64,000 nt of DNA, taken from positions 3,895,570 to 3,959,569 of the forward strand of contig NZ_CP042906.1 of the NCBI RefSeq assembly GCF_008728855.1, read 5' to 3'. Shown here piece after piece: positions 1 to 64,000 of the stretch (its first letter is position 1; each line of letters begins with the position of its first letter). The notes under the pieces were generated by a model. The model saw only the letters and a program-made list of their open reading frames with translations. It did no database searches and had not been told where the DNA came from. The position numbers and the translations under genes were made by a program. Source of the stretch: Hypericibacter terrae (GTDB lineage: Bacteria > Pseudomonadota > Alphaproteobacteria > Dongiales > Dongiaceae).

Positions 1-2
1 TG

Positions 3-170
3 CTCGAGATGCTGGCCCAGCGCCAGGAACTCGCCGTCTACCAGCATGGCGGCTTCTGGCAATGCATGGACACCTATCGCGAGATGTGTCTCCTCAACGA
101 GATGTGGGCCAAGGGCAATGCGCCCTGGCAGGTCTGGCAGGAATGCAGCGGCAATCGGCTCAGCGCCTAG
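3..170 (+). CDS. rfbF: Glucose-1-phosphate cytidylyltransferase, C-terminal fragment
   Basis: This is the last 55 codons of a gene entering from the left edge, open in frame from base 3 to the TAG at 168-170. The residues GGFWQCMDTYREM and the later GNAPWQVW match the conserved C-terminal end of RfbF-type nucleotidyltransferases, which make CDP-glucose from CTP and glucose-1-phosphate. The next gene is a CDP-glucose 4,6-dehydratase, the usual partner, and overlaps it by 28 bases, which supports both the assignment and translational coupling. The start and catalytic domain lie outside the window. Confidence 0.8.
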   Translation, partial: LEMLAQRQELAVYQHGGFWQCMDTYREMCLLNEMWAKGNAPWQVWQECSGNRLSA

Positions 171-1222
171 ATCCCGACTTCTGGCGCAACCGGCGCGTTC
201 TGGTCACCGGCCATACCGGCTTCACCGGCGGCTGGCTCAGCCTGTGGCTCGCCCATATGGGCGCCAAGGTCACCGGCTATGCGCTGACATCCCAGACACC
301 GTCGCTGTTCGCCTCGCTCGAGCTCGAGCGCGACCTGATCTCCAACATTGCCGATCTCGGCGACCGCACCATGCTGGAGAGCGCCGTGCGTGTGGCGCGG
401 CCCGAGATCGTGATCCATCTCGCGGCCCAGGCGCTTGTGCGCCAGGCCCACGCGACCCCGGTCGAGACCTTCGCCACCAACGTCATGGGCACGGTCAACC
501 TGCTCGAGGCCCTGCGCGGAGTCGACAGCGTCCAGGCGGTCGTGGCGGTCACCTCCGACAAGGTCTATCTCAACCGCGGCCTCAAGCGCGGCTATCACGA
601 GGACGATCCGCTCGGCGGGCGCGAGCCCTACAGCGCCAGCAAGGCCTGCGCCGAAATCGTCGTCGAGGCCTATCGCCATTCCTATTTCGGCACCAACGGC
701 CCGGCGATCGCCACGGCGCGCGCGGGCAACATCGTCGGCGGCGGCGACTGGGCGCTGGACCGGCTGGTACCCGACGCCGTGCGCGCCTTCGAGGCCGGCA
801 ATGCGCTGCGGATCCGCAATCCCAACGCGACGCGCCCCTGGCAGCATGTGCTGGAGGCCGCCTGCGGCTACCTGACCCTGGCCGAGCGCCTGGTCGAGCA
901 GCCCGAGGTAAATGCCGGCGGCTGGAATTTCGGGCCCAATCACGACGACAACAAGTCGGTCGCCTGGATCGCCGACCAGATGACGAAACTCTGGGGACAT
1001 GGCGCCGCCTGGCATCTCGAGAACCGCCAGGACGCACCGTTCGAGGAGCAGCTGCTCGCGGTCAATGCCGACAAGGCGGCGAGCCAGCTCGGCTGGCGCA
1101 CGCGCTGGAATGTCGAGGAAGCGCTGCAGCGCACCGTCCCCTGGTACCGCGCCCAACTCGGCGATCGCCCCATGCGACGCCTGTCACTCGACCAGATCGA
1201 GGAATATGCCGATGCTGCCTAG
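143..1222 (+). CDS. rfbG: CDP-glucose 4,6-dehydratase
   Basis: A 359-residue extended short-chain dehydrogenase, the usual RfbG length. It converts CDP-glucose to CDP-4-dehydro-6-deoxyglucose, the branch point to CDP-linked deoxysugars. Visible features are the NAD-binding glycine motif TGHTGFTGGWL near residues 22-32, VTSDKVY at the active-site Thr, and the catalytic YSASK motif near residues 164-168. The ATG at 143 is chosen because it gives the family length and starts just before the conserved DFWRNRRVLVTG stretch; the frame is open upstream to 62, but those codons overlap rfbF. It overlaps the rfbF end and runs into the methyltransferase gene, so it is part of one operon. Confidence 0.88.
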   Translation: MQRQSAQRLDPDFWRNRRVLVTGHTGFTGGWLSLWLAHMGAKVTGYALTSQTPSLFASLELERDLISNIADLGDRTMLESAVRVARPEIVIHLAAQALVRQAHATPVETFATNVMGTVNLLEALRGVDSVQAVVAVTSDKVYLNRGLKRGYHEDDPLGGREPYSASKACAEIVVEAYRHSYFGTNGPAIATARAGNIVGGGDWALDRLVPDAVRAFEAGNALRIRNPNATRPWQHVLEAACGYLTLAERLVEQPEVNAGGWNFGPNHDDNKSVAWIADQMTKLWGHGAAWHLENRQDAPFEEQLLAVNADKAASQLGWRTRWNVEEALQRTVPWYRAQLGDRPMRRLSLDQIEEYADAA

Positions 1223-2495
1223 CTCGATGCGACTGAAGGCGAAGCGCGACCCGCGCTCTGCCCCGGAGAGCCTGCCCAGCTGCCGCTTCTGCGGCTCGCC
1301 GCTGGCCCATCTGTTCGTGGATCTGGGCGCCCAGCCGCCCTCGAACGCCTATCTCGACGCGGCGGCGCTGGGCCGCATGGAAGCGACCTTCCCGCTCAAG
1401 GCGCATGTCTGCGAGCGCTGCTTCCTGGTCCAGCTCGAGGCGTTCCAGACGCCCGACGAGATCTTCGGCCATTACGCCTATTTCTCCTCCTTCTCCCAGA
1501 GCTGGCTCGATCATGCCCGGCGTTATGCGACCCATGCGATCGAGCGCTTCAAGCTCGGGGCCGAGAGCCAGGTCGTCGAGATCGCCAGCAATGACGGCTA
1601 TCTGCTGCAATATTTCCGTGGCGCCGGCATCCCGGTCCTGGGCGTGGAACCGGCGGAGAATGTCGCCGCCGTCGCGCGCGGCCGCGGGATCGCGACCGTC
1701 AGCCTGTTCTTCGGCCGCGAGACCGCGCGTCAGCTGGTGCGCGAGGGCCGTCAGGCCGACCTCCTGATCGGCAACAATGTCTTCGCGCATGTGCCCGATC
1801 TCAACGATTTCACGGCAGGCCTCGCGATCGCGCTCAAGCCGACCGGCACGCTCACCCTCGAATTCCCGCATCTGCTGCGGCTGATCGAGGATTGCCAGTT
1901 CGACACCATCTATCACGAGCACTTCTCCTATTTCTCGTTGACCACCGCCGAGAAGGTGCTGGCGGCGCACGACCTGACAGTGACCGACGTCGAGGAGCTG
2001 CCGACCCATGGCGGCTCGCTGCGGATCTATGCGCAGCATCGCGGCACGGCGCTCCCGAGCGCCGCCGTCGTCGCGTTGCGCCAGCGAGAGGCCAAGTCCG
2101 GCATCATCGACATCTCGGCCTATCGCGGCTTTGCCGAGCGCACCGCGAAGGTGAAGCGCGAGCTGCTGCGCTTCCTGATCGATGCCAAGGAATCGGGCAA
2201 GCATGTCGTCGGCTACGGCGCCGCGGCCAAGGGCAACACGCTCCTCAATTGCTGCGGCATCGGCGGCGATCTGCTCGACTATGTCGTCGATCTGAGCCCG
2301 CACAAGCAGGGCCGTTATCTGCCTGGCAGCCGGCTCCCGGTCCATGCGCCCGATATGCTGGCGCAGACCCGGCCCGACTATGTGCTGATCCTGCCCTGGA
2401 ACCTGGCACCGGAGATCGAGCAGTCGATGGGTCATATCCGCGAATGGGGCGGGCGCTTCGTGACCGCGATTCCGCGTCTCGCCGTGCGGCCATGA
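1212..2495 (+). CDS. NDP-sugar C-methyltransferase (zinc-binding, SAM-dependent)
   Basis: About 427 residues with the three-part layout of deoxysugar C-methyltransferases such as TylC3. An N-terminal zinc site is formed by CRFCG and CERC pairs, a class I SAM-binding fold follows with VVEIASNDGYLLQYF, and the C-terminal third contains the conserved GYGAAAKGNTLLN. The family adds a methyl group, usually at C3 of a 4-keto-6-deoxy sugar nucleotide, to make a branched-chain sugar. The ATG at 1212 is preferred because GAGGA lies 8 bases upstream; ATG 1206 and 1227 are alternatives. It overlaps rfbG by 11 bases and the next gene by 4. Substrate CDP-4-dehydro-6-deoxyglucose is inferred from the neighbours. 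Confidence 0.82.
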   Translation: MLPSSMRLKAKRDPRSAPESLPSCRFCGSPLAHLFVDLGAQPPSNAYLDAAALGRMEATFPLKAHVCERCFLVQLEAFQTPDEIFGHYAYFSSFSQSWLDHARRYATHAIERFKLGAESQVVEIASNDGYLLQYFRGAGIPVLGVEPAENVAAVARGRGIATVSLFFGRETARQLVREGRQADLLIGNNVFAHVPDLNDFTAGLAIALKPTGTLTLEFPHLLRLIEDCQFDTIYHEHFSYFSLTTAEKVLAAHDLTVTDVEELPTHGGSLRIYAQHRGTALPSAAVVALRQREAKSGIIDISAYRGFAERTAKVKRELLRFLIDAKESGKHVVGYGAAAKGNTLLNCCGIGGDLLDYVVDLSPHKQGRYLPGSRLPVHAPDMLAQTRPDYVLILPWNLAPEIEQSMGHIREWGGRFVTAIPRLAVRP

Positions 2496-3049
2496 TCTTT
2501 CAGGAGATCGGCCTCGCCGGCGCCTATCTGATCGATCCGGAGCCCTACCGCGACGAGCGCGGGCTGTTCGCGCGCACCTGGTCGGTCAAGGAGTTCCGCG
2601 AGCGCGGGCTGGCGACCGAGTTCGACCACTGCGCCACCTCCTTCAACAAGCTGCCCGGCACCTTGCGCGGCCTGCATTACCAGGCCGACGAGGAGCCGGA
2701 GACCAAGCTCATCCGCTGCACTCGCGGCCGGATCTTCGACGTGATCGTCGATCTGCGGCGGAGCTCGCCGACCTACCGGCAATGGTTCGGGACCGAGCTC
2801 AACCAGGACAACCGCCGCCTGGTCTATGCGCCGGCCGGATTCGCCCATGGCTATCAGAGCCTCGGGCCCGATTCCGAAGTCTTCTACCAGATCGCCGCCA
2901 ATTTCCGTCCCGACCTGCAGCGGGGCCTGCGCTGGGACGATCCCACCCTGGCGATCAAATGGCCGCAGGCCCGCGCGCGCATCATCTCGGCGCGCGATCT
3001 CGCGCTGCCCCATCTCGCCAGCATGCCCGAGGCGGTATGTACACCGTAG
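2492..3049 (+). CDS. dTDP-4-dehydrorhamnose 3,5-epimerase-like (RmlC family)
   Basis: A 185-residue cupin of the RmlC/RfbC family. Family hallmarks are FNKLPGTLRGLHYQ with the catalytic His, KLIRCTRGRIFDVIVDLR in the barrel, and YAPAGFAHGYQSL. These enzymes epimerise C3 and/or C5 of 4-keto-6-deoxy sugar nucleotides. The ATG overlaps the preceding stop as ATGA, so translation is coupled. Next to a CDP-glucose dehydratase and a C-methyltransferase it probably acts on the methylated CDP-4-keto intermediate rather than on dTDP-4-keto-rhamnose. That substrate is inferred from context; the family is clear. Confidence 0.85.
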   Translation: MIFQEIGLAGAYLIDPEPYRDERGLFARTWSVKEFRERGLATEFDHCATSFNKLPGTLRGLHYQADEEPETKLIRCTRGRIFDVIVDLRRSSPTYRQWFGTELNQDNRRLVYAPAGFAHGYQSLGPDSEVFYQIAANFRPDLQRGLRWDDPTLAIKWPQARARIISARDLALPHLASMPEAVCTP

Positions 3050-3855
3050 TCGGCCCCCACGGCTTCATCGGCTCGCATCTGACGCGTTACCTGACCCGGA
3101 CGCGCAAGGTGGCCCCCTTCACGCCCGAGAAAGGCAGTCCTGCCCTGTTCTCGCGGCCGCTGGGCCATGTCTTCTATTGCGCGGGCCTCACCAACGACTT
3201 CCTGAAGCGGCCCCTCGATACCGTCGAAGCCCATGTCACGCTGTTCGCGCGGCTGCTCAAGGAGGCCGCCTTCGAGAGCATGACCTATCTCTCCTCGACC
3301 CGGCTCTATGACAGCGGCGGCCCGGTCGGGAACGAGGAGGACACGCTCGAGCTCAATCCCAACGAGCCGCGCCATCTCTACGATCTGAGCAAGGCGCTGG
3401 GCGAGAATCTCTGCCAGACCGCGGGGCGCAAGAATGTCCGCGCCGTGCGGCTTTCCTGCGTTTACGCCGAAGATCTCGAAGCCGACATCTTCCTGCATCG
3501 CGCGATCCTCGCCGCCCGGCAGGGCGGCCCGCTTGAAATGGATGTGAGCCCCGACGCGGCGCGCGACTATGTCCATATCGAGGATGTGCTGCCGCTGTTG
3601 CTCGCCATTGCCGAACGCGGCCGGCGGCCGCTCTATAATGTCGCCAGCGGCGCCAACGTCGCCAATGCGGACCTCTTCAAGCTGCTCTTCCGCCTGACCG
3701 GCTGGCAACTGGTCGCCACGCGGCTGTCTTCCGGCGAAGAGGCGCCGACAATCGACGTCTCGGCCATTGTCGAGGATTTCGACCTGCGCCCCAAATTCCT
3801 CCACGACCGGCTGCCCGCCATGATGCGCCAGAAGCCCACCCTTGGCGCGGCCTGA
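3037..3855 (+). CDS. NAD-dependent epimerase/dehydratase, probable NDP-4-keto-sugar reductase
   Basis: A 272-residue extended SDR. The N-terminal nucleotide-binding motif GPHGFIGSHL (about residues 6-15) is a slightly relaxed GxxGxxG. LSSTRLYDSG carries the active-site Ser/Thr and YDLSKALGE is the catalytic YxxxK. The ATG at 3037 is the first start after which the protein reads as a complete Rossmann fold, and it overlaps the epimerase gene by 13 bases. In a pathway with dehydratase, methyltransferase and epimerase, the missing step is reduction of the C4 ketone, so this is the best candidate for the final reductase. The exact sugar is unknown. Confidence 0.75.
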   Translation: MYTVVGPHGFIGSHLTRYLTRTRKVAPFTPEKGSPALFSRPLGHVFYCAGLTNDFLKRPLDTVEAHVTLFARLLKEAAFESMTYLSSTRLYDSGGPVGNEEDTLELNPNEPRHLYDLSKALGENLCQTAGRKNVRAVRLSCVYAEDLEADIFLHRAILAARQGGPLEMDVSPDAARDYVHIEDVLPLLLAIAERGRRPLYNVASGANVANADLFKLLFRLTGWQLVATRLSSGEEAPTIDVSAIVEDFDLRPKFLHDRLPAMMRQKPTLGAA

Positions 3856-3861
3856 GGCGCC

Positions 3862-4506
3862 ATGGAGCTCGCCGGCATCACGCGCGACGGGCTGGCCGAC
3901 TATCTGGCCCGCCAGCTCGATCATTTCTTCCCGGACGGCGCCGAGACCCGCGCCGGCATCGCGCGCGACCTGGGCGAGGCGCTGGGCCGGCTCAACCGCT
4001 GTATCAACGCCGTGAAGATGTGGCCGCAGGATCGCTTCCACTATCTCCATTCCGAGCAGAACACGATCTTCCTGGCCTATCTCGCCAACACGGTCTGGCG
4101 CAACCGGCAGGACGCGACGCTCGCGACCAAGCTGTTCTATCTCAACAAGACGCTGAACGGCTTCCACTGCTTCTACGACACCGACCTGCCCGAACGCTTC
4201 TTCGTCGGCCATTCGCTGGGCATCGTGCTGGTGCGGCTCAAATACCCGGAATATTTCGCGATCTACCAGAACTGCACGGTCGGCAAGAACCATGGCGCGG
4301 CCCCCGTGCTCGAGGAGGGCATCGTGATGTATCCGGGCAGCGCCATCATCGGCGACTGCCATGTCGGCGCCCGCAGCTATATCGCGCAAGGCTGCTCCCT
4401 GATCGACGCCGACAGCCCCGGCAACTGCCTGGTCTTCAACGCCGACCGCAAGCCCGTCTTCAAGACCTCCAAGCAGGACATCCTGGCCGACCTGTTCCGG
4501 CTCTGA
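3862..4506 (+). CDS. Hexapeptide-repeat (LbH) O-acyltransferase, serine acetyltransferase-like
   Basis: A 214-residue protein with a helical N-terminal half and a C-terminal left-handed beta-helix seen in the repeats around NCTVGKNHGA, EGIVMYPGSAIIGDCHVGARSYIAQGC. The layout resembles CysE-type acetyltransferases, but its position at the end of a deoxysugar operon (7 bases after the reductase) suggests sugar or sugar-nucleotide O-acetylation. His in VGKNHGA is a plausible catalytic residue. A role in cysteine synthesis is unlikely because no sulfur gene is nearby. Confidence 0.7.
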   Translation: MELAGITRDGLADYLARQLDHFFPDGAETRAGIARDLGEALGRLNRCINAVKMWPQDRFHYLHSEQNTIFLAYLANTVWRNRQDATLATKLFYLNKTLNGFHCFYDTDLPERFFVGHSLGIVLVRLKYPEYFAIYQNCTVGKNHGAAPVLEEGIVMYPGSAIIGDCHVGARSYIAQGCSLIDADSPGNCLVFNADRKPVFKTSKQDILADLFRL

Positions 4507-4617
4507 ACTGGTGCCAGGCTGGCCTCCCTGGTGCCTCCCGGCACAACTGAGTGCCCTTTGTCCGCCCCGGCCGCCCCTCTAGACTTGGCGGGTCCAGCCT
4601 GCCGGGAGAGGTGACCC

Positions 4618-5769
4618 ATGATCCCACGCGATAGCGCAGAGCCGGCGACGATGCCGGCCTCGCTGCAGCATTTCGACCGCGACCCGCTGCGCTCGCGCAG
4701 CATGCCGGGCCGCTACTACTATGACCCCGGCATCTGGGAGCGCGAGAAGCGGGCGATCTTCCACCGCACCTGGCAATATGTCGGCCACCGCTCGATGCTG
4801 CCCAACCCCGGCAGCTATATCGTGCGCGAGATCGCCGGCCAGAGCGTGCTGCTGCTCAAGGACCGCGAGGGCCAGATCCGGGCCTTCTTCAATGTCTGCC
4901 AGCATCGCGCCCATCGCCTGCTCGAAGGCGAGGGCCGGCTCAATGCCGCGGTCATCACCTGCCCCTATCATGCCTGGGCCTATGACCTCGCCGGCATGCT
5001 GCGCAATGCCCGCGGCAGCGAGAAGATGGCCGACTTCGACAAGACGCAATTCTCGCTGGAGCCGGTGCGGCTCGATTCCTTCCTGGGCTTCCTCTTCGTC
5101 AATCTCGACGGCCAGGCGGAGCCCTTCGCCAAGGTGGCGGGCGGGCTGGCGGCCGAGCTGGCCAGCTTCTCGCCCCAGGCCGCCGACCTCAAATGCGTCT
5201 ATCGGCGCGACTATCCGCTGCAGGCCAATTGGAAGAACTCGGTCGAGAACTTCTCCGAATGCTTCCATTGCCCGATCTCGCACAAAACGCTGGTCGAGGG
5301 TGCGCTCGATTATCCCTCCTATCGCGTGACGACCCACGAGCATCACCACAGCCATCGCAGTCGCGACAAGGGTCCCAACCAGGGTTATGGCACCCGAACC
5401 GAGCAGGCGGCCAAGCAGAACGAGTTCGGCAGCTGGCTGCTCTGGCCCAACTGGTGCATCGAGGTCTATCCGGGCGGCAATCTGACGGTGTTCCATCACG
5501 TGCCCGTCGGTCCCGAGCAGACGATCCAGAAGGTCGAATGGTACTTCCCCAACGATCCGCCGACGCGCGAGGAGCAGGAAGTCATCGACTTCGTCCATGG
5601 CGTGCGGCTCGAGGACATCCCCATCTGCGAGAGCGTGCAGCAGGGCCAGCACAGCCTGGGATACCGCCAGGGCCGCTTCGTCGTCGACGCCGAACGCTCG
5701 GAGATCAGCGAGCATGCGGTGCACGACTTCCAAGTGAAGGTGCTGCGCGCGCTGGGGGATATCGGGTGA
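4618..5769 (+). CDS. Rieske [2Fe-2S] non-haem iron oxygenase, alpha subunit
   Basis: A 383-residue ring-hydroxylating/demethylating oxygenase. The N-terminal Rieske domain has Cys94-x-His96 and Cys115-Pro-Tyr-His118. The catalytic domain carries the mononuclear iron site in ENFSECFHCPISHKT, with the two His ligands. The WKNSVEN/ECFHC pattern is closest to the CntA/GbcA group, which oxidise N-methyl quaternary amines, more than to aromatic dioxygenases; this is recalled similarity, not a search result. GGGAGAGGTGACCC precedes the ATG. No ferredoxin reductase or beta subunit lies next to it, so electrons must come from elsewhere. It is followed by a palindromic repeat and an SDR gene in the same direction. 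Confidence 0.82.
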   Translation: MIPRDSAEPATMPASLQHFDRDPLRSRSMPGRYYYDPGIWEREKRAIFHRTWQYVGHRSMLPNPGSYIVREIAGQSVLLLKDREGQIRAFFNVCQHRAHRLLEGEGRLNAAVITCPYHAWAYDLAGMLRNARGSEKMADFDKTQFSLEPVRLDSFLGFLFVNLDGQAEPFAKVAGGLAAELASFSPQAADLKCVYRRDYPLQANWKNSVENFSECFHCPISHKTLVEGALDYPSYRVTTHEHHHSHRSRDKGPNQGYGTRTEQAAKQNEFGSWLLWPNWCIEVYPGGNLTVFHHVPVGPEQTIQKVEWYFPNDPPTREEQEVIDFVHGVRLEDIPICESVQQGQHSLGYRQGRFVVDAERSEISEHAVHDFQVKVLRALGDIG

Positions 5770-5779
5770 CGCTCAGATT

Positions 5780-5859
5780 GTCATCCCCGCGAAAGCGGGG
5801 ACCCATCTTGATCCAACGCGTTGAGTTGAGACATGGGCCCCCGCTTTCGCGGGGGTGAC
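5780..5859. repeat. Interspersed palindromic repeat, copy 1
   Basis: Two 27-base inverted arms (5780-5806 and 5833-5859) match at 25 of 27 positions around a 26-base spacer. The core is CCCCGCGAAAGCGGGG. A second copy with the same arms and a 27-base spacer lies at 15664-15743. It sits 11 bases after the Rieske gene and could fold into a long hairpin in RNA. Confidence 0.85.
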
Positions 5860-5921
5860 GATGGCGGTGCCTCTCCCCGCGACTGTGGCGCAGAGAAGAC
5901 TGGCAATGGGAGTTCCGAGCT

Positions 5922-6680
5922 GTGTCACGCCTGAAAAACAAGATCGCGATCATCACCGGCGGGTCGCGGGGGATCGGGCGGGCGATCGTGGCGCGGTTTC
6001 TGGCGGAGGGCGCCACGGTCGTCACCGCCGCGCGCAGCGAGCCGGAGACGTCCTGGCCCAGGACCCCGCAACTGCAGTGGCTGCAGGCCGACGTCTCGAA
6101 GGCCGTGGACGTCGAAGACCTCTTCGCCACGGCCGAGCGCGCCGGCGGCGTCGATATCCTCGTCAACAATGCGGGCCTTCAGCTCGAGCGCACGATCGAG
6201 CACACCTCCGAGGAAGAATGGGACCGCGTCATGGCGGTCAATCTCAAATCGGTGTTCCTCTGCAGCCGCGCCGCGATCCCGGCGATGCGCCGGCGCGGCG
6301 GCGGGTCGATCGTCAATATCGGCTCCTATGACGGCTTCGTGGCCGATCCCAATCTCGCCGCCTATTGCGCCTCGAAAGGCGGCGTCCATGCGCTGAGCCG
6401 CGCGGTCGCGGTCGATCACGGGCGCGACGGGATCCGCTGCAACGCGATCTGCCCCGGCTGGATCGAGACCGACATGCTGGAGGCCTATTACCGGAGCCTG
6501 CCCGATCCCGCGGCGGCCCGGGCGCGCATCGCCCAGATCCACCCCGCCGGCCGCACCGGCCGGCCGGAGGACATCGCCAACCTCGCGCTCTGGCTCGCCT
6601 CCGACGAGGCGGCTTTCGTCACCGGCCAGCTCTTCACCGCCGATGGCGGCCTCACCGCCCAGGCGCCGCAGCCGCGCTGA
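5922..6680 (+). CDS. Short-chain dehydrogenase/reductase (SDR)
   Basis: A 252-residue classical SDR. TGGSRGIG near residues 12-19 binds the cofactor, NNAG is present, and the catalytic Ser (VNIGSYDG) and YCASK (Tyr/Lys) are intact, so it should be an active NAD(P)H-dependent alcohol/ketone oxidoreductase. The start is GTG at 5922 with GGGAG 9 bases upstream. The C-terminal FVTGQLFTADGG is typical. It lies downstream of the Rieske gene and may process its product, but the interposed repeat means co-transcription is uncertain. The substrate cannot be read from the sequence. Confidence 0.82.
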   Translation: MSRLKNKIAIITGGSRGIGRAIVARFLAEGATVVTAARSEPETSWPRTPQLQWLQADVSKAVDVEDLFATAERAGGVDILVNNAGLQLERTIEHTSEEEWDRVMAVNLKSVFLCSRAAIPAMRRRGGGSIVNIGSYDGFVADPNLAAYCASKGGVHALSRAVAVDHGRDGIRCNAICPGWIETDMLEAYYRSLPDPAAARARIAQIHPAGRTGRPEDIANLALWLASDEAAFVTGQLFTADGGLTAQAPQPR

Positions 6681-6740
6681 TTCCGAGGTACGCCGCGCCC
6701 AAGCTCGATGCTGGCACAGCGCTGACGGAGCGAAACGCCG

Positions 6741-7310
6741 TTACGGCGCGCAGTCCTGCCGCGTCTCCTCGCTCCGAAGCCCGATCTTCTTCGCCGGGAC
6801 ACCACCCCAGATCTCATAGGGCGGCACCTTGCCGCTCACCACGGCGCCGGCGGCGATGACGGCGCCCTTGCCGATCACCGCGCCGTCGAGCAGGACGGCG
6901 TTGGCACCGATCCAGACATCGTCGCCGATCTTCACTCCGCCCTTGGAGGGCAGGAAGCCCTGCTGAGCTATAGGAATGTCGCGACGATGATAGGCATGGT
7001 TGGCCGGAACGATCTGCACGCCCGGCGCCAGCGCGACATCGTCGCCGATCTCGATGCCGCTGCCGCTATAGAGCACGCAATGGGGATTGATCATGCAGCG
7101 TTCGCCGATGACGACATCGCCGCTGCCGCCCACCGCGCGGATCACGGCGAATTCGAACAGCCTGGAGTCGGCACCGATCGCGATCCGCGTTCCCCGTACC
7201 GAGGGGAAGATGCGTGCATCCGGACTGATCCAGGCCGACGGCGCGACGGCCAGCGCATCGGATGGCGATTCCGGAGCGACGGAAAGCTTGCCGGTCATGG
7301 CGTCGGGCAC
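6741..7310 (-). CDS. Hexapeptide-repeat acyltransferase (WbbJ/NodL-like)
   Basis: A 189-residue left-handed beta-helix protein with many hexapeptide repeats such as IGERCMINPHCVLYSGSGIEIGDDVALAPGV and VKIGDDVWIGANAVLLDGAVIGKGAVIAAGAVV. NHAYHRRDIPI supplies the catalytic His expected in xenobiotic/sugar acetyltransferases. Another in-frame start is ATG codon 5. It ends 7 bases before the FkbM gene stops upstream of it on the same strand, so it is probably the last gene of a three-gene minus-strand unit with the FkbM methyltransferase and GT41 glycosyltransferase. A role in acetylating the flagellin or polysaccharide sugar is inferred. Confidence 0.8.
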   Translation of the reverse strand: MPDAMTGKLSVAPESPSDALAVAPSAWISPDARIFPSVRGTRIAIGADSRLFEFAVIRAVGGSGDVVIGERCMINPHCVLYSGSGIEIGDDVALAPGVQIVPANHAYHRRDIPIAQQGFLPSKGGVKIGDDVWIGANAVLLDGAVIGKGAVIAAGAVVSGKVPPYEIWGGVPAKKIGLRSEETRQDCAP

Positions 7311-7317
7311 ATCGGCG

Positions 7318-8391
7318 TCACGCCGCGCCCGCGAGCGGTTGATGCAGCCTCGGGTCGCTGTGCTTCAGCAGCCGCGGGCTGACGCCGGAGACGAAGCGGA
7401 ACAGGGGGTTGGCCATGATCGCCTCGTCCTTCACCGCCAGCATGTTGAAGCCATGCGGGGGACCGTCGAGATAGGTCTCCTCGGGGCGGATCAGCTCGAT
7501 CGCCTGGCGGCTCATCGGCACGTTCGACTCATAGTCGCGCACCGCGAAGAGGTGATAGCCGAAGCCCGAGAGGTAGCGGCAGATCTCGGTATTGTCGAGG
7601 CCGCGCGACCAGTCGGTGTGATGGCGGTGCACCTTGAAGACGAGATTGGGCGCCTTGCCCTTGGGCTGGGACAGGAAGCGCTCGGCGCTGATGAGGGTGG
7701 TGAGCTCGGCACCGGCGATGTCGAGCTTGATCAGCTCGAGCTTGTCGATGCGCTGCGCGCCGGCATAGGTGACGATGGTGGCCGAGGCGAACGCGTCCTC
7801 GCTGCCCGGTGCGGCGGGCTCGAGCCGCGTCACGCCCTTCTCGCGCAGCAGGCGCAGATTGGCCTGATCCTTGCCCCAGAGGCCGAGGCGGTTGAAGCGC
7901 AGATTGTCGAGCCCGTTGACCGCCGCGTTGTGGCGCAACATCGTCATCTGCTCGGGATCGGGCTCGAAGCAATGGACCACGCCGAAGCCGCGGATCTCGC
8001 GCGCCAGCGGCACGGCCTGGTCGCCGCCCTTGGCGCCGCCGATCAGCACATTGTGCGCGGCGCGGCCCAGCTGCAGCAGCAGGCGCGTCGCCTGCGGCTC
8101 CCAGACATGGTCGGGTTGCGCGTCCTGCGCCAGCACGAACTCGCGGGCGATGCGGGAGCGGTAATGGAAGTGGAAATCGACGCCCGAAGCGAGCCGCTTA
8201 TGCATCGGCCCGAGGCATTGATGGAGCGCGTCGACGATCGGCCCTGTCACCTCGTCGCGCACATCGAGCCCAGGCCGCGCCAGGCGCACCTCGGCCTGCC
8301 GCAACAGCTGGACAAAACGCACGCGCAGCTCTTCGTCTTTGCCGATCGCGCCCAAGGCGTCGATCAGCCGTTCAACCGGATCCGTGCTCAT
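7318..8391 (-). CDS. FkbM-family SAM-dependent methyltransferase
   Basis: A 357-residue protein. The N-terminal third is helical with no recognisable motif. From about residue 110 it has a methyltransferase fold: VLIGGAKGGDQA in the SAM loop region, HCFEPDPEQ as the acidic motif II, and LIKLDIAGAELTTL, the signature of FkbM-type O-methyltransferases. The ATG at 8391 is preceded by GGGAGAGG. It lies between an acyltransferase and a SPINDLY-type glycosyltransferase and next to flagellin genes, where FkbM proteins often O-methylate glycans on flagellin or surface polysaccharide. That role is inferred. Confidence 0.78.
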   Translation of the reverse strand: MSTDPVERLIDALGAIGKDEELRVRFVQLLRQAEVRLARPGLDVRDEVTGPIVDALHQCLGPMHKRLASGVDFHFHYRSRIAREFVLAQDAQPDHVWEPQATRLLLQLGRAAHNVLIGGAKGGDQAVPLAREIRGFGVVHCFEPDPEQMTMLRHNAAVNGLDNLRFNRLGLWGKDQANLRLLREKGVTRLEPAAPGSEDAFASATIVTYAGAQRIDKLELIKLDIAGAELTTLISAERFLSQPKGKAPNLVFKVHRHHTDWSRGLDNTEICRYLSGFGYHLFAVRDYESNVPMSRQAIELIRPEETYLDGPPHGFNMLAVKDEAIMANPLFRFVSGVSPRLLKHSDPRLHQPLAGAA

Positions 8392-8423
8392 GGGTGGGCC
8401 TCTCCCGTTCTCGCTTGCGGGGT

Positions 8424-10997
8424 TCAGTTTGGAGCGCCGACGAGCCGCATCATTGCCGCACCAAAATGCTTGGCGAAGCCGGGTCCGTCGAACAAGGGCG
8501 AGGCCAGGACCTGCGCGCGCAGCTCGGCGCGCATCTCGGCCAGCCGATCGGTGTCGGCGGCGAGGCGGCAGGCGGTCTCGACGAAGGCTTCGGGCGTCGG
8601 CACGCTGAACTCGCCGAGCCCGCAATGATTGAGGATGCTGTGGCCGACCCGCTGATGGAAGGCCGCACCATACATGGCCACCACCGGGACGCCCATCAGG
8701 AGGCTGTCCATGGTCGTGACGCCACCTACCACCGGATAGGTGTCGAGCGAGATGTCGAAGTGATTGTAGAACTCGAAATGGGTTACGCCGGGATTCTGGC
8801 CGATAAGCTCGAGCCGATCCTCCCCGATCCCGTACTTGGCGAACTCGACCATCAGATTCCGGCAGAACATCAGCGAGCGCGCCTCGGCGCGTGCCAGTAG
8901 GAAACGGGAGCCGGGCACAGCGGCCATGATGCGCGCCCAAAGGGCCACCTGCTTGGGTGAGATCTTATAGGTGTTGTTGAGCGTTCCGAAGGTTATATGG
9001 CCGTTTCGCTTGAAGGGCGACTCACCGATGGGCACCTGCGTCGAACCTTCGAAGCAGACCCAGGCGCCATCGACCACCAAGGGTTTTTCAACCAGAAGCC
9101 CGTCGCGCGCCGGCAAATTGAAGCGATCGACCAGGAAATGCCCGATCGAAGCCAGGCCGGCGGTGAAAGGCCAGCCAAGCCAGGAGATCTGATAAGGCGC
9201 CGGCTTGTAGGCGAAGAGCGGCAGACGCGAATGGGCGGTCCAGCCCGACAGGTCGAACAGCACATCCATTTCATCCGAGCGGATCCGGTCGGACGCCGTC
9301 GGATCGTCCATCGCGTCTATTTCGATGAACCCGTCCGCCAGCGCCATGATCTGCTGTTGTATCTTATCTTGCGTCGTCGAGACGACGGAGTAACAGCGGA
9401 TATCGAACCGATTGCGGTCGTAGTTCTGCAACAGGGGCAGAATGCAACGCGCGGCGGAATGGTTGCGGAAATCCGCCGACACGAGGCCGATCCTAATGCG
9501 ATCATGCGGCTTCGTGACATGTGGCGCGGCATCGGCCTTCCAGGCCACTTTCGCCTCCAGGTCGGCACCGATCCGCCGGACGGACCGCACCATCCGCTCG
9601 ACCTGTCCGTCATCTTCGGCCAGAGCCATCATGGTCAGCAGGGCCGGCGTCTGGTGCTCCAGCGCCGCCCTTTCCAACGGCGTCCAATAGTCGCCCAATG
9701 ACTCGATGCCGTCGAAGTCCGCGACGATCTTCAGTATCTGGATGATGCGGCTCAGGGTCGCCGATTCATGCTTGCCATAGTCGGGCTGCATCCGCAGGCC
9801 ATAGGTGCGGATGGCGGCCTCGTCGAACCGATGCATCTTCAACAGCGTCATGCACAGATTGAGATGGGCGAGCAGGTGATTGGGATCGAGCTCGGTCGCC
9901 TTGGTGTAATGCGCGACCGCGGTACCATACTCGAAACGCAGGGCGTGGACGTTGCCGAGCGCATTGTGGAGCGCCGCCACGTCTGGATTGCCCTTCAGGG
10001 CTCCCAGGAGCAGTTCCTCGGCGCGCGCATAATGCCGGACGCTCGTCATCCGAGTCGCGATCTTCTCGATCAGGATGGCATCGTCGGGCCGGCCGGCGAT
10101 GATCGTCTCGGCGAGCGCGTTGGCCTCCTCGATGCGAGCCGTCTCCCAAAGAAAATTCGCCAGATTGACCTGCATTTTCCAGTCGTCTGGCGCCAGCTCT
10201 GCCGAGCGCCGGAAATGGCGCTCCGCCGTCGCCAGATGGCCTGACTGCGCAAGAGCATTGGCGAGATTGGCATGCACCATCGCATTGTCGGGCAGTTCCG
10301 ACAGGGATTGCTGCAGCGTCGCGATTGCCTCATCGGAACGGTCGGCCCGCTGCTGCGCCAGCCCCATATCGTTGCGGGCGGCGGAATCCTGCGGAACCAT
10401 CGCAAGATAGCGGCCGAAAGCGGCGACGGCCCCGGTCCAGTCCTCGGCGGCGAAAGCCATCTCGGCCCATCGCTTGAAGTATTTCACATTGGCGGGATTG
10501 CGTTCCGCAGCGGTGCGATAATGCTCCGCGGCTTCCTTGCTACGCCCTTGATTCTCGCGGACCGCCGCCAGATTGCCATGGGCTTCGGCACTGTCGGGCA
10601 GCTTGCTGGCGGCTTGCTCCAGCGCCTGCGCGGCCTCATCGTAGCTCCCCACGGCGGTCAAGGCCGCGCCGAGATTGATGAGCGCCTTGACATTGCCGGG
10701 ATCGAACTTGAGGGCCTTGCGGATGAGTCTGACGCCAGCCTGGCTGTCGCCGCGCTGATGATGGATCACACCGAACAGGTGAAGAGCGTCCGGTTGATTC
10801 GGCCGCTCCTTCAGTACCGCCTGATAGAGCTCTGCAGCGCCATCGAGATCGCCGGCCTGGTGTTTGGAGACAGCGTCCTGAAGTCTGGCGATGGCCGCAG
10901 GCGAAAGCGCGCGTTGGGCGGGAGGGACGGCGTGGGTGCCTCGACCAATGGGCCCTCGTCCCTTGTTCTCGAATGACGTTTGCGCGCCGAAAGCCAT
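8424..10997 (-). CDS. TPR/SPINDLY-type (GT41) O-linked glycosyltransferase
   Basis: An 857-residue protein in two halves. Residues about 30-430 are tandem tetratricopeptide repeats. The C-terminal half carries GT41 motifs: SADFRNHSAARCILPLL, LFDLSGWTAHSRLPLF, PAPYQISWLGWPFT, TFGTLNNTYKISP, and the donor-binding region DISLDTYPVVGG...MGVPVVAMYG. GT41 enzymes attach sugars to Ser/Thr of proteins. The start at 10997 is chosen for AGGAGGG 10 bases upstream; the frame is open further. It is divergent from a flagellin gene across a sigma-54/FlbD promoter region, so flagellin is the most likely acceptor. A short gap separates it from the FkbM gene, suggesting one operon. Confidence 0.85.
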   Translation of the reverse strand: MAFGAQTSFENKGRGPIGRGTHAVPPAQRALSPAAIARLQDAVSKHQAGDLDGAAELYQAVLKERPNQPDALHLFGVIHHQRGDSQAGVRLIRKALKFDPGNVKALINLGAALTAVGSYDEAAQALEQAASKLPDSAEAHGNLAAVRENQGRSKEAAEHYRTAAERNPANVKYFKRWAEMAFAAEDWTGAVAAFGRYLAMVPQDSAARNDMGLAQQRADRSDEAIATLQQSLSELPDNAMVHANLANALAQSGHLATAERHFRRSAELAPDDWKMQVNLANFLWETARIEEANALAETIIAGRPDDAILIEKIATRMTSVRHYARAEELLLGALKGNPDVAALHNALGNVHALRFEYGTAVAHYTKATELDPNHLLAHLNLCMTLLKMHRFDEAAIRTYGLRMQPDYGKHESATLSRIIQILKIVADFDGIESLGDYWTPLERAALEHQTPALLTMMALAEDDGQVERMVRSVRRIGADLEAKVAWKADAAPHVTKPHDRIRIGLVSADFRNHSAARCILPLLQNYDRNRFDIRCYSVVSTTQDKIQQQIMALADGFIEIDAMDDPTASDRIRSDEMDVLFDLSGWTAHSRLPLFAYKPAPYQISWLGWPFTAGLASIGHFLVDRFNLPARDGLLVEKPLVVDGAWVCFEGSTQVPIGESPFKRNGHITFGTLNNTYKISPKQVALWARIMAAVPGSRFLLARAEARSLMFCRNLMVEFAKYGIGEDRLELIGQNPGVTHFEFYNHFDISLDTYPVVGGVTTMDSLLMGVPVVAMYGAAFHQRVGHSILNHCGLGEFSVPTPEAFVETACRLAADTDRLAEMRAELRAQVLASPLFDGPGFAKHFGAAMMRLVGAPN

Positions 10998-11097
10998 GCT
11001 CGAAAATCCCTCCTGATTCCCGAAGGATATTGCGTCGAGTAAGGTTGAGGAGGCTTTAACGCCTGGCGTCGACGATGAAGCCGACCGGCGGACGTAT

Positions 11098-11165
11098 CGG
11101 CAGCTTTTGCCGAACCCGGCAAATCCTGCCGGGTCCTTTCTGCCGCCACCCGGCAGATTTTGCCG
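11098..11165. promoter_or_regulatory. Three FlbD/ftr-like palindromes (CGGCA-N5-TGCCG)
   Basis: Perfect copies of CGGCA-N5-TGCCG start at 11098, 11117 and 11151; the middle one extends to CCCGGCAAATCCTGCCGGG. They lie 54-121 bases upstream of a sigma-54 promoter, the right distance for an enhancer-binding protein. They resemble the ftr sites bound by FlbD in Caulobacter, and an flbD gene is in this window. They may also influence the divergent GT41 gene. Confidence 0.75.
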
Positions 11166-11218
11166 CAAGGCGCTTCGTTTACCCGAGTTAACCCGCTGAT
11201 AAGGCGTCCTCGGGCAGA

Positions 11219-11234
11219 TTGGCATCTCACTTGC
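11219..11234 (+). promoter_or_regulatory. Sigma-54 (-24/-12) promoter of flagellin gene 1
   Basis: TTGGCATCTCACTTGC has GG and GC dinucleotides separated by exactly 10 bases, fitting the RpoN consensus TGGCAC-N5-TTGC. It lies about 100 bases before the flagellin ATG and downstream of three FlbD-like palindromes. Confidence 0.78.
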
Positions 11235-11332
11235 TGCGTCTTTCCCGCCGGAGTCCCTTCCCATGCAGGGACAGGACTCTGGTGCCGTGGCAGGAAGCTA
11301 CGGCGCAACTCATCCATGTAGGAGATCTCCAG

Positions 11333-12514
11333 ATGTCTATGAACGTTATCTCGAACTACGCCGCGAACGTCGCTCATCGCAATTTGATGACGTCGGATGC
11401 GGCTGCGACCTCGTCTCTGGCCAAGCTGTCTTCGGGCAGCCGCGTTGTGTCGGCCAAGGACGATGCCGCCGCGATGGCGATCGGTGCGCGTTTGAACAGC
11501 ACCGTCAATGCTCTGAAGCAGGCCAGCGTGAACGCCGGCCAGGGCGTGTCGATGCTGCAGATCGCAGACGGCGCCATGGCTCGCGTCAACGACGTTCTGG
11601 TGCGTATGAAGACCCTGTCGGTCCAGGCCGGTTCGGGTCAGCTCTCCGCGACGGAACGTGGCATGCTCGACACCGAGTACCAGTCTCTGGTGTCGGAAGT
11701 GACCCGTATTGCGGCGGCGACCGACTTCAACGGTCAGCAGCTTGTGAACGGCTCGCTCACGACGGCCGGTGCGGCTGTCAGCGGCGGCGCTTTTGCCGTT
11801 GCCGACGGTGTTTCCGGTTTCACCGCGCATGGATTGTCGACTTCCGCGACCGACAATTACACGCTGTCCTACAGCACGACGGGTAACACCTTCACGCTGG
11901 ATGACGGCACCAACAGCTACACTGGTTCGATCGCCTCGAGCGCCATCAACAGCTCGGGTGGGATGGCCACCGGTGCGGCCGTGAAGCTGACGGCTGTCGG
12001 CACCTCCGCCGCCGGCGATGCGGTCATCTCGCTCAACACGTCCTTCGCGGCGGGTACGAGCGTGGCGGCTGCTGCGACCAATGGTGGTATCCACTTCACG
12101 GGCTCGAGCACGACCTCCTTCTCTTACAAGGTCGGCGCGGGCACGGATGCGACCAAGGACGTGATCACGGTGTCGGTCGACGGCATCAATGCCGCCAACC
12201 TCGCTCTGGCCGGCACGGACATCACGACCACCTCGACCGCCGACGCTGCATCGGACCTGATCAGCGCCGCCATCGACACGCTGAACACCGCGCGTTCGAA
12301 GGTCGGTGCCTATCAGAACCGTCTCGAGTTCGCTTCGGCCAACCTGGCCTCGGCGATCGAAAACTCGGAAGCGGCTCGTTCGAACCTGCTCGACCTGGAT
12401 ATCGCCCAGGAAATGACGACCTTCACGTCGAAGCAGATCCTGACTCAGGCCGGTGTGTCGATGTTGGCCCAGGCCAACCAGATGCCCCAGAACCTGCTGA
12501 AACTGTTCCAGTAA
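11333..12514 (+). CDS. Flagellin 1
   Basis: A 393-residue flagellin, the filament subunit exported by the flagellar type III system. The N-terminal D0/D1 helices (NVISNYAANVAHRNL, SSGSRVVSAKDDAAAMAIG, NAGQGVSMLQIADGAM) and C-terminal helices (YQNRLEFASANLASAIENSEAARSNLLD, ending LLKLFQ) are intact. The variable centre, about residues 145-310, is rich in Ser, Thr, Gly and Ala, suitable for O-glycosylation. AGGAGA lies 8 bases before ATG 11333. Transcription is probably from the sigma-54 promoter at 11219. It is a close paralogue of the flagellin at 16284-17462. A strong hairpin follows the gene. Confidence 0.95.
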   Translation: MSMNVISNYAANVAHRNLMTSDAAATSSLAKLSSGSRVVSAKDDAAAMAIGARLNSTVNALKQASVNAGQGVSMLQIADGAMARVNDVLVRMKTLSVQAGSGQLSATERGMLDTEYQSLVSEVTRIAAATDFNGQQLVNGSLTTAGAAVSGGAFAVADGVSGFTAHGLSTSATDNYTLSYSTTGNTFTLDDGTNSYTGSIASSAINSSGGMATGAAVKLTAVGTSAAGDAVISLNTSFAAGTSVAAAATNGGIHFTGSSTTSFSYKVGAGTDATKDVITVSVDGINAANLALAGTDITTTSTADAASDLISAAIDTLNTARSKVGAYQNRLEFASANLASAIENSEAARSNLLDLDIAQEMTTFTSKQILTQAGVSMLAQANQMPQNLLKLFQ

Positions 12515-12527
12515 TTGCGACAGGCAA

Positions 12528-12552
12528 GGCCGGAGGGGCGTTCCCTCCGGCC
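12528..12552 (+). terminator. Hairpin after flagellin 1
   Basis: A perfect 10-base-pair GC-rich stem (12528-12537 with 12543-12552) with a 5-base loop lies 13 bases after the flagellin stop. There is no U tract, so it may stabilise the flagellin mRNA 3' end or attenuate read-through into flaG rather than terminate fully. Confidence 0.55.
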
Positions 12553-12590
12553 GCGCCGGCCGCAAGGATCCTAGATCGAGGCAACGTGTC

Positions 12591-12938
12591 ATGGAAATCC
12601 GCGGAATCTCTCCCCTCCCGGCCCCGGCGCAAAGCAACGATCCGTCGTCCCTCCCGAGCGGGGGCGCGGCCAGTTCCGAGGCTCTCACCGCTCAGCGCCA
12701 GGCGGTTGCCGAGCGCGATCTGACCGATGCCGTCTCGACGGCGCCGGCGATGGAAATGCCCAAGCTGCCCCTGACCCGGGCGGAACTCAGCGTCGATCGC
12801 GCGGCCCAGCGTTACGTGGCGCGGATCGTCGACCGCAATAACGGCAAGATGGTCGCCGAATATCCGACCGAGGCCCAGCTCAAGCTCTATGCGATCTCGC
12901 GCGAGTTGCTGGGCAAGCTGATGAAGGCGGAGGCCTGA
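12591..12938 (+). CDS. flaG: FlaG-family flagellar protein
   Basis: A 115-residue protein. The N-terminal half is low-complexity and poorly conserved in type, while the C-terminal half (VARIVDRNNGKMVAEYPTEAQLKLYAISRELL) matches the FlaG-like pattern of a beta hairpin followed by a helix. FlaG proteins influence filament length and are usually found between flagellin and fliD, exactly as here. It ends 2 bases before fliD starts, so the two are co-translated or at least co-transcribed. The assignment rests on the short conserved tail plus context. Confidence 0.72.
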   Translation: MEIRGISPLPAPAQSNDPSSLPSGGAASSEALTAQRQAVAERDLTDAVSTAPAMEMPKLPLTRAELSVDRAAQRYVARIVDRNNGKMVAEYPTEAQLKLYAISRELLGKLMKAEA

Positions 12939-12940
12939 CC

Positions 12941-15043
12941 ATGACGACCACGTCCGGAATCAATCTCAGCAATGTCGGTGTCGACAGCACCACCGGGAAG
13001 GTCACCTTCTCCGGGCTCTCTTCCGGACTCGACTACCAGTCGATCATCAACGGCATCATCACCGCCAAGACCGTTCCGGTCGACAATCTGAAGACCACGA
13101 TCACCGACAACACGAAAAAGATCACCGCCTATAACGACCTGAAGTCGCTGCTGCAGACCCTCCAGGACGCGCTCTCGAAGCTGCGCGGCGCCGTGTCGGT
13201 CGACGGCTCGACCAACGTGTTCCAGGCGAAGGACGTGTTCGCCTCGACCACGCGCGCCGACGGCCAGGCTCCGTCGAGCGCCTCCAACCTGGTCGGCGTG
13301 ACGGTCACCAACGCCGCCACCCTCGGCAGCCATACGATCGAGGTGCAGCGCACCGCCACCTCGCACAAGCTCGGCACCAAGGCGGTCAGCAGCACCGCAA
13401 CGGCCCTTGGCCTCGCTGGCAGCTTCGATATGCAGGTCGGCAGCGGCCCCAGCAAGACGTTCACGATCTCCGCGACCGACACGCTGCAGGATCTGCGCGA
13501 CCGGATCAACGCGGCCAACACCGGCTCCTCGGCGACGGGCGTTTCCGCCAGCATCGTCTCGGTCGGCACCGGCCAGAACTATCTGGTCCTGACCGCCGAT
13601 CAGACCGGCCAGACCATCCATTTCAGCAACGAGACCGGCGGCGTGCTCTCCGGCCTCGGCATCTCGAACGACGGCGGCACGACGCTGTCGAACCAGCTGC
13701 AGGCGCCGCAGACCGCCCTGTTCTATGCCGACGGCCTGCTCGATTCCTCGAAATGGGACACCAAGGCGTTTTCCGGCCCGACCGCGACCCTGGCTTCGGG
13801 CGGCGTCTCGGCCGGCAGCCATAGCTTCGAGATCCGCGACGCCAGCGGCGCCGTGATCCAGACGGTGAGCTACAGCGACACCGACAGCCTGCAAACCCTG
13901 GCGAGCAACATCACCGCCGGCGGCCTGGGCGTGACGGCCAGCGTCGTCCAGTCGGACGGCGGCTACAAGTTGCAGATCGTCAAGACCGACGGTGCCTCGA
14001 TCGCGTTCGGCGGCGACACCGGCAATTTCCTGACGGCGACCGCGCCGGCCAAGGAAAACCTGCTGATCGAACGCAGCAGCAACACCATCAGCGACCTCTT
14101 CAACGGCGTGACGCTGAGCCTCTACGGCGCCGAGCCCGGCACGACCGTCAAGCTCGATATCGATCGCGACCTGAGCGCGGTCAAGACGCAGATCGAATCC
14201 TTCGTCACTGCCTACAATGCCGTTCGCCATTTCGTGAACGAGCAGAATCAGACCGACAGCAGCACCGGCGCCAAGAGCGCCGACGCCGGCCCGCTCTACG
14301 GATCGCGCACCCTGTCCTCGATCGCGCAGGCGTTGAGCTCCGTGATCGGCAACGGTACCCAGGGCGTGAGCAAGGCGTTCTCCGTCATCGCGCAGATCGG
14401 CATCGATTTCGTCGACAACAACACCGTGACGGACCCGCTCGACAAGGACACGCTGAAGCTCGACGAGACCAAGCTCGATTCGATGCTGACCGCGAATCCC
14501 GAGGATGTCCGCCGGATGTTCGCCTTCGACTTCTCCTCGTCGGATCCGCGCGTCTCGCTGCTCGACTTCAACGGCGCGACGGCCTACAGCCAGACCGGCT
14601 ACACGCTGAACCTGACCGACGACGGCACCAACCTCACCGGCGCCGACATCAACGGCGTCGCCGGCTCGACCACCTTCAGCGGTAACACCATCACGGCCAC
14701 AAACGCCACCGGTGCCAACGGCCTGAAGCTGTTTTATTCGGGCACAGGCGACCTTTCGAACGTGTCGATCAACTTCACGGTCGGCGCAGCCACACAGATG
14801 TTCTTCGACCTGCAGTCGGCGCTCGATGCGAGCAGCGGCTCGATCCAGAGCGAGGTCGACGCGCTGACCGACCAGAATACGCAGACCCAGACACGGGTCG
14901 ATTCCATGCTCGCCAGCATCGACTATCAGAAGACGCTGCTGACGGAGAAGTTCACCAACATGGAAACGCAGCTCGCCCAGATGCAGAGCATCCTGGACAG
15001 CATCAAGCAGACCACCGACGCCTGGTCGCAGAAGAACAACTAA
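12941..15043 (+). CDS. fliD: Flagellar filament cap protein FliD (HAP2)
   Basis: A 700-residue hook-associated protein 2, which caps the growing filament and folds incoming flagellin. The N-terminal segment FSGLSSGLDYQSIINGIITAK is characteristic of FliD_N and is followed by a coiled-coil-forming helix. The C-terminal 60 residues (VDSMLASIDYQKTLLTEKFTNMETQLAQMQSIL) form the matching FliD_C coiled coil. Repeated DTLQDLRDRINA-type segments are present in the middle. It is longer than enterobacterial FliD (about 470), mostly because of an enlarged exposed domain. It lies in an operon-like run with flaG upstream and fliS downstream. Confidence 0.92.
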   Translation: MTTTSGINLSNVGVDSTTGKVTFSGLSSGLDYQSIINGIITAKTVPVDNLKTTITDNTKKITAYNDLKSLLQTLQDALSKLRGAVSVDGSTNVFQAKDVFASTTRADGQAPSSASNLVGVTVTNAATLGSHTIEVQRTATSHKLGTKAVSSTATALGLAGSFDMQVGSGPSKTFTISATDTLQDLRDRINAANTGSSATGVSASIVSVGTGQNYLVLTADQTGQTIHFSNETGGVLSGLGISNDGGTTLSNQLQAPQTALFYADGLLDSSKWDTKAFSGPTATLASGGVSAGSHSFEIRDASGAVIQTVSYSDTDSLQTLASNITAGGLGVTASVVQSDGGYKLQIVKTDGASIAFGGDTGNFLTATAPAKENLLIERSSNTISDLFNGVTLSLYGAEPGTTVKLDIDRDLSAVKTQIESFVTAYNAVRHFVNEQNQTDSSTGAKSADAGPLYGSRTLSSIAQALSSVIGNGTQGVSKAFSVIAQIGIDFVDNNTVTDPLDKDTLKLDETKLDSMLTANPEDVRRMFAFDFSSSDPRVSLLDFNGATAYSQTGYTLNLTDDGTNLTGADINGVAGSTTFSGNTITATNATGANGLKLFYSGTGDLSNVSINFTVGAATQMFFDLQSALDASSGSIQSEVDALTDQNTQTQTRVDSMLASIDYQKTLLTEKFTNMETQLAQMQSILDSIKQTTDAWSQKNN

Positions 15044-15126
15044 ACGCGGGAGTGACGCCCCGTTAAGGGATCGACTCTATAGTTCGTCCCGATAGAACGC
15101 GTTCGAGGCAAAGGCGCTCTTAAACC

Positions 15127-15567
15127 ATGAACGGCACGACGGCTTATCTCGCTCGTGAGCTTTCGGCGGCCTCGCCCGCCAAGCGGGTGGCCATGCTCAT
15201 CGACCGCGCGATCGGCTCCCTCGGCGAAGCGGTCCAGGCCATCGAGCGCGGCGACATCCAGGGCCGCTGGAACGCCAATCAGCGCGCCACCAACATCATC
15301 GAGACCCTGTGGCGCACGCTCGACCTCGAAAAGGGCGGCGAGATCGCGGCCAACCTCGAGAAGCTCTACAGCTTCATGCTGAACCGCCTGACCCAGGTCG
15401 ATCTCAAGAACGATCCCGCCCCCGCGCGCGAGGTGGCGACGCTGCTCGAGCCGCTCCGCCGCTCCTGGCACGAGCTGGTCCAGCGCGAGGCCCAGGCCGC
15501 CGCGGCCCAGCGCCCGAATCCGAGCGACAACGCCGGTCCCGACCGCCGCATGACGGTCTCGGCCTGA
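15127..15567 (+). CDS. fliS: Flagellar export chaperone FliS (copy 1)
   Basis: A 146-residue helical protein. Residues about 4-120 have the FliS pattern: AYLARELSAASPAKRVAMLIDRAI, GDIQGRWNANQRATNIIETLWRTLDLEKGGEIAANLEKLYSFML. FliS binds the flagellin C-terminal helix in the cytosol and prevents early polymerisation. The C-terminal 30 residues are Ala/Gln/Pro-rich and probably disordered. It follows fliD by 83 bases. A second, shorter FliS paralogue follows the second flagellin gene, suggesting one chaperone per flagellin or per secretion stage. Confidence 0.87.
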   Translation: MNGTTAYLARELSAASPAKRVAMLIDRAIGSLGEAVQAIERGDIQGRWNANQRATNIIETLWRTLDLEKGGEIAANLEKLYSFMLNRLTQVDLKNDPAPAREVATLLEPLRRSWHELVQREAQAAAAQRPNPSDNAGPDRRMTVSA

Positions 15568-15663
15568 GGGTACAGCCCCTCCTTCTCCTGACGTTCTGAC
15601 TCCCGCCTTTGAGAAGGCCCGCCCTGCCCTGCAGGAGCGGCGGCTTTTCGCGTTCCCCACATG

Positions 15664-15743
15664 GTCATCCCCGCGAAAGCGGGGACCCAACTCTCAACCG
15701 ACACCGCTGGATCGGCATGGGCCCCCGCTTTCGCGGGGGTGAC
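15664..15743. repeat. Interspersed palindromic repeat, copy 2
   Basis: Arms at 15664-15689 and 15717-15743 match the arms of the repeat at 5780-5859 nearly base for base. Only the spacers differ. The right arms of the two copies, 27 bases long, are identical. This conservation of stem but not loop is typical of a mobile or selected interspersed palindrome. Confidence 0.85.
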
Positions 15744-15871
15744 AATGGAGCGCGGAGCAGCCATGCGGTGTGGCGGTGACGATGGCGTGCCCGAGTGACG
15801 AGGCGCGCAGGATCGATGACGGCACCCCATGCCGCCACCCAAACGATCTACCCCCTCACTCCTTCACCATA

Positions 15872-15887
15872 TTGGCAGGGCAATTGC
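15872..15887 (+). promoter_or_regulatory. Orphan sigma-54 promoter match
   Basis: TTGGCAGGGCAATTGC has GG and GC separated by exactly 10 bases and is closer to the RpoN consensus than either flagellin promoter. It lies about 400 bases before the flagellin 2 start, with no gene between. It could give a long leader transcript or a small RNA, or be a chance match. Confidence 0.5.
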
Positions 15888-15979
15888 TGATTGAGCCTCG
15901 GCCCGGGATCTGGTCCCCGGCTGATCCTGGCTTGGCAGGGATTTCGAGGGCCCACCCCGGCAGGAAGCGGCCGGTCCCA

Positions 15980-15994
15980 CGGCAGAAACTGCCG
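15980..15994. promoter_or_regulatory. FlbD/ftr-like palindrome upstream of flagellin 2
   Basis: CGGCAGAAACTGCCG, a perfect CGGCA-N5-TGCCG site, lies about 121 bases upstream of the sigma-54 promoter at 16101 and about 93 bases downstream of the orphan one at 15872. A degenerate copy begins at 15958. Confidence 0.7.
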
Positions 15995-16100
15995 ACATCG
16001 CCCTGAAAAACTTGCCTCGGTTTGGATCGATCTTCGGTCGGCCCGCCAACCATCGAAAAATATCGCAGATTTTTCAATCAGTTAAAGCTTGGCCCGGCAG

Positions 16101-16116
16101 TTGGCCCGCCGCTTGC
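16101..16116 (+). promoter_or_regulatory. Sigma-54 promoter of flagellin gene 2
   Basis: TTGGCCCGCCGCTTGC has GG and GC separated by 10 bases, about 168 bases before the flagellin ATG. With the FlbD-like site upstream this mirrors the arrangement at flagellin 1. Confidence 0.72.
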
Positions 16117-16283
16117 CTTATCTCCCTCTGAAAGACCCGTCGCGCGCGTCGTCCATCCCAAGGGACGGTTCGCCACCGACAAGGAAGGGGCGGCAGCGCC
16201 GCATCGGGTTTTAGGACACGCCGACGCCGTGACATGGGCCCCGAAAAGGGCACGGCAGGCACCTGAAGTTCAGGAGACGAAAG

Positions 16284-17462
16284 ATGGCTCTCAACGCTAT
16301 TTCCAACTACGCCGCCAACGTCGCGCACCGCAATTTGCAGAAGTCCGATATGGACGCGACCTCGTCGCTGGCGAAACTCTCCTCGGGCAGCCGCGTCGTG
16401 TCCGCCAAGGACGACGCCGCCTCGATGGCGATCGGCTCGCGCCTCAACAGCCAGGTGCAGGGTCTGCGCCAGGCCAGCGTCAATGCCGGACAGGGCGTCT
16501 CGATGCTCCAGGTCGCCGATGGCGCCATGGCCCGCATCAACGACGTGCTGGTGCGCATGAAGACGCTGTCGGTCCAGGCCGGTTCGGGCCAGCTCTCGAA
16601 CACGGAACGCAGCATGCTCAACACCGAGTACCAGCTGCTGCTGGCCGAAGTGAACCGCATCGCGGCTTCGACCGAGTTCAACGGCAACCAGCTGGTCAAC
16701 GGTTCGCTGACGACGGGCGGCGCCGCCCTCAACACCAGCGGCGCCTTCTCTCCCGCTGATGGCGTGTCGAGCATAACCGGCCATGGTCTCTCGACCGCGT
16801 CCGCCGATAACTACACGCTGAGCTACAGCTCAGGCAACGCCACCTTTACGCTGTCGGATGGCACCAGCAGCTACACAGGTGCGATCGCGGCCAGTGCACT
16901 CGACGCGACCGGCAATATGATCACCGGCGCCGGCGTCAAGCTGCTCCCCACCGGCACGAACACCGGCGACCTGGTGCTCTCGCTCAACACCGCCTTCCAG
17001 TCGGCCACCACGGTCGCCGCGGGCACCGCCAACGGCCTGCAGTTCGCGGGCTCCAGCTCAGCCACCTTCAGCTTCAAGGTGGGCACCGGTACGGATCAGA
17101 CCAAGGACGTCATCAACGTCGCGATCGACGGCATCAGCGGGGCCAATCTAGGCATCAACGGCACGGATATCACGACCGTGACCACGTCGGATGCGGCTTC
17201 GGACCTTCTTGGCAACGCGATCGACATCCTTAATACGTCGCGCGCCGCGGTCGGTGCCTATCAGAACCGCCTCGAATTCGCTGCCGCCAACATCTCCTCG
17301 GCGGTGGAGAACACCGAAGCGGCCCGATCCAACCTCCTCGACCTCGATATCGCGTCGGAAATGACGACCTTCACCTCGAAACAGATCCTGGTGCAGGCCG
17401 GTGTGGCGATGTTGGCGCAGGCCAACCAGATGCCGCAGGACCTGCTCAAGCTGTTCCAGTAA
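16284..17462 (+). CDS. Flagellin 2
   Basis: A 392-residue flagellin, almost collinear with flagellin 1: the same N-terminal ISNYAANVAHRNL and the same C-terminal stretch from VGAYQNRLEFA to LLKLFQ, with most differences in the central Ser/Thr/Gly-rich domain. AGGAGA lies 6 bases before the ATG. It is probably transcribed by sigma-54 RNA polymerase from 16101 with FlbD as activator. With its own downstream fliS-like gene it looks like a duplicated flagellin-chaperone unit. Whether both flagellins build one filament or are used under different conditions is not visible from sequence. Confidence 0.95.
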   Translation: MALNAISNYAANVAHRNLQKSDMDATSSLAKLSSGSRVVSAKDDAASMAIGSRLNSQVQGLRQASVNAGQGVSMLQVADGAMARINDVLVRMKTLSVQAGSGQLSNTERSMLNTEYQLLLAEVNRIAASTEFNGNQLVNGSLTTGGAALNTSGAFSPADGVSSITGHGLSTASADNYTLSYSSGNATFTLSDGTSSYTGAIAASALDATGNMITGAGVKLLPTGTNTGDLVLSLNTAFQSATTVAAGTANGLQFAGSSSATFSFKVGTGTDQTKDVINVAIDGISGANLGINGTDITTVTTSDAASDLLGNAIDILNTSRAAVGAYQNRLEFAAANISSAVENTEAARSNLLDLDIASEMTTFTSKQILVQAGVAMLAQANQMPQDLLKLFQ

Positions 17463-17524
17463 CGGCCGGCCGATCCCGCAAACCCGTTACGACAGCCAGA
17501 ACAAAAAGAAAAAGGACGACCGTC

Positions 17525-17932
17525 ATGACCATCATTCGCCACTGCGACATCGACAGCCTGATCGAAGCCGAACCCGCCCGCCGCATCGTCATGCTCTATG
17601 ACGAAGCCATCGCGGCCATCCGCATCGCCGGCATGGCGGCCGCTTCGGGGGATATCGAGGGTCGCTGCAACGCCGTCACCGCGGCGATGGAGATCGTCGG
17701 CTTCCTCTATGTGACGCTCGATGCCGCGCAGGGCGGCGAAGTCGCCGCCAATCTCGGCTCGATCTATGCCCACATCATGGCCCAGCTGCCGCGCGTCAAT
17801 GTCTATAACGACACCGAGACGGCCGAGCGGATGGTGAACATGCTGGAGCCGCTGCGCGACTCCTGGAACGAGCTCGCCGGGATGACCGGCCTCGTTTCGA
17901 TGTCGACCGCCGAGCTGCGCGCCGCCGTCTGA
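17525..17932 (+). CDS. fliS: FliS-like flagellin chaperone (copy 2)
   Basis: A 135-residue paralogue of the FliS at 15127. It shares the order of helices and several motifs: EPARRIVMLYDEAIAAIR, GDIEGRCNAV, AAQGGEVAANLGSIYAHIMAQL, and NMLEPLRDSWNEL. It lacks the disordered C-terminal tail of copy 1. It starts 63 bases after the second flagellin stop, with GGACGACCGTC before the ATG. The likely job is to bind flagellin 2 or another late secretion substrate. Pairwise divergence is substantial, so the duplication is not recent. Confidence 0.8.
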   Translation: MTIIRHCDIDSLIEAEPARRIVMLYDEAIAAIRIAGMAAASGDIEGRCNAVTAAMEIVGFLYVTLDAAQGGEVAANLGSIYAHIMAQLPRVNVYNDTETAERMVNMLEPLRDSWNELAGMTGLVSMSTAELRAAV

Positions 17933-17974
17933 TCTCCAATCCCCGATCAACGGCGCCAGGAAGGCGACGTCTCC

Positions 17975-19672
17975 ATGGAAGCGATACAGACCGATAATGG
18001 TGCGACCGGCACCGCCCAGGGCCTTTTCGGCAAGGCTGCGGGTCAAGTGGGAAAGGGCGGCGGCTTGTTCGCCGCCCTGCTCGCCCTGGTCGGACGCCAG
18101 GTCGGCAATGGCAAGGAAACCGAGCAGACGGGCGATGGCGCCACCAACGCCGCGGCCGGCCTGCAGGGTCTCCTCGCCCTGTTCAATCCCACGATGGCCA
18201 ATGGCTCGACCAGCGATCAAAACCTGATCGGCGACAGCGGATCGGATCCGCTGACCGCCATCGCCTCGGCCAACGGTCTCGATCTCTCCCAGCTCAACGA
18301 CCGCAACAAGCTGGCCTTGTTGGCGCAGGCGCTCGCCCATGCCAAGAACGGCGATGTCTCGGCACTGACCGGCGGCGACAACACGGCCGATGCCGGCGGC
18401 GCGGCCGATGCGACCGCCCCCCACCAAGCGGGCGATCAGACGGCGCCGGGCCAGACCGTGTCTCCCGCCGATCTCGACGCCATCCTCGCCGAACTGCGTG
18501 CCCGCGCGGCCGCCAAGTTCGGCGCCGACAACGGCAAGCCCGCTTTCACCCAGGACGGTATGGGGCAGGCGACGACGTCCAGATCCGACGTGGCGCCCCC
18601 CGCCGCCCCGACCGGCCCCAGCCAGATGCCGCTGATCCAGGACGGCACGCTGGGCCTCGACCCCTCCGCCACGACCGCGCCGGTCGCGCCTACGGACAAC
18701 AAGCCGACGCCGCCCACCTCGCCGGCCCATCCGGCCGTCGCGGCCGGCAGTTTCATCAGCCTCGAACCCAAGCCCGACAGCGACAAGCCGTCGGAGGATG
18801 GCACCCCGTCCAGCGACGTCGACGGCGCGACGACCGACAGCAAGACCTCGGCCGCGACGGCCCTGCCGGATGGCGAAGCGCCGCCCGCCAAGACGCCCGA
18901 TCCCGCCGCCAGCCCGTTCCAGAAGGTCGAGGTTGCGCCACCCCAGACCAAGAAGCCGGACGCGCGCGACGCGACCCCGGCGGTCGCGGCCGTGGATAAC
19001 GACAAGAAGGCCGGGCCCAAACCCGAGCCGGCGCCGGCCGCCACCGCGAGCGACGATCGCAGCGACAAGGCGGCGCCCGACGACAGCAACAAGGCCGCCG
19101 GCACCAACGACACAGCCGACAGCGCCAGCAACAGCAACGCGACCACGAATACGGCCGCCGTCGATCCGCGTGCGCATACGGCCGGCCGCACCGTCATCCA
19201 GGTGCCCGCCGACAAGCTCAGCCAGTTCCTGACCCAGGACGACCAGCTGCCGCTGCAGATCCAGCGCGCGGTCGCCAACGGGCGCGACCACATCACCATC
19301 CAAATCGTGCCGCACGACCTCGGCCGCATCGAGATCAAGCTCGACTTCGACCGCTCGGGCACGATCAACACCGTCATCGCCGCCGACCGGCCGCAGACGC
19401 TCGAACTGCTGCGCCGCGACGCCGGCGGCCTCGAGCGCGCGCTCCAGGATGCCGGCTTCAAGACCGACGGCAGCTCGCTCAGCTTCAATCTGCAGGGCGA
19501 CCAGCGCCAGCAGTATCAGAATCAGCAGAACAATCCGGGCCCGGCCGCCTGGCAGGCCGCGACCCCCGTCGCGGACGAGGCCGAACGCAGCTACCGCCCG
19601 ACCTACCGCATTGCCAGCACAGCCGATGCGATCCGCGCCGCCGCCGACGGCCGCGTGAACATCGCCGTATAA
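17975..19672 (+). CDS. fliK: Flagellar hook-length control protein FliK
   Basis: A 565-residue protein. Residues 1-400 are low-complexity, rich in Ala, Pro, Asp, Thr and Lys, as in the disordered ruler region of FliK. The C-terminal domain, about residues 405-510, contains LPLQIQRAVANGRDHITIQIVPHDLGRIEIKL followed by ETLELLRRDAGGLERALQDAGF-like text, which is the Flg_hook domain that switches export specificity. Position just before flgD and flgE fits. A second protein with a FliK-like C-terminus lies at 32949-35087. Confidence 0.88.
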   Translation: MEAIQTDNGATGTAQGLFGKAAGQVGKGGGLFAALLALVGRQVGNGKETEQTGDGATNAAAGLQGLLALFNPTMANGSTSDQNLIGDSGSDPLTAIASANGLDLSQLNDRNKLALLAQALAHAKNGDVSALTGGDNTADAGGAADATAPHQAGDQTAPGQTVSPADLDAILAELRARAAAKFGADNGKPAFTQDGMGQATTSRSDVAPPAAPTGPSQMPLIQDGTLGLDPSATTAPVAPTDNKPTPPTSPAHPAVAAGSFISLEPKPDSDKPSEDGTPSSDVDGATTDSKTSAATALPDGEAPPAKTPDPAASPFQKVEVAPPQTKKPDARDATPAVAAVDNDKKAGPKPEPAPAATASDDRSDKAAPDDSNKAAGTNDTADSASNSNATTNTAAVDPRAHTAGRTVIQVPADKLSQFLTQDDQLPLQIQRAVANGRDHITIQIVPHDLGRIEIKLDFDRSGTINTVIAADRPQTLELLRRDAGGLERALQDAGFKTDGSSLSFNLQGDQRQQYQNQQNNPGPAAWQAATPVADEAERSYRPTYRIASTADAIRAAADGRVNIAV

Positions 19673-19687
19673 AGGGAGCAAGGCAAG

Positions 19688-20377
19688 ATGACCACCGTCA
19701 ACGGCGTCGGAACGAACACGGGCACCAGCTCCAATGGGGGCACCAATGCCCTGTCGTCCTTCTCCAACAATTTCGACAACTTCCTGACGCTGCTGACCAA
19801 GCAGCTCCAGTATCAGGATCCCCTGTCGCCGCTCGACACCAACCAGTTCACCCAGCAGCTGGTCGAGTTCACCAGCGTCGAGCAGCAGATCGAGACCAAC
19901 CAGAAGCTGGATTCGCTCCTGGGCGTGCAGTCCGACAACCAGGCCATGGCGGCGCTCAGCTTCCTCAACAATGTGATCGAGGCGCAGAGCGACCAGGTCA
20001 TGCTGCAGGATGGATCGGCGCAGATTTCCTACGACCTCTCGAGCGATGCCGAGACCGCGACACTGGTCATCAAAGATGCCGACGGCCAGACCGTGCGGAC
20101 CATTCCTCTCAGCGACACGAAGACCGGCACGCATGACCTGACCTGGGACGGCAAGGACCAGAACGGCAACCAGCTCGATGACGGCGTCTATGACATCTCG
20201 GTCCAGGCGGTCGACGACAAGAACGTGCAGCTCGCGGTGACCACGGGCACGCGCGGCAAGGTCGACGCCGTCCAGCGCATCGACGGCGAATTCCATCTTT
20301 CGATCGGGGACCTGGACGTGCCTTTGAGCAAGGTCGGATCGGTGCGTTCGCCAACGGCCAGCGGCAGCTCCACCTGA
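19688..20377 (+). CDS. flgD: Flagellar hook cap/assembly protein FlgD
   Basis: A 229-residue protein. The N-terminal part contains the FlgD signature NFLTLLTKQLQYQDPLSPLDTNQFTQQLVEFTSVEQQI. The C-terminal part has a FLIG/Tudor-like domain including GTHDLTWDGKDQNGNQLDDGVY. FlgD caps the growing hook and lets FlgE subunits assemble. AAGGGAGCAAGGCAAG supplies the ribosome site. It lies 15 bases after fliK and 47 bases before flgE, giving the common fliK-flgD-flgE order. Confidence 0.93.
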   Translation: MTTVNGVGTNTGTSSNGGTNALSSFSNNFDNFLTLLTKQLQYQDPLSPLDTNQFTQQLVEFTSVEQQIETNQKLDSLLGVQSDNQAMAALSFLNNVIEAQSDQVMLQDGSAQISYDLSSDAETATLVIKDADGQTVRTIPLSDTKTGTHDLTWDGKDQNGNQLDDGVYDISVQAVDDKNVQLAVTTGTRGKVDAVQRIDGEFHLSIGDLDVPLSKVGSVRSPTASGSST

Positions 20378-20424
20378 TTGCCTTACCCCCTCACGCCTTC
20401 AGAAGAAGACTCTAGGAGAAAAAA

Positions 20425-22122
20425 ATGAGCATTTACGGCGCAATGTTTTCCGGCGTTTCCGGCCTCGCGGCGCAGAGCCAGGCGCTGGGCATGATCTCGG
20501 ACAACATCTCGAACGTGAACACCGTCGGCTACAAGGGCACCAAGGCCCAGTTCCAGACCCTGGTGACCGAAGCCGCGTCGCGTTCGACCTATTCGCCCGG
20601 CGGCGTGCGTTCCACCCCGTTCCAGATGATCGACCGACAGGGCCTGCTGCAGGGCTCGTCCTCGCCGACCGACGTGGCGCTGGTCGGCAACGGCTTCTTC
20701 GTCGTGAACGACGCGGCCAATCCGGGCGTCGGCAACAACTACATGTACACGCGCGCCGGCCACTTCACCACGGACTCGAACGGCAACCTGACCCAGAACG
20801 GGTACTTCCTGCAGGGCTGGCGCCTGGACAACCAGGGCAACCTGCCGCCGAACACGAACCTGCTGCAGAGCCTCGAGACGGTGAACGTCTCGAACCTGAC
20901 CGGCACCGCGCGCCCGACCTCGAACATCCAGTGGGCCCTGAACTTGCCGGCCAACGACGTCACCGGCACGACGCACGACACCTCGGTGCAGCTCTATGAC
21001 AAGCAGGGCACGACGCAGGTCATGAACATGACCTGGGCCAAGACCGGTGCCAATACCTGGTCGCTGCTGGGCAGCCTGGCAGGCGGCGGCAACTACGCCT
21101 CGGACGATACCGGCGCCGCGACCTTCGCCACATCCACCACCAACTACTTCCCGACGGCGACCCTGTCGGACACATCCAACTTCGGTCTCACCTCCGCAAC
21201 CGGCAACATCAGCGGCCTGGTCGGTCCCTTCACGGTCAATGCGCCCGGCGGCGCGCCGCCGAACAGCACCACGATTACGGTCAATATCGGCGCTACGGCC
21301 TTCACGGCCACGGTACCGACCGTGGCCGGCAACGATCTGACCAACACGGACTCCCTGACCTTCACCGACGGTGCCGGCGGCAGCTTCACCCTCGATCTGA
21401 ACGGTGCCTCGACCTACGACCTCGACGTGGCCGGCGACCGCACCACCCTCGCGACCAATCTGGGTGCGGCTTTCACCACGGTCAATTTCCAGAACAACGC
21501 CACCAACGGCGTGCCGCTGGCGACCGTGACCTTCAATGCCGACGGCACGCTGGGCGGCATCGTCCCGACGGCGCCCTATGCCACGGTCGACACCAACAAT
21601 CACCTGAACTTCCTGGTCGACTACGACAACGATCCGCTCACCAACTCGACGCAGGATCGCCAGCAGGTCACGCTGGATCTCGGCACGCCGGGCATGCCCG
21701 ACGGCGTGACCCAGTTCGCCGGCGAATATGCGGCGAAGGTGAATGCCCAGGACGGCCTGACCTATGGCTCCTTCACCGGCATCTCGATCAACGAGGACGG
21801 CATCGTGACGGCCCTGTTCGACAATGGCGAGCAGCGCGACATCTTCAAGCTGCCGGTAGCGACCTTCCGCAACCCGAACGGCCTCGCCGCGCAGAACGGC
21901 AACGCCTACCAGACCACGACCTACTCCGGCGATCCGGTGCTGCTCGAGGCTAATACGGCGGGCGCGGGCAAAGTCTCGCCCTCCTCGTTGGAATCCTCGA
22001 CGGTCGACCTGGCCGAGGAGTTCACCAACATGATCATCACGCAGCGCGCCTACTCGGCCTCCGCCAAGGTCATCACGACGGCCGACGACATGCTGAGCGA
22101 GCTCCTGCAGATCCGGCGTTAA
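20425..22122 (+). CDS. flgE: Flagellar hook protein FlgE
   Basis: A 565-residue hook subunit. The N-terminal rod/hook motif SIYGAMFSGVSGLAAQSQALGMISDNISNVNTVGYK and the C-terminal motif SSLESSTVDLAEEFTNMIITQRAYSASAKVITTADDML are both complete. The ATG is preceded by AGGAGAAAAAA. It is larger than enterobacterial FlgE (about 400) because of an extended exposed domain, as is usual in alphaproteobacteria. A perfect 11-base-pair hairpin lies in the gap after the gene. Confidence 0.94.
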   Translation: MSIYGAMFSGVSGLAAQSQALGMISDNISNVNTVGYKGTKAQFQTLVTEAASRSTYSPGGVRSTPFQMIDRQGLLQGSSSPTDVALVGNGFFVVNDAANPGVGNNYMYTRAGHFTTDSNGNLTQNGYFLQGWRLDNQGNLPPNTNLLQSLETVNVSNLTGTARPTSNIQWALNLPANDVTGTTHDTSVQLYDKQGTTQVMNMTWAKTGANTWSLLGSLAGGGNYASDDTGAATFATSTTNYFPTATLSDTSNFGLTSATGNISGLVGPFTVNAPGGAPPNSTTITVNIGATAFTATVPTVAGNDLTNTDSLTFTDGAGGSFTLDLNGASTYDLDVAGDRTTLATNLGAAFTTVNFQNNATNGVPLATVTFNADGTLGGIVPTAPYATVDTNNHLNFLVDYDNDPLTNSTQDRQQVTLDLGTPGMPDGVTQFAGEYAAKVNAQDGLTYGSFTGISINEDGIVTALFDNGEQRDIFKLPVATFRNPNGLAAQNGNAYQTTTYSGDPVLLEANTAGAGKVSPSSLESSTVDLAEEFTNMIITQRAYSASAKVITTADDMLSELLQIRR

Positions 22123-22167
22123 TAGCGCAAGCCGTTAACAGCCATTGACGAAACATTGACAAAAGCG

Positions 22168-22205
22168 CCGGCCGTCACCACCCGGGCAGGGTGTGTGACG
22201 GCCGG
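22168..22205 (+). terminator. Hairpin after flgE
   Basis: Perfect 11-base arms (CCGGCCGTCAC at 22168-22178, its complement at 22195-22205) with a 16-base loop lie 46 bases after the flgE stop. No U tract follows, so intrinsic termination is uncertain, but it probably marks the end of the hook transcript. Confidence 0.5.
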
Positions 22206-22331
22206 AGTGCCTGGATACAGCTCTGTTTAACTGTGCGATTTAGGTCTTCCTTAAAGCGGTTGGCGTTACGCTCTGGACAGGTCGCGGACATTGACGACCG
22301 CAACCATCGGTCCAAGACGGAGCGAAACACT

Positions 22332-22622
22332 ATGACGCTCGATCGCCCAGGTAGGACGCATCGGATCATCGGCCCCGACGGGCTGCCGCTGTCGCTCGAC
22401 GATCTTCCGCCTCCCGGCACCAAGCGCTGGGTCATCCGGCGGAAGGCCGAGGTCGTCACCGGCGTGCGCGCGGGCCTTCTCACCCTCGAGGAGGCTTGCG
22501 AGCGCTATCAGCTTTCCGTCGAGGAGTTCCTGAGCTGGCAGCGCCAGATCGACGCCCATGGCATCAAGGGACTGAGGGTCACGCGGCTCCAGGATTATCG
22601 CGAGCCTGCCCGCTATCCGTGA
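22332..22622 (+). CDS. sciP: DUF1153/SciP-type CtrA inhibitory protein
   Basis: A 96-residue helix-turn-helix protein. The segments IIGPDGLPLSLDDLPPPGTKRWVIRRKAEVV, GLLTLEEACERYQLSVEEFLSWQ and HGIKGLRVTRLQDYR match the DUF1153 family, whose best-known member is Caulobacter SciP. SciP binds CtrA at its promoters and blocks transcription of flagellar and other CtrA targets after cell division. GGAG lies 9 bases before ATG 22332. In Caulobacter the gene is also beside flagellar genes. Here ctrA itself and chpT are 22-30 kb away in the same window. Confidence 0.9.
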   Translation: MTLDRPGRTHRIIGPDGLPLSLDDLPPPGTKRWVIRRKAEVVTGVRAGLLTLEEACERYQLSVEEFLSWQRQIDAHGIKGLRVTRLQDYREPARYP

Positions 22623-22630
22623 TCGGCCTG

Positions 22631-22639
22631 TTATCCACA
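22631..22639 (+). promoter_or_regulatory. DnaA box in the sciP-fliF gap
   Basis: TTATCCACA is a perfect match to the DnaA 9-mer. It lies 9 bases after the sciP stop and about 220 bases before fliF. A second perfect copy occurs at 51571. Confidence 0.5.
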
Positions 22640-22690
22640 GGCCGGGAACGGAAAGCCCGCAGAACGCTAACAACGAATGAATCACCGGGC

Positions 22691-22727
22691 CGGCAGAACT
22701 TGCCGGATCACCCGGCAAAAACTGCCG
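22691..22727. promoter_or_regulatory. Two FlbD/ftr-like palindromes upstream of fliF
   Basis: CGGCAGAACTTGCCG (22691-22705) and CGGCAAAAACTGCCG (22713-22727) are perfect CGGCA-N5-TGCCG sites 8 bases apart. Unlike the flagellin loci, no -24/-12 promoter lies downstream. In Caulobacter FlbD represses fliF from an ftr site in the same position, so a repressor role is likely. Confidence 0.72.
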
Positions 22728-22731
22728 CCGG

Positions 22732-22747
22732 TTAATAGCTTTTTCAC
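22732..22747 (+). promoter_or_regulatory. CtrA-box-like sequence upstream of fliF
   Basis: TTAA-TAGCTTT-TTCAC differs by one base from the CtrA consensus TTAA-N7-TTAAC. It abuts the FlbD-like sites and lies about 110 bases before the fliF start. fliF is a classic CtrA target. Confidence 0.45.
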
Positions 22748-22858
22748 TTCGCGCGCCTAGCGTCGGGACGATCGATAGGCCCCACGCATCACGGCGCGAA
22801 TGTCCCTGAAATTCTGTCTGATTTGCCACGCTCCCGATCGTCAGACCGCGAGGGCGTC

Positions 22859-24496
22859 ATGATGGAGACCCTGCGCAAGCTCGGGCCTGTCAAGCTCGGT
22901 GCGCTTGGCGGCATTGCCCTGCTGCTGCTGGCGTTCTTCGCCTTTATCGGCATGCGCATGTCGACGCCCGACATGGCGCTGCTCTATGGCGATCTCGACC
23001 CGGCCGACAGCAGCCACATCGTCGAGAAACTCGATCAGATGGGCGTGCCCTACCAGATCGGCGCCGACGGCACCTCCATTCGCGTGCCCGCCGACCAGGC
23101 GCTCAAGCTCCGCATGAACATGGCGCAGGAAGGCCTGCCCGGCGGCGGCTCGATCGGCTACGAGATCTTCGACCAGCAGCAGCCGCTGGGAACCACCAGC
23201 TTCGAGCAGCAGGTCAACAAGCTGCGCGCCATGGAAGGCGAGCTGGCACGCACCATCAAGACCATCGACCTGGTCAAGAATGTCCGCGTCCATCTCGTGA
23301 TTCCGGAACGCCAGCTCTTCGCCAAGGAACAACCCACCCCGTCGGCCTCGATCATCCTCACGATGGCGGGCGGCGCCGTCCTCGACAAGCAGCAGGTCTC
23401 CGCCATCGAGCATCTGGTCGCGGCCGCGGTCCCGGGCCTCAAGCCCAACGCCGTCTCGATCGTGGATTCGACCGGGACGCTGCTGGCGGCGGGCTCGGGC
23501 GACGGCGACGATTCCGGACTTTCGGGCTCGTCGGAAGAGATGCGCCTCGGCTACGAGAACAAGATCCGCCGCAGCATCGAGGAACTGCTTCAGCGCACGC
23601 TGGGTTACGGCAAGATCCGCGCCGAGGTCACGGCCGATCTCGACTTTGACCGGGTGACCACGAACTCCGAGACCTACAATCCGGACGGTCAGGTGGTGCG
23701 CTCGACCCAGACCGTCGAGGAGAAGAACAACTCTCAAGATGCGCAACCCAGCGACCAGGTGACGGTCGCCAACAACCTGCCCAATCCGACGGGCGGCGCC
23801 GCGCCGTCCGGAGCGACCAGCGCCAGCAGCTCGCAGCGCACGGAAGAGACCGTCAATTACGAGATCTCCAAGGAGACCCAGGTCCATATCCAGGAGACCG
23901 GCCAGGTCAAGAAGCTGTCGGTCGCGGTGCTGGTGGACGGCACCTATACGACGGCGGCGGACGGCACCAGCACCTATGCCCCGCGCTCGGCCGAGGAGCT
24001 CGATCAGATCGGCAAGCTGGTCAAGAGCGCCATCGGCTATGACGAGAAGCGCGGCGACAAGGTCGAAGTGGTCAATATGCGCTTCGCCGACAATACCGAG
24101 ATCGGCAGCGACGCCAATGCCGGCCTGATCATGGGCTTCAGCCGCTCCGACCTGGTGCGGATCGTCGAGATGCTGGTGCTGGCCCTGCTGGGCGCGCTGG
24201 CGATCATGTTCGGCCTGCGCCCGCTCCTCAATCGCCTGCTCTCGCCGCCGAAGCCCGCGGCCGCGGGCCAGATCACCGACCAGACGGCCGGCCAGATGGC
24301 CCTGCCCTCGCCCGACGGCAGCACCGCGGTGGCGGCGGGCCCGAATATCGGCGACGAGATCGAGCGGATGATCGACATCGGCCAGATCGAAGGCCAGGTG
24401 CGCGCCTCCTCGATCAGGAAGATCAGCGAGCTCGTCGCGAAGCACCCCGAGGAAGCCGTCGGCATCATGCGCGGCTGGATGTACCAGGATACCTGA
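22859..24496 (+). CDS. fliF: Flagellar MS-ring protein FliF
   Basis: A 545-residue membrane ring protein. A membrane segment near residues 12-32 (LGALGGIALLLLAFFAFIGM) is followed by the secretin-like ring-building motifs LYGDLDPADSSHIVEKLDQMGVPYQI and GGGSIGYEIFD, then LARTIKTIDLVKNVRVHLVIPERQLF. A second membrane segment is near residues 438-458, and the C-terminal FliG-binding tail carries DEIERMIDIGQIEGQVRASSIRKI. ATG 22859 has GAGG 5 bases upstream; ATG 22862 is equally possible. It heads a long block of basal-body genes. Upstream sites suggest control by CtrA and FlbD. Confidence 0.95.
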   Translation: MMETLRKLGPVKLGALGGIALLLLAFFAFIGMRMSTPDMALLYGDLDPADSSHIVEKLDQMGVPYQIGADGTSIRVPADQALKLRMNMAQEGLPGGGSIGYEIFDQQQPLGTTSFEQQVNKLRAMEGELARTIKTIDLVKNVRVHLVIPERQLFAKEQPTPSASIILTMAGGAVLDKQQVSAIEHLVAAAVPGLKPNAVSIVDSTGTLLAAGSGDGDDSGLSGSSEEMRLGYENKIRRSIEELLQRTLGYGKIRAEVTADLDFDRVTTNSETYNPDGQVVRSTQTVEEKNNSQDAQPSDQVTVANNLPNPTGGAAPSGATSASSSQRTEETVNYEISKETQVHIQETGQVKKLSVAVLVDGTYTTAADGTSTYAPRSAEELDQIGKLVKSAIGYDEKRGDKVEVVNMRFADNTEIGSDANAGLIMGFSRSDLVRIVEMLVLALLGALAIMFGLRPLLNRLLSPPKPAAAGQITDQTAGQMALPSPDGSTAVAAGPNIGDEIERMIDIGQIEGQVRASSIRKISELVAKHPEEAVGIMRGWMYQDT

Positions 24497-24543
24497 TTCG
24501 GCTTTTGAGCAACGCAACCTGCGCCCATCGAAGGTAACAAGAC

Positions 24544-25560
24544 GTGGCGGAAATTTCGAAGCTAGACAGTCTCACCGGCGCTCAGAAGGCAGCGGTCATG
24601 ATGCTGTCCGTGGGCGAGGAAGGGGCTCAGCAGCTGTTCGCGCTCATGGACGAGGACGAGATCAAGGAAGTCTCGCAGACCATGGCGAACCTCGGCATGA
24701 TCCACTCCTCCGTGGTGGAGCAGCTGTTCGTCGAATTCGCCAACCGCATGACCTCGACCGGCTCGCTGCACGGCTCCTTCGAGAGCACCGAGCGGCTGCT
24801 GATGAAGGTGCTCGACAAGGACAAGGTCAACGCCATCATGGACGAGATCCGCGGTCCCGCGGGTCGGACCATGTGGGACAAACTCGGCAACGTCAACGAG
24901 GTGGTGCTCGCCAACTACCTCAAGAACGAATATCCGCAGACCGTCACGGTCGTGCTGTCCAAGGTCAAGCCGGACCACGCCGCGCGCGTGCTGACGCATC
25001 TGCCCGAAGCCTTCGCCATGGAAGTGGTCATGCGAATGCTGCGCATGGAGGCGGTGCAGCGCGACGTGCTCGACGACGTGGAGCGCACGCTGCGCAACGA
25101 ATTCATGACCAACCTCGCCCGCACCAACCGGCGCGACGCGCATGAGTTGGTGGCGGAGATCTTCAATAACCTCGACCGCAACACCGAGGGCCGCTTCATG
25201 TCGTCGCTCGAGGAGCGCAACCGCGACTCCGCCGAGCGCATCAAGGCCCTGATGTTCACCTTCGAGGACCTCGGCAACCTCGATCCCGGCGGCGTCCAGA
25301 CGCTGTTGCGCGCGGTCGAGAAGGACAAGCTCGGGACCGCCCTCAAGGGCGCGTCGGAGGATCTCCGCGAGCTCTTCTTCTCCAACATGTCCGAGCGCGC
25401 CGGAAAGATGCTGCGCGAGGACATGGCGGCGATGGGGCCGGTCCGCCTGCGCGACGTCGACGAAGCGCAGCAGGCCATGGTCCAGATCGCCAAGGATCTC
25501 TCGGCCAAGGGCGAGATCATCCTGTCGGACAAGAAGGGCGAAGACGAGCTCATTTACTAG
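24544..25560 (+). CDS. fliG: Flagellar motor switch protein FliG
   Basis: A 338-residue rotor protein. All three FliG domains are present: the N-terminal FliF-binding part ([23 protein letters not shown]), the middle EHPQ-type segment (here [25 protein letters not shown]), and the C-terminal torque domain with the charged helix [17 protein letters not shown]. The start is GTG at 24544, 47 bases after fliF. FliG contacts the stator and switches rotation with FliM/FliN. Length and motifs are normal. Confidence 0.95.
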
Positions 25561-25627
25561 GATCCGATCGCTTCGGGCCGGTCCGGCCCGCGGCGGAATT
25601 CGGGGCTTCCACTGACGAACGGACGTT

Positions 25628-26314
25628 ATGGCGATTTCCGGCAAGTTTCTGTTCGACACCTCCTTCGATTCGCCCATGGAAGCGAAGCCGGAGAAGCCGC
25701 CCGCGCCCAAGTTCGGCGAAGACGATCTGCGCCAGGCGCGCGAGGAAGGCCATGCCGCGGGCCGCGCCGCCGGCCGCGCCGAGGCGCGCGCCGAGCGCGA
25801 GGAGCTGGCGGCACGCACGCTGCCGGCCGTGGCGCAGGCTTTGCAGGGATTCGCCCCGATGTGCGAGCGGATCGAGCAGCAGACCCTGAGCTGGGCGCTG
25901 ACCGCGGCCCTGGGCATGGTCCGCAAGCTCTACCCCACCCTGGAGCAGATGCAGAGCGTGATCGAGATCGAGCAGATGGCGATCGCCACCCTGCGCGACC
26001 TCGAGGAAGAGCCGCGCGTGGTGCTGCGCCTGCCCGACACGCTGATCGAGGAGATTCGCCCGCGCATCGCCGAGATCGCGAAGCAGGCGGGCTTCGGCGG
26101 GCGCCTGCTGCTGATCGCCGACGAGGGGCTCGGGCCCGGCGATTGCCGGCTCGAATGGGCCGATGGCGGCATCGAGCGTCAGGCCCAGCGCACCTGGGTC
26201 GAAATCGAACAGCGTATTGCCCGCAGCCTGGCCGCCTTGTCGGCGGGCGCCGGACGAACCGACAGCCATGCCGCGGACGACGCCCAGGCGTTGCCCGAGG
26301 CGCGGACCGCGTGA
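25628..26314 (+). CDS. fliH: FliH-like flagellar export regulator (FlbE-type)
   Basis: A 228-residue protein with the FliH layout. A charged N-terminal region includes the glycine-containing repeat HAAGRAAGRAEARAERE, like the GxxxG helices of FliH. The C-terminal domain from about residue 110 has RKLYPTLEQMQSVIEIEQM and LPDTLIEEIRPRI. FliH binds the FliI ATPase and delivers export substrates. Sequence conservation is low in this family, so position between fliG and fliN, as in Caulobacter where it is called FlbE, carries much of the weight. Confidence 0.78.
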   Translation: MAISGKFLFDTSFDSPMEAKPEKPPAPKFGEDDLRQAREEGHAAGRAAGRAEARAEREELAARTLPAVAQALQGFAPMCERIEQQTLSWALTAALGMVRKLYPTLEQMQSVIEIEQMAIATLRDLEEEPRVVLRLPDTLIEEIRPRIAEIAKQAGFGGRLLLIADEGLGPGDCRLEWADGGIERQAQRTWVEIEQRIARSLAALSAGAGRTDSHAADDAQALPEARTA

Positions 26315-26350
26315 GACTGATGACTGCAGCCGATCCGACAGGAGTGCTCG

Positions 26351-26689
26351 ATGGCCGATGACAACCTCAATCTGAACGAGCTGAACGGCGAAGGGACCGG
26401 CGAGCCGGTCGCCCCCCCGCAGCCCGCTCCCGCCCCTACCAACGCCCGCGAGCTCGAAGCGGTCTATGACATTCCGGTGCAGGTCTCTGCCGTGCTCGGC
26501 AAGGCCACCATGCAGGTGGCCCAGCTGCTGAAGCTCGGCCGCGGCGCCGTCGTCGAGCTCGACCGCAAGGTCGGCGAGGCGATCGACATCTATGTCAACA
26601 ACCGCCTGGTCGCACGCGGCGAGGTCGTGATCCTCGAAGACCGGCTGGGCGTGACCATGACCGAGATCATCAAATCCGAACGCGCCTGA
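26351..26689 (+). CDS. fliN: Flagellar motor switch protein FliN
   Basis: A 112-residue protein. After a Pro-rich N-terminal tail of about 35 residues, the SpoA domain is complete: YDIPVQVSAVLGKATMQVAQLLKLGRGAVVELDRKVGEAIDIYVNNRLVARGEVVILEDRLGVTMTEII. FliN forms the base of the C-ring and binds the CheY-controlled switch. It lies 36 bases after fliH and 11 bases before the motA-like gene. fliM is not in this window. Confidence 0.94.
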   Translation: MADDNLNLNELNGEGTGEPVAPPQPAPAPTNARELEAVYDIPVQVSAVLGKATMQVAQLLKLGRGAVVELDRKVGEAIDIYVNNRLVARGEVVILEDRLGVTMTEIIKSERA

Positions 26690-26700
26690 AATCAGGGGGA

Positions 26701-27540
26701 ATGATGGCCGTCGAGACAGAAAGCAACAGACGCCTGCGCGACAGCGCCCGCACCGTGCGGGCGGGAGCCGCGGCCGATCCGCTGGGGCCGATCGCCCTGA
26801 TCGGGGCGGTGGCGCTCGTGGCGCTGGCCATTTCCCTCGGCGGATCGCCCTTGGCGTTCTTCCATTTCCCCTCCTTCCTGATGGTGGTCGGCGGCACCTT
26901 CGCCGTGACCTGCGTCTCCTTCTCCGCCGGCGAGGTGATCCGCGCCCACCCGACGATGGTCGGCGCGCTGACCACCGCCACGCCCGAGCCGATGGACGCC
27001 GCGCGCGGCATGATGACCCTGGCCGACATGGTCCGCCGCCACGGGCCCCTCGCGCTCCAGGACCAGCTCCCGCAATTCAAGAGCGACCCCTTCCTCCATC
27101 GCGCCATGAGCCTCGTGGTCGATGCCGCCCCGCAGGATGAGATCGAGGCGGTGATGGCCGCCGACGCCGATGCGAGCGCGCAGCGGATGCAGCGCAGCGC
27201 CAGCATCCTGCGCCGTGCCGCCGAAGTGGCGCCGGCCATGGGCCTGATCGGCACGCTGATCGGCCTGGTCCAGATGCTGGGCAGCCTCGACGAGCCCTCC
27301 AAGATCGGGCCCGCCATGGCGCTGGCCCTGCTCACGACCCTTTACGGCGCGTTGCTCGCCAACATCGTCTTCGGGCCGCTTGCGGCCAAGATCGAGCGCA
27401 ACGCCTCGGCCGAGGCGGTGCTGCGCCAGATCTACCTGATCGGGGCGGTGTCGATGGCGCGGCAGGAAAATCCTCGCCGCCTCGAGATCCTGCTCAACAG
27501 CGTGCTGCCGCCTTGGCAGCAAATCCGGTTCTTCGGCTGA
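26701..27540 (+). CDS. motA: MotA-type stator proton-channel protein
   Basis: A 279-residue inner-membrane protein with four predicted membrane helices. Two are near the N-terminus (IALIGAVALVALAISL and SFLMVVGGTFAVTCVSF). Two are in the C-terminal third (VAPAMGLIGTLIGLVQML and MALALLTTLYGALLANIVFGPLAAKIE) and match the MotA/PomA core. The cytoplasmic loop between helices 2 and 3 carries the charged residues that contact FliG. No motB partner follows; the next gene is flbD. Tandem ATGs at 26701 and 26704 are both usable. It could be a specialised stator paralogue rather than the only MotA. Confidence 0.82.
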   Translation: MMAVETESNRRLRDSARTVRAGAAADPLGPIALIGAVALVALAISLGGSPLAFFHFPSFLMVVGGTFAVTCVSFSAGEVIRAHPTMVGALTTATPEPMDAARGMMTLADMVRRHGPLALQDQLPQFKSDPFLHRAMSLVVDAAPQDEIEAVMAADADASAQRMQRSASILRRAAEVAPAMGLIGTLIGLVQMLGSLDEPSKIGPAMALALLTTLYGALLANIVFGPLAAKIERNASAEAVLRQIYLIGAVSMARQENPRRLEILLNSVLPPWQQIRFFG

Positions 27541-27587
27541 GATCCCGCTCGGGGTCGCAACCGCCTTTGCCACGGGAGTAGATAAAG

Positions 27588-28970
27588 ATGCGCCTTTTGA
27601 TCGTCGGATCCCTCGACGGCCCGATCGCCACCGCCGGCAAGATCGCGCTCTCGCGCGGGGCCAAGGTGGCGCAGGTCGGCGATATCGACGGCGCTATGGA
27701 GGCCCTGCGGGCCGGCCAGGGCGCGGATCTGCTGCTGTGCGACGTGCGCCACGACATCGCCCGCCTGATCGCCCAGCTCAAGACCGAGCGGATCAGCCTG
27801 CCTGTCGTCGCCTGCGGCATCGGCACCGAGACCGACGTGGCGGTGCGGGCCATCAAGGCCGGCGCCAAGGATTACCTGCCGCTGCCGCCCGACGCCGAGT
27901 TGATCGCCGCCATCCTCGCCGCCGTCGCCGAGGAGAGCAGCGCCTTCATCTATCGCGATCCCGTCATGCGCGAGGTGCTGCGCCTCGCCGACCAGATCGC
28001 GCCCTCCGATGCCTCGGTGATGATCACCGGTGAATCCGGCACCGGCAAGGAAGTCATGGCGCGCTATCTCCACAGCCACAGCAAGCGCGCCACCCGCCCC
28101 TTCATCTCGGTCAATTGCGCGGCCATCCCCGAGCATCTGCTGGAATCCGAGCTGTTCGGCCACGAGCGGGGCGCCTTCACCGGCGCCATCGCCCGGCGCG
28201 TCGGCAAGTTCGAGGAGGCCAATGGCGGCACCCTGCTGCTCGACGAAATCAGCGAGATGCATCCGCGCCTCCAGGCCAAGCTGCTGCGCGCCATCCAGGA
28301 ACGCGAGATCGACCGCGTCGGCGGCACCCAGCCGATCAAGGTCGATATCCGCCTGATCGCGACCTCCAACCGCGACCTCGAGATCGAGACCCGCAACGGC
28401 AATTTCCGCGAGGACCTCTATTTCCGCCTCAATGTCGTGACCCTGGAGCTGCCATCGCTGCGCAACCGGCCGGCGGACATCCCGGCGCTGGCCGAGCATT
28501 TCATCAAGAAATACGCCGCCGCCAACGCCATCCAGCCGCCGACCCTCTCGGCCGGTGCCGAGGCCATCCTCGTCGCCCATTCCTGGCGCGGCAATGTCCG
28601 CGAGCTCGAGAACACGATGCATCGGGCGGTACTGCTGTCCAAGGGTTCCGAGCTGGGGCCCGAGGCGATCATGCTGACGGGCCAGCGCGGCGCGCCCTCG
28701 ACGCCAGAGGCCCGTGCGGTCGCCGCGATCGAGACCGCCAAGGCGCAGGTGACCGATACCGCCGGCCTGGTCGGCCGCACCGTCGCCGATGTCGAGCGCG
28801 ACCTGATCCTCGAGACGCTCAATCACTGCCTCGGGAACCGGACCCACGCCGCCAACATCCTCGGCATCTCGATCCGCACGCTGCGCAACAAGCTCAAGCA
28901 GTACAGCGAAGAGGGCATCCTGCTGACCGGCGGCCGCGCCGCCAACGAAGGCGAGCGCCAGGCGGTTTGA
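27588..28970 (+). CDS. flbD: Sigma-54-dependent flagellar regulator FlbD
   Basis: A 460-residue enhancer-binding protein. The N-terminal receiver-like domain (about 1-120) is degenerate: the acidic pair near residue 8 is missing (LLIVGSLDG), although an Asp remains in LLLCDVRHD. The AAA+ domain (about 125-350) has Walker A GESGTGKE, the sigma-54 contact loop GAFTGA, Walker B GTLLLDEIS and the sensor NPNRD-like SNRDL. A Fis-type HTH (GNRTHAANILGISIRTLRNKL) is at the C-terminus. FlbD activates sigma-54 flagellar promoters and represses fliF in Caulobacter. Six palindromes in this window are its likely targets. Its partner FliX is not visible here. Confidence 0.92.
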   Translation: MRLLIVGSLDGPIATAGKIALSRGAKVAQVGDIDGAMEALRAGQGADLLLCDVRHDIARLIAQLKTERISLPVVACGIGTETDVAVRAIKAGAKDYLPLPPDAELIAAILAAVAEESSAFIYRDPVMREVLRLADQIAPSDASVMITGESGTGKEVMARYLHSHSKRATRPFISVNCAAIPEHLLESELFGHERGAFTGAIARRVGKFEEANGGTLLLDEISEMHPRLQAKLLRAIQEREIDRVGGTQPIKVDIRLIATSNRDLEIETRNGNFREDLYFRLNVVTLELPSLRNRPADIPALAEHFIKKYAAANAIQPPTLSAGAEAILVAHSWRGNVRELENTMHRAVLLSKGSELGPEAIMLTGQRGAPSTPEARAVAAIETAKAQVTDTAGLVGRTVADVERDLILETLNHCLGNRTHAANILGISIRTLRNKLKQYSEEGILLTGGRAANEGERQAV

Positions 28971-29017
28971 TCCGCCGGGTGCCGACGACCGTCGAAACAA
29001 GGACGATCATTTAAGAC

Positions 29018-31126
29018 ATGGCGAACGCCTTTCAGGAAGCGATGTCGGGACCCGGGCTGAACCGGATCTGGGGCCAGCTCTCGACCGCGTTGAAGCGCGG
29101 CGAGATCGCGCTGGCGCTCGGCGTCATCTGCATCCTGGTGGTGCTGATCCTGCCGATGCCGGCCTGGCTGCTCGATATCTCGCTGGCGCTGTCGATCACC
29201 ATCTCCGTCCTCGTGCTGATGACGTCGCTCTTCATCTCGAAGCCGCTCGACTTCAGCTCCTTCCCGACGGTGCTGCTGATCGCCACGATCCTGCGCCTGT
29301 CATTGAACCTGGCCTCGACCCGCCTGATCCTCTCCCATGGTCATGAAGGCACCGCCGCCGCCGGCCATGTGATCGAGGCCTTCGGTAATTTCGTGATGAG
29401 CGGCAATTTCGTCATCGGCGTGATCGTGTTCGCGATCCTGGTGCTGGTGAACTTCATCGTCATCACCAAGGGCTCGGGGCGCATCGCCGAAGTGTCGGCG
29501 CGCTTCAGCTTGGACGCCATGCCCGGCAAGCAGATGGCGATCGACGCCGACCTGTCGGCCGGCCTCATCGACGAGGCCGAGGCGCGGCTCCGCCGGAAGA
29601 CGCTCGAGGACGAGAGCGGCTTCTTCGGCGCCATGGACGGCGCCGCGAAGTTCGTGCGCGGCGACGCGGTCGCCGGCCTGATCATCACCTTCATCAATGT
29701 GATCGGCGGCATGATCATCGGCGTCGGGCAGGAAGGCCTGTCCTTCACGGAGGCCGCCCACAGCTACACGATCCTGACCGTCGGCGACGGCCTCGTGACG
29801 CAGATTCCGGCGATCATCATCTCGACCGGCGCCGGCCTGCTGGTCTCCAAGGCCGGCATCAGCGGCACCACCGACAAGGCCCTGTTCGCCCAGCTCGGCG
29901 GCTATCCGGCGGCCCTGGGCCTGGTCTCGTTCCTGATGGGCGCCATGGCGCTCCTGCCCGGCATCCCCACCATCCCGTTCCTGGCGCTCTCGGGCGCGGC
30001 CGGCACCGGCGCCTGGATGCTGACGCGCAAGTTGGCACTCGCCAAGAGCCAGGCCGCTGTGAAGCAGAAGGAAGAGGCCGCGGCACCGACCGAGGAGACG
30101 ATCCAGCAGACCCTGCAGATCGACACGGTACGCCTCGAGCTGGGCTATGGCCTGCTCTCGCTCATCGGCACCGAGCGAGGCCAGAAGCTCACCGACCAGA
30201 TCAAGGCGCTGCGCCGCCAGGTGGCGCGCGAGATGGGCTTCGTGCTGCCGGCGGTCCGCATCCAGGACAATCTGCAGCTCCCGGCCAACACCTATATCGT
30301 GCGCATCAAGGAGATCGAAGCCGGTCGCGGCGATCTCAGGCCCAACATGATCCTGGTCATGGATCCGCGCGGCGAGAAGATCACGATCGCGGGCGAGGAG
30401 ACCGTCGAGCCCACCTTCGGCCTGCCGGCCATGTGGATCGACCCCGCCATGCGGGAAGAGGCGATGTTCCGCGGCTATACCGTGGTCGATCCCGCCACCG
30501 TCGTCACCACCCACCTCACGGAAGTGGTGAAGGACAACATGGCGGAGCTCATGTCCTATGCCGAGACGCAGAAACTGGTCGAGGATCTGGGCAAGGAGCA
30601 TCAGAAGCTGATCGGCGACCTGATCCCGGCGCAGATCTCGATGAGCGGCATCCAGCGCGTGCTCCAGAACCTGCTGGCCGAGCGCATCTCGATCCGCGAC
30701 CTGCCGGCCATCCTCGAGGGCGTGTCCGAGGCCTGCGGCTATACCCGCAATGTGAACCAGATCACCGAGCATGTGCGGGCCCGGCTCTCGCGCCAGATCA
30801 GCGATTCGGTGGCGGACGCCGAGGGCGTGATCCAGCTCGTGGCGCTCTCGCCCGAATGGGAGCAGGCCTTCGCCGAATCGCTGCGCGGCGACGGCGACGA
30901 CAAGCAACTGGCCATGCCGCCGACCAAGCTGCAGCAATTCATCAATGCCGTGCGCCAGCAGTTCGAGCGTCACGCCATGCGCGGCGAGACGCCGGTGCTG
31001 CTGACCAGCCCCGGCATCCGGCCTTTCGTGCGCTCGATCGTCGAGCGTTTCCGTCCCGTCACCGTCGTGATGTCGCAGAACGAGATCTATGCGCGCGCGC
31101 GGATCAAGACGGTCGGGCAGATCTAG
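29018..31126 (+). CDS. flhA: Flagellar type III export protein FlhA
   Basis: A 702-residue export-gate protein. The N-terminal half contains eight hydrophobic segments, beginning with LALGVICILVVLILPMPAW and including the conserved FHIPEP-type cytoplasmic loop (VSARFSLDAMPGKQMAIDADLSAGLIDEAEAR). The C-terminal cytoplasmic domain (from about residue 360) ends with the substrate-binding region including LLTSPGIRPFVRSIVERF and VMSQNEI. Length is normal for FlhA. It follows flbD by 47 bases and precedes flhF by 12, an order common in alphaproteobacteria. Confidence 0.95.
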   Translation: MANAFQEAMSGPGLNRIWGQLSTALKRGEIALALGVICILVVLILPMPAWLLDISLALSITISVLVLMTSLFISKPLDFSSFPTVLLIATILRLSLNLASTRLILSHGHEGTAAAGHVIEAFGNFVMSGNFVIGVIVFAILVLVNFIVITKGSGRIAEVSARFSLDAMPGKQMAIDADLSAGLIDEAEARLRRKTLEDESGFFGAMDGAAKFVRGDAVAGLIITFINVIGGMIIGVGQEGLSFTEAAHSYTILTVGDGLVTQIPAIIISTGAGLLVSKAGISGTTDKALFAQLGGYPAALGLVSFLMGAMALLPGIPTIPFLALSGAAGTGAWMLTRKLALAKSQAAVKQKEEAAAPTEETIQQTLQIDTVRLELGYGLLSLIGTERGQKLTDQIKALRRQVAREMGFVLPAVRIQDNLQLPANTYIVRIKEIEAGRGDLRPNMILVMDPRGEKITIAGEETVEPTFGLPAMWIDPAMREEAMFRGYTVVDPATVVTTHLTEVVKDNMAELMSYAETQKLVEDLGKEHQKLIGDLIPAQISMSGIQRVLQNLLAERISIRDLPAILEGVSEACGYTRNVNQITEHVRARLSRQISDSVADAEGVIQLVALSPEWEQAFAESLRGDGDDKQLAMPPTKLQQFINAVRQQFERHAMRGETPVLLTSPGIRPFVRSIVERFRPVTVVMSQNEIYARARIKTVGQI

Positions 31127-31138
31127 GAGCCCTGAGAC

Positions 31139-32140
31139 ATGCGGCTCAAGACCTTCAGCGCAGGCACGATGGACGAGGCGATGCGCCGCGTTCGCCAGGA
31201 GCTGGGCGAGGACGCGGTCATCCTCTCGACCAAGCGCGACGGCAAGAGCGGCGTCCTCGTCACCGCCGGCCTCGAGGACGCGCCGCCGGCCGAGGTCTCG
31301 ACCTCCCAGCCGCGCGACCTGCCGCAGAACGACACGGCCGCCCTCGACGGGCTCGACCGCATCGCCGCACGGCTGGAGTTCAACAACGTCCCGGCCGCGA
31401 TCGCCGACCGCCTGCTCAATGCCGCGGCCGAGCTCTCCACCGAGAATCCGACGATGGCGCTGGCGGCAGCGCTCGACGCGCAATTTGCCTTCGCGCCGCT
31501 CATCGACGAGGCGCCGGCCCTGCCCCTGCTCTTCATCGGTCCGCCCGGCGCCGGCAAGACCTCGAGCCTGGCAAAACTTGGCATTCGCGCCCGGCTCGCT
31601 GGCGTCGCCGTGGGTGCCGTCTCCTGCGACATGCTGCGCGCGGGCGCCGAAGCCCAGCTTGCGACCTATACCCGCCGCCTCGATATTCCGGCCTTCCGCG
31701 CCCGCGACGCGCAAGCCCTGGCACGGGCGCTGGCCTCGCTGCCGGCCGAGGGCTTGCGCCTCATCGACAGCGCCGGCAGCAATCCGCAGAGCGAAAGCGA
31801 TCTCGCCGAGATCTCGGCCCTCGTCGCGGCCGGCGATGCCGAACCGGTCCTGGTCCTGGCCGCGGGCGGCGATCCCGCCGAAACGGCCGATCAGGCCCGC
31901 ATCTATGCCCGCCTCGGCGCGAGGCGCCTGATCGTCACCAAGCTCGACACCGTGCGCCGGCTCGGCAGCCTCCTGGCGGCAGCGGCAGCGGGCGGCCTTG
32001 CGCTCTGCGAGTTCGGCCTGTCGCCCCAGATCGGCGATGGGCTCGTGCCTATGAACCCGGTTTCTCTTGCCCGCCTCCTGATGGGCGAGCGCATCGAGCT
32101 GCCGTCGCTTAATCCTGCAGCCATGGAAGCCGCCGAATGA
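31139..32140 (+). CDS. flhF: Flagellar SRP-like GTPase FlhF
   Basis: A 333-residue SRP-type GTPase. The N-terminal segment MRLKTFSAGTMDEAMRRVRQELGEDAVILSTK is typical of FlhF. The NG domain has the P-loop GPPGAGKTSSLAKLG near residue 138, a DTAG-equivalent LIDSAGSN, and TKLDTVRRLGSLL. The usual AgDP/DTAG motifs are somewhat altered and the protein is shorter than the 400-plus residues of polar-flagellate FlhF because the linker is short. FlhF sets the place of flagellar assembly. It overlaps flhG by ATGA, so the pair is co-translated. Confidence 0.9.
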   Translation: MRLKTFSAGTMDEAMRRVRQELGEDAVILSTKRDGKSGVLVTAGLEDAPPAEVSTSQPRDLPQNDTAALDGLDRIAARLEFNNVPAAIADRLLNAAAELSTENPTMALAAALDAQFAFAPLIDEAPALPLLFIGPPGAGKTSSLAKLGIRARLAGVAVGAVSCDMLRAGAEAQLATYTRRLDIPAFRARDAQALARALASLPAEGLRLIDSAGSNPQSESDLAEISALVAAGDAEPVLVLAAGGDPAETADQARIYARLGARRLIVTKLDTVRRLGSLLAAAAAGGLALCEFGLSPQIGDGLVPMNPVSLARLLMGERIELPSLNPAAMEAAE

Positions 32141-32952
32141 CCGCGACAGCCCGTCCCCTTTCTGTCTCCCAAGGTTCCGGCCCTCAACCCGTCGGACGGC
32201 CCTCGCGTCTGCGCGCGCTCGCCATCGCGTCGGGCAAAGGCGGCGTCGGCAAGACCTGGCTGGCGATCTCGCTGGCCCAGGCGCTGGCGAAGTTGCAGGA
32301 GCGCGTGCTGCTGTTCGACGGCGATCTCGGTCTCGCCAATGTCGACATCCAGCTCGGATTGATGCCGCGCTCGGATCTGGGCGCCGTGGTCGAACGCGGC
32401 CGCGCCATGACCGAGGCCATCACCAATTACCCGCCCGGCAATTTCGACGTGGTCGCGGGCCGCGCCGGCACCGCCTCGCTCGCCGCCATGAGCGGCGAAC
32501 GCCTGGCGAAGCTCGGCGACGAGCTGTTCCAGACCGCCGCCGCATACGACCGCCTGCTGCTCGATCTGGGCGCCGGCGTCGAGCGTACCGTCCGCCAGCT
32601 CTGCCGGCGGGCCGGCAGCGTGCTGGTGGTCACGACCGACGAGCCGACCGCGCTCACCGATGCCTATGCCTTCATCAAGCTCGGCGTCAGCCAGGGCGAT
32701 ATCGGCGATCTCCGGATCGCGGTGAACATGGCAGGCTCGCTCGCCGAAGGCGAGCGCACCTATTCGACGTTGCTGCGCGCCTGCCAGTCCTTCCTCAAGA
32801 TCGAACCGCCGCTGGCCGGCGTGATCCGGCGCGATGCCCGCGTCAAGGACAGCATCCGCGCCCAGACGCCGGTCGCGATCCGCCATCCCGACAGCGCCGC
32901 CGCCGCCGATGTCATGGCTCTGGCGCGCAAGCTCAAAGAGGCGCGGCCGTGA
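32137..32952 (+). CDS. flhG: Flagellar number regulator FlhG (MinD-like ATPase)
   Basis: A 271-residue ParA/MinD-family ATPase. The deviant Walker A is ASGKGGVGKTWLAISLAQAL near residues 30-49, Walker B region LLFDGDLGLANVDIQLG, and DRLLLDLGAGVERTVRQL. FlhG partners FlhF to limit the number of flagella. The ATG overlaps the flhF stop. The C-terminal end overlaps the next gene start as GTGA. The N-terminal extension of about 25 residues before the P-loop may hold the motif that stimulates the FlhF GTPase, though it cannot be confirmed by eye. Confidence 0.9.
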   Translation: MTATARPLSVSQGSGPQPVGRPSRLRALAIASGKGGVGKTWLAISLAQALAKLQERVLLFDGDLGLANVDIQLGLMPRSDLGAVVERGRAMTEAITNYPPGNFDVVAGRAGTASLAAMSGERLAKLGDELFQTAAAYDRLLLDLGAGVERTVRQLCRRAGSVLVVTTDEPTALTDAYAFIKLGVSQGDIGDLRIAVNMAGSLAEGERTYSTLLRACQSFLKIEPPLAGVIRRDARVKDSIRAQTPVAIRHPDSAAAADVMALARKLKEARP

Positions 32953-35087
32953 ACCTGACCCCGGTCACGCCGGCGACGCCAGCGACGGGCCCCAGTGCGG
33001 CCCGGCCGGTATCGATGGCGGTGGCGGGGACCGGCCAGAACAATCTGGCCTTGCTGAGCCAGATGGGTGCCGGCGACATTCTTTCCGGCACCGTGATGGA
33101 GCGCTCTGCCGACGGCACGCTCACGATACGCACCGATCGCGGCGTGCTCGCCCTCTCCGGGGGCCTCGAAGCCGCTATCGGCAGCAAGGTCATGCTCGAG
33201 CTGCGCAGCACTGGTGCCCGCATGCAGGTGGTCCTGCTGTCGGTCGATGGCGAGCCGACCGCCAATCAGCCGCTGAGCGGACCGAAGATCGGGCTCCTGA
33301 CGCTGCTCGATGCCGGCAAGGGAACGGTCACGCAGGCCGGCGATCTGGCGGCAGCCTCTCGACCGGGTGCGCCCGCAGGTCCCACATTTCCGGCCGTGCC
33401 GCTCCCGCCTCTGGCCGATCAGGCCGGCATCGTCGGCGCCCGCGTGGTCGCGACCTTGCTGCGCCCGAACGATCTCAAGCCGGCGACCCAACCCTCTTTA
33501 CCGAATGCGCCGCCCGCTCAAGCCGGTCAGCGGCTGCCCTATCATCTGGCGGCGATCCTGCCCCCGGTGACGCAGGCCGTCACGGCCGCGGTGGAGGAAG
33601 CGCCGCGCCAGGCCTTCATCGCGACGGTGCGCCAGCAGACACCCGAGGGCGAACTGGTGCTGGACAGCCCGCTCGGCACCATCCGCATTCCCCGTCCGCC
33701 CGAAGCCGCAGCGCCGCAAGCGTCGCTGCCGGCCAGATCCGCCGAGGCGGCACCGCTTCCGCCGTCGCCCGGCAAGCCCAGCTCGCCATTGCCGGTGCCG
33801 GCCAACACGCCGAGCAACGCCGCCACTGCCGAAGCCACGCCCGAGCCCGCGCCGCGCTGGCCCGCCGGCACGCGCCTGGTCCTCACGCTGCCCGCAGCGA
33901 TCAGCCCCGGATCGCGGGACGCTATTCCCGCAGGTCCGCGTCTCGTCGCGACCATCTTGCGCGCCGTGGAGCCGCAAATCCCGACGCCGGCTGCGCCGCG
34001 CGCTGCCGCAGCACCCACGCCCCCCAGCAACGCACCCGCCGCGCCGAGCGCCGGCACGAGAGTTCCGCTCGAGCTGGTCTCGGTCCTGCCACCCGTCGGC
34101 ACGGGCGCGAGCGGCATTGCGGCAACCAACCCCGCCTCGGGACCACAGACCGCGGTGCTGGCCACCCTGCGCACGCCTTCGCCCAACGGCCAGGCGATCC
34201 TCGCGACGCCGGAAGGGCTGGTGGCCCTCGATCGCCCGATCGAAGGGCCGGTGGGCACGCGGCTGCTGCTGCTGCCCACGCCCCAGGCCCCGACCTTGCC
34301 CGAAGCCCATCCGGGGCCGGCCCAGATCTTCAATGCGCTGCTGGAAACGGCGGCACTTCTCGAGGGCGAGCGACCCGTCCTCGCGGCACCGGCGGGCCTC
34401 GCGCCGCCGGCGAGCAGTGCGCCGACCGCCGCGGCGACGGCGACGGCGCAAGACACGCCGCCCGCCCTTCTCAATCCGACGCAGACCAACGACATCCTGG
34501 CGCAGAACCTGCCGCGCGTCGGCTCGCATCTGGCCGCCGGCCTCGCCAGCTTCATTCGCGCCCGTCTCTCCGACAAGCCGGTGACTTGGCCCAGCGCCGA
34601 GCTGCGCCAGGCGCTGCAATCGGCGGGGCGGCCGGAGCTGGTCGCGAAGCTCGAACAAGGCTTCGCCGAGCTGGCGCGCGCCGCGCCCTCGACCAGCCAG
34701 GACGGACAATGGAAGACGATCGTGCTGCCGCTGCTCGACGAGCAGGCGCTGCACCAGGCGCGCCTCGCCATCCGCCGCGATCCGGGCAAGGGCGACCAGC
34801 CCAAGGACGGCAAGCCGGCGAGCGTCCATTTCCTGCTCGATGTGGAGCTGAGCCGGATGGGCGCCATGCAGCTGGACGGGCTCGTCCGCGGCAAGCGCTT
34901 CGATCTGATGCTGCGCACGCACAAGCCGCTCGACGGCGTCATGCAGAACGAGATCCAGCGGCTCTTCGCCGAAGCGAAGTCCGTGACCGGCATCACCGGC
35001 GAAATCTATTTCCAGGTGGCGGCCGTCTTCGCCTCGCCCGACGCCAACGCGCCGGTGCCCTCCCATGCGGGCGGGCTGATCGCCTGA
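32949..35087 (+). CDS. Large FliK-like flagellar protein, Pro/Ala-rich
   Basis: A 712-residue protein starting with GTG at 32949, overlapping flhG by 4 bases. Residues 40-110 form an ordered beta-rich module (GDILSGTVMERSADGTLTIRTDRGVLAL). Residues 110-500 are Pro/Ala-rich low complexity containing repeats of the same module type (LVATILRAVEP, TAVLATLRTPSPNGQAILATPEG). The C-terminal 130 residues (VHFLLDVELSRMGAMQLDGLVRGKRFDLMLRT) resemble the Flg_hook domain of FliK. It may be a second hook-length or export-switch factor. A canonical fliK is already present at 17975, so the function is uncertain. It is the last gene of the flagellar block. Confidence 0.65.
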   Translation: MNLTPVTPATPATGPSAARPVSMAVAGTGQNNLALLSQMGAGDILSGTVMERSADGTLTIRTDRGVLALSGGLEAAIGSKVMLELRSTGARMQVVLLSVDGEPTANQPLSGPKIGLLTLLDAGKGTVTQAGDLAAASRPGAPAGPTFPAVPLPPLADQAGIVGARVVATLLRPNDLKPATQPSLPNAPPAQAGQRLPYHLAAILPPVTQAVTAAVEEAPRQAFIATVRQQTPEGELVLDSPLGTIRIPRPPEAAAPQASLPARSAEAAPLPPSPGKPSSPLPVPANTPSNAATAEATPEPAPRWPAGTRLVLTLPAAISPGSRDAIPAGPRLVATILRAVEPQIPTPAAPRAAAAPTPPSNAPAAPSAGTRVPLELVSVLPPVGTGASGIAATNPASGPQTAVLATLRTPSPNGQAILATPEGLVALDRPIEGPVGTRLLLLPTPQAPTLPEAHPGPAQIFNALLETAALLEGERPVLAAPAGLAPPASSAPTAAATATAQDTPPALLNPTQTNDILAQNLPRVGSHLAAGLASFIRARLSDKPVTWPSAELRQALQSAGRPELVAKLEQGFAELARAAPSTSQDGQWKTIVLPLLDEQALHQARLAIRRDPGKGDQPKDGKPASVHFLLDVELSRMGAMQLDGLVRGKRFDLMLRTHKPLDGVMQNEIQRLFAEAKSVTGITGEIYFQVAAVFASPDANAPVPSHAGGLIA

Positions 35088-35153
35088 GCGATCTTTCCGC
35101 GAATGAAAGGCTGATTCACGTCTCGAAGGGATTCGACTTGAGGAGATCGGGCT

Positions 35154-35891
35154 CTAGCGCACCAGCGCGATCGGCAACAGGCCCGAATATTTGAGCTGGA
35201 AGTCCTCCTCCAGCGCCGCCGCCGGGTTCTTCCCGAAGATCGCCCGATACCAGACGACCGAGATCAGGGCCGCGACCCGGCGCGGATGGCGGCGCAGCCA
35301 GCGCAACTGCTCCTCGTCCTCGAAGATCAGCCGGTAGAGAAAATCGTCCGCGAGCGACGTCAGCATGTAAGAGAGTGCCAGCGCGCTCTGCAGCGCGCCC
35401 TCATCGGCCTCGGTCACCCGCACGATATATCGGGCGAGCCGGCCGCGCCATTTGTCCTGCAGCTCGCGCCAGCCCTCCGAATAGACCGACTTCTCGCGGG
35501 CAAGCTTGTATTGCACGGCGAAGAGACCTTTGTTGCGCTGATAGATCTGCAGATAGAAGTAGGTGACCTCGTTGATACGCTCGAAATCCGACTTGCCGCG
35601 TGCGACGCCGACCGACATCTCGAACACGAAACGGCAGAATCCGTTCAGCACCTCGGCAACGGCGTCGGTTCTGTTCTCAAAATACTGATAGAAGGCGCCG
35701 CGCGAGATCCCCAACCGCTCGCAGACATGGCGCACGATGGCGTCCTGGTAACCGTCCGAATCCAGCAGCTGCGCCACACCGAGCAGGATGCGCGCGCGGG
35801 TCTGCGCCCGCGCGCTGCCGGCAGCGGCGAGCTGCGCTTCCAACTGCTCGATATAGCTCGCCGGCTTGGGGCCGTCCGTCTCGTCAGCCAT
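35154..35891 (-). CDS. TetR/AcrR-family transcriptional regulator
   Basis: A 245-residue regulator. The N-terminal HTH contains TRARILLGVAQLLDSDGYQDAIVRHVCERLGISRGAFYQYFENRTDAVAEVL, the standard TetR pattern. The C-terminal ligand domain is helical. ATG 35891 is chosen because GAGGG lies 8 bases upstream; ATG 35906 is possible. It is divergent from the amidohydrolase gene, and a perfect 14-base palindrome lies between them, so it probably represses both itself and the ligase/amidohydrolase operon. The inducer may be an acyl-CoA or aromatic compound, judging from the neighbours. Confidence 0.85.
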   Translation of the reverse strand: MADETDGPKPASYIEQLEAQLAAAGSARAQTRARILLGVAQLLDSDGYQDAIVRHVCERLGISRGAFYQYFENRTDAVAEVLNGFCRFVFEMSVGVARGKSDFERINEVTYFYLQIYQRNKGLFAVQYKLAREKSVYSEGWRELQDKWRGRLARYIVRVTEADEGALQSALALSYMLTSLADDFLYRLIFEDEEQLRWLRRHPRRVAALISVVWYRAIFGKNPAAALEEDFQLKYSGLLPIALVR

Positions 35892-35970
35892 CCGAACATC
35901 CCTCATTCGCCGTTCGCAGCCGGCACCGGGCGGCCGCGCCCGTTGACTCGACCCGGGGTCGCCCATATAG

Positions 35971-35984
35971 TGACACGCGTGTCA
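35971..35984. promoter_or_regulatory. Candidate TetR operator
   Basis: TGACACGCGTGTCA is a perfect 14-base palindrome and extends to 20 bases with one mismatched pair. It lies 80 bases from the tetR start and 69 bases before the amidohydrolase start, in the divergent promoter region, followed by an AT-rich stretch. Confidence 0.65.
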
Positions 35985-36052
35985 GTACCATCGATCACTG
36001 GCCGTTCCGGCCCGTACTATAATAATAACAAAATACTCGACAGGAGCCTCTG

Positions 36053-36928
36053 GTGACGACGATCTTCGACTATAGCATTACTGCGCCCACGGAAGAGCTC
36101 GTCGAAGGGTATCACCCCTACCCGCCCCATCTCGCCAACTATGAGCGGGTCTATCGGAACTCCACCGATCACGGGGAGCTTTCCGAATATCGCGGCAAGC
36201 CGCTGTCGAAGTTCTTCAAATTTCTGGATTCCCAGGGGATCGGAAAGATCTGCGTCAAGGCACGCGACATCCGCACCACCTTCGACGTCATCATCCCCAA
36301 CGAGGCCGTGGCCAGCCTGGTCGCCGATTATCCCGACCGGGTGGTCGGGTTCGCCGGCGCCGATCCGCACCGGGGCCGGATCGCCGTCACCGAATTCGAG
36401 CATGCGATCCGCAAGCAAGGCCTGCGCGGTCTCAATCTGCAGCTCTACGAGCTGAAACTGACCGCCAACGACCGGATGATCTATCCTCTCTACGAGAAAT
36501 GTGTCGAGCTCGATGTTCCGGTCAATTTGCATGCTTCGATCAATTTCTCGACCAAGTCGCTGATGCGCTACGGCCATCCATTGGCCGTGGACGAGGTCGC
36601 GGTGGATTTTCCCGACCTCCGCATCATCTGCGGCCCGCCGGGCTGGCCCTGGGTGCAGGAGCTGATCGGCGTCGCCTGGCGCCACCCCAATGTCTATATC
36701 GCCATCGAATCGGTCCGGCCGAACCTGCTGCTGAAGCCGAACAGCGGCTATGAGCCGCTGCTCACCTACGGCAACTCCGTGCTGGGCGACAAGATCATCT
36801 TCGGCAGCGGCTGGCCGCTGCTGCCGCTGGCGAGGACCGTGCAAGAAGCGCGGTCGCTGCCCCTGAAGCCTGCCAACATGCAGGGATTCCTCGCCGACAA
36901 TGCGCAACGGGCGGTCTTCGGCGCATAG
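36053..36928 (+). CDS. Amidohydrolase-2 fold protein lacking canonical metal ligands
   Basis: A 291-residue TIM-barrel protein of the amidohydrolase-2 (ACMSD-like) type, judged from VVGFAGADPHRG, GLRGLNLQLYE, the YPLYEKCVELDVPVNLHAS strand and the FGSGWPL end. It starts at GTG 36053 with CAGGAG upstream. The metal ligands are eroded: the N-terminal HxH is FDYSIT (Ser8, Thr10), the strand-6 His is replaced in ICGPPGWPW, and the usual FGSDxP Asp is Gly in FGSGWP. Only the His in NLHAS remains. It may be non-catalytic or use a different chemistry. It lies 7 bases before the acyl-CoA ligase gene, so the two probably form an operon. Confidence 0.72.
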   Translation: MTTIFDYSITAPTEELVEGYHPYPPHLANYERVYRNSTDHGELSEYRGKPLSKFFKFLDSQGIGKICVKARDIRTTFDVIIPNEAVASLVADYPDRVVGFAGADPHRGRIAVTEFEHAIRKQGLRGLNLQLYELKLTANDRMIYPLYEKCVELDVPVNLHASINFSTKSLMRYGHPLAVDEVAVDFPDLRIICGPPGWPWVQELIGVAWRHPNVYIAIESVRPNLLLKPNSGYEPLLTYGNSVLGDKIIFGSGWPLLPLARTVQEARSLPLKPANMQGFLADNAQRAVFGA

Positions 36929-36935
36929 GGGCTCC

Positions 36936-38624
36936 ATGGCGCGCTCCTCTCCCCGTTCCCTGGCGGCAGGCTACTACACGATCGCAACCCTGTTGGCCGA
37001 GCGCGCCCGGACGATGCGCCGGCGTCCGGCCATCGTCTCGGACGAGGGTTCGTTGACCTATGGCGAGCTCGAGGAGGACAGCCGGCGCCTGGCCGCCGTC
37101 TTCGCCGCGCAAGGCATCGGGCCGGGCACGACGGTCCTGCTGATGCTCGACAACCATCCGGACAGCCTGCTCTGCTGGCTCGCCCTGGCGCGGCTGGGCG
37201 CCATCGAGGTGCCGGTCAACACGGCCTATCTCGGCGACGTGCTGAAGCATGTGGTGCGGGATTCCTCGGCCACCGTCCTGATCGCCGACGCTGCCTATGC
37301 CGCGCGCTTCAGCGACGAGATCATGGCGGGCGCCGCGCTGGAAACCCTGATCTTGCGCGGCGAACCGCCTGCGGCCCTGCCCGCTCGCCTGTCGCGGCTG
37401 CGCCAGCTCGCCTTTGCCGACCTCATCGCCGCCGGCCGGCTGCCGACCAAGCCACCCGCGATCGCCGAGATCACCGATCCGCGCCAGATCATGGCGGTCA
37501 TGTACACGTCGGGCACCACCGGCGCCTCTAAGGGCGTGCGCTGCAGCTTCGCCCATGCGCTCGAATATTCGCGCTGCGTGGTCGAGGTGCTCGATCTGAA
37601 GCCCGGCGACCGCTACTACAACATGCTGCCCCTATTCCACATTGCGGGGCAGTGGGCCGCGGTCTTCGCCTGCCTCATTGCCGGCGCCACGGTCGTGCTC
37701 AAGCCGCGCTTCAGCGTGAGCGCCTTCTGGGACGATATCCGCGACCAGAAATGCAACGTCACCCTGCTGCTGGGCGCGATGGCCAATCTGCTGCACCGCA
37801 CGCCCGTCACCGCCAGGGATCGCAAACATCCGCTCGACAAGGTGCTGGTCGTTCCGCTGTTTCCGCAGGTGAGGGAGTTCGCGCGGCGCTTCGGCATCCG
37901 CGTCACGACAAATTACGGCTCGACCGAGGTGGGCGTGCCGCTACGCTCGGGCTTCCGGGCCGGGAAACCTAAATTGTTCGACCTGGTCGACACCCGTTCC
38001 TGCGGGCGGATCGTCAGCGACCGGTTCGAAGTGCGAATCGTGGACCCGAACGACGAAGAGGTGCCGCCGGGCGTTCCGGGCGAGCTGGTGGTCCGGCCGA
38101 AGGTTCCCTGGATCGTCATGGCCGGCTATCTCAACCAGCCGGAGAAGACGCTGGAGGCCTGGCGCAATCTCTGGCTCCATTCCGGCGATCTGATGATGCG
38201 CGACAGGCGCGGGAACTTCTATTTCCTCGACCGCATCAAGGATGCCATCCGGCGCCGCGGCGAGAACATCTCCTCGATCGAGGTCGAGAACGGGATCCTC
38301 AAATTCCCCGCCGTCCTCGAATGCGCCGTCTATCCGGTCCCCTCCGCTCTGACCGAGCAGGAAGTGATGGCCGCCGTCGTCGCCAAGCCCGACAACGCGC
38401 TGGAGCTCGCGGCGCTGCATCGGTTCCTGGAAGAGACGCTGCCGAAGTTCATGGTGCCGCGCTTCTATCGTCTGGAGGCCGCGCTGCCCAAAACGCCGAC
38501 CGGCAAGATCCAGAAGTTCCAGCTTCGGGCGGAAGGCCTCGATGCGCCGCATTGGGACCGCGAAGCGATGTCCGCCAGCCCATCAAAACAACAACGAAAC
38601 GAAACGATCCCAGGGAGATCATGA
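36936..38624 (+). CDS. AMP-dependent acyl-CoA synthetase/ligase
   Basis: A 562-residue adenylate-forming enzyme that activates a carboxylic acid with ATP and couples it to CoA. Motifs are MYTSGTTGASKGV (A3 P-loop), NYGSTEVG (A5), LHSGDLMMRDRRGNFYFLDRIKDAIRRRGENISSIEVE (A7/A8) and PKTPTGKIQK with the catalytic Lys. The pattern is closest to carnitine/crotonobetaine-CoA ligase (CaiC) and similar enzymes. ATG 36936 is the first plausible start after the amidohydrolase gene. The stop overlaps the start of the solute-binding protein gene, so it is part of the same operon. The substrate is unknown. Confidence 0.85.
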   Translation: MARSSPRSLAAGYYTIATLLAERARTMRRRPAIVSDEGSLTYGELEEDSRRLAAVFAAQGIGPGTTVLLMLDNHPDSLLCWLALARLGAIEVPVNTAYLGDVLKHVVRDSSATVLIADAAYAARFSDEIMAGAALETLILRGEPPAALPARLSRLRQLAFADLIAAGRLPTKPPAIAEITDPRQIMAVMYTSGTTGASKGVRCSFAHALEYSRCVVEVLDLKPGDRYYNMLPLFHIAGQWAAVFACLIAGATVVLKPRFSVSAFWDDIRDQKCNVTLLLGAMANLLHRTPVTARDRKHPLDKVLVVPLFPQVREFARRFGIRVTTNYGSTEVGVPLRSGFRAGKPKLFDLVDTRSCGRIVSDRFEVRIVDPNDEEVPPGVPGELVVRPKVPWIVMAGYLNQPEKTLEAWRNLWLHSGDLMMRDRRGNFYFLDRIKDAIRRRGENISSIEVENGILKFPAVLECAVYPVPSALTEQEVMAAVVAKPDNALELAALHRFLEETLPKFMVPRFYRLEAALPKTPTGKIQKFQLRAEGLDAPHWDREAMSASPSKQQRNETIPGRS

Positions 38625-40297
38625 TGCGATCAGGACAATCACACCCGCTCTTCAAGAAGGTCGGGGAGCAGTTTCAGGACGGTCGGATGGATCGCCGCGA
38701 CTTCCTGCGGTTCGCGACCCTGCTCGGCGTCGGCGCCGGCACTGCCTATTCGCTGGCGGGCCTGGTCGATCCGATGTCGATCGGCGTCGCCCACGCCGCT
38801 GCGGGCGGCGGCACGGTCCGGGTCGCCCAGCGCGTCCATCCGGTGGAGAGCCCGCACACTTTCAGTTGGGCCGAGCCCAGCAACATCACGCGCCAGGTCT
38901 GCGAATATCTGACCCGGACCGGCCAGGACAACATCACCCGGCCCTATCTGCTCGAGAAATGGGAGCCCAGCGCCGATCTCAAGACCTGGACGCTCACCAT
39001 CCGGTCCGACGTCACCTGGCGCAAGGGCGGGCCGCTCACGGCGGACCAGGTCATCTGGAACCTGAAGCGCGTGCTCGACGAAAAGGTCGGCTCCTCCATG
39101 CTGGGCCTGATGAAGGCCTACATGCTGAAGGAAGTCGACAAGGGAGAGAAGGACGACAAGGGCAATCCCAAGATGAGCGTGGAAATCTGGGACGCCAATG
39201 CGATCGAGAAGGTGGACGACCGCACCATCCGGCTCAATCTGCAGGAAGCGCAGCTCGCCATCCCGGAGCATCTGTTCCACTACCCGATGGCGATCCTCGA
39301 TCCGGCCGAGGACGGCAAGTTCGCCATCGGCTCCAACGGCACGGGCGCCTTCGAGCTGGTCGAGTTTGAGGCCGGCCGCAAGGCGGTGCTGAAGGCCCGC
39401 ACCGAGCATTGGCACACCGTGCCTTCGCTCGACACGCTGCAATTCGTCGATCTCGGCGACGATGCGTCGGCCGTCGTCGCCGCGTTGGCCTCGAAGCAGG
39501 TCGACGGCGCCTATGAGGTCGATCTCACCCAGAAGCCGGCTCTGGAGAAGATCGAGAGCCTGCAGGTCTATGAGGTGGCGACCTCGCAGACCGCGGTCAT
39601 CCATGGCAAATGCACGCGCAAGCCCTTCGACGATGCCAAGGTACGCCTGGCGATGCGGCTTGCGGTCGATCAGGCCCAGGTGATGAGCCTCGCCGAAGGC
39701 GACGCCGGCGTCATCGGCGAGCATCACCATGTCTGCCCGATCCATCCGGAATACGCCAAGCTGCCGCCCTTCACCCGCGATGTGCCGCGCGCGAAGGCGC
39801 TTCTGGCGGAAGCGGGTTATCCGGACGGCTTCGACACCACCCTGACCCTGCCGGCCGAGCCCACCTGGCAATCGGTCGCGGCCCAGGTCATGGCCCAGCA
39901 ATGGGCCGAGGCCAACATCCGCGTGAAGCTGAACGTCATCCCCTCGGCCCAATGGTGGGATGTCTGGGACAAGGTCGATCTCGGCTACACCGTCTGGTAT
40001 CACCGCCCGCTGGGTTTCATGACGCTCAGCCTCGCCTATCGGACCGGCGTGCCGTGGAACGCGCCGGAATGGTCGGACAAGGAGTTCGACGATCTCCTGA
40101 CCCAGGCCGAAGGCACGGTCGATGTCGACGAGCGGCGCAAGATCATGGCCAAGATCGAGGTCATCATGCAGCAGCGGGGCCCGGTGGTTCAGCCTTTCTG
40201 GCGCCCGGTGCTGACCTTCTACGACAAGAAGGTGCAGGGATTCCGGATGCATCCGACGTCGTTCATCTTTGGCGAGGAACTGTCGGTCAAATCCTAG
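38621..40297 (+). CDS. ABC transporter solute-binding protein, family 5, Tat-exported
   Basis: A 558-residue periplasmic peptide/opine/nickel-type binding protein. A Tat signal is visible near residues 22-45: RRDFLRFATLLGVGAGTAYSLAG. Mature motifs include WEPSADLKTWTLTIRSDVTWRKGGPLTADQVIWNLKRVLDE, the SBP_bac_5 signature. Such proteins deliver oligopeptides or other polar solutes to ABC permeases. No permease or ATPase gene follows; transcription ends at a strong terminator. It overlaps the ligase gene by 4 bases, suggesting that it brings in the substrate used by the operon, with the membrane components encoded elsewhere. Confidence 0.85.
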   Translation: MMRSGQSHPLFKKVGEQFQDGRMDRRDFLRFATLLGVGAGTAYSLAGLVDPMSIGVAHAAAGGGTVRVAQRVHPVESPHTFSWAEPSNITRQVCEYLTRTGQDNITRPYLLEKWEPSADLKTWTLTIRSDVTWRKGGPLTADQVIWNLKRVLDEKVGSSMLGLMKAYMLKEVDKGEKDDKGNPKMSVEIWDANAIEKVDDRTIRLNLQEAQLAIPEHLFHYPMAILDPAEDGKFAIGSNGTGAFELVEFEAGRKAVLKARTEHWHTVPSLDTLQFVDLGDDASAVVAALASKQVDGAYEVDLTQKPALEKIESLQVYEVATSQTAVIHGKCTRKPFDDAKVRLAMRLAVDQAQVMSLAEGDAGVIGEHHHVCPIHPEYAKLPPFTRDVPRAKALLAEAGYPDGFDTTLTLPAEPTWQSVAAQVMAQQWAEANIRVKLNVIPSAQWWDVWDKVDLGYTVWYHRPLGFMTLSLAYRTGVPWNAPEWSDKEFDDLLTQAEGTVDVDERRKIMAKIEVIMQQRGPVVQPFWRPVLTFYDKKVQGFRMHPTSFIFGEELSVKS

Positions 40298-40310
40298 GCT
40301 CCTCGCCGGG

Positions 40311-40342
40311 ATGGCGGGGCGGGCTGCGAGCCGCCCCGCCAT
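40311..40342. terminator. Bidirectional terminator between convergent genes
   Basis: A perfect 12-base-pair stem (ATGGCGGGGCGG at 40311-40322, complement at 40331-40342) with an 8-base loop lies between the solute-binding protein gene and the convergent lysR gene. The + strand continues with ATTTCCCTTT. Confidence 0.75.
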
Positions 40343-40358
40343 TTCCCTTTCTGCTTCC

Positions 40359-41330
40359 CTATTTCGATCGGGCGGCGCGACGGCGTTCGCGAGCGGCCGG
40401 CGCCGCGACCGCTGCTTCCTCCACCAGCCAGCGTTCCACCTTGCGCGCCGCCGCGGTCGGCGCCTCGCCCTTGATCCGCACCAGGTAATACCCGGCAACG
40501 CTCTGGGCCTCGCGTTCGAACGGGGCGATCAGTCGGCGGCTGGCGAGCAGGCGATCCACAATCGGCCGCCGCCCCATCGCGATCCCGACGCCTTCCAATG
40601 CCGCCTGCAGAGTCAGCTCCGAGGAGTCGAGCACCAGCGCCTGCCCCACCGGCGGCGCAATGCGGTGCGCAAGACACCATTCCTCCCATTCGCCCGGATG
40701 GAGCCCGTTGGCGATCAGCCTCGCCGACCGGATCAGGTCCGCGGGCTCCATCCTCTTCCACTTCGCCATGAAGGCCTCCGTCGCCACCGGAAAGAACTGC
40801 TCCGACAACAGCTGTGTCGACTGGAAGCCGTGCCAGCTGCCCAGGCCGTAGCGGATGCCAAGATCGATATTCTCGCGGGCAAAGTCGCATTTCCGATTGG
40901 TGGTGAGGAGCTGCAGATTGATCCCGGGCTGGCGCCGCTGCAGCGCGTCGAGACGCGGGATCAGCCAGAAAGCCGCGAGCGAAGTCGGCAGGGTCAGCGT
41001 GACGCGCGCCTGGTCGGGCGATCCGGAGACCTCCGCGGTTGCCCGCAGCAGCTCGCCGAAGGACCGCCTCACGCTCGCATAATAGCGGCTGCCGACCGGC
41101 GTCAGGTGCATCTCGCGGCCTTGCCGCTCGAACAAGGCCGCGCCCAGCAATTGCTCGAGACGCTTCACCTGATGGCTGACCGCGGATTCGGTGACGCCGA
41201 GAAGCTCGGCCGCGATGCGGAAGCGGCCGGCCTGGGCCGCCAGATAGAAGCTGCGGATCGCGTTCAGCGGCAGACGCCGCATCTCATCGGGTTCGGCCAA
41301 AGGCGACTCCATGACTTGAATACGATTCAT
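40359..41330 (-). CDS. LysR-family transcriptional regulator (GcvA-like)
   Basis: A regulator of about 323 residues. The N-terminal winged HTH is RRLPLNAIRSFYLAAQAGRFRIAAELLGVTESAVSHQVKRLEQLLGAALFERQGREMHLTPVG, close to the GcvA group that starts RRLPPLNALRAF. The C-terminal effector domain follows with the cleft segments LTLPTSLAAFWLIPRL and LGIRYGLG. The true start is uncertain: ATG at 41330, 41312 or 41282 are all in frame and none has a strong ribosome site. It is divergent from the alpha/beta hydrolase and probably controls it. Confidence 0.82.
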   Translation of the reverse strand: MNRIQVMESPLAEPDEMRRLPLNAIRSFYLAAQAGRFRIAAELLGVTESAVSHQVKRLEQLLGAALFERQGREMHLTPVGSRYYASVRRSFGELLRATAEVSGSPDQARVTLTLPTSLAAFWLIPRLDALQRRQPGINLQLLTTNRKCDFARENIDLGIRYGLGSWHGFQSTQLLSEQFFPVATEAFMAKWKRMEPADLIRSARLIANGLHPGEWEEWCLAHRIAPPVGQALVLDSSELTLQAALEGVGIAMGRRPIVDRLLASRRLIAPFEREAQSVAGYYLVRIKGEAPTAAARKVERWLVEEAAVAAPAARERRRAARSK

Positions 41331-41413
41331 GTATTTGGATTTCGTTGTCAATTGTAGCGCGGGTCCGAACGCTCAAAATCCCTTCCATGAAACCTCCGGA
41401 TAGGGATCCGATC

Positions 41414-42220
41414 ATGAGACCGTCACCGCAATACTTCAATTCAAGTCAAGGGCGCGTGGCCCATTGGACAGTCGGGTCCGGGCCCGACCTCGTCCTGGTG
41501 CACGGCACGCCCGCCTCCTCCTATGTCTGGCGCCGCGTGGCCGAGAAGCTGCAGGCGAACTGGCGGGTCTTTCTCTTTGACCTGCCGGGCTACGGGATCT
41601 CCGACCAGTTCGAAGGCCAGGATGTGCGGCTGCGCAGCCAGGCCAAGGTGCTGGCGGAGCTGCTGCGCCATTGGGGCCTCGACCGGCCGCGGATCGTCGG
41701 CCACGACTTCGGCGCCGCGGCCGTGATGGGGGCCCATCTCGTCGAAGGTTGCCCGGTCCGCGACCTGGTCATCGCCGATGGGGTCGTGCTCAACCCCTGG
41801 GGCACCCCCTACTCGCTGCTGATCCAGCAGAACATCAAGGTGTTCGAGCAGATCCCGCCGCATATTCATGCCGCGGCCATGGCCGAGCATCTGCGCGGCA
41901 CCACCAGCCGGTATCTGCCGGACGCCGAGTTCGCACCCTTGCTGGCTCCCTGGCTCGGAGAGAAGGGCCAGAAGGCCTATTACCGGCAGGTCGAGCAATA
42001 TGATCACGACTTCACGGCACGGCTGGAGACGCTCTATCCGAAAGTCGCGGTGCCGCTGTCGGTGCTATGGGGCGAGGAGGATCGCTGGATCCCGATCGCG
42101 CAAGGCGAACGCTTCGCCAAGCTGGCGCCCGGCGCGACCTTCACGCGCCTGCCCGATGCCGGTCATTTCCTGATGCTTGATTGTCCCAACACGGTGGCGG
42201 GCTTGATCGATCGCGCCTGA
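41414..42220 (+). CDS. Alpha/beta hydrolase, haloalkane dehalogenase/epoxide hydrolase-like
   Basis: A 268-residue alpha/beta hydrolase. The oxyanion motif HGTPASS is near residues 30-36. The nucleophile elbow reads GHDFG with Asp98 instead of Ser, as in haloalkane dehalogenases, haloacetate dehalogenases and epoxide hydrolases. The acid is in WGEEDRWIP and the catalytic His in PDAGHFLMLD. ATG 41414 is preferred because AGGGA lies 7 bases upstream; ATG 41387 is in frame. It is divergent from a LysR regulator. The class is clear; the substrate is not. Confidence 0.8.
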   Translation: MRPSPQYFNSSQGRVAHWTVGSGPDLVLVHGTPASSYVWRRVAEKLQANWRVFLFDLPGYGISDQFEGQDVRLRSQAKVLAELLRHWGLDRPRIVGHDFGAAAVMGAHLVEGCPVRDLVIADGVVLNPWGTPYSLLIQQNIKVFEQIPPHIHAAAMAEHLRGTTSRYLPDAEFAPLLAPWLGEKGQKAYYRQVEQYDHDFTARLETLYPKVAVPLSVLWGEEDRWIPIAQGERFAKLAPGATFTRLPDAGHFLMLDCPNTVAGLIDRA

Positions 42221-42229
42221 CGAAACAGC

Positions 42230-42475
42230 TCATCCTTCCCGCAGCAGCGCCCGCTTGGCCCGGCCGAATTGCAGGAACAGGAGCGCCCCCACGGCGACGA
42301 GGATGGCGCCCAGCGGCAGGGCATAGATCGTGCGGGCATGGGCGCCGGCCGCGAACGAATCCGTTTCCTGGAGGGCCAGCAGGATCAGGGCGAGGCCCCA
42401 CAGCGTGAAGCCGCCTGAACTGAACCATCGGGCGCATTCGATCACACCGCCCCAGAAGGCGCGACCCAGCATCAT
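42230..42475 (-). CDS. Small two-helix membrane protein downstream of fliJ
   Basis: An 81-residue protein that I do not recognise. Two hydrophobic segments are visible: about residues 23-36 (FTLWGLALILLALQ) and 51-69 (ALPLGAILVAVGALLFLQF). The C-terminus is basic (GRAKRALLREG), suggesting an inner-membrane hairpin with the tail in the cytoplasm. ATGs at 42475 and 42472 are preceded by AGGGAC. It starts 8 bases after the fliJ stop, so it is likely the third gene of the fliI-fliJ transcript. It converges with the hydrolase gene. Its function, flagellar or otherwise, is unknown. Confidence 0.6.
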   Translation of the reverse strand: MMLGRAFWGGVIECARWFSSGGFTLWGLALILLALQETDSFAAGAHARTIYALPLGAILVAVGALLFLQFGRAKRALLREG

Positions 42476-42483
42476 TCTCGTCC

Positions 42484-42903
42484 CTATCGCCGGCGGCGAT
42501 GAAGCTCCATGCCGATTTCATCTTCGCGTATGCGCTCGCGCCGCTTGATCTCGGCCTGCTTGCGCTCTTCGCGACTCTTCAATGCCTGTTCGTATTTCTC
42601 GAGCTCGCGATAGACCTCGAGCACGGCCTCGCGCGCCTGTTCGATCCGGAAGGTGACGTCGGCCTGCGAACGCACCAGCTTCTCGCGCCGCATCCGGGCG
42701 AGATCGGCGAAGGCGGCGAAGGCGCGTGACAGCTCCAGCGTCTTGTGTTCCTTGGTGGCGGCCGCCTCGCGCTCGACGGACTCGTCGAGCGTCCTGATCT
42801 GGTCGTTCAGCCGCTCGGCCAGGCGCTGCAGCTCGCCCATCTTCCGGCGCTCTTCCTCGAGGCGCCAGCGATGGAGCCGGACCAGTTGATCGACCGCGCT
42901 CAT
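42484..42903 (-). CDS. fliJ: Flagellar export chaperone FliJ
   Basis: A 139-residue, highly charged, almost entirely helical coiled-coil protein ([50 protein letters not shown]). This composition and length are typical of FliJ, which links the FliI ATPase to FlhA and recycles export chaperones. It overlaps the fliI stop as ATGA. Sequence conservation in FliJ is weak, so the call rests on composition, length and the fliI neighbour. Confidence 0.85.
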
Positions 42904-44351
42904 GCGGCCCTCGCGCCGGCGGCGGGTTTGGTGGCGGATTTAACCGCGGGCTTTGCCGCGGGTGCCGGTGCGGGCGCAGCGGCGGCCGGGGCCGCTGCCT
43001 TGGCGGCCAGGATCTCCTCCAGCGCGCGGTAGCAGCCGGCGAGGCTCGCCTTCTCGGTCTTGCCCTGCTTGAGGAAGCTCTCGAGCTGCTCGTGATAGCG
43101 GATCGCCTCGTCGACCTCGGGATCGCTCCCGGCGCGATAGGCGCCGAGCCGGATCAGCTCGGCCATGTTCTCATAGGTCGCCATCAGCCGGCGCGCCTTG
43201 CTGACGACCGCGTTCTCTTCGTCATTGTTGCAGCCGGGCATGGTGCGCGACAGGCTTCGCAGGATATCGACCGCCGGATAGCGTCCGCGCGCGGCGATGT
43301 TGCGGTCGAGCACGATATGGCCGTCGAGGATGCCGCGCACCGCGTCGGCGATCGGCTCGTTGTGATCGTCGCCCTCCACCAGCACGGTGAAGAGGCCGGT
43401 GATGCTACCGGTCCCGGTGCCGGGCCCCGCGCGCTCGAGGAGGCGCGGCAGCTCGGCGAAGACCGACGGGGTATAGCCCTTGGAGGCCGGCGGCTCGCCG
43501 GCGCTGAGGCCGATCTCGCGCATGGCCATGGCGAAGCGCGTGACGCTGTCCATCAGGCAGAGCACGTCATGGCCCTGGTCGCGGAAGAACTCGGCCATCG
43601 ACAGGGTCAGATGGGCCGCCTGGCGCCGCATCAGGGGCGGCTCGTCCGAGGTCGCCACTACAACCAGCGAGCGAGCCAGACCCTCGGGGCCCAGGTCGTC
43701 CTCAAGGAATTCCTGCACCTCGCGGCCGCGCTCGCCGATCAGGCCGATCACGTTAACGTCGGCCGTGGTGTAGCGCGCCATCATGGAGAGAAGGACAGAT
43801 TTGCCGACCCCGGAGCCCGCGAAGATGCCCATGCGCTGGCCGCGGCAGCAGGTCAGGAAGGTGTTGATCGCCTTGACGCCCAGGTCGACCTTGCCGGCCA
43901 CCCGCTTGCGGGCATGGGCCGGCGGCGGCGAGGCGCGCAGCGGATAGCCGCGGGCGCCCGGCATGAGCGGCCCCTTGCCGTCGATCGGCTCGCCGAAGGC
44001 ATTGACGACGCGGCCGAGCCAGCTGGGGGCCGGGCGGATGGCAGGCTCGCTGTCGGCGAGCTCCACCTTGCAGCCCAGCCCGATGCCCTCCAGGCCGCCG
44101 AAGGCCATCGCCAGGGCCCGATCATTACGGAAACCCACAACCTCGCAGGGCACCCGCCGGCCGGCCTGGCCCAGCAGGTCGCAGCGCGCGCCGACCGAGA
44201 GATGGCGGGCGATCCCCCCCACCTCGACCAGCATGCCCAGCAGGGATGCCACCCGCCCATAGAGCCGGGCGGAGGGCAAACGTGCAATTTCTTCAAGGAG
44301 GTAGCTCAGGTCGGCGGTGCCGGTCCCGGCCGTGGCAGTTTGAGAATTCAT
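42900..44351 (-). CDS. fliI: Flagellum-specific ATPase FliI
   Basis: A 483-residue F1-like ATPase that powers flagellar type III export. Walker A is [20 protein letters not shown] near residue 175; Walker B is [21 protein letters not shown]; and [14 protein letters not shown] and [21 protein letters not shown] are family-specific. The C-terminal 40 residues are an Ala/Pro/Lys-rich extension not needed for the fold. It is divergent from ctrA across 178 bases and begins the fliI-fliJ operon. It is separated from the main flagellar block by the metabolic island. Confidence 0.95.
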
Positions 44352-44465
44352 TCGTTATATCCGATGGTTAGTCGGATTATGCCCGGTCATTCCTAAGCTT
44401 CCATGAATCGGGCCGGGTGATCATTTTCAGAAAATCACAGCCGGGCGCTCCGCCTTTAGGAATTG

Positions 44466-44500
44466 TTAATAAACTCGCGCCACATTGGTTAATAGGTTAA
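44466..44500 (+). promoter_or_regulatory. TTAA-rich putative control region of ctrA
   Basis: TTAA occurs at 44466, 44489 and 44497 (GGTTAATAGGTTAACC), 30-64 bases before the ctrA start. CtrA half-sites are TTAA(C), so autoregulation is plausible, but no pair has the exact 7-base spacing. Confidence 0.35.
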
Positions 44501-44529
44501 CCTGGTCTCAACGGCGACAGAGGCTACCA

Positions 44530-45255
44530 ATGCGCGTACTCCTGATTGAAGACGACACCACAGTGGCCCAATCGATTCAGCTCATGCTGAAGTCCGAAGG
44601 CTTCGTCGTAGATGCAACCGACATGGGCGAAGACGGCCTCGAGATCGGTAAGCTTTATGACTACGACATTATCCTTCTGGATCTCATGCTGCCCGACATC
44701 GAGGGCTACGAGGTTCTGCGCCGGCTCCGCGCGGCGCGCGTCAACACGCCGATCCTGATTCTTTCGGGCCTCGGCGAGCTCGACAACAAGATCAAAGGTC
44801 TCGGCTTCGGCGCCGACGACTATCTCACCAAGCCCTTCGACAAACGTGAACTGATCGCAAGAATCCAGGCGATCGTCCGTCGCTCGCGCGGCCATAGCGA
44901 CTCCGTGATCCTCACCGGCAAGCTCAAGGTCAATCTCGACACGCGTACCGTCGAGGTCGAGGCCCAGCCGCTGCATCTCACCGGCAAGGAATATGGCATC
45001 CTCGAGCTGTTGAGCCTGCGCAAGGGCACGACGCTCACCAAGGAGATGTTCCTGAATCATCTCTATGGCGGCATGGACGAGCCGGAGCTGAAGATCATCG
45101 ACGTGTTCGTCTGCAAGCTGCGCAAGAAGCTCTCGGCCGCGACCGGCGGCGACAACTACATCGAAACCGTCTGGGGCCGCGGCTATGTGCTGCGCGATCC
45201 GGTGGAACCCGCCAACGAGACCCTGGCCCGGCGCCCGGCTGCTGCCAGCGCCTGA
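44530..45255 (+). CDS. ctrA: Cell-cycle master response regulator CtrA
   Basis: A 241-residue OmpR-type response regulator. The receiver (1-120) has the acidic pair in LLIEDD, phospho-acceptor Asp in [21 protein letters not shown] and the Lys in [24 protein letters not shown]. The winged-helix DNA-binding domain includes [52 protein letters not shown], near-invariant in CtrA. ATG 44530 gives the normal length; the frame is open further upstream. CtrA controls replication and division in Caulobacter and motility or flagellar genes in most alphaproteobacteria. chpT and sciP in the same window encode its phosphodonor and inhibitor. Confidence 0.96.
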
Positions 45256-45280
45256 CCAGCCGCTTCTGTCGCCAAGTGCA

Positions 45281-45306
45281 AAACGGCGCCCTCGCGGGCG
45301 CCGTTT
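45281..45306 (+). terminator. Rho-independent terminator of ctrA
   Basis: AAACGGCGCCC and its perfect complement flank a TCGC loop, followed by TTTTTGTTT. It lies about 25 bases after the ctrA stop and is a classic intrinsic terminator. Confidence 0.88.
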
Positions 45307-45367
45307 TTGTTTATGCGCACCGGCCTGGTGAAGAAAGTCGGTGCCAGCTTCCCCCTCCTAAAAGCAG

Positions 45368-45393
45368 AACGGCGCCCTTTCGGGGCGCCGTTT
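45368..45393 (-). terminator. Rho-independent terminator of the che operon
   Basis: A stem of AACGGCGCCC with its complement around a 4-6 base loop lies 33 bases after the cheR stop (minus strand). On the minus strand it continues CTGCTTTTA. The stem sequence closely resembles that of the ctrA terminator 60 bases away. Confidence 0.75.
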
Positions 45394-45425
45394 CCATTTC
45401 GTCGCGATCACGTCGCCGCCGGCGT

Positions 45426-46271
45426 TCATCCCGCCGCGGCGATGCGTGCCTGTTCGCTCTTCGGCACCACCCCATAGACGCCGCGCTGGCCGTTGATGAG
45501 CTTGAAGCGCTCGGTCAGGCCCAGCACCGTCTCGGCGCCGCCGAGGAAGAGGAAGCCGTCCTCGGGCATCAGGTTGGCGATGCGGTCGAGCACCTTGGCC
45601 TTCGTGTCCTGGTCGAAATAGATCAGCACGTTGCGGCAGTAGACCACATCGAAGCGACCGAGCACCGTGGGGTCGGTCAGGAGGTTGAACTCGCGATAAT
45701 CGACCATCGAGCGGATCTTCGGGCTGATCTGCCAGCGATCGCCGGACTGGGCGAAATACTTCACCAGCAGAGTCACCGGCAGGCCGCGCTGCACCTCGAA
45801 CTGCGAATAGACGCCTTCCTTGGCGCGCGCCAGAATTTCGGAGGAGAGGTCGGTGGCGACGATCTCGATGGTCCAGCCCGCGAGCTGCGCCGCCATTTCC
45901 GAGAGGATCATGGCGAGCGAATAGGGCTCCTGGCCGGAGGAACAGGCGGCGCTCCAGATCCGCAGGCGGCGCTGGCCGGTGCGGTTCTTGAGCATCGCCG
46001 GCAGGACCAGCTCCTTGAACTGGTCGAACGGCTTGATGTCGCGGAAGAAGAAGGACTCGTTCGTGGTCATGGCTTCGACCACGTCGCGGATCAGGGCCTC
46101 GTCCGGCTTGCTGCGGAGCGACTTCACCAGGTCCTCGAACCCGGCGAGCTTCCACTTGCGCGCCACCGGCAGGAGGCGGCTCTCCATCAGATAAGCCTTG
46201 TCCGGCGAGAGCACCAAGCCCGAGCGTTGGCGCAGCAGCCGGCAGATCATATCGAAATCGTCGCGGTTCAT
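45426..46271 (-). CDS. cheR: Chemotaxis protein methyltransferase CheR
   Basis: A 281-residue SAM-dependent methyltransferase that methylates glutamates of chemoreceptors. The N-terminal helical domain (MNRDDFDMICRLLRQRSGLVLSPDKAYLMESRL) is followed by AMTTNESFFFRD, the SAM-binding IWSAACSSGQEPYSLAMIL, and FDVVYCRNVLIYFDQDTK. The start at 46271 overlaps the cheB stop as ATGA. It is the last gene of the che operon, before a terminator. Confidence 0.94.
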   Translation of the reverse strand: MNRDDFDMICRLLRQRSGLVLSPDKAYLMESRLLPVARKWKLAGFEDLVKSLRSKPDEALIRDVVEAMTTNESFFFRDIKPFDQFKELVLPAMLKNRTGQRRLRIWSAACSSGQEPYSLAMILSEMAAQLAGWTIEIVATDLSSEILARAKEGVYSQFEVQRGLPVTLLVKYFAQSGDRWQISPKIRSMVDYREFNLLTDPTVLGRFDVVYCRNVLIYFDQDTKAKVLDRIANLMPEDGFLFLGGAETVLGLTERFKLINGQRGVYGVVPKSEQARIAAAG

Positions 46272-47410
46272 GCTGCTGACCTCATTGCGAGCCGGCGCAG
46301 ATAGGGAGCGATCTCGGGCAAAGGCAGCACCGCGCTGCAAAGCCCCGTCTTCGCCACCGCGCCGGGCATGCCCCAGACCACACTGGTAGCCTCATCCTGA
46401 GCCACGACCGAGCCCCCCGCGGCAACCACCGTGGAGGCGCCCTTCTGGCCATCGGAACCCATGCCGGTCAGGATCAGCACCATACAGCGCGCGCCATAAG
46501 CGGCGGCGACGCTGCGCAGCATGGGATCCACGGCCGGTCGGCAGAAATTCTCGGGCGCGGTCTTCACCAGACGGATGATCTTCTTCCCGTCCTCGATCGC
46601 CACCGTCATATGGATGTCGCCGGGCGCCACATAGATGCGGCCCCGCATGACCGGCTCGCCGTCGCGGGCTTCGGCCGTCGGAATCTTGCTGGCCTGGGCG
46701 ATATGCTCGGCCAGGATCGCCGTGAAGGTCGCCGGCATATGCTGGGTGACCAGGATCGGCAGGTCGGACTTGCCACCCAGCCCGCCCAGTACCTTGAAGA
46801 GCGCCTGGGGGCCGCCGGTCGAGCTGCCGATGGCCAGGATCTCCGGCTGGAGGGTCGCCTCGGGGCGCAGCTTGAGGGGTACCGGCGGGCCCGCGGGCGC
46901 GGCCGGCGCGGTCCGGCGGGCCGGCGTCGGCGCCGCATTGGCGCTCTCCGGATGCTTGCGCCGGTAGACCTGGCCCAGTTCCTTGACCTTCGAGGTCAGC
47001 TCGCGCTTGAAGCTCTCGGCCGTCACCAGCTCCGACGAGCTGGGCTTGGCCACGTAGTCGGCGGCTCCGGCCGCCAGCGCCTGGAGGCTGATATCGGCGT
47101 TGCGCCGGGTCAGGGTCGAGGCCATCACCACCTGGAGGCCCGGCCTGGCGGCCAGGAGCTTCGGCAGGGCGGTGATGCCGTCCATGACCGGCATCTCGAT
47201 ATCAAGGACGACGACCTCGACGTTCGAGCGGCCGACGATGTCGACCGCCATCTGGCCGTTGCTGGCCGAATGGACGACCTTGATGCCGGCGTCGGCCTCG
47301 AGCGCCTTCGAAATCAAACCGCGGATCACGGCCGAGTCGTCCACGACCATGACCCGCACGGGTTGGGTGCGGGATTCGGCCGGCGGGGCGATGGGGGAAA
47401 TCAGTGTCAT
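46268..47410 (-). CDS. cheB: Protein-glutamate methylesterase CheB
   Basis: A 380-residue two-domain protein. The receiver (about 15-135) has VMVVDDSAVIRG, Asp in VVVLDIEMPVMDG and KPSSSE. The methylesterase domain (about 190-375) carries the catalytic Ser in IGSSTGGPQAL, His in LVTQHMPATFTAILAEHIAQ and Asp in ILTGMGSDGQKGA. The linker is Ala/Pro-rich. CheB removes methyl groups from receptors and adapts the chemotactic response when phosphorylated by CheA. It lies 21 bases after cheY and overlaps cheR. Confidence 0.95.
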   Translation of the reverse strand: MTLISPIAPPAESRTQPVRVMVVDDSAVIRGLISKALEADAGIKVVHSASNGQMAVDIVGRSNVEVVVLDIEMPVMDGITALPKLLAARPGLQVVMASTLTRRNADISLQALAAGAADYVAKPSSSELVTAESFKRELTSKVKELGQVYRRKHPESANAAPTPARRTAPAAPAGPPVPLKLRPEATLQPEILAIGSSTGGPQALFKVLGGLGGKSDLPILVTQHMPATFTAILAEHIAQASKIPTAEARDGEPVMRGRIYVAPGDIHMTVAIEDGKKIIRLVKTAPENFCRPAVDPMLRSVAAAYGARCMVLILTGMGSDGQKGASTVVAAGGSVVAQDEATSVVWGMPGAVAKTGLCSAVLPLPEIAPYLRRLAMRSAA

Positions 47411-47431
47411 TGAGGTGATGATGATCGGGTT

Positions 47432-47797
47432 CTAGAGCAGGCCGACTTGATTGAACTTCGACTCGATGATCTCGCTGTCGAAGGGCTTCATGATGTATTC
47501 GTCGGCGCCGGCCGTGATCGCCTCCTGGATGTGCTTCAGGTCGTTCTCGGTGGTGCAGAACACCACGACCGGCTGCTTGGAACCGTCCATGCGGCGCAGG
47601 CCCTTCAGGAAATCCATGCCGTTCATGACCGGCATGTTCCAGTCGAGCAGGATCGCGTCGGGCATGGCGCGCTTGCAGATGTCCATCGCGGCCTGGCCGT
47701 TCTCGGCCTCCTCGATCTGAAAATTCAGGCTCTCGAGGATCTTTCGCGCGACCATTCGGACGACCTTCGAGTCATCCACGACGAGACAGCGCTTCAT
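47432..47797 (-). CDS. cheY: Chemotaxis response regulator CheY
   Basis: A 121-residue single-domain receiver. Key residues are visible: acidic pair in CLVVDDSKVVR, phospho-acceptor Asp in AILLDWNMPVMNG, Thr in VVFCTTEND, and Lys in YIMKPFD. Phospho-CheY would bind FliM and change flagellar rotation. It sits between cheW and cheB in the operon. The first residues, MKRCLVVDDSKVVRMVARKIL, are typical of alphaproteobacterial CheY proteins. Confidence 0.93.
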   Translation of the reverse strand: MKRCLVVDDSKVVRMVARKILESLNFQIEEAENGQAAMDICKRAMPDAILLDWNMPVMNGMDFLKGLRRMDGSKQPVVVFCTTENDLKHIQEAITAGADEYIMKPFDSEIIESKFNQVGLL

Positions 47798-47815
47798 GTT
47801 CTTCTCCCGTTATCC

Positions 47816-47840
47816 GATCGGGGCCCGCGAGGCCCCGATC
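47816..47840 (-). terminator. Hairpin between cheW and cheY
   Basis: A perfect 10-base-pair stem (GATCGGGGCC / GGCCCCGATC) with a 5-base loop fills most of the 56-base cheW-cheY gap. No U tract follows. It probably tunes relative expression of cheY, for example by mRNA processing or partial termination. Confidence 0.45.
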
Positions 47841-47853
47841 CCCCGTCACTTCC

Positions 47854-48345
47854 TCAGGCCGCTTCCGCCTTGGCAAACTGCAACAGCTGGGAGACATCGA
47901 GGACCACCAGCAGCGAGCCGTTGAGGCGATAGATACCATCCGAAAAGTCGCGCCAGCGCGGGTCGAGCGTCGGCGGGTTGCGTTCATAGGCGGCGCCCTC
48001 GAGGCTCAGCACCTCGCCGACCGAATCGACGATCAGGCTGTAGAGCTCGCCGTTCTGCTCGACGACGATGCTCATCGAGTTCTGGCCCTTCTCGCGACGA
48101 TCGAGGCCGAGGCGCAGGCGCAGATCGATCGCCGTCACGATGCGGCCGCGCAGATTGAGCGACCCGGCCACTTCCTTCGGCGCCAGCGGAATGCGGGTGA
48201 TGCGCTGCGGGCCCAGCACGTCCTGGACCTTCAGGACCGGGATGCCGAACAGCTGGCCGGCGACGGTGAAGGAGACGAAGTCGTGCTGCCCCTCGCCGGT
48301 GCTCTTGCCGACGCTTTTGGAGGCTGTGGGAGTGGCGGCGTTCAT
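47854..48345 (-). CDS. cheW: Chemotaxis coupling protein CheW
   Basis: A 163-residue CheW that joins chemoreceptors to CheA. The core includes DFVSFTVAGQLFGIPVLKVQDVLGPQRITRIPLAPKEVAGSLNLRGRIVTAIDLRLRLGL and SIVVEQNGELYSLIVDSVGEVLSLEG. The N-terminal 20 residues are a Ser/Thr-rich tail. Its start overlaps the cheA stop as ATGA, so CheA and CheW are made in coupled amounts. Confidence 0.93.
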   Translation of the reverse strand: MNAATPTASKSVGKSTGEGQHDFVSFTVAGQLFGIPVLKVQDVLGPQRITRIPLAPKEVAGSLNLRGRIVTAIDLRLRLGLDRREKGQNSMSIVVEQNGELYSLIVDSVGEVLSLEGAAYERNPPTLDPRWRDFSDGIYRLNGSLLVVLDVSQLLQFAKAEAA

Positions 48346-51314
48346 GCGGCACCTTTGAGCTCGGAGAAGGCCTCGGACAGGGTCTGCAGCAGCGCATCGC
48401 GATCGAACTTGGCGACATAGTCGTCAAAGCCGACCTTGCGGCCGCGGGCGATGTCCTTGGGCGACGAATGGGAGGAAAGGGCGACCAGCGGCGTATCGCG
48501 CCAGCGCTCGTTCTTCTTCAGGGCCTCGGCGAACTCGAAGCCGCTCATGCCGGGCATCTCGATGTCGCTGATGATGACATCGTACTGCTCGCCCTGATCG
48601 CAGAGCTTCAGGGCCTGGTCGGCGCTCGACGCCGTCATCACATCGTAGCCGGCCGAGGACAGCAGCGGCGCGATCAGGTTGCGGAAGAACGGACTGTCGT
48701 CCACCAGCAGCAGGCGACGGCTGGTCTCCTCGCCGAACACGGCGTTCTTGTCGCCGAACCAATCGGCGAAGGCCTGGTTCAGGTAGTAGCCGGTATCGAT
48801 GATGTCGGTTGCCTTGCCGGCCACGATGGCGCTGCCGAGACGGCCGGGGTTCGCCGACGACAGCTCGACCTCGAGCCGGTCCTCGACGATATCGACGATC
48901 TCGTCCACCAGGAGGCCCATCGAACGCTGGCGGTCCGAGAACACCAGCACCGGCTGGCGGCCGTCGGCCGGCATCTCCATGCCCTCCTGCATCGCCACCA
49001 GCGGCATGAGCTGGCCGCGATACTGGACCATATGGCGGTCGTTCGAACGCTCGATCGTCTTGCGGTCGATCTCCTCGAGACGGGCCACCAGCGCCAGCGG
49101 AACGGCCTTGGGCGCCGCGGTTCCGGCGCGGAACAGGATCAACGGCACCTTCTCGCCGCTGTGGCCGTCGCGGACCTGGGCCTGCTCGGCCTGATCGCCA
49201 TGGGTCGCGTTGATCTGGCCCGACGCCGACGCGATGCCGTTCGGATCCAGGATCATGATCACGCTGCCGTCGCCGAGGATGGTGTTGCCGGAGAACATCG
49301 AGATGTCGCGCAGGATCGGCGCCACCGGCTTCACCACGATTTCCTCGGTGTCGAACACGCGGTCGACCATGATGCCAAAGGAGTAGGTGCCAACCTGGGC
49401 CACGACGATGAAACTGCCCTGGCCGGTCTGGTTCGCCTGCTCGTCGTTGCTGTCGAGCTTGAGCAGCTTGCGCAGCGAGACCAGCGGCAGGAGGCGGTTG
49501 CGCAGACGCAGGACCGGCGTGTCCTTGATCTGCTCGACGGTAGTGTCGGAGTTGGCGGCGGCGCGGACCAGCTCGACCACGCTGATCTGCGGGATCGCGA
49601 AGCGCTCGCCGGCGCACTCGACGATGAGCGCGGAGACGATCGCGAGCGTCAGCGGGATCTTGATGACGAAAGTGGTGCCGGAGCCTTCCGTCGAGCGCAT
49701 CTCGATGGTGCCGCCGATCTTCTCGATATTGGTGCGGACCACGTCCATCCCGACGCCGCGACCGGAGACGCTGGTCACCTTGGCGGCGGTGGAGAAGCCG
49801 GCCTTGAAGATGAACTGCTGGACCTGCTGCAGGCTCATCTCGGCCAGCTCGGCCTCGGAGGCAAGCCCGTTCTGCAGGGCCTTCGCCTTGATCTTGTCGG
49901 TCGAGAGGCCCTTACCGTCATCGGCAATCTCGATGATGATATGGCCGCCCTCGTGATAGGCGTTCAGGGTGATCTTGCCGGTATCGTTCTTGCCGGCGCG
50001 GCGACGCTCCTCCGGGGTCTCGAGGCCATGGTCCGCCGAATTGCGCACCATGTGCGTCAGCGGATCCTTGATCATCTCGAGCACCTGGCGATCGAGCTCC
50101 GTCTCGGCGCCCAGCATCACCAGATCGATCTTCTTGCCGCATTCCAGCGAGAGGTCGCGGACCAGGCGCGGCAGCTTCGACCAGGCGTTGCCGATCGGCT
50201 GCATGCGGGTCTTCATCACGCCTTCCTGAAGCTCGGAGGTGACGTGATTGAGGCGCTGCAGCGGCGCGGCGAACGGGCTGTCCTTCTGCGTGCGCAGGAT
50301 CTGCAACACCTGGTTGCGGGTCAGCACCAGCTCGCTGACCATGGTCATCAGGTTCTCGAGCAGATCGACATTGACGCGGATCGACTGCTGCGCGACGGCG
50401 GATTCCTTCTTGTTCTCCTCGCTCTCGCCCTCGGCCTTGGCGGCCGGCCTGGCCGTCGCCTTGGGTGCCGGCGCCGGCTTTGCCGGCGCTTCGGCGGCCG
50501 GTGCCTCCAGCACCTCGGCGCGCAGGCCGGCGACCAGGGTCAGGATCTCGGCGCGGGTCGCGGCCGCGACCTCGAGCGTCGTCAGCGAGGCCTCGATATG
50601 ACCGAAGGCCGCATCGCAGAGGCTGTCGGTCAGGCCGCGCGCATTGAGATGCTGCTTGGCTTCCGGCAGGGCGGGACCCTTGTAGCTGTCGGGGCCGCCG
50701 GCCTTGTTCGAGAAGAACTCGCGCAGGTTGCCCTGCAGGACGTCGAGATTGACGCCTTCGAAGAAGGTCTTGAGGCGATCGTCGGCGGACGCGCGGCCGA
50801 CGAAGACCTCGACGACCGAATCGATCACCGACATGCCGCCGATGCGGTCGTAGAGCGACCCGCTCTTCGCCGATTTCGCCTCGGCCTTCGCCGGCTTCGG
50901 TTCGGCTTTCGGGGCCGCGACGGGCTTGGGCGCGGAGGCGCCGTCGGCGAGCGCATTGAGGCGCCGGATGAGATCGCTGTCGTCGCCCTCGGGCTCGGCA
51001 CCGGCTTCCTCGAGGGTCGCGGTCAGCGAGCGCACGCGGTCGAGACATTCCAGGATGATCGACACCGCTTCGGGCGTGACCTCGAGCTCGCCGTCGCGGA
51101 CCTTGCCGAGCACGTTCTCGCCCGCATGGGCGACGCGCTCGAGGCGGGGCAGACCGATGAAGCCGCAAGTGCCTTTGATCGTGTGCACGAGCCGGAAGAT
51201 GTTTCCGAGAAGCTCCGGATCGTTCGGATTCTGTTCGAGCTTGACCAGCTCGACGTCGAGAACGGCCAGGCTCTCGGTGGTCTCGGTCAAGAATTCGCGC
51301 AGCAAGTCGTCCAT
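48342..51314 (-). CDS. cheA: Chemotaxis kinase CheA with inserted truncated-haemoglobin domain
   Basis: A 990-residue hybrid kinase. Order: HPt domain (1-120) with His44 in HTIKGTCGF; an Ala/Lys/Pro linker; a globin-like domain (about 153-269) with SLYDRIGG, FFEGVN, REFFSNKAGGPDSYKG and QHLNARGLTDSL; a second linker; dimerisation and HATPase core with VDLLENLMTMVSELVLTRN, HMVRNSADHGLE, ADDGKGLS and GRGVGMDV; a CheW-like domain; a second, more diverged CheW-like domain; and a C-terminal receiver with LLLVDDSPFF and DVIISDIEMPGMSG. The globin replaces the usual P2 domain. ATG 51314 is chosen for the typical HPt start MDDLLREFL and an AAGGG upstream. The tail domains suggest phosphate-sink or adaptation functions. 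Confidence 0.93.
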   Translation of the reverse strand: MDDLLREFLTETTESLAVLDVELVKLEQNPNDPELLGNIFRLVHTIKGTCGFIGLPRLERVAHAGENVLGKVRDGELEVTPEAVSIILECLDRVRSLTATLEEAGAEPEGDDSDLIRRLNALADGASAPKPVAAPKAEPKPAKAEAKSAKSGSLYDRIGGMSVIDSVVEVFVGRASADDRLKTFFEGVNLDVLQGNLREFFSNKAGGPDSYKGPALPEAKQHLNARGLTDSLCDAAFGHIEASLTTLEVAAATRAEILTLVAGLRAEVLEAPAAEAPAKPAPAPKATARPAAKAEGESEENKKESAVAQQSIRVNVDLLENLMTMVSELVLTRNQVLQILRTQKDSPFAAPLQRLNHVTSELQEGVMKTRMQPIGNAWSKLPRLVRDLSLECGKKIDLVMLGAETELDRQVLEMIKDPLTHMVRNSADHGLETPEERRRAGKNDTGKITLNAYHEGGHIIIEIADDGKGLSTDKIKAKALQNGLASEAELAEMSLQQVQQFIFKAGFSTAAKVTSVSGRGVGMDVVRTNIEKIGGTIEMRSTEGSGTTFVIKIPLTLAIVSALIVECAGERFAIPQISVVELVRAAANSDTTVEQIKDTPVLRLRNRLLPLVSLRKLLKLDSNDEQANQTGQGSFIVVAQVGTYSFGIMVDRVFDTEEIVVKPVAPILRDISMFSGNTILGDGSVIMILDPNGIASASGQINATHGDQAEQAQVRDGHSGEKVPLILFRAGTAAPKAVPLALVARLEEIDRKTIERSNDRHMVQYRGQLMPLVAMQEGMEMPADGRQPVLVFSDRQRSMGLLVDEIVDIVEDRLEVELSSANPGRLGSAIVAGKATDIIDTGYYLNQAFADWFGDKNAVFGEETSRRLLLVDDSPFFRNLIAPLLSSAGYDVMTASSADQALKLCDQGEQYDVIISDIEMPGMSGFEFAEALKKNERWRDTPLVALSSHSSPKDIARGRKVGFDDYVAKFDRDALLQTLSEAFSELKGAA

Positions 51315-51513
51315 GAGGAAGCGCCCTTCAGATGGCCCCGATACATTCGGGGTCGTCGCGTCTGGCGCGGCCGAAGCCTTTCCCACCGAAAGGACCCGCC
51401 GCCAGCCATCCGTCACGCTCTCAGAAACTGCTTAAAAACCCATAAAGGCTTGAACTCGCGAAATGTTCGGGCCTGTCGGGGAAAGGCCGGCGCAACCGGC
51501 GGACAAAACAAGG

Positions 51514-51540
51514 AAAGCCGGCCCGTGCGGGCGCGGCTTT
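51514..51540 (-). terminator. Terminator of chpT
   Basis: AAAGCC and GGCTTT arms enclose GCCCG/CGGGC, with minor mismatches. On the minus strand it is followed by CCTTGTTTTG. It lies about 85 bases after the chpT stop. Confidence 0.55.
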
Positions 51541-51570
51541 CGCGATCCTCGTTTGCGGGGGCCCCCGCGA

Positions 51571-51579
51571 TTATCCACA
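51571..51579 (+). promoter_or_regulatory. DnaA box between chpT and cheA
   Basis: TTATCCACA, a perfect DnaA 9-mer, lies 46 bases after the chpT stop. It is identical to the copy at 22631 and on the same strand. Both are intergenic. Confidence 0.45.
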
Positions 51580-51624
51580 AGCTTTTCGGTTCGGCCGCCG
51601 CGGGTTCCCCCGGACCCGATGCTC

Positions 51625-52320
51625 TCAGGCCGACGGAATCCTGACTTCGAACAGCACCTCGCCCGGTGCCACGGCCTGCGGCTTCAGATGGGCGCCGAAG
51701 CGCGCGGCCAGCCGGCCGGCGAGATAGGCCTGCACGGTGCGCGGCGTGAGATCGTTGGGCGGCGTCTGGGCCGCAAGCGCGGCCGCTTCGTCGTCGGTGA
51801 GCTTCGCATCCGTCCCCATCGCCCGGACCACGAAACGGATCGCTCCCGCCTCGCCGGTCGTGAGCGCCAGAATCCGGCCGCCGCGCGGCAGCGCGTCGGC
51901 CGCCATCAGGATCATGTTGAGCAGCAATTTGCCGGCCCCCGCGGGCAGGGCCAGAGTCTCCGGGGACATCGACCAGTCGAGCTTCACGCGGCCGTCCTGG
52001 AACAGGCCCAGGGCGGCAGCCTGCGCCTCCTGCGGACGCACGATCTGATTGCCGGCATTGCCGAAGGCGAGCCTGAAGAACTGCACCAGCGCCGTCGCGC
52101 GCGCGGCCGACCGGCGCGCGAGACCGACAGCCTCCTCCTCCATCTGCGGACTTTCCGACAGGAGCTCGAGTCCGTTGGCAACGGCACTGATCGGGCCAAC
52201 CAGGTCATGGCAGAGGCGCGAGGCCAGAAAATCGGCGACCGTGAATTCGTTCACTGCGTGGGGATCCGTCGTCATGGGGTCGCTCGCTCGCGATTGGCTC
52301 TGGATTGGTTGTGCCAGCAT
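51625..52320 (-). CDS. chpT: Histidine phosphotransferase ChpT
   Basis: A protein of 231 residues (216 if the second ATG at 52275 is used). The first start has GGAG 5 bases upstream. The phosphoacceptor helix FLASRLCHDLVGPISAVANGLELL matches ChpT, with the His in CHDLVGP. The second half folds like a degenerate histidine-kinase ATP domain: KLLLNMILMAADALPRGG is recognisable, but the nucleotide-binding boxes are absent, as expected. In Caulobacter ChpT moves phosphate from CckA to CtrA and CpdR. ctrA is 7 kb away. It is divergent from a DUF3553 gene. Confidence 0.9.
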   Translation of the reverse strand: MLAQPIQSQSRASDPMTTDPHAVNEFTVADFLASRLCHDLVGPISAVANGLELLSESPQMEEEAVGLARRSAARATALVQFFRLAFGNAGNQIVRPQEAQAAALGLFQDGRVKLDWSMSPETLALPAGAGKLLLNMILMAADALPRGGRILALTTGEAGAIRFVVRAMGTDAKLTDDEAAALAAQTPPNDLTPRTVQAYLAGRLAARFGAHLKPQAVAPGEVLFEVRIPSA

Positions 52321-52423
52321 GTCGTCTCCGTGCCCTTACCTGTCGTTCTTTGCGTTTTGGCAGCCGTTCGAATTCCTTATACGATCCAGAGGCCTAAAGC
52401 CCTGGTCGAAAAGGCGGCAACCG

Positions 52424-52636
52424 ATGATAATGGTGGACAATCTGGTGCCCGGCGCCTGGGTGCGCCATCCGGATCATCCGGACTGGGGCATGGGCCAGAT
52501 ACAGTCGATCGTCGGCCATCGGATCACCGTGAACTTCGAACATGCCGGCAAGCTCTTGATCAATTCGGATATCGTCACCCTCACCCTGGCCGGGCTCGAG
52601 TCCGAAACCGACGAAAAGGCTCGCCGCGACAGATAG
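52424..52636 (+). CDS. Small DUF3553-type protein
   Basis: A 70-residue protein with an SH3-like beta-barrel pattern: LVPGAWVRHPDHPDWGMGQIQSIVGHRITVNFEHAGKLLI. This resembles the DUF3553 family, small alphaproteobacterial proteins of unknown function that read like the CarD/UvrD tail Tudor fold. ATGs at 52424 and 52430 are both possible. It is divergent from chpT and upstream of the formate dehydrogenase genes. I do not assign a function. Confidence 0.7.
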   Translation: MIMVDNLVPGAWVRHPDHPDWGMGQIQSIVGHRITVNFEHAGKLLINSDIVTLTLAGLESETDEKARRDR

Positions 52637-52675
52637 CGCCGGCAATCCTTACCGAGACATTAACCCTGCTGTGAA

Positions 52676-54397
52676 ATGCGTGAATCAGGCATGAGCGAAA
52701 CCCCGACCCTGCAGCAGCCGCGAATGCATCCCGGCGCCGGCCGCCGCAAGGGCATGAACACCCCCAAAGGCCGCCAGATCGACCCGCGGGCCCTGGCCGA
52801 GATCCAGGCGCTCCTGGGCAGCCGTTCGCGCCAGCGCGACCTGCTGATCGAGCACCTGCACCTGATCCAGGACCGCTACCGGCATCTCTCGGCGCGCCAC
52901 ATGGCGGCGCTGGCCCATGAGATGCGCCTCGCCCTGACCGAGGTCTACGAGGTCGCGACCTTCTACGCCCATTTCGACGTGGTGATGGAGGACGAGGCGC
53001 CGCCTCCCGCCCTCACCATCCGCGTTTGCGACAGCCTCACCTGCGAGATGATGGGTGCGCAGCAGCTCCTGTCCGCCCTGAAGCAGCAGACCGATCCGAA
53101 GAAGATCCGCGTCGTCCGGGCGCCCTGCATGGGCCACTGCGCCACGGCACCCGTCGCCGAGGTCGGTCACAATCACATCCGCCACGCGACACCCGAAGCG
53201 ATCCTCGCGGCCGTCAAATCGGGCGATACCCATGCCCACGCGCCGGCCTATAAGGATTTCGACGCCTATCGCGCAGAAGGCGGCTATGCGTTGCTCACCG
53301 AATGCCTCGACGGCAAGCGCAAGCCCGAAGATCTGATCGCCGTCATGGAGAACTCGGGCCTGCGCGGTCTGGGCGGCGCCGGCTTCCCGTCGGGGCGCAA
53401 ATGGAAGTTCGTGCGCGCAGAGCCCGGCCCGCGGCTCATGGCCGTGAATGGCGACGAGGGCGAGCCCGGCACCTTCAAGGACCGCATCTATCTCGAGACC
53501 GATCCGCATCGCTTCCTCGAGGGGATGCTGGTCGCGGCCTGGGTGGTCGAGGCGGCCGAGGTCTATGTCTATATCCGTGACGAATATCCGGGCGTGCTGG
53601 CATTGCTGCGGGTCGAGATCGCGAAGCTCGAGCAGGCCGGCCTCACCAGGAGGACCCGCATCGATCTGCGCCGCGGCGCTGGCGCCTATATCTGCGGCGA
53701 AGAATCGGCGATGCTGGAATCGATCGAGGGCAAGCGCGGCCTGCCGCGCCACAAGCCGCCCTTCCCGTCCCAGGTCGGTTTGTTCGGCCGCCCGACGCTC
53801 ATCCACAATGTCGAGACCCTGTTCTGGGTGCGCGACATCGTCGAGAAGGGCGCCGAATGGTTTGCGAGCCATGGGCGCAACGGCCGCAAGGGCCTTCGTT
53901 CCTTCTCGGTCTCCGGCCGCGTCAAGCATCCCGGCATGAAGCTGGCCCCGGCCGGCATCACCGTGCGCGAGCTGATCGACGAATTCTGCGGCGGCATGCA
54001 GGACGGGCACCGCTTCAAGGGCTATCTCCCCGGCGGCGCCTCCGGCGGCATCCTGCCGGCCTCGATGGACAATATCCCGCTCGACTTCGACACGCTGCAG
54101 CCGCACGGCGCCTTCATCGGCTCGGCCGCGATCATCGTGTTGTCCGACAAGGACAGCATGCGCGACGCGGCCCTCAACCTGATGCGCTTCTTCGAGGACG
54201 AATCCTGCGGACAATGCACGCCCTGCCGGGTCGGCACCGAGAAAGCCGTCAAGCTGATGAGCCAGCCCCGCTGGGACGGGGATCTGCTGACCGAGCTGGC
54301 TCAGGCGATGAACGACGCCTCCATCTGCGGGCTGGGCCAGGCGGCCTGCAATCCGCTCAGCACCGTGATGAAGCATTTCCCGGAGGATCTCGCATGA
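52676..54397 (+). CDS. fdsB: Formate dehydrogenase, fused gamma-beta (FdsG-FdsB) diaphorase subunit
   Basis: A 573-residue fusion of a NuoE-like and a NuoF-like module. Residues 30-180 form the FdsG part with a [2Fe-2S] site made by CDSLTC and CMGHCAT. Residues 195-573 form the FdsB part, with NAD/FMN-binding GLRGLGGAGFPSGRKWKF, NGDEGEPGTFKDR and GAGAYICGEESAMLES, and the [4Fe-4S] motif ESCGQCTPCRVGT. It transfers electrons from the formate-oxidising subunit to NAD+. The start may instead be ATG 52691. In characterised Fds enzymes these are normally two genes. It overlaps fdsA as ATGA. Confidence 0.9.
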   Translation: MRESGMSETPTLQQPRMHPGAGRRKGMNTPKGRQIDPRALAEIQALLGSRSRQRDLLIEHLHLIQDRYRHLSARHMAALAHEMRLALTEVYEVATFYAHFDVVMEDEAPPPALTIRVCDSLTCEMMGAQQLLSALKQQTDPKKIRVVRAPCMGHCATAPVAEVGHNHIRHATPEAILAAVKSGDTHAHAPAYKDFDAYRAEGGYALLTECLDGKRKPEDLIAVMENSGLRGLGGAGFPSGRKWKFVRAEPGPRLMAVNGDEGEPGTFKDRIYLETDPHRFLEGMLVAAWVVEAAEVYVYIRDEYPGVLALLRVEIAKLEQAGLTRRTRIDLRRGAGAYICGEESAMLESIEGKRGLPRHKPPFPSQVGLFGRPTLIHNVETLFWVRDIVEKGAEWFASHGRNGRKGLRSFSVSGRVKHPGMKLAPAGITVRELIDEFCGGMQDGHRFKGYLPGGASGGILPASMDNIPLDFDTLQPHGAFIGSAAIIVLSDKDSMRDAALNLMRFFEDESCGQCTPCRVGTEKAVKLMSQPRWDGDLLTELAQAMNDASICGLGQAACNPLSTVMKHFPEDLA

Positions 54398-57165
54398 GCG
54401 AGCGCATCACCTTCACGCTCGATGGCCAGGAAGTAACGGCCGAGCCCGGCGAGAGCATCTGGCAGGTCGCGAACCGCCAGGGCAACGAGATCCCGCATCT
54501 CTGCTGGCAGCCCAAGCCCGGTTATCGCGCCGACGGCAATTGCCGCGCCTGCATGGTCGAGATCAAGGGCGAGCGCGTGCTGGCCGCCTCCTGCATCCGC
54601 AAGCCGACGGCCGGCATGGTCGTCACCACCGACAATGAGCGCGCCAAGACCGCGCGGAAGATGGTGATCGAAATGCTGGTCGCCGACCAGCCGGCGAAGG
54701 AGATCGCGCACGATCCCCAGTCGGAGTTCTGGCGCTGGGCCGACGCCATGGATGTCGAGGTGAGCCGCTTTCCCAAGCGCCAGGGTCACGCACCCGACCG
54801 CAGCCATGTGGCGATGGCGGTCAATCTCGACGCCTGCATCCAATGCAATCTCTGCGTCCGCGCCTGTCGCGAGGTGCAGGTCAACGACGTGATCGGCATG
54901 GCCTATCGCGGGCACGAGGCCAAGATCGTGTTCGACTTCGACGATCCCATGGGCGAGAGCACCTGCGTGGCCTGCGGCGAATGCGTCCAGGCCTGCCCCA
55001 CCGGCGCGCTCATGCCGGCGACCGTGGTCGACGAGCGGAATGTCCGCACCGGCTATGCCGACCGGAAAGTCGAATCGCTCTGCCCCTATTGCGGCGTCGG
55101 CTGCCAGACGACCTTCAATATCAAGGACGACAAGCTGCTCTGGGTCGATGGCCGCAATGGCCCCGCCAATCAGGAGCGGCTCTGCGTGAAGGGCCGCTTC
55201 GGCTTCGACTATATCAGCCATCCGCACCGTTTGACCCAGCCGCTGGTCCGCAAGGAGGGCGTGGCCAAGGACGCGGATAGTTATGTCGACCCCGGCAATC
55301 CCTGGACCCATTTCCGCGAAGCGACCTGGGAGGAAGCTCTGGACCGGGCGGCCGCCGGCCTCAAGACCGTGCGCGACCGCGACGGATCGCTGGCGCTGGC
55401 CGGCTTCGGCTCGGCCAAGGGCTCGAACGAGGAAGCCTATCTGTTCCAGAAGCTGGTGCGCACCGGCTTCGGCTCGAACAATGTCGATCACTGCACCCGC
55501 CTCTGCCACGCCTCGTCGGTGGCGGCGCTGATGGAGTGCCTCAATTCGGGCGCGGTCTCGGCGCCCTTCATGGCCGCCAAGGATGCCGAGGTCGTGATCG
55601 TCATCGGGGCCAATCCGACCGTGAATCACCCCGTGGCCGCGACCTTCATCAAGAACGCGGTCAAGCGCGGCGTGAAGCTGATCACGATCGATCCGCGCGG
55701 CTCGGCTCTGAGCCGGCACGCCTCTCACAATCTGCGCTTCAAGCCGGGGCAGGACGTGCCGCTCTTGAACGCGATGATCCATACCATCGTCGCCGAGAAG
55801 CTCTACGACCAGCAATATATCGAGGGCTATGTCGAGGGCTTCGACAAGATCAAGGCCAATGTCATCGATTTCCCGCCGGAAAAGATGGCGCCGCTCTGCG
55901 GCGTCGAGGCCGAAACGATCAAGACGGTGGCGCGACTCTACGCCAAGTCGCGCGCCTCGATCATCTTCTGGGGCATGGGCATCTCGCAGCATATCCACGG
56001 CACCGACAATGCCCGCTGCCTGATCACGCTGGCGCTCATCACCGGGCAGATCGGGCGCCCGGGCACCGGCCTTCATCCCTTGCGCGGCCAGAACAACGTG
56101 CAGGGCGCGTCCGACGCCGGCCTGATCCCGATGGTCTATCCCGACTATCAGAGCGTCGAAAACCCCAAGATCCAAGATTTGTTCCAGGAGTTCTGGGGCC
56201 AGCCGCTCGATCCCAAGCGCGGCCTGACCGTGGTCGAGATCATCAATGCGATCCATGCCGGCCAGATCAGGGGCATGTATATCGAGGGCGAGAATCCCGC
56301 CATGTCGGACCCGGACGCGCATCACGCGCGCCAGGCCCTGGCCATGCTGGACCATCTCGTGGTGCAGGACATCTTCCTGACCGAGACCGCGTTCCATGCC
56401 GACGTGGTGCTGCCTGCCTCGGCCTTCCCCGAGAAGGACGGAACCTTCACCAACACCAACCGCCAGGTGCAGATGGGCCGCGCCGCCCTGCCGCTCCCCG
56501 GCAACACCCGCCAGGATTGGTGGATCATCCAGGAGATCGCCAACCGTCTCGGCTGCGGCTGGAGCTACAGCCACCCGAGCGAGATCTTCACCGAGATGGC
56601 GCAGGTGATGCCGTCGCTGAAGAACATCAGCTGGGATCGCGTCGCGCGCGAGGATTCGGTGACCTATCCCGCCGACAGCCCCGACCGGCCCGGCAACGAG
56701 ATCATCTTCGCGACCGGATTCCCGACCGCCAGCGGTCGCGGCAAGGTCGTGCCCGCGCGGATCGTGCCGCCGGCCGAGCTGCCGGATGCGCAGTTCCCGA
56801 TGGTGCTGTCGACGGGCCGGGTGCTCGAGCATTGGCATACCGGCGCCATGACGCGCCGGGCCTCGGCCCTCGACGAGATCGAGCCCGAAGCGACGGCCAT
56901 GATGTCGCCGATGGATATCGAGGCGAGGGGCTTCCGGCCCGGCCAGATGATCCGGGTCGCCACCCGCCGCGGGGCCATCGACATCAAGCTGCGCTCAGAC
57001 CGCGACGTGCCGACGGGCATGATCTTCATCCCGTTCTGCTATGCGGAAGCCGCCGCCAACATCCTGACCAACCCGGCGCTCGATCCGTTCGGGAAGATTC
57101 CCGAATTCAAGTTCTGTGCCGCCAAGGTCGACGCCTCGCCGCTGGCCGCGGTCGCGGCGGAGTAG
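54394..57165 (+). CDS. fdsA: NAD-linked formate dehydrogenase catalytic subunit FdsA
   Basis: A 923-residue molybdenum/tungsten bis-MGD enzyme that oxidises formate to CO2. An N-terminal NuoG-like [2Fe-2S] domain (HLCWQPK...CRACMVE) is followed by two [4Fe-4S] sites (CIQCNLCVRAC, CVACGECVQACP) and a further [4Fe-4S] motif CPYCGVGCQ. The metal-ligand Cys and neighbouring His lie in CTRLCHASSV. The MGD-binding C-terminal domain includes MVLSTGRVLEHWHTGAMTRRA. A selenocysteine is not used. The nearby mobA, fdhD and tungstate permease genes support cofactor maturation. An fdsD gene was not seen. Confidence 0.93.
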   Translation: MSERITFTLDGQEVTAEPGESIWQVANRQGNEIPHLCWQPKPGYRADGNCRACMVEIKGERVLAASCIRKPTAGMVVTTDNERAKTARKMVIEMLVADQPAKEIAHDPQSEFWRWADAMDVEVSRFPKRQGHAPDRSHVAMAVNLDACIQCNLCVRACREVQVNDVIGMAYRGHEAKIVFDFDDPMGESTCVACGECVQACPTGALMPATVVDERNVRTGYADRKVESLCPYCGVGCQTTFNIKDDKLLWVDGRNGPANQERLCVKGRFGFDYISHPHRLTQPLVRKEGVAKDADSYVDPGNPWTHFREATWEEALDRAAAGLKTVRDRDGSLALAGFGSAKGSNEEAYLFQKLVRTGFGSNNVDHCTRLCHASSVAALMECLNSGAVSAPFMAAKDAEVVIVIGANPTVNHPVAATFIKNAVKRGVKLITIDPRGSALSRHASHNLRFKPGQDVPLLNAMIHTIVAEKLYDQQYIEGYVEGFDKIKANVIDFPPEKMAPLCGVEAETIKTVARLYAKSRASIIFWGMGISQHIHGTDNARCLITLALITGQIGRPGTGLHPLRGQNNVQGASDAGLIPMVYPDYQSVENPKIQDLFQEFWGQPLDPKRGLTVVEIINAIHAGQIRGMYIEGENPAMSDPDAHHARQALAMLDHLVVQDIFLTETAFHADVVLPASAFPEKDGTFTNTNRQVQMGRAALPLPGNTRQDWWIIQEIANRLGCGWSYSHPSEIFTEMAQVMPSLKNISWDRVAREDSVTYPADSPDRPGNEIIFATGFPTASGRGKVVPARIVPPAELPDAQFPMVLSTGRVLEHWHTGAMTRRASALDEIEPEATAMMSPMDIEARGFRPGQMIRVATRRGAIDIKLRSDRDVPTGMIFIPFCYAEAAANILTNPALDPFGKIPEFKFCAAKVDASPLAAVAAE

Positions 57166-57309
57166 CCGCGGCGCCGCGCTCGACCCCCGCAGCATTGGCG
57201 GCCGGACGGTCGCTGCCTCACGCTGGCGCCGACTCGGCCCCTCCGGATAGCGTTGCCCCCGACCGGCGAGGTGCCGTTCTCGGTACGCGTTCCAGCGGGA
57301 GGGAAGGTC

Positions 57310-58092
57310 ATGGCCGCCGGCTCGATCAAGGTGCTGATCGGCACGCCCTGCCCTGGCAGTACCGTCACCAGCAATTTCGCGCATTCCCTCCTGGAGACGC
57401 AGCGCGCCTTCGACAAACGGGGCCTGCTGCTGGAGCTGATGCTGTTGCCGGGCGAGACCCTGATGGCGCGCGGGCGCAACGCGCTGGTCGGCGTCCTGCT
57501 GGACCGGCCGGATGTCAGCCATCTGTTCTTCATCGACGCCGATACCGGCTGGCGCGCAGAGCAGGTCTTGAGGATGCTCGACCTCGATCGCGACCTGGTC
57601 TGCGGCCTGCGCCCGGCGACGTCGCTGGATTGGGAGCGCGTGCGCGTCAATGCCGCCCGCGGTGTCAAGGATCTGGAAGCTTCGTCGCTCGACTACGGCC
57701 TGCCGCAGGACAGGACCGGCATTCCTTCGGCCCCCGTCCAGGATGCCAAGTGTTTCGCGCGCGCCGAGACGGCGGGTGCCGGCTTCATGCTGATCAAGCG
57801 CGAACTGCTGGAACGGATGCGGGCTGCCTATCCTGAAACCCGCTGCCTGCTGGCGCCCTCGGAAACCCGCGGGGTATCCGGCATGCCGGCATCGACCTTT
57901 GCGCTGTTCGGCAGCGAGGTCGACCCGGAAACCGGCCTCTATCGCGGCGAGGAATTCGGTTTCTGCCGGCGCTGGCGGGCGCTCGGCGGCGAGATCTGGG
58001 TGGATCTGGCCGGCCGCCTCGATCATATCGGCAGCCTGACCTTCCATGGCGATTTCAGAACGCAGATGCAGCGGGTCGGCCCGAAGAGCTAG
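57310..58092 (+). CDS. GT-A-like glycosyltransferase-related protein (tandem copy 1)
   Basis: A 260-residue protein starting after GGAGGGAAGG. It begins VLIGTPCPG and has RGRNALVGVLLDRPDVSHLFFIDADTGW, in which DAD looks like a DxD metal/nucleotide-sugar motif of GT-A fold enzymes. GFMLIKRELLERM and FCRRWRALGGEIWVDLAGRLDHIG follow. The latter pattern is typical of glycosyltransferase-like proteins in alphaproteobacteria and phages. Its neighbour at 58125 is a paralogue with the same motif order. No donor or acceptor can be inferred. It follows fdsA by 144 bases and probably is not functionally linked. Confidence 0.65.
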   Translation: MAAGSIKVLIGTPCPGSTVTSNFAHSLLETQRAFDKRGLLLELMLLPGETLMARGRNALVGVLLDRPDVSHLFFIDADTGWRAEQVLRMLDLDRDLVCGLRPATSLDWERVRVNAARGVKDLEASSLDYGLPQDRTGIPSAPVQDAKCFARAETAGAGFMLIKRELLERMRAAYPETRCLLAPSETRGVSGMPASTFALFGSEVDPETGLYRGEEFGFCRRWRALGGEIWVDLAGRLDHIGSLTFHGDFRTQMQRVGPKS

Positions 58093-58124
58093 GGCCCTCC
58101 CTGCCAAAGGCAGGAGCTTCACGG

Positions 58125-58889
58125 ATGGAACCGCGCACGAACATCCTGGTCGGCACGCCCTGCTATGGCGGCAACCTCACGCCGGCCTATCTTCAATGCC
58201 TGCTGGAATTGCAAAAGACCTGCGACCGGCGCGGCATCGGGTTGGAACTGGTGACGCTGGCCGGTGAAAGCCTGATCCCGCGCGGCCGCAACACCATCGT
58301 CGCCAATTTCCTCGACCATCCCGCCTTCACCCATCTGTTCTTCATCGATGCCGACACCGGCTTCAGTGTCGCGCAGGTGCTGCGCATGGCGGAGTTCGAT
58401 CGGGACGTTGTTTGCGGCGTTTGTCCACTGAAGCGAATCGACTGGGAGCGGGTGCGCGCCAATGCGTCGAGCGGCGTCGCCAATCTCGAGGCCTCCTCGC
58501 TCCAGTATGTGCTGTCGGCGCGAGACCCCCTGGCGACGTCGATCCGGCTGCAATCTGTCAACGGCTTCGCCAAGACGGACTATGGCGGCTCCGGCTTCAT
58601 GCTCATCAAGCGGGGCGTGTTCGAGCGGATGAAGGCCGCCTATCCCCAGACCAAATACGAGCATTCGCACTTCGTCAGCAAGGGCGGCCGGCCCAGCAGC
58701 GAGAATCTCTATGCGTTCTTCGACTGCGAGGTCGATCGGGAGACGAAGGTCTATCTGAGCGAGGACTATCTGTTCTGCCGCCGCTGGACCGAGATCGGCG
58801 GCGAGATCTGGGTCGACCTCACCAGCAGGCTCGACCATATCGGGAACTACGCGTTCCACGGCAATCCTCTGGCCGCCGTTCAAGGCTGA
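58125..58889 (+). CDS. GT-A-like glycosyltransferase-related protein (tandem copy 2)
   Basis: A 254-residue paralogue of the preceding gene: ILVGTPCYGG, RGRNTIVANFLDHPAFTHLFFIDADTGF, CGVCPLKRIDWERVRANA, GSGFMLIKRGVFERM, FCRRWTEIGGEIWVDLTSRLDHIG. AGGAG lies 8 bases before ATG 58125. The shared DADTG motif and C-terminal LDHIG are conserved in both copies, so both should be active. The middle part (about residues 120-180) differs and probably determines specificity. Divergence is too high for a recent duplication. Confidence 0.68.
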   Translation: MEPRTNILVGTPCYGGNLTPAYLQCLLELQKTCDRRGIGLELVTLAGESLIPRGRNTIVANFLDHPAFTHLFFIDADTGFSVAQVLRMAEFDRDVVCGVCPLKRIDWERVRANASSGVANLEASSLQYVLSARDPLATSIRLQSVNGFAKTDYGGSGFMLIKRGVFERMKAAYPQTKYEHSHFVSKGGRPSSENLYAFFDCEVDRETKVYLSEDYLFCRRWTEIGGEIWVDLTSRLDHIGNYAFHGNPLAAVQG

Positions 58890-59101
58890 TCGGCTATTGC
58901 ACGATCAACACACAGTTCCCGTGCCAGTTTGCCGCGCGGCGCCCCGCGCGCCGGCGTTAATCATTGAGGCGGCGCCGTTATTGGCGGAACCCGTCGTTAA
59001 CGGGTCACAGATTGGCCACAACGCCATTTGCCGGGTTGGGCCAGTTTCTTCAGGTGAGGTCACGCCGCTTATTGCCGTTCATTCCCGTCTAAAGGCCATT
59101 C

Positions 59102-60322
59102 ATGAGTTCTTCGATTTCAAATCGGCTTTTGATTCTCGACCCCGACCGAAATAGCGGCGGCATGCTCGCCGGCGCGGCGGCGGACTCGGGCTATGAGACC
59201 GCGCATGCGACCGCGTTCGGCGAGTTCCTGCAATATCTGCAGCTCTGGAATCCGGCTTTCGTCCTGCTCGATGCCGGCACCCCGGGCGACGACGGCATGG
59301 CCATGCTCCGGCCTCTCTGGGAATCGCGCAGCCCGGCGGTGACCCTGTTGATGGGCCCGGTCGCGGATCAGAGCAGGCTTCATCTTCTGCAGCATCTCGG
59401 GACCGGCCGCGGCCTGACGATGGGCGGCATGATCTTCAAGCCGCTGCATCGCAACGAAATCGTCCAGACCCTGACGAGCCTGCGCGACAGCCGGCATTGG
59501 CTGACGGAGGCCGCCGTGACGCGCGGTCTGGAACAGGGCGAGTTCTTCCTCGAATACCAGCCGCTGGCGAACATCCGCAGCGGCCATATCAGCAGCGTCG
59601 AATCCCTGATCCGCTGGCGCCATCCGCATCGGGGGCTGATCGGCCCCGATGCCTTCATTCCCTTCGTGGAAGCTTCGAACGCCGTCGGGCCCCTGACACG
59701 ATGGGTCGCCATGACCGCCATCGCGCAGCTCGGGGCCTGGTCCCGGGAGGGGGTCGAGCTCGACCTCGCCATCAATTTGTCGGCACGCAATCTCTGGGAT
59801 GCCGATCTTGCCGACGCGATCCTGGCAGCCTGCGAGGCGGCCGACATCGCCACCTCCCGCCTTACCCTGGAGCTCACCGAGTCGGCCGCGGTCGAACGGC
59901 CTCAGGAGGCCATCGCCGCCCTCTCGCGCCTGCGGCTCAGCGGCATCAAGCTGGCCATCGACGATTTCGGAACGGGCTACTCCTCGCTGGCTCAGCTTCG
60001 CCACCTGCCCTTCTCCCAGATCAAGATCGACCGGGCGCTGGTGACGAACTGCCAGCAATCGCACAGCGCGCTCCAGATCATCAGCACGGTCGTCGATCTG
60101 GCGCGGAGCCTCGGCCTCCACTGCATCGCCGAGGGCGTCGAGACCAGGTCGGATTTCGACGCGATCGGCAATCTCGGCTGCGACACGGCGCAAGGCTATC
60201 TGATCAGCCGTCCCCTGCCGGCGGACCGGCTGCGGACCTGGCTGGCGGACTGGCCGGTCGTGCCGGGTCCGCGCCGCAGCATCGAGCTGCTGCGAAGCAT
60301 CGCGCGCAGCGCTCACGCCTGA
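59102..60322 (+). CDS. Receiver-EAL c-di-GMP phosphodiesterase
   Basis: A 406-residue protein. The N-terminal domain (about 8-130) has a receiver fold with Asp in AFVLLDAGTPGDDG but an altered acidic pair (LILDPD). The EAL domain (about 140-390) keeps the catalytic set: Glu of ESLIRW (EAL variant ESL), Asn in INLSARNL, Glu in LTLELTES, the Asp pair in IDDFGTGYSSL, Lys in QIKIDR, Glu in AEGVET and Gln in QGYLISRPL. It should hydrolyse c-di-GMP and so favour motility, which suits the flagellar/chemotaxis context. No cognate kinase gene is adjacent. Confidence 0.88.
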   Translation: MSSSISNRLLILDPDRNSGGMLAGAAADSGYETAHATAFGEFLQYLQLWNPAFVLLDAGTPGDDGMAMLRPLWESRSPAVTLLMGPVADQSRLHLLQHLGTGRGLTMGGMIFKPLHRNEIVQTLTSLRDSRHWLTEAAVTRGLEQGEFFLEYQPLANIRSGHISSVESLIRWRHPHRGLIGPDAFIPFVEASNAVGPLTRWVAMTAIAQLGAWSREGVELDLAINLSARNLWDADLADAILAACEAADIATSRLTLELTESAAVERPQEAIAALSRLRLSGIKLAIDDFGTGYSSLAQLRHLPFSQIKIDRALVTNCQQSHSALQIISTVVDLARSLGLHCIAEGVETRSDFDAIGNLGCDTAQGYLISRPLPADRLRTWLADWPVVPGPRRSIELLRSIARSAHA

Positions 60323-60332
60323 CGGCAGCTCC

Positions 60333-61700
60333 CTAGGGCTGAACCGCCAGGATCTTGCCTTCGACCGCGCAGTGGGCACCGCCCTCGCCGCTGTCCTCGG
60401 GTTGATGCGCCCAGACCGTCGGCAGGAACAGAGGGTGGTTCTTCTCGATGGCGGCGGTCGAGATCAGCCGCGTCTGCTTGCCCTCGAGCGACTGCGAATA
60501 GACCACGCCAACCCCCGCCATGAAGGCCCATTGGTCATCCCAATGAAGGCGGACGACCTGCACCGCCCGGCCCTGCTCGTCCGTGCCCGACCAGCGTTCC
60601 ACGGCCGGCAGGCTGGCGGGTTTACCGGCACCCGGATAAAGCTTGCCGTCGAGGCCGACGCCGAGCTGGTCGTAATCCACGCTCGCCGTTTCGTCGGCGC
60701 TCTGCGATTCGACGGCTGTCCAGATTTCGAAATGCGGCGCCTGGACCCAGGACTTTCCCTTGGCGGCCTCGATCTCCTTGGCCGCGGTCGGATCGTAGAG
60801 CTGGAGCAGCAACTCGTTGTAGCCCTGGGCCATGACGCGGATGTCGGCGCTCGTGTCGCTGCCGGCGGGCTTGCCGAAGACGAGGAACCCGTTTCTGCCG
60901 TCGGTCGACAGCTCGAGCGAGCAATTCCCGAGAACGGTCCCCGGTGCGATGGGATCGGCGGCACTGCCCAGGGGCGCGGGGATCACATAGGCGGCGACGC
61001 TGTCCGCGGTCGGCTGGGCCACGAATTTGCGATCGAGCGAGTCCGGCCAGTCTGGGCAGCCCATCTCTCCGTCGTCGTCCGAGGCGGCTTCGGCGGCACC
61101 CTGCCAGGCCAGGGATCGTGCCTGCAGGGCCCGCATATCGAGATCGAGCACCGTGCCCGAGTTGGGCATCACCGTGTTGAAGGAGCAGCTGCGCTCACGC
61201 AATTCACGAAAAGGCGAGAGGCTGTAGGTCACGACCGAATCCCAGCGCCAGGCCGAGCCGCCGCTCTGGCCATGGATCAGGCGGTTGGGCTTGATCGTGA
61301 CGTCGTCCTCGCCGACACCGGCCGCCCCATAGCCGTCATTGCAGAGCGACATGAGCTGCCGGGGAGCGTCGCTGGCGCGCAGAAGCCAGTACTCGACGCC
61401 GCCATCCTTGCTCTCGGAATCGGGATCCGAATTGCAGCCTTCTTCCGGCGCCTCGGCCGGCTTGTCGGCGAGCGCCAGATGCAGCTCTACCACCGTCAGG
61501 GCCTTGCCCTGGTCGTCTTTTCCGGCATCGACCGCCTGGGTGATCTTGCAGCTGGCCCGCGACCCGCAGATCGCGTCCTTCTGTTCGGCCGTCGGCGCCG
61601 CGGCTTCGGCGACGGGCGCGGCCGTCATGAGAGACAACAGCACCAAAATCCCGAGGATCGGTCGCAAGTCGAGTGAGAGCCGCTTCGCGGAGTGAGACAT
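60333..61700 (-). CDS. Exported protein of unknown function
   Basis: A 455-residue protein with a signal peptide (basic start MSHSAKRLSLDLR, hydrophobic core ILGILVLLSLMTAAPV, probable cleavage after AEA near residue 35). I do not recognise a domain. Several Cys residues are spaced along the mature part (ICGSRASC, EGCNSD, SLCNDG, RSCSF, GCPDWP, NCSLEL), consistent with disulfides. The second half is rich in Trp and Asp/Glu (WSGTDEQGR, LHWDDQWAFMAG). No good ribosome site precedes 61700, so the start is uncertain. It follows mobA on the same strand, without overlap. Confidence 0.6.
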   Translation of the reverse strand: MSHSAKRLSLDLRPILGILVLLSLMTAAPVAEAAAPTAEQKDAICGSRASCKITQAVDAGKDDQGKALTVVELHLALADKPAEAPEEGCNSDPDSESKDGGVEYWLLRASDAPRQLMSLCNDGYGAAGVGEDDVTIKPNRLIHGQSGGSAWRWDSVVTYSLSPFRELRERSCSFNTVMPNSGTVLDLDMRALQARSLAWQGAAEAASDDDGEMGCPDWPDSLDRKFVAQPTADSVAAYVIPAPLGSAADPIAPGTVLGNCSLELSTDGRNGFLVFGKPAGSDTSADIRVMAQGYNELLLQLYDPTAAKEIEAAKGKSWVQAPHFEIWTAVESQSADETASVDYDQLGVGLDGKLYPGAGKPASLPAVERWSGTDEQGRAVQVVRLHWDDQWAFMAGVGVVYSQSLEGKQTRLISTAAIEKNHPLFLPTVWAHQPEDSGEGGAHCAVEGKILAVQP

Positions 61701-61731
61701 GGGTCGTTCTTGCGGTGGAGGAAAGGAGTCT

Positions 61732-62379
61732 TCAGGGCGCCCGTGACGCCAGCCGCTCGGCTTCGACCAGGTCCTCCGGCCGGTTGGCGTTGAAAAAGGG
61801 ATCGACAGGCTCCGATGAAAATTCGACCTGCGCAAGCCGGTAACGCGCGGTCCAGAGATCGACCTTGCGAATTCCTTCCTCCGCCAGGGCGAGGCGCAGC
61901 GCCGCGCGGGCCGCGACCGGCCAGAGCCCGACGACGGGATGCGCCTGGCCGCCGCTGGCGGCACAGGTCATGTCCGCCTCGCCCGCGAGACAGGGCCCCA
62001 GCAGGCGCGGGACGAGATCGCGCGGCAGGAAGGGCGAATCGGTGGGAGCCGTGATCACCCAGGGGCAATCCGGCGCGTTGACGGAGGCCCAGTCCAAGCC
62101 GGCGAGCACGCCCGCGAGAGGTCCCACGAAGCCCTCGATGCTGTCAGGCACCACGGGAAGGCCGTAATCCGCGAAGCGCACCGGATCCCCATTGGCGTTC
62201 AGGCAGAGCCGACGAACCTGCGGCTGCATGCGCTCGATCACATGGGCAAGGACGGGGCGACCTGCGAGAAGGCGCAAGGTCTTGTCGCCCCCGCCCATGC
62301 GGCGCGAGAGCCCGCCCGCCAGCAGCAGGCCGATGACGGGCGGTGTGTCAGGCATGGAACACCGGGCGTCCTCGCTCAC
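61732..62379 (-). CDS. mobA: Molybdenum cofactor guanylyltransferase MobA
   Basis: A 215-residue nucleotidyltransferase. The N-terminal signature GLLLAGGLSRRMGGGDKTL is the GTP-binding loop of MobA, followed by LNANGD, VPDSIEGFVGPLAGVLAGLDW and TAPTDSPFLPRDLV. It attaches GMP to molybdopterin to form MGD, as FdsA needs. The start is GTG at 62379, overlapping the fdhD stop as GTGA; ATG 62355 is the alternative. The fdhD-mobA pair is a formate-dehydrogenase maturation operon. Confidence 0.9.
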   Translation of the reverse strand: MSEDARCSMPDTPPVIGLLLAGGLSRRMGGGDKTLRLLAGRPVLAHVIERMQPQVRRLCLNANGDPVRFADYGLPVVPDSIEGFVGPLAGVLAGLDWASVNAPDCPWVITAPTDSPFLPRDLVPRLLGPCLAGEADMTCAASGGQAHPVVGLWPVAARAALRLALAEEGIRKVDLWTARYRLAQVEFSSEPVDPFFNANRPEDLVEAERLASRAP

Positions 62380-63284
62380 GCCGGGCCATCGTCGGAGAGG
62401 CTCGATTTGCGTTGATGGCGGGGCTCCTCGCCGTCACCTTCGGCGGCCGGCGCGTCGAACCGGATGCGGTGCTCGCCGGCGAGCGCCAGGAAGCGGCGGC
62501 CCTTGGCCCGCCCAATCAGGGTGAGATCCGCCTTGCGCGCGAGCTCGACGCCCCAGGCGGTGAAGCCAGATCGCGACACCAGGATGGGGATGCCCATCTG
62601 CACGGTCTTGATCACCATCTCGCTGGTGAGCCGGCCGGTCGTGTAGAAGATCTTGCCCTGGGGCGGGATGCCTTCGAGATGCATGTAGCCGGCGATCTTG
62701 TCGATCGCATTGTGGCGGCCGACATCCTCCATATAGATCAGCGGCCGGTCCTCCTCGCACAGCACGCAGCCATGGATGGCGCCGGCGGCGAGATAGAGAC
62801 TGGGCGCGGTATTGATCTTCCTGCTGAGCGCATAGAGCCACGACGTGCGGATCAGGGCCGCCGGATCGAGGCGAATCTCCTCGAACTTCTCCATCAGATC
62901 GCCGAACACGGTTCCCTGCGCGCAGCCCGAGGTCAGTGTCTTCTTCCTGAGCTTCGTCTCGTAGTCGGTCTTGCGCTCGGTCCGCACCACGACGGTTTCC
63001 AGCTCCTCGTCATAGTCGATCGCCGTGACGCGGTCGTCCGGCTGCAGCATGTTCTGATTGAGGAGATAGCCCACCGCCAGATAGTTCGGAAAATCGCCGA
63101 CCGTCATCATGGTCACGATCTCCTGTCCGTTCAGGAACAGCGTGAGCGGCCGTTCCACGACGACGCTGGTTTCGACCGCCCGGCCATCCTGGTCGAGGCC
63201 GGTGACCCGGCGGGTGAGCCGGGGATCGTCGGGGTCGGGTCGAACGCGAAATTCCTGCATGGACCGCACTATGGGGAGAGGCAT
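62376..63284 (-). CDS. fdhD: Formate dehydrogenase sulfurtransferase/accessory protein FdhD
   Basis: A protein of about 302 residues. Motifs include VVVERPLTLFLNGQEIVTMMTVGDFPNYLAVGYLL, the Cys-bearing loop LTSGCAQGTVFGD, YMEDVGRHNAIDKIAGYMHLEGI and TTGRLTSEMVIKTVQMGIPILVSRSGFT. FdhD passes sulfur from a cysteine desulfurase to the Mo/W-MGD cofactor of formate dehydrogenase. In the GCAQG loop only one Cys of the CxxC seen in E. coli FdhD remains, as in FdsC-type proteins. The start is uncertain: ATG 63284 or 63260; neither has a clear ribosome site. The substrate is probably FdsA, 5 kb away. Confidence 0.9.
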   Translation of the reverse strand: MPLPIVRSMQEFRVRPDPDDPRLTRRVTGLDQDGRAVETSVVVERPLTLFLNGQEIVTMMTVGDFPNYLAVGYLLNQNMLQPDDRVTAIDYDEELETVVVRTERKTDYETKLRKKTLTSGCAQGTVFGDLMEKFEEIRLDPAALIRTSWLYALSRKINTAPSLYLAAGAIHGCVLCEEDRPLIYMEDVGRHNAIDKIAGYMHLEGIPPQGKIFYTTGRLTSEMVIKTVQMGIPILVSRSGFTAWGVELARKADLTLIGRAKGRRFLALAGEHRIRFDAPAAEGDGEEPRHQRKSSLSDDGPA

Positions 63285-63439
63285 CGAGCGGAACAAGGCA
63301 TGAGCTGGAAACCGCCGGGCGGCCGCACCCTGCCGGCGCCGGGTCGCAGGCTACCATCCCGCTTTGACACCCCGATTCCCGGGAATTATACATATCGCCG
63401 GCTATCCCCACATCACCACGCGCAGGGCCCGGCCCCTAC

Positions 63440-64000
63440 ATGCAGGATCTAGGCGCGGCCCTCGGCCTTGCTTTCCATCTGATCGCGAACGGCGATGCCG
63501 CTCTCGCCGAGATCGTCGGCCGTTCGCTTGCCGTCAGTCTGGGTGCCGTGGTGCTGGCGACGCTGGTGGGCCTGCCGCTGGGTGCAGCGTTGGCGCTGTT
63601 CCGGTTTCCCGGCCGGCATGCGGCGACCGTACTGCTCAATGCACTCATGGGCTTGCCCCCGGTCGTGGTCGGCCTTGTCGTCTATCTGCTGTTGTCGCGT
63701 TCGGGCCCGCTGGGCGTGCTCGGCCTGCTCTTCACGCCGACGGCGATGGTGGTTGCCCAGTTCGTCCTGGTAACGCCGATCGTTGCCGCGCTGGCGCGCC
63801 AGACCGTCGAGGATCTCTGGGCGGAGTATTCCGAACAATTGCGTTCGCTCGGCACGACGCCCGCGCATGCCCTCCCGACGCTGCTCTGGGACGGCCGCTT
63901 CAGCCTGATCACCGCCATTCTGGCCGGCTTCGGGCGTGCCAGCGCCGAGGTCGGCGCCGTCATGATCGTGGGCGGCAATATCGATCATGTGACCCGCGTC
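63440..64000 (+). CDS. tupB: Tungstate ABC transporter permease TupB-like, 3' truncated by window
   Basis: The frame is open from ATG 63440 to the window end, giving 187 residues. Several hydrophobic helices are visible (VSLGAVVLATLVGLPLGAALAL, LMGLPPVVVGLVVYLLL, VVAQFVLVTPIVAAL). The segment GRASAEVGAVMIVGGNIDHVTRV is the characteristic cytoplasmic-loop region of TupB/WtpB permeases. The start aligns well with the usual N-terminus of TupB (LAFHLIANGDAALAEIVGRSL). It points to tungstate, possibly molybdate, uptake for the nearby formate dehydrogenase. The binding protein and ATPase would lie beyond the right edge. Confidence 0.8.
   Translation, partial: MQDLGAALGLAFHLIANGDAALAEIVGRSLAVSLGAVVLATLVGLPLGAALALFRFPGRHAATVLLNALMGLPPVVVGLVVYLLLSRSGPLGVLGLLFTPTAMVVAQFVLVTPIVAALARQTVEDLWAEYSEQLRSLGTTPAHALPTLLWDGRFSLITAILAGFGRASAEVGAVMIVGGNIDHVTRV

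Follow-up and report, generated by a model that had tools for sequence, protein, structure and literature searches.

The linker of the chemotaxis kinase CheA of Hypericibacter terrae contains a genuine group I truncated globin, which lies between the HPt domain and the dimerisation domain. The reading that we favour, with a probability of about 0.55, is that this was ancestrally a haem-binding module and is now a haem-free docking or spacing domain in this organism. Positions are given throughout in the numbering of the window, that is, the whole 64,000-nucleotide stretch of DNA that was analysed.

The globin domain and its place in a class F5 CheA

The cheA gene (48342..51416, minus strand, as are the domains of its product and the che and chpT-like genes described here) encodes a hybrid kinase of 1024 amino acids when read from a GTG, but translation more probably begins at an in-frame ATG (51314, MDDLLREF), which gives 990 amino acids; residues are numbered from the GTG unless indicated otherwise. 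The H-kinase_dim profile has one match in the whole genome, so that this is the sole CheA of the organism, and the genome encodes ten chemoreceptor signalling domains. The protein begins with an HPt domain (P1, 51027..51308, residues 37–130, Pfam Hpt 4.6e-17) carrying the HTIKG phospho-acceptor motif, and this is joined by an Ala/Pro/Lys-rich linker (linker 1, 50859..51026) to the globin (50511..50858). A second, Ala/Pro-rich linker (linker 2, 50391..50510) leads to H-kinase_dim (P3, 50208..50390, 9.7e-15), HATPase_c (P4, 49647..50066, 8.7e-19), a first CheW domain (P5, 49227..49631, matched by Pfam in two stretches), a second CheW domain (48732..49166, again in two stretches and with a segment match in orthologues) and a C-terminal receiver (REC, 48381..48710, Response_reg 2.3e-23). 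The HPt, Bac_globin, H-kinase_dim, HATPase_c, CheW and receiver matches all exceed the Pfam curated cut-offs. Two CheW domains and a receiver in the absence of P2 mark class F5 (PMC10782961), to which this protein belongs by its duplicated CheW, its C-terminal Response_reg and the lack of any Pfam match to a P2/CheY-binding domain at E-values up to 1.

The globin is encoded from 50858 down to 50511 and comprises residues 187–302 (about 153–268 when counted from the Met at 51314). It matches Pfam Bac_globin (PF01152) over profile positions 1–119 of 121 with an E-value of 5.9e-12 (46.3 bits, where the cut-off is 21), and in a phmmer search of the PDB the top match was Mycobacterium tuberculosis HbN (E 3.5e-19), followed by other group I truncated haemoglobins. 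An AlphaFold (AF2) model (pLDDT 81), built on an alignment of 13 sequences from the Dongiaceae, was used for a fold search in which the best matches were all truncated haemoglobins (Z 18–19), and superposition on HbN gave a TM score of 0.81 and an rmsd of 1.3 Å. An earlier note, made from the DNA letters alone, had read this segment as a group I truncated globin lying after HPt and before the kinase core, and had proposed both the profile search and the structural model; the three approaches agree with it, and it had placed the segment correctly. A chance resemblance or frame artefact is ruled out by the conservation of the domain in 16 of 17 Dongiaceae genomes and by its omega (dN/dS) of 0.25. 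Compared with trHbN (M. tuberculosis HbN, 1idr), the domain shares sequence, the 2-over-2 fold (TM about 0.8), the double-Gly motifs and the CD1 Phe, but it sits within CheA rather than being free, and other residues stand in the positions of F8 His, B10 Tyr and E11 Gln.

As the domain occupies the same place as P2 in E. coli CheA, it is necessary to consider whether it might be a helical spacer or a diverged P2 that is merely globin-like; a helical spacer common to ordinary P2 domains had been named in the earlier note as one outcome fatal to its assignment. This is so improbable that we regard it as excluded by the profile and fold matches: the Pfam globin match is full-length, Pfam finds no P2, the fold match reaches Z 18, and P2 is absent from the F5 orthologues whose linkers we compared (see also PMC10782961). 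For the same reason the description of the globin as standing 'in place of P2' holds for its position but not for replacement, since class F5 CheAs have none to replace. At the position of the globin, globin-less F5 orthologues mostly have a linker of 63–130 residues rich in Ala, Pro and Glu, and on this comparison of sequences the globin is an addition to the flexible HPt–P3 linker of the class. Class F5 CheAs of the Rhodospirillum centenum CheA1 type (PMC10782961) thus share with the window protein HPt, P3, P4, two CheW domains, the receiver and the lack of P2, and differ from it in the inserted globin.

The globin-less F5 linkers look disordered, and short shared motifs are present in 12 of 22 of them compared with 3 of 34 globin linkers, which suggests that the motifs and the globin may stand in for each other; this exclusion is not significant when relatedness is allowed for, with one independent pair on supported branches of the kinase tree. 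A motif like PGEVSLDELExxFxxxPGPDD is common to a number of globin-less F5 linkers (L103, L104, L106, L108, L115, L116 and others), and DEHGFVPVP to those of three other globin-less F5 CheAs. Such motifs may serve for docking and so take on the role of P2.

The gene after cheA is cheW (47854..48345), followed by cheY (47432..47797), cheB (46268..47410) and cheR (45426..46340), all identified as open reading frames and conserved in relatives. Upstream of cheA lies an open reading frame (51625..52320), syntenic in relatives, which we take, from recognising its sequence and with no profile search behind the name, to encode a chpT-like histidine phosphotransferase. The order chpT-cheA-cheW-cheY-cheB-cheR is shared with class F5 operons and is conserved across the Dongiaceae and most other globin CheAs, with departures from it in families f91, f102 and f123; chpT adjoining cheA is widespread among relatives. 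On its other flank the operon is bordered by a CtrA-like regulator (44485–45255), beyond which there is a FliI-like gene (42900–44351).

The haem pocket in this copy and in its relatives

The CD1 Phe of the window globin is kept (Phe219), but the other pocket residues are not. In the alignment census the B10 position is Val206 instead of Tyr (50799..50801), a replacement that had been seen in the earlier note (as Val172), and the E11 position is Leu231 instead of Gln (50724..50726); both Val and Leu are found in both members of the genus. The proximal His at F8 is replaced by Lys254 (50655..50657), with the register set by length-matched relatives (LPEAKQHL in the window against LRSAHAGL in L051), and F8 is again Lys in both genus members, the sister species reading PEAKRVL with no His. 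The residue previously proposed as haem ligand, His222, is His256 from the GTG (50649..50651); it lies two residues past F8 (Lys220 in the same numbering as His222) and is absent in the sister species, so that alignment register and sister species together exclude it as the proximal ligand. With F8 being Lys254 and this His both off-register and missing in the sister, direct sensing of O2, NO or CO by this copy, which had been one suggestion, is unlikely. The loss of F8 His, B10 Tyr and E11 Gln in the genus indicates that the domain is most likely haem-free; the last of the three options that had been put forward, a docking module that has lost haem, is the one that fits best.

A full Tyr/Phe/Gln/His pocket is present in five linker globins (L051, L052, L053, L056 and L058) from four families (f81, f91, f113 and f123), and for these proteins the idea that they bind haem and perhaps sense gas would be a reasonable one; they are the real candidates for gas-sensing kinases. 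The F8 His has been lost in the window genus (Lys), in Dongia and its nearest kin (where the segment is deleted), in f87, f104 and f138 (Phe), in one of the two copies in genome G241 (Leu) and in f181 and f184, and on the kinase tree the state of F8 requires about six changes with the domain kept. For the Dongia globin without its F-helix segment, the predicted structure is still that of a globin (pLDDT 87.6, TM 0.82 to HbN). Both states occur within G241, which carries one globin CheA with a full haem pocket (L052) and another with no F8 His (L069), allowing a within-genome comparison.

Truncated globins were also seen elsewhere in the array core. Two CheAs (L054, genome G074, 2454–6053, plus strand; L057, genome G096, 2–2620, minus strand) have a second truncated globin inside the first CheW domain, in both cases with the full Tyr/Phe/Gln/His pocket, and a CheW-globin fusion (L066, genome G391, 2179–3384, plus strand) carries a truncated globin at its C-terminus in which F8 looks like Ser. 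The second globins and the fusion make it probable that truncated globins became associated with the array core on more than one occasion.

Distribution and origin

The globin CheA was found in 16 of the 17 Dongiaceae genomes sampled, the exception being a fragmented assembly that is 94% complete. In one of the 16 (L081, genome G015) the cheA frame is in three pieces; L038 (Dongia mobilis bin) covers the same stretch, and the break is either a frameshift or an assembly error. Surveys of 385 alphaproteobacterial and 398 Pseudomonadota genomes with architecture checks, the counts from which are lower bounds, placed the HPt-globin-kinase arrangement, intact or degenerate, in at least 12 further alphaproteobacterial families among the sampled genomes (f59, f81, f87, f91, f95, f102, f104, f113, f123, f138, f181 and f184, of which f181 and f184 come from the phylum-wide Pseudomonadota sample). 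A search of other genomes for the HPt-globin-HATPase order, as had been advised, is therefore positive well outside the Dongiaceae. The globins of f138, f181 and f184 are degenerate: Pfam misses them where tested, and the CheA-globin profile alone scores (24.8–56.7 bits).

Among the long globin frames inspected from outside the Alphaproteobacteria in the 398 Pseudomonadota genomes, none was a CheA. Five such frames with a globin at the end (L122–L126) were rejected as they have no kinase domain, and several of these have the appearance of a lone globin preceded by stop-to-stop read-through. No relatives were found on viral contigs, and plasmid records hold stand-alone truncated haemoglobins, as far as their annotation shows.

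Globin presence needs eight changes on the kinase tree, and nearly all linker globins group together in the globin tree (83/95 support). A putative history of one old gain and many losses fits both trees best.

Selection, function and comparison with known systems

For the pair of species in the window genus, omega was 0.25 in the globin compared with 0.39 in linker 1, 0.62 in linker 2 and 0.015–0.13 in the remaining domains. These values point to purifying selection on the globin that is weaker than that on the kinase parts, and part of its higher omega relative to the kinase domains may represent relaxed selection. In the Dongia clade that has the F helix deleted, omega for the globin was 0.03 and 0.17 in two pairs. 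Three residues, Gln228, Lys216 and Glu282, are over-represented in CheA globins with or without the F8 His (27 of 35 compared with 0, 1 and 2 of 15 others), although these counts ignore kinship among sequences that are related and in many cases from the Dongiaceae.

The globin most likely bound haem at the time of its insertion into the linker, given that the full set of B10 Tyr, CD1 Phe, E11 Gln and F8 His survives in at least four families. Haem would then have been lost in this genus along with F8 His (to Lys), B10 Tyr and E11 Gln, and since the fold has been kept under purifying selection we infer that what was retained is a compact docking or spacing module. Such a module could fix the spacing between HPt and the kinase core, and its surface may bind a partner, for which CheY, CheB and a neighbouring array protein are candidates. 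A precedent for a globin fold that signals without haem is RsbR of the stressosome (PMC6614362 and others), although this is a precedent only, involving another globin family and another host protein.

Two other explanations of the same domain have to be weighed. The domain may have been a gas or redox sensor ancestrally, and still be so in the families with complete pockets, but be decaying here with little or no function left; the complete pocket residues in f81, f91, f113 and f123, the repeated loss of F8 His and a rate of evolution that is higher in the globin than in HPt or P5 would all be expected if this were so. We consider it unlikely, if still a serious contender, as the omega of 0.25 and the retention of the domain in 16 of 17 Dongiaceae genomes point to a kept function and even the F-helix-deleted Dongia domain is constrained (0.03 and 0.17). 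It is distinctly improbable that the window globin still binds haem via Lys254 or His256, senses O2, NO, CO or redox state and sets kinase activity accordingly. In its favour, both genus members share Lys254, a candidate non-canonical ligand, the domain retains its fold and the CD1 Phe, and the full pocket occurs in relatives. Against it stand the replacement of three pocket residues (F8 His, B10 Tyr and E11 Gln), the position of His256 two residues away from F8 together with its absence from the sister species, and the complete deletion of the F helix in other lineages. The haem-free docking or spacing domain is thus the reading that we retain for this organism. It may be part of a wider picture, which we offer tentatively and at somewhat less than even odds, of an alphaproteobacterial CheA family that carries a truncated haemoglobin in the linker as a built-in sensor of gas or redox state, some members having a second in or fused to CheW, such that the kinase core of the array would sense gas directly without a receptor, and with several lineages, including this one, having turned the domain to haem-free docking.

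CheA is regarded as lacking an intrinsic sensor domain and as depending on receptors (PMC10782961). The presence within CheA of a globin with haem-pocket residues, seen in several families, turns the direct sensing of gas or redox state by the array core into a testable proposition, and the gradation that runs from a full pocket to loss of the F helix is a natural experiment in how a haem sensor becomes a haem-free signalling part. A 2023 survey of 13,673 CheAs does not mention a globin in its main text (PMC10782961). The earlier note knew of no characterised chemotaxis kinase of this kind, and likewise we found no published account of a globin CheA in the open-licence literature. Domain-database architecture pages probably list the arrangement already, as Pfam detects most copies.

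A functional parallel, a globin in chemosensory or two-component signalling, is provided by the globin-coupled sensors (HemAT, protoglobin type), which have 3-over-3 sensor globins placed N-terminally in receptors or kinases, whereas here a truncated globin is inside the kinase. Protoglobin (PF11563) has no match in this CheA or anywhere else in the genome. The genome's one other PF01152 match (L002, about 1433–1908, plus strand) looks from its sequence like a group III globin; the neighbouring frame, judged by eye, looks like an Rrf2/NsrR-type repressor, an arrangement as in nitric oxide defence.
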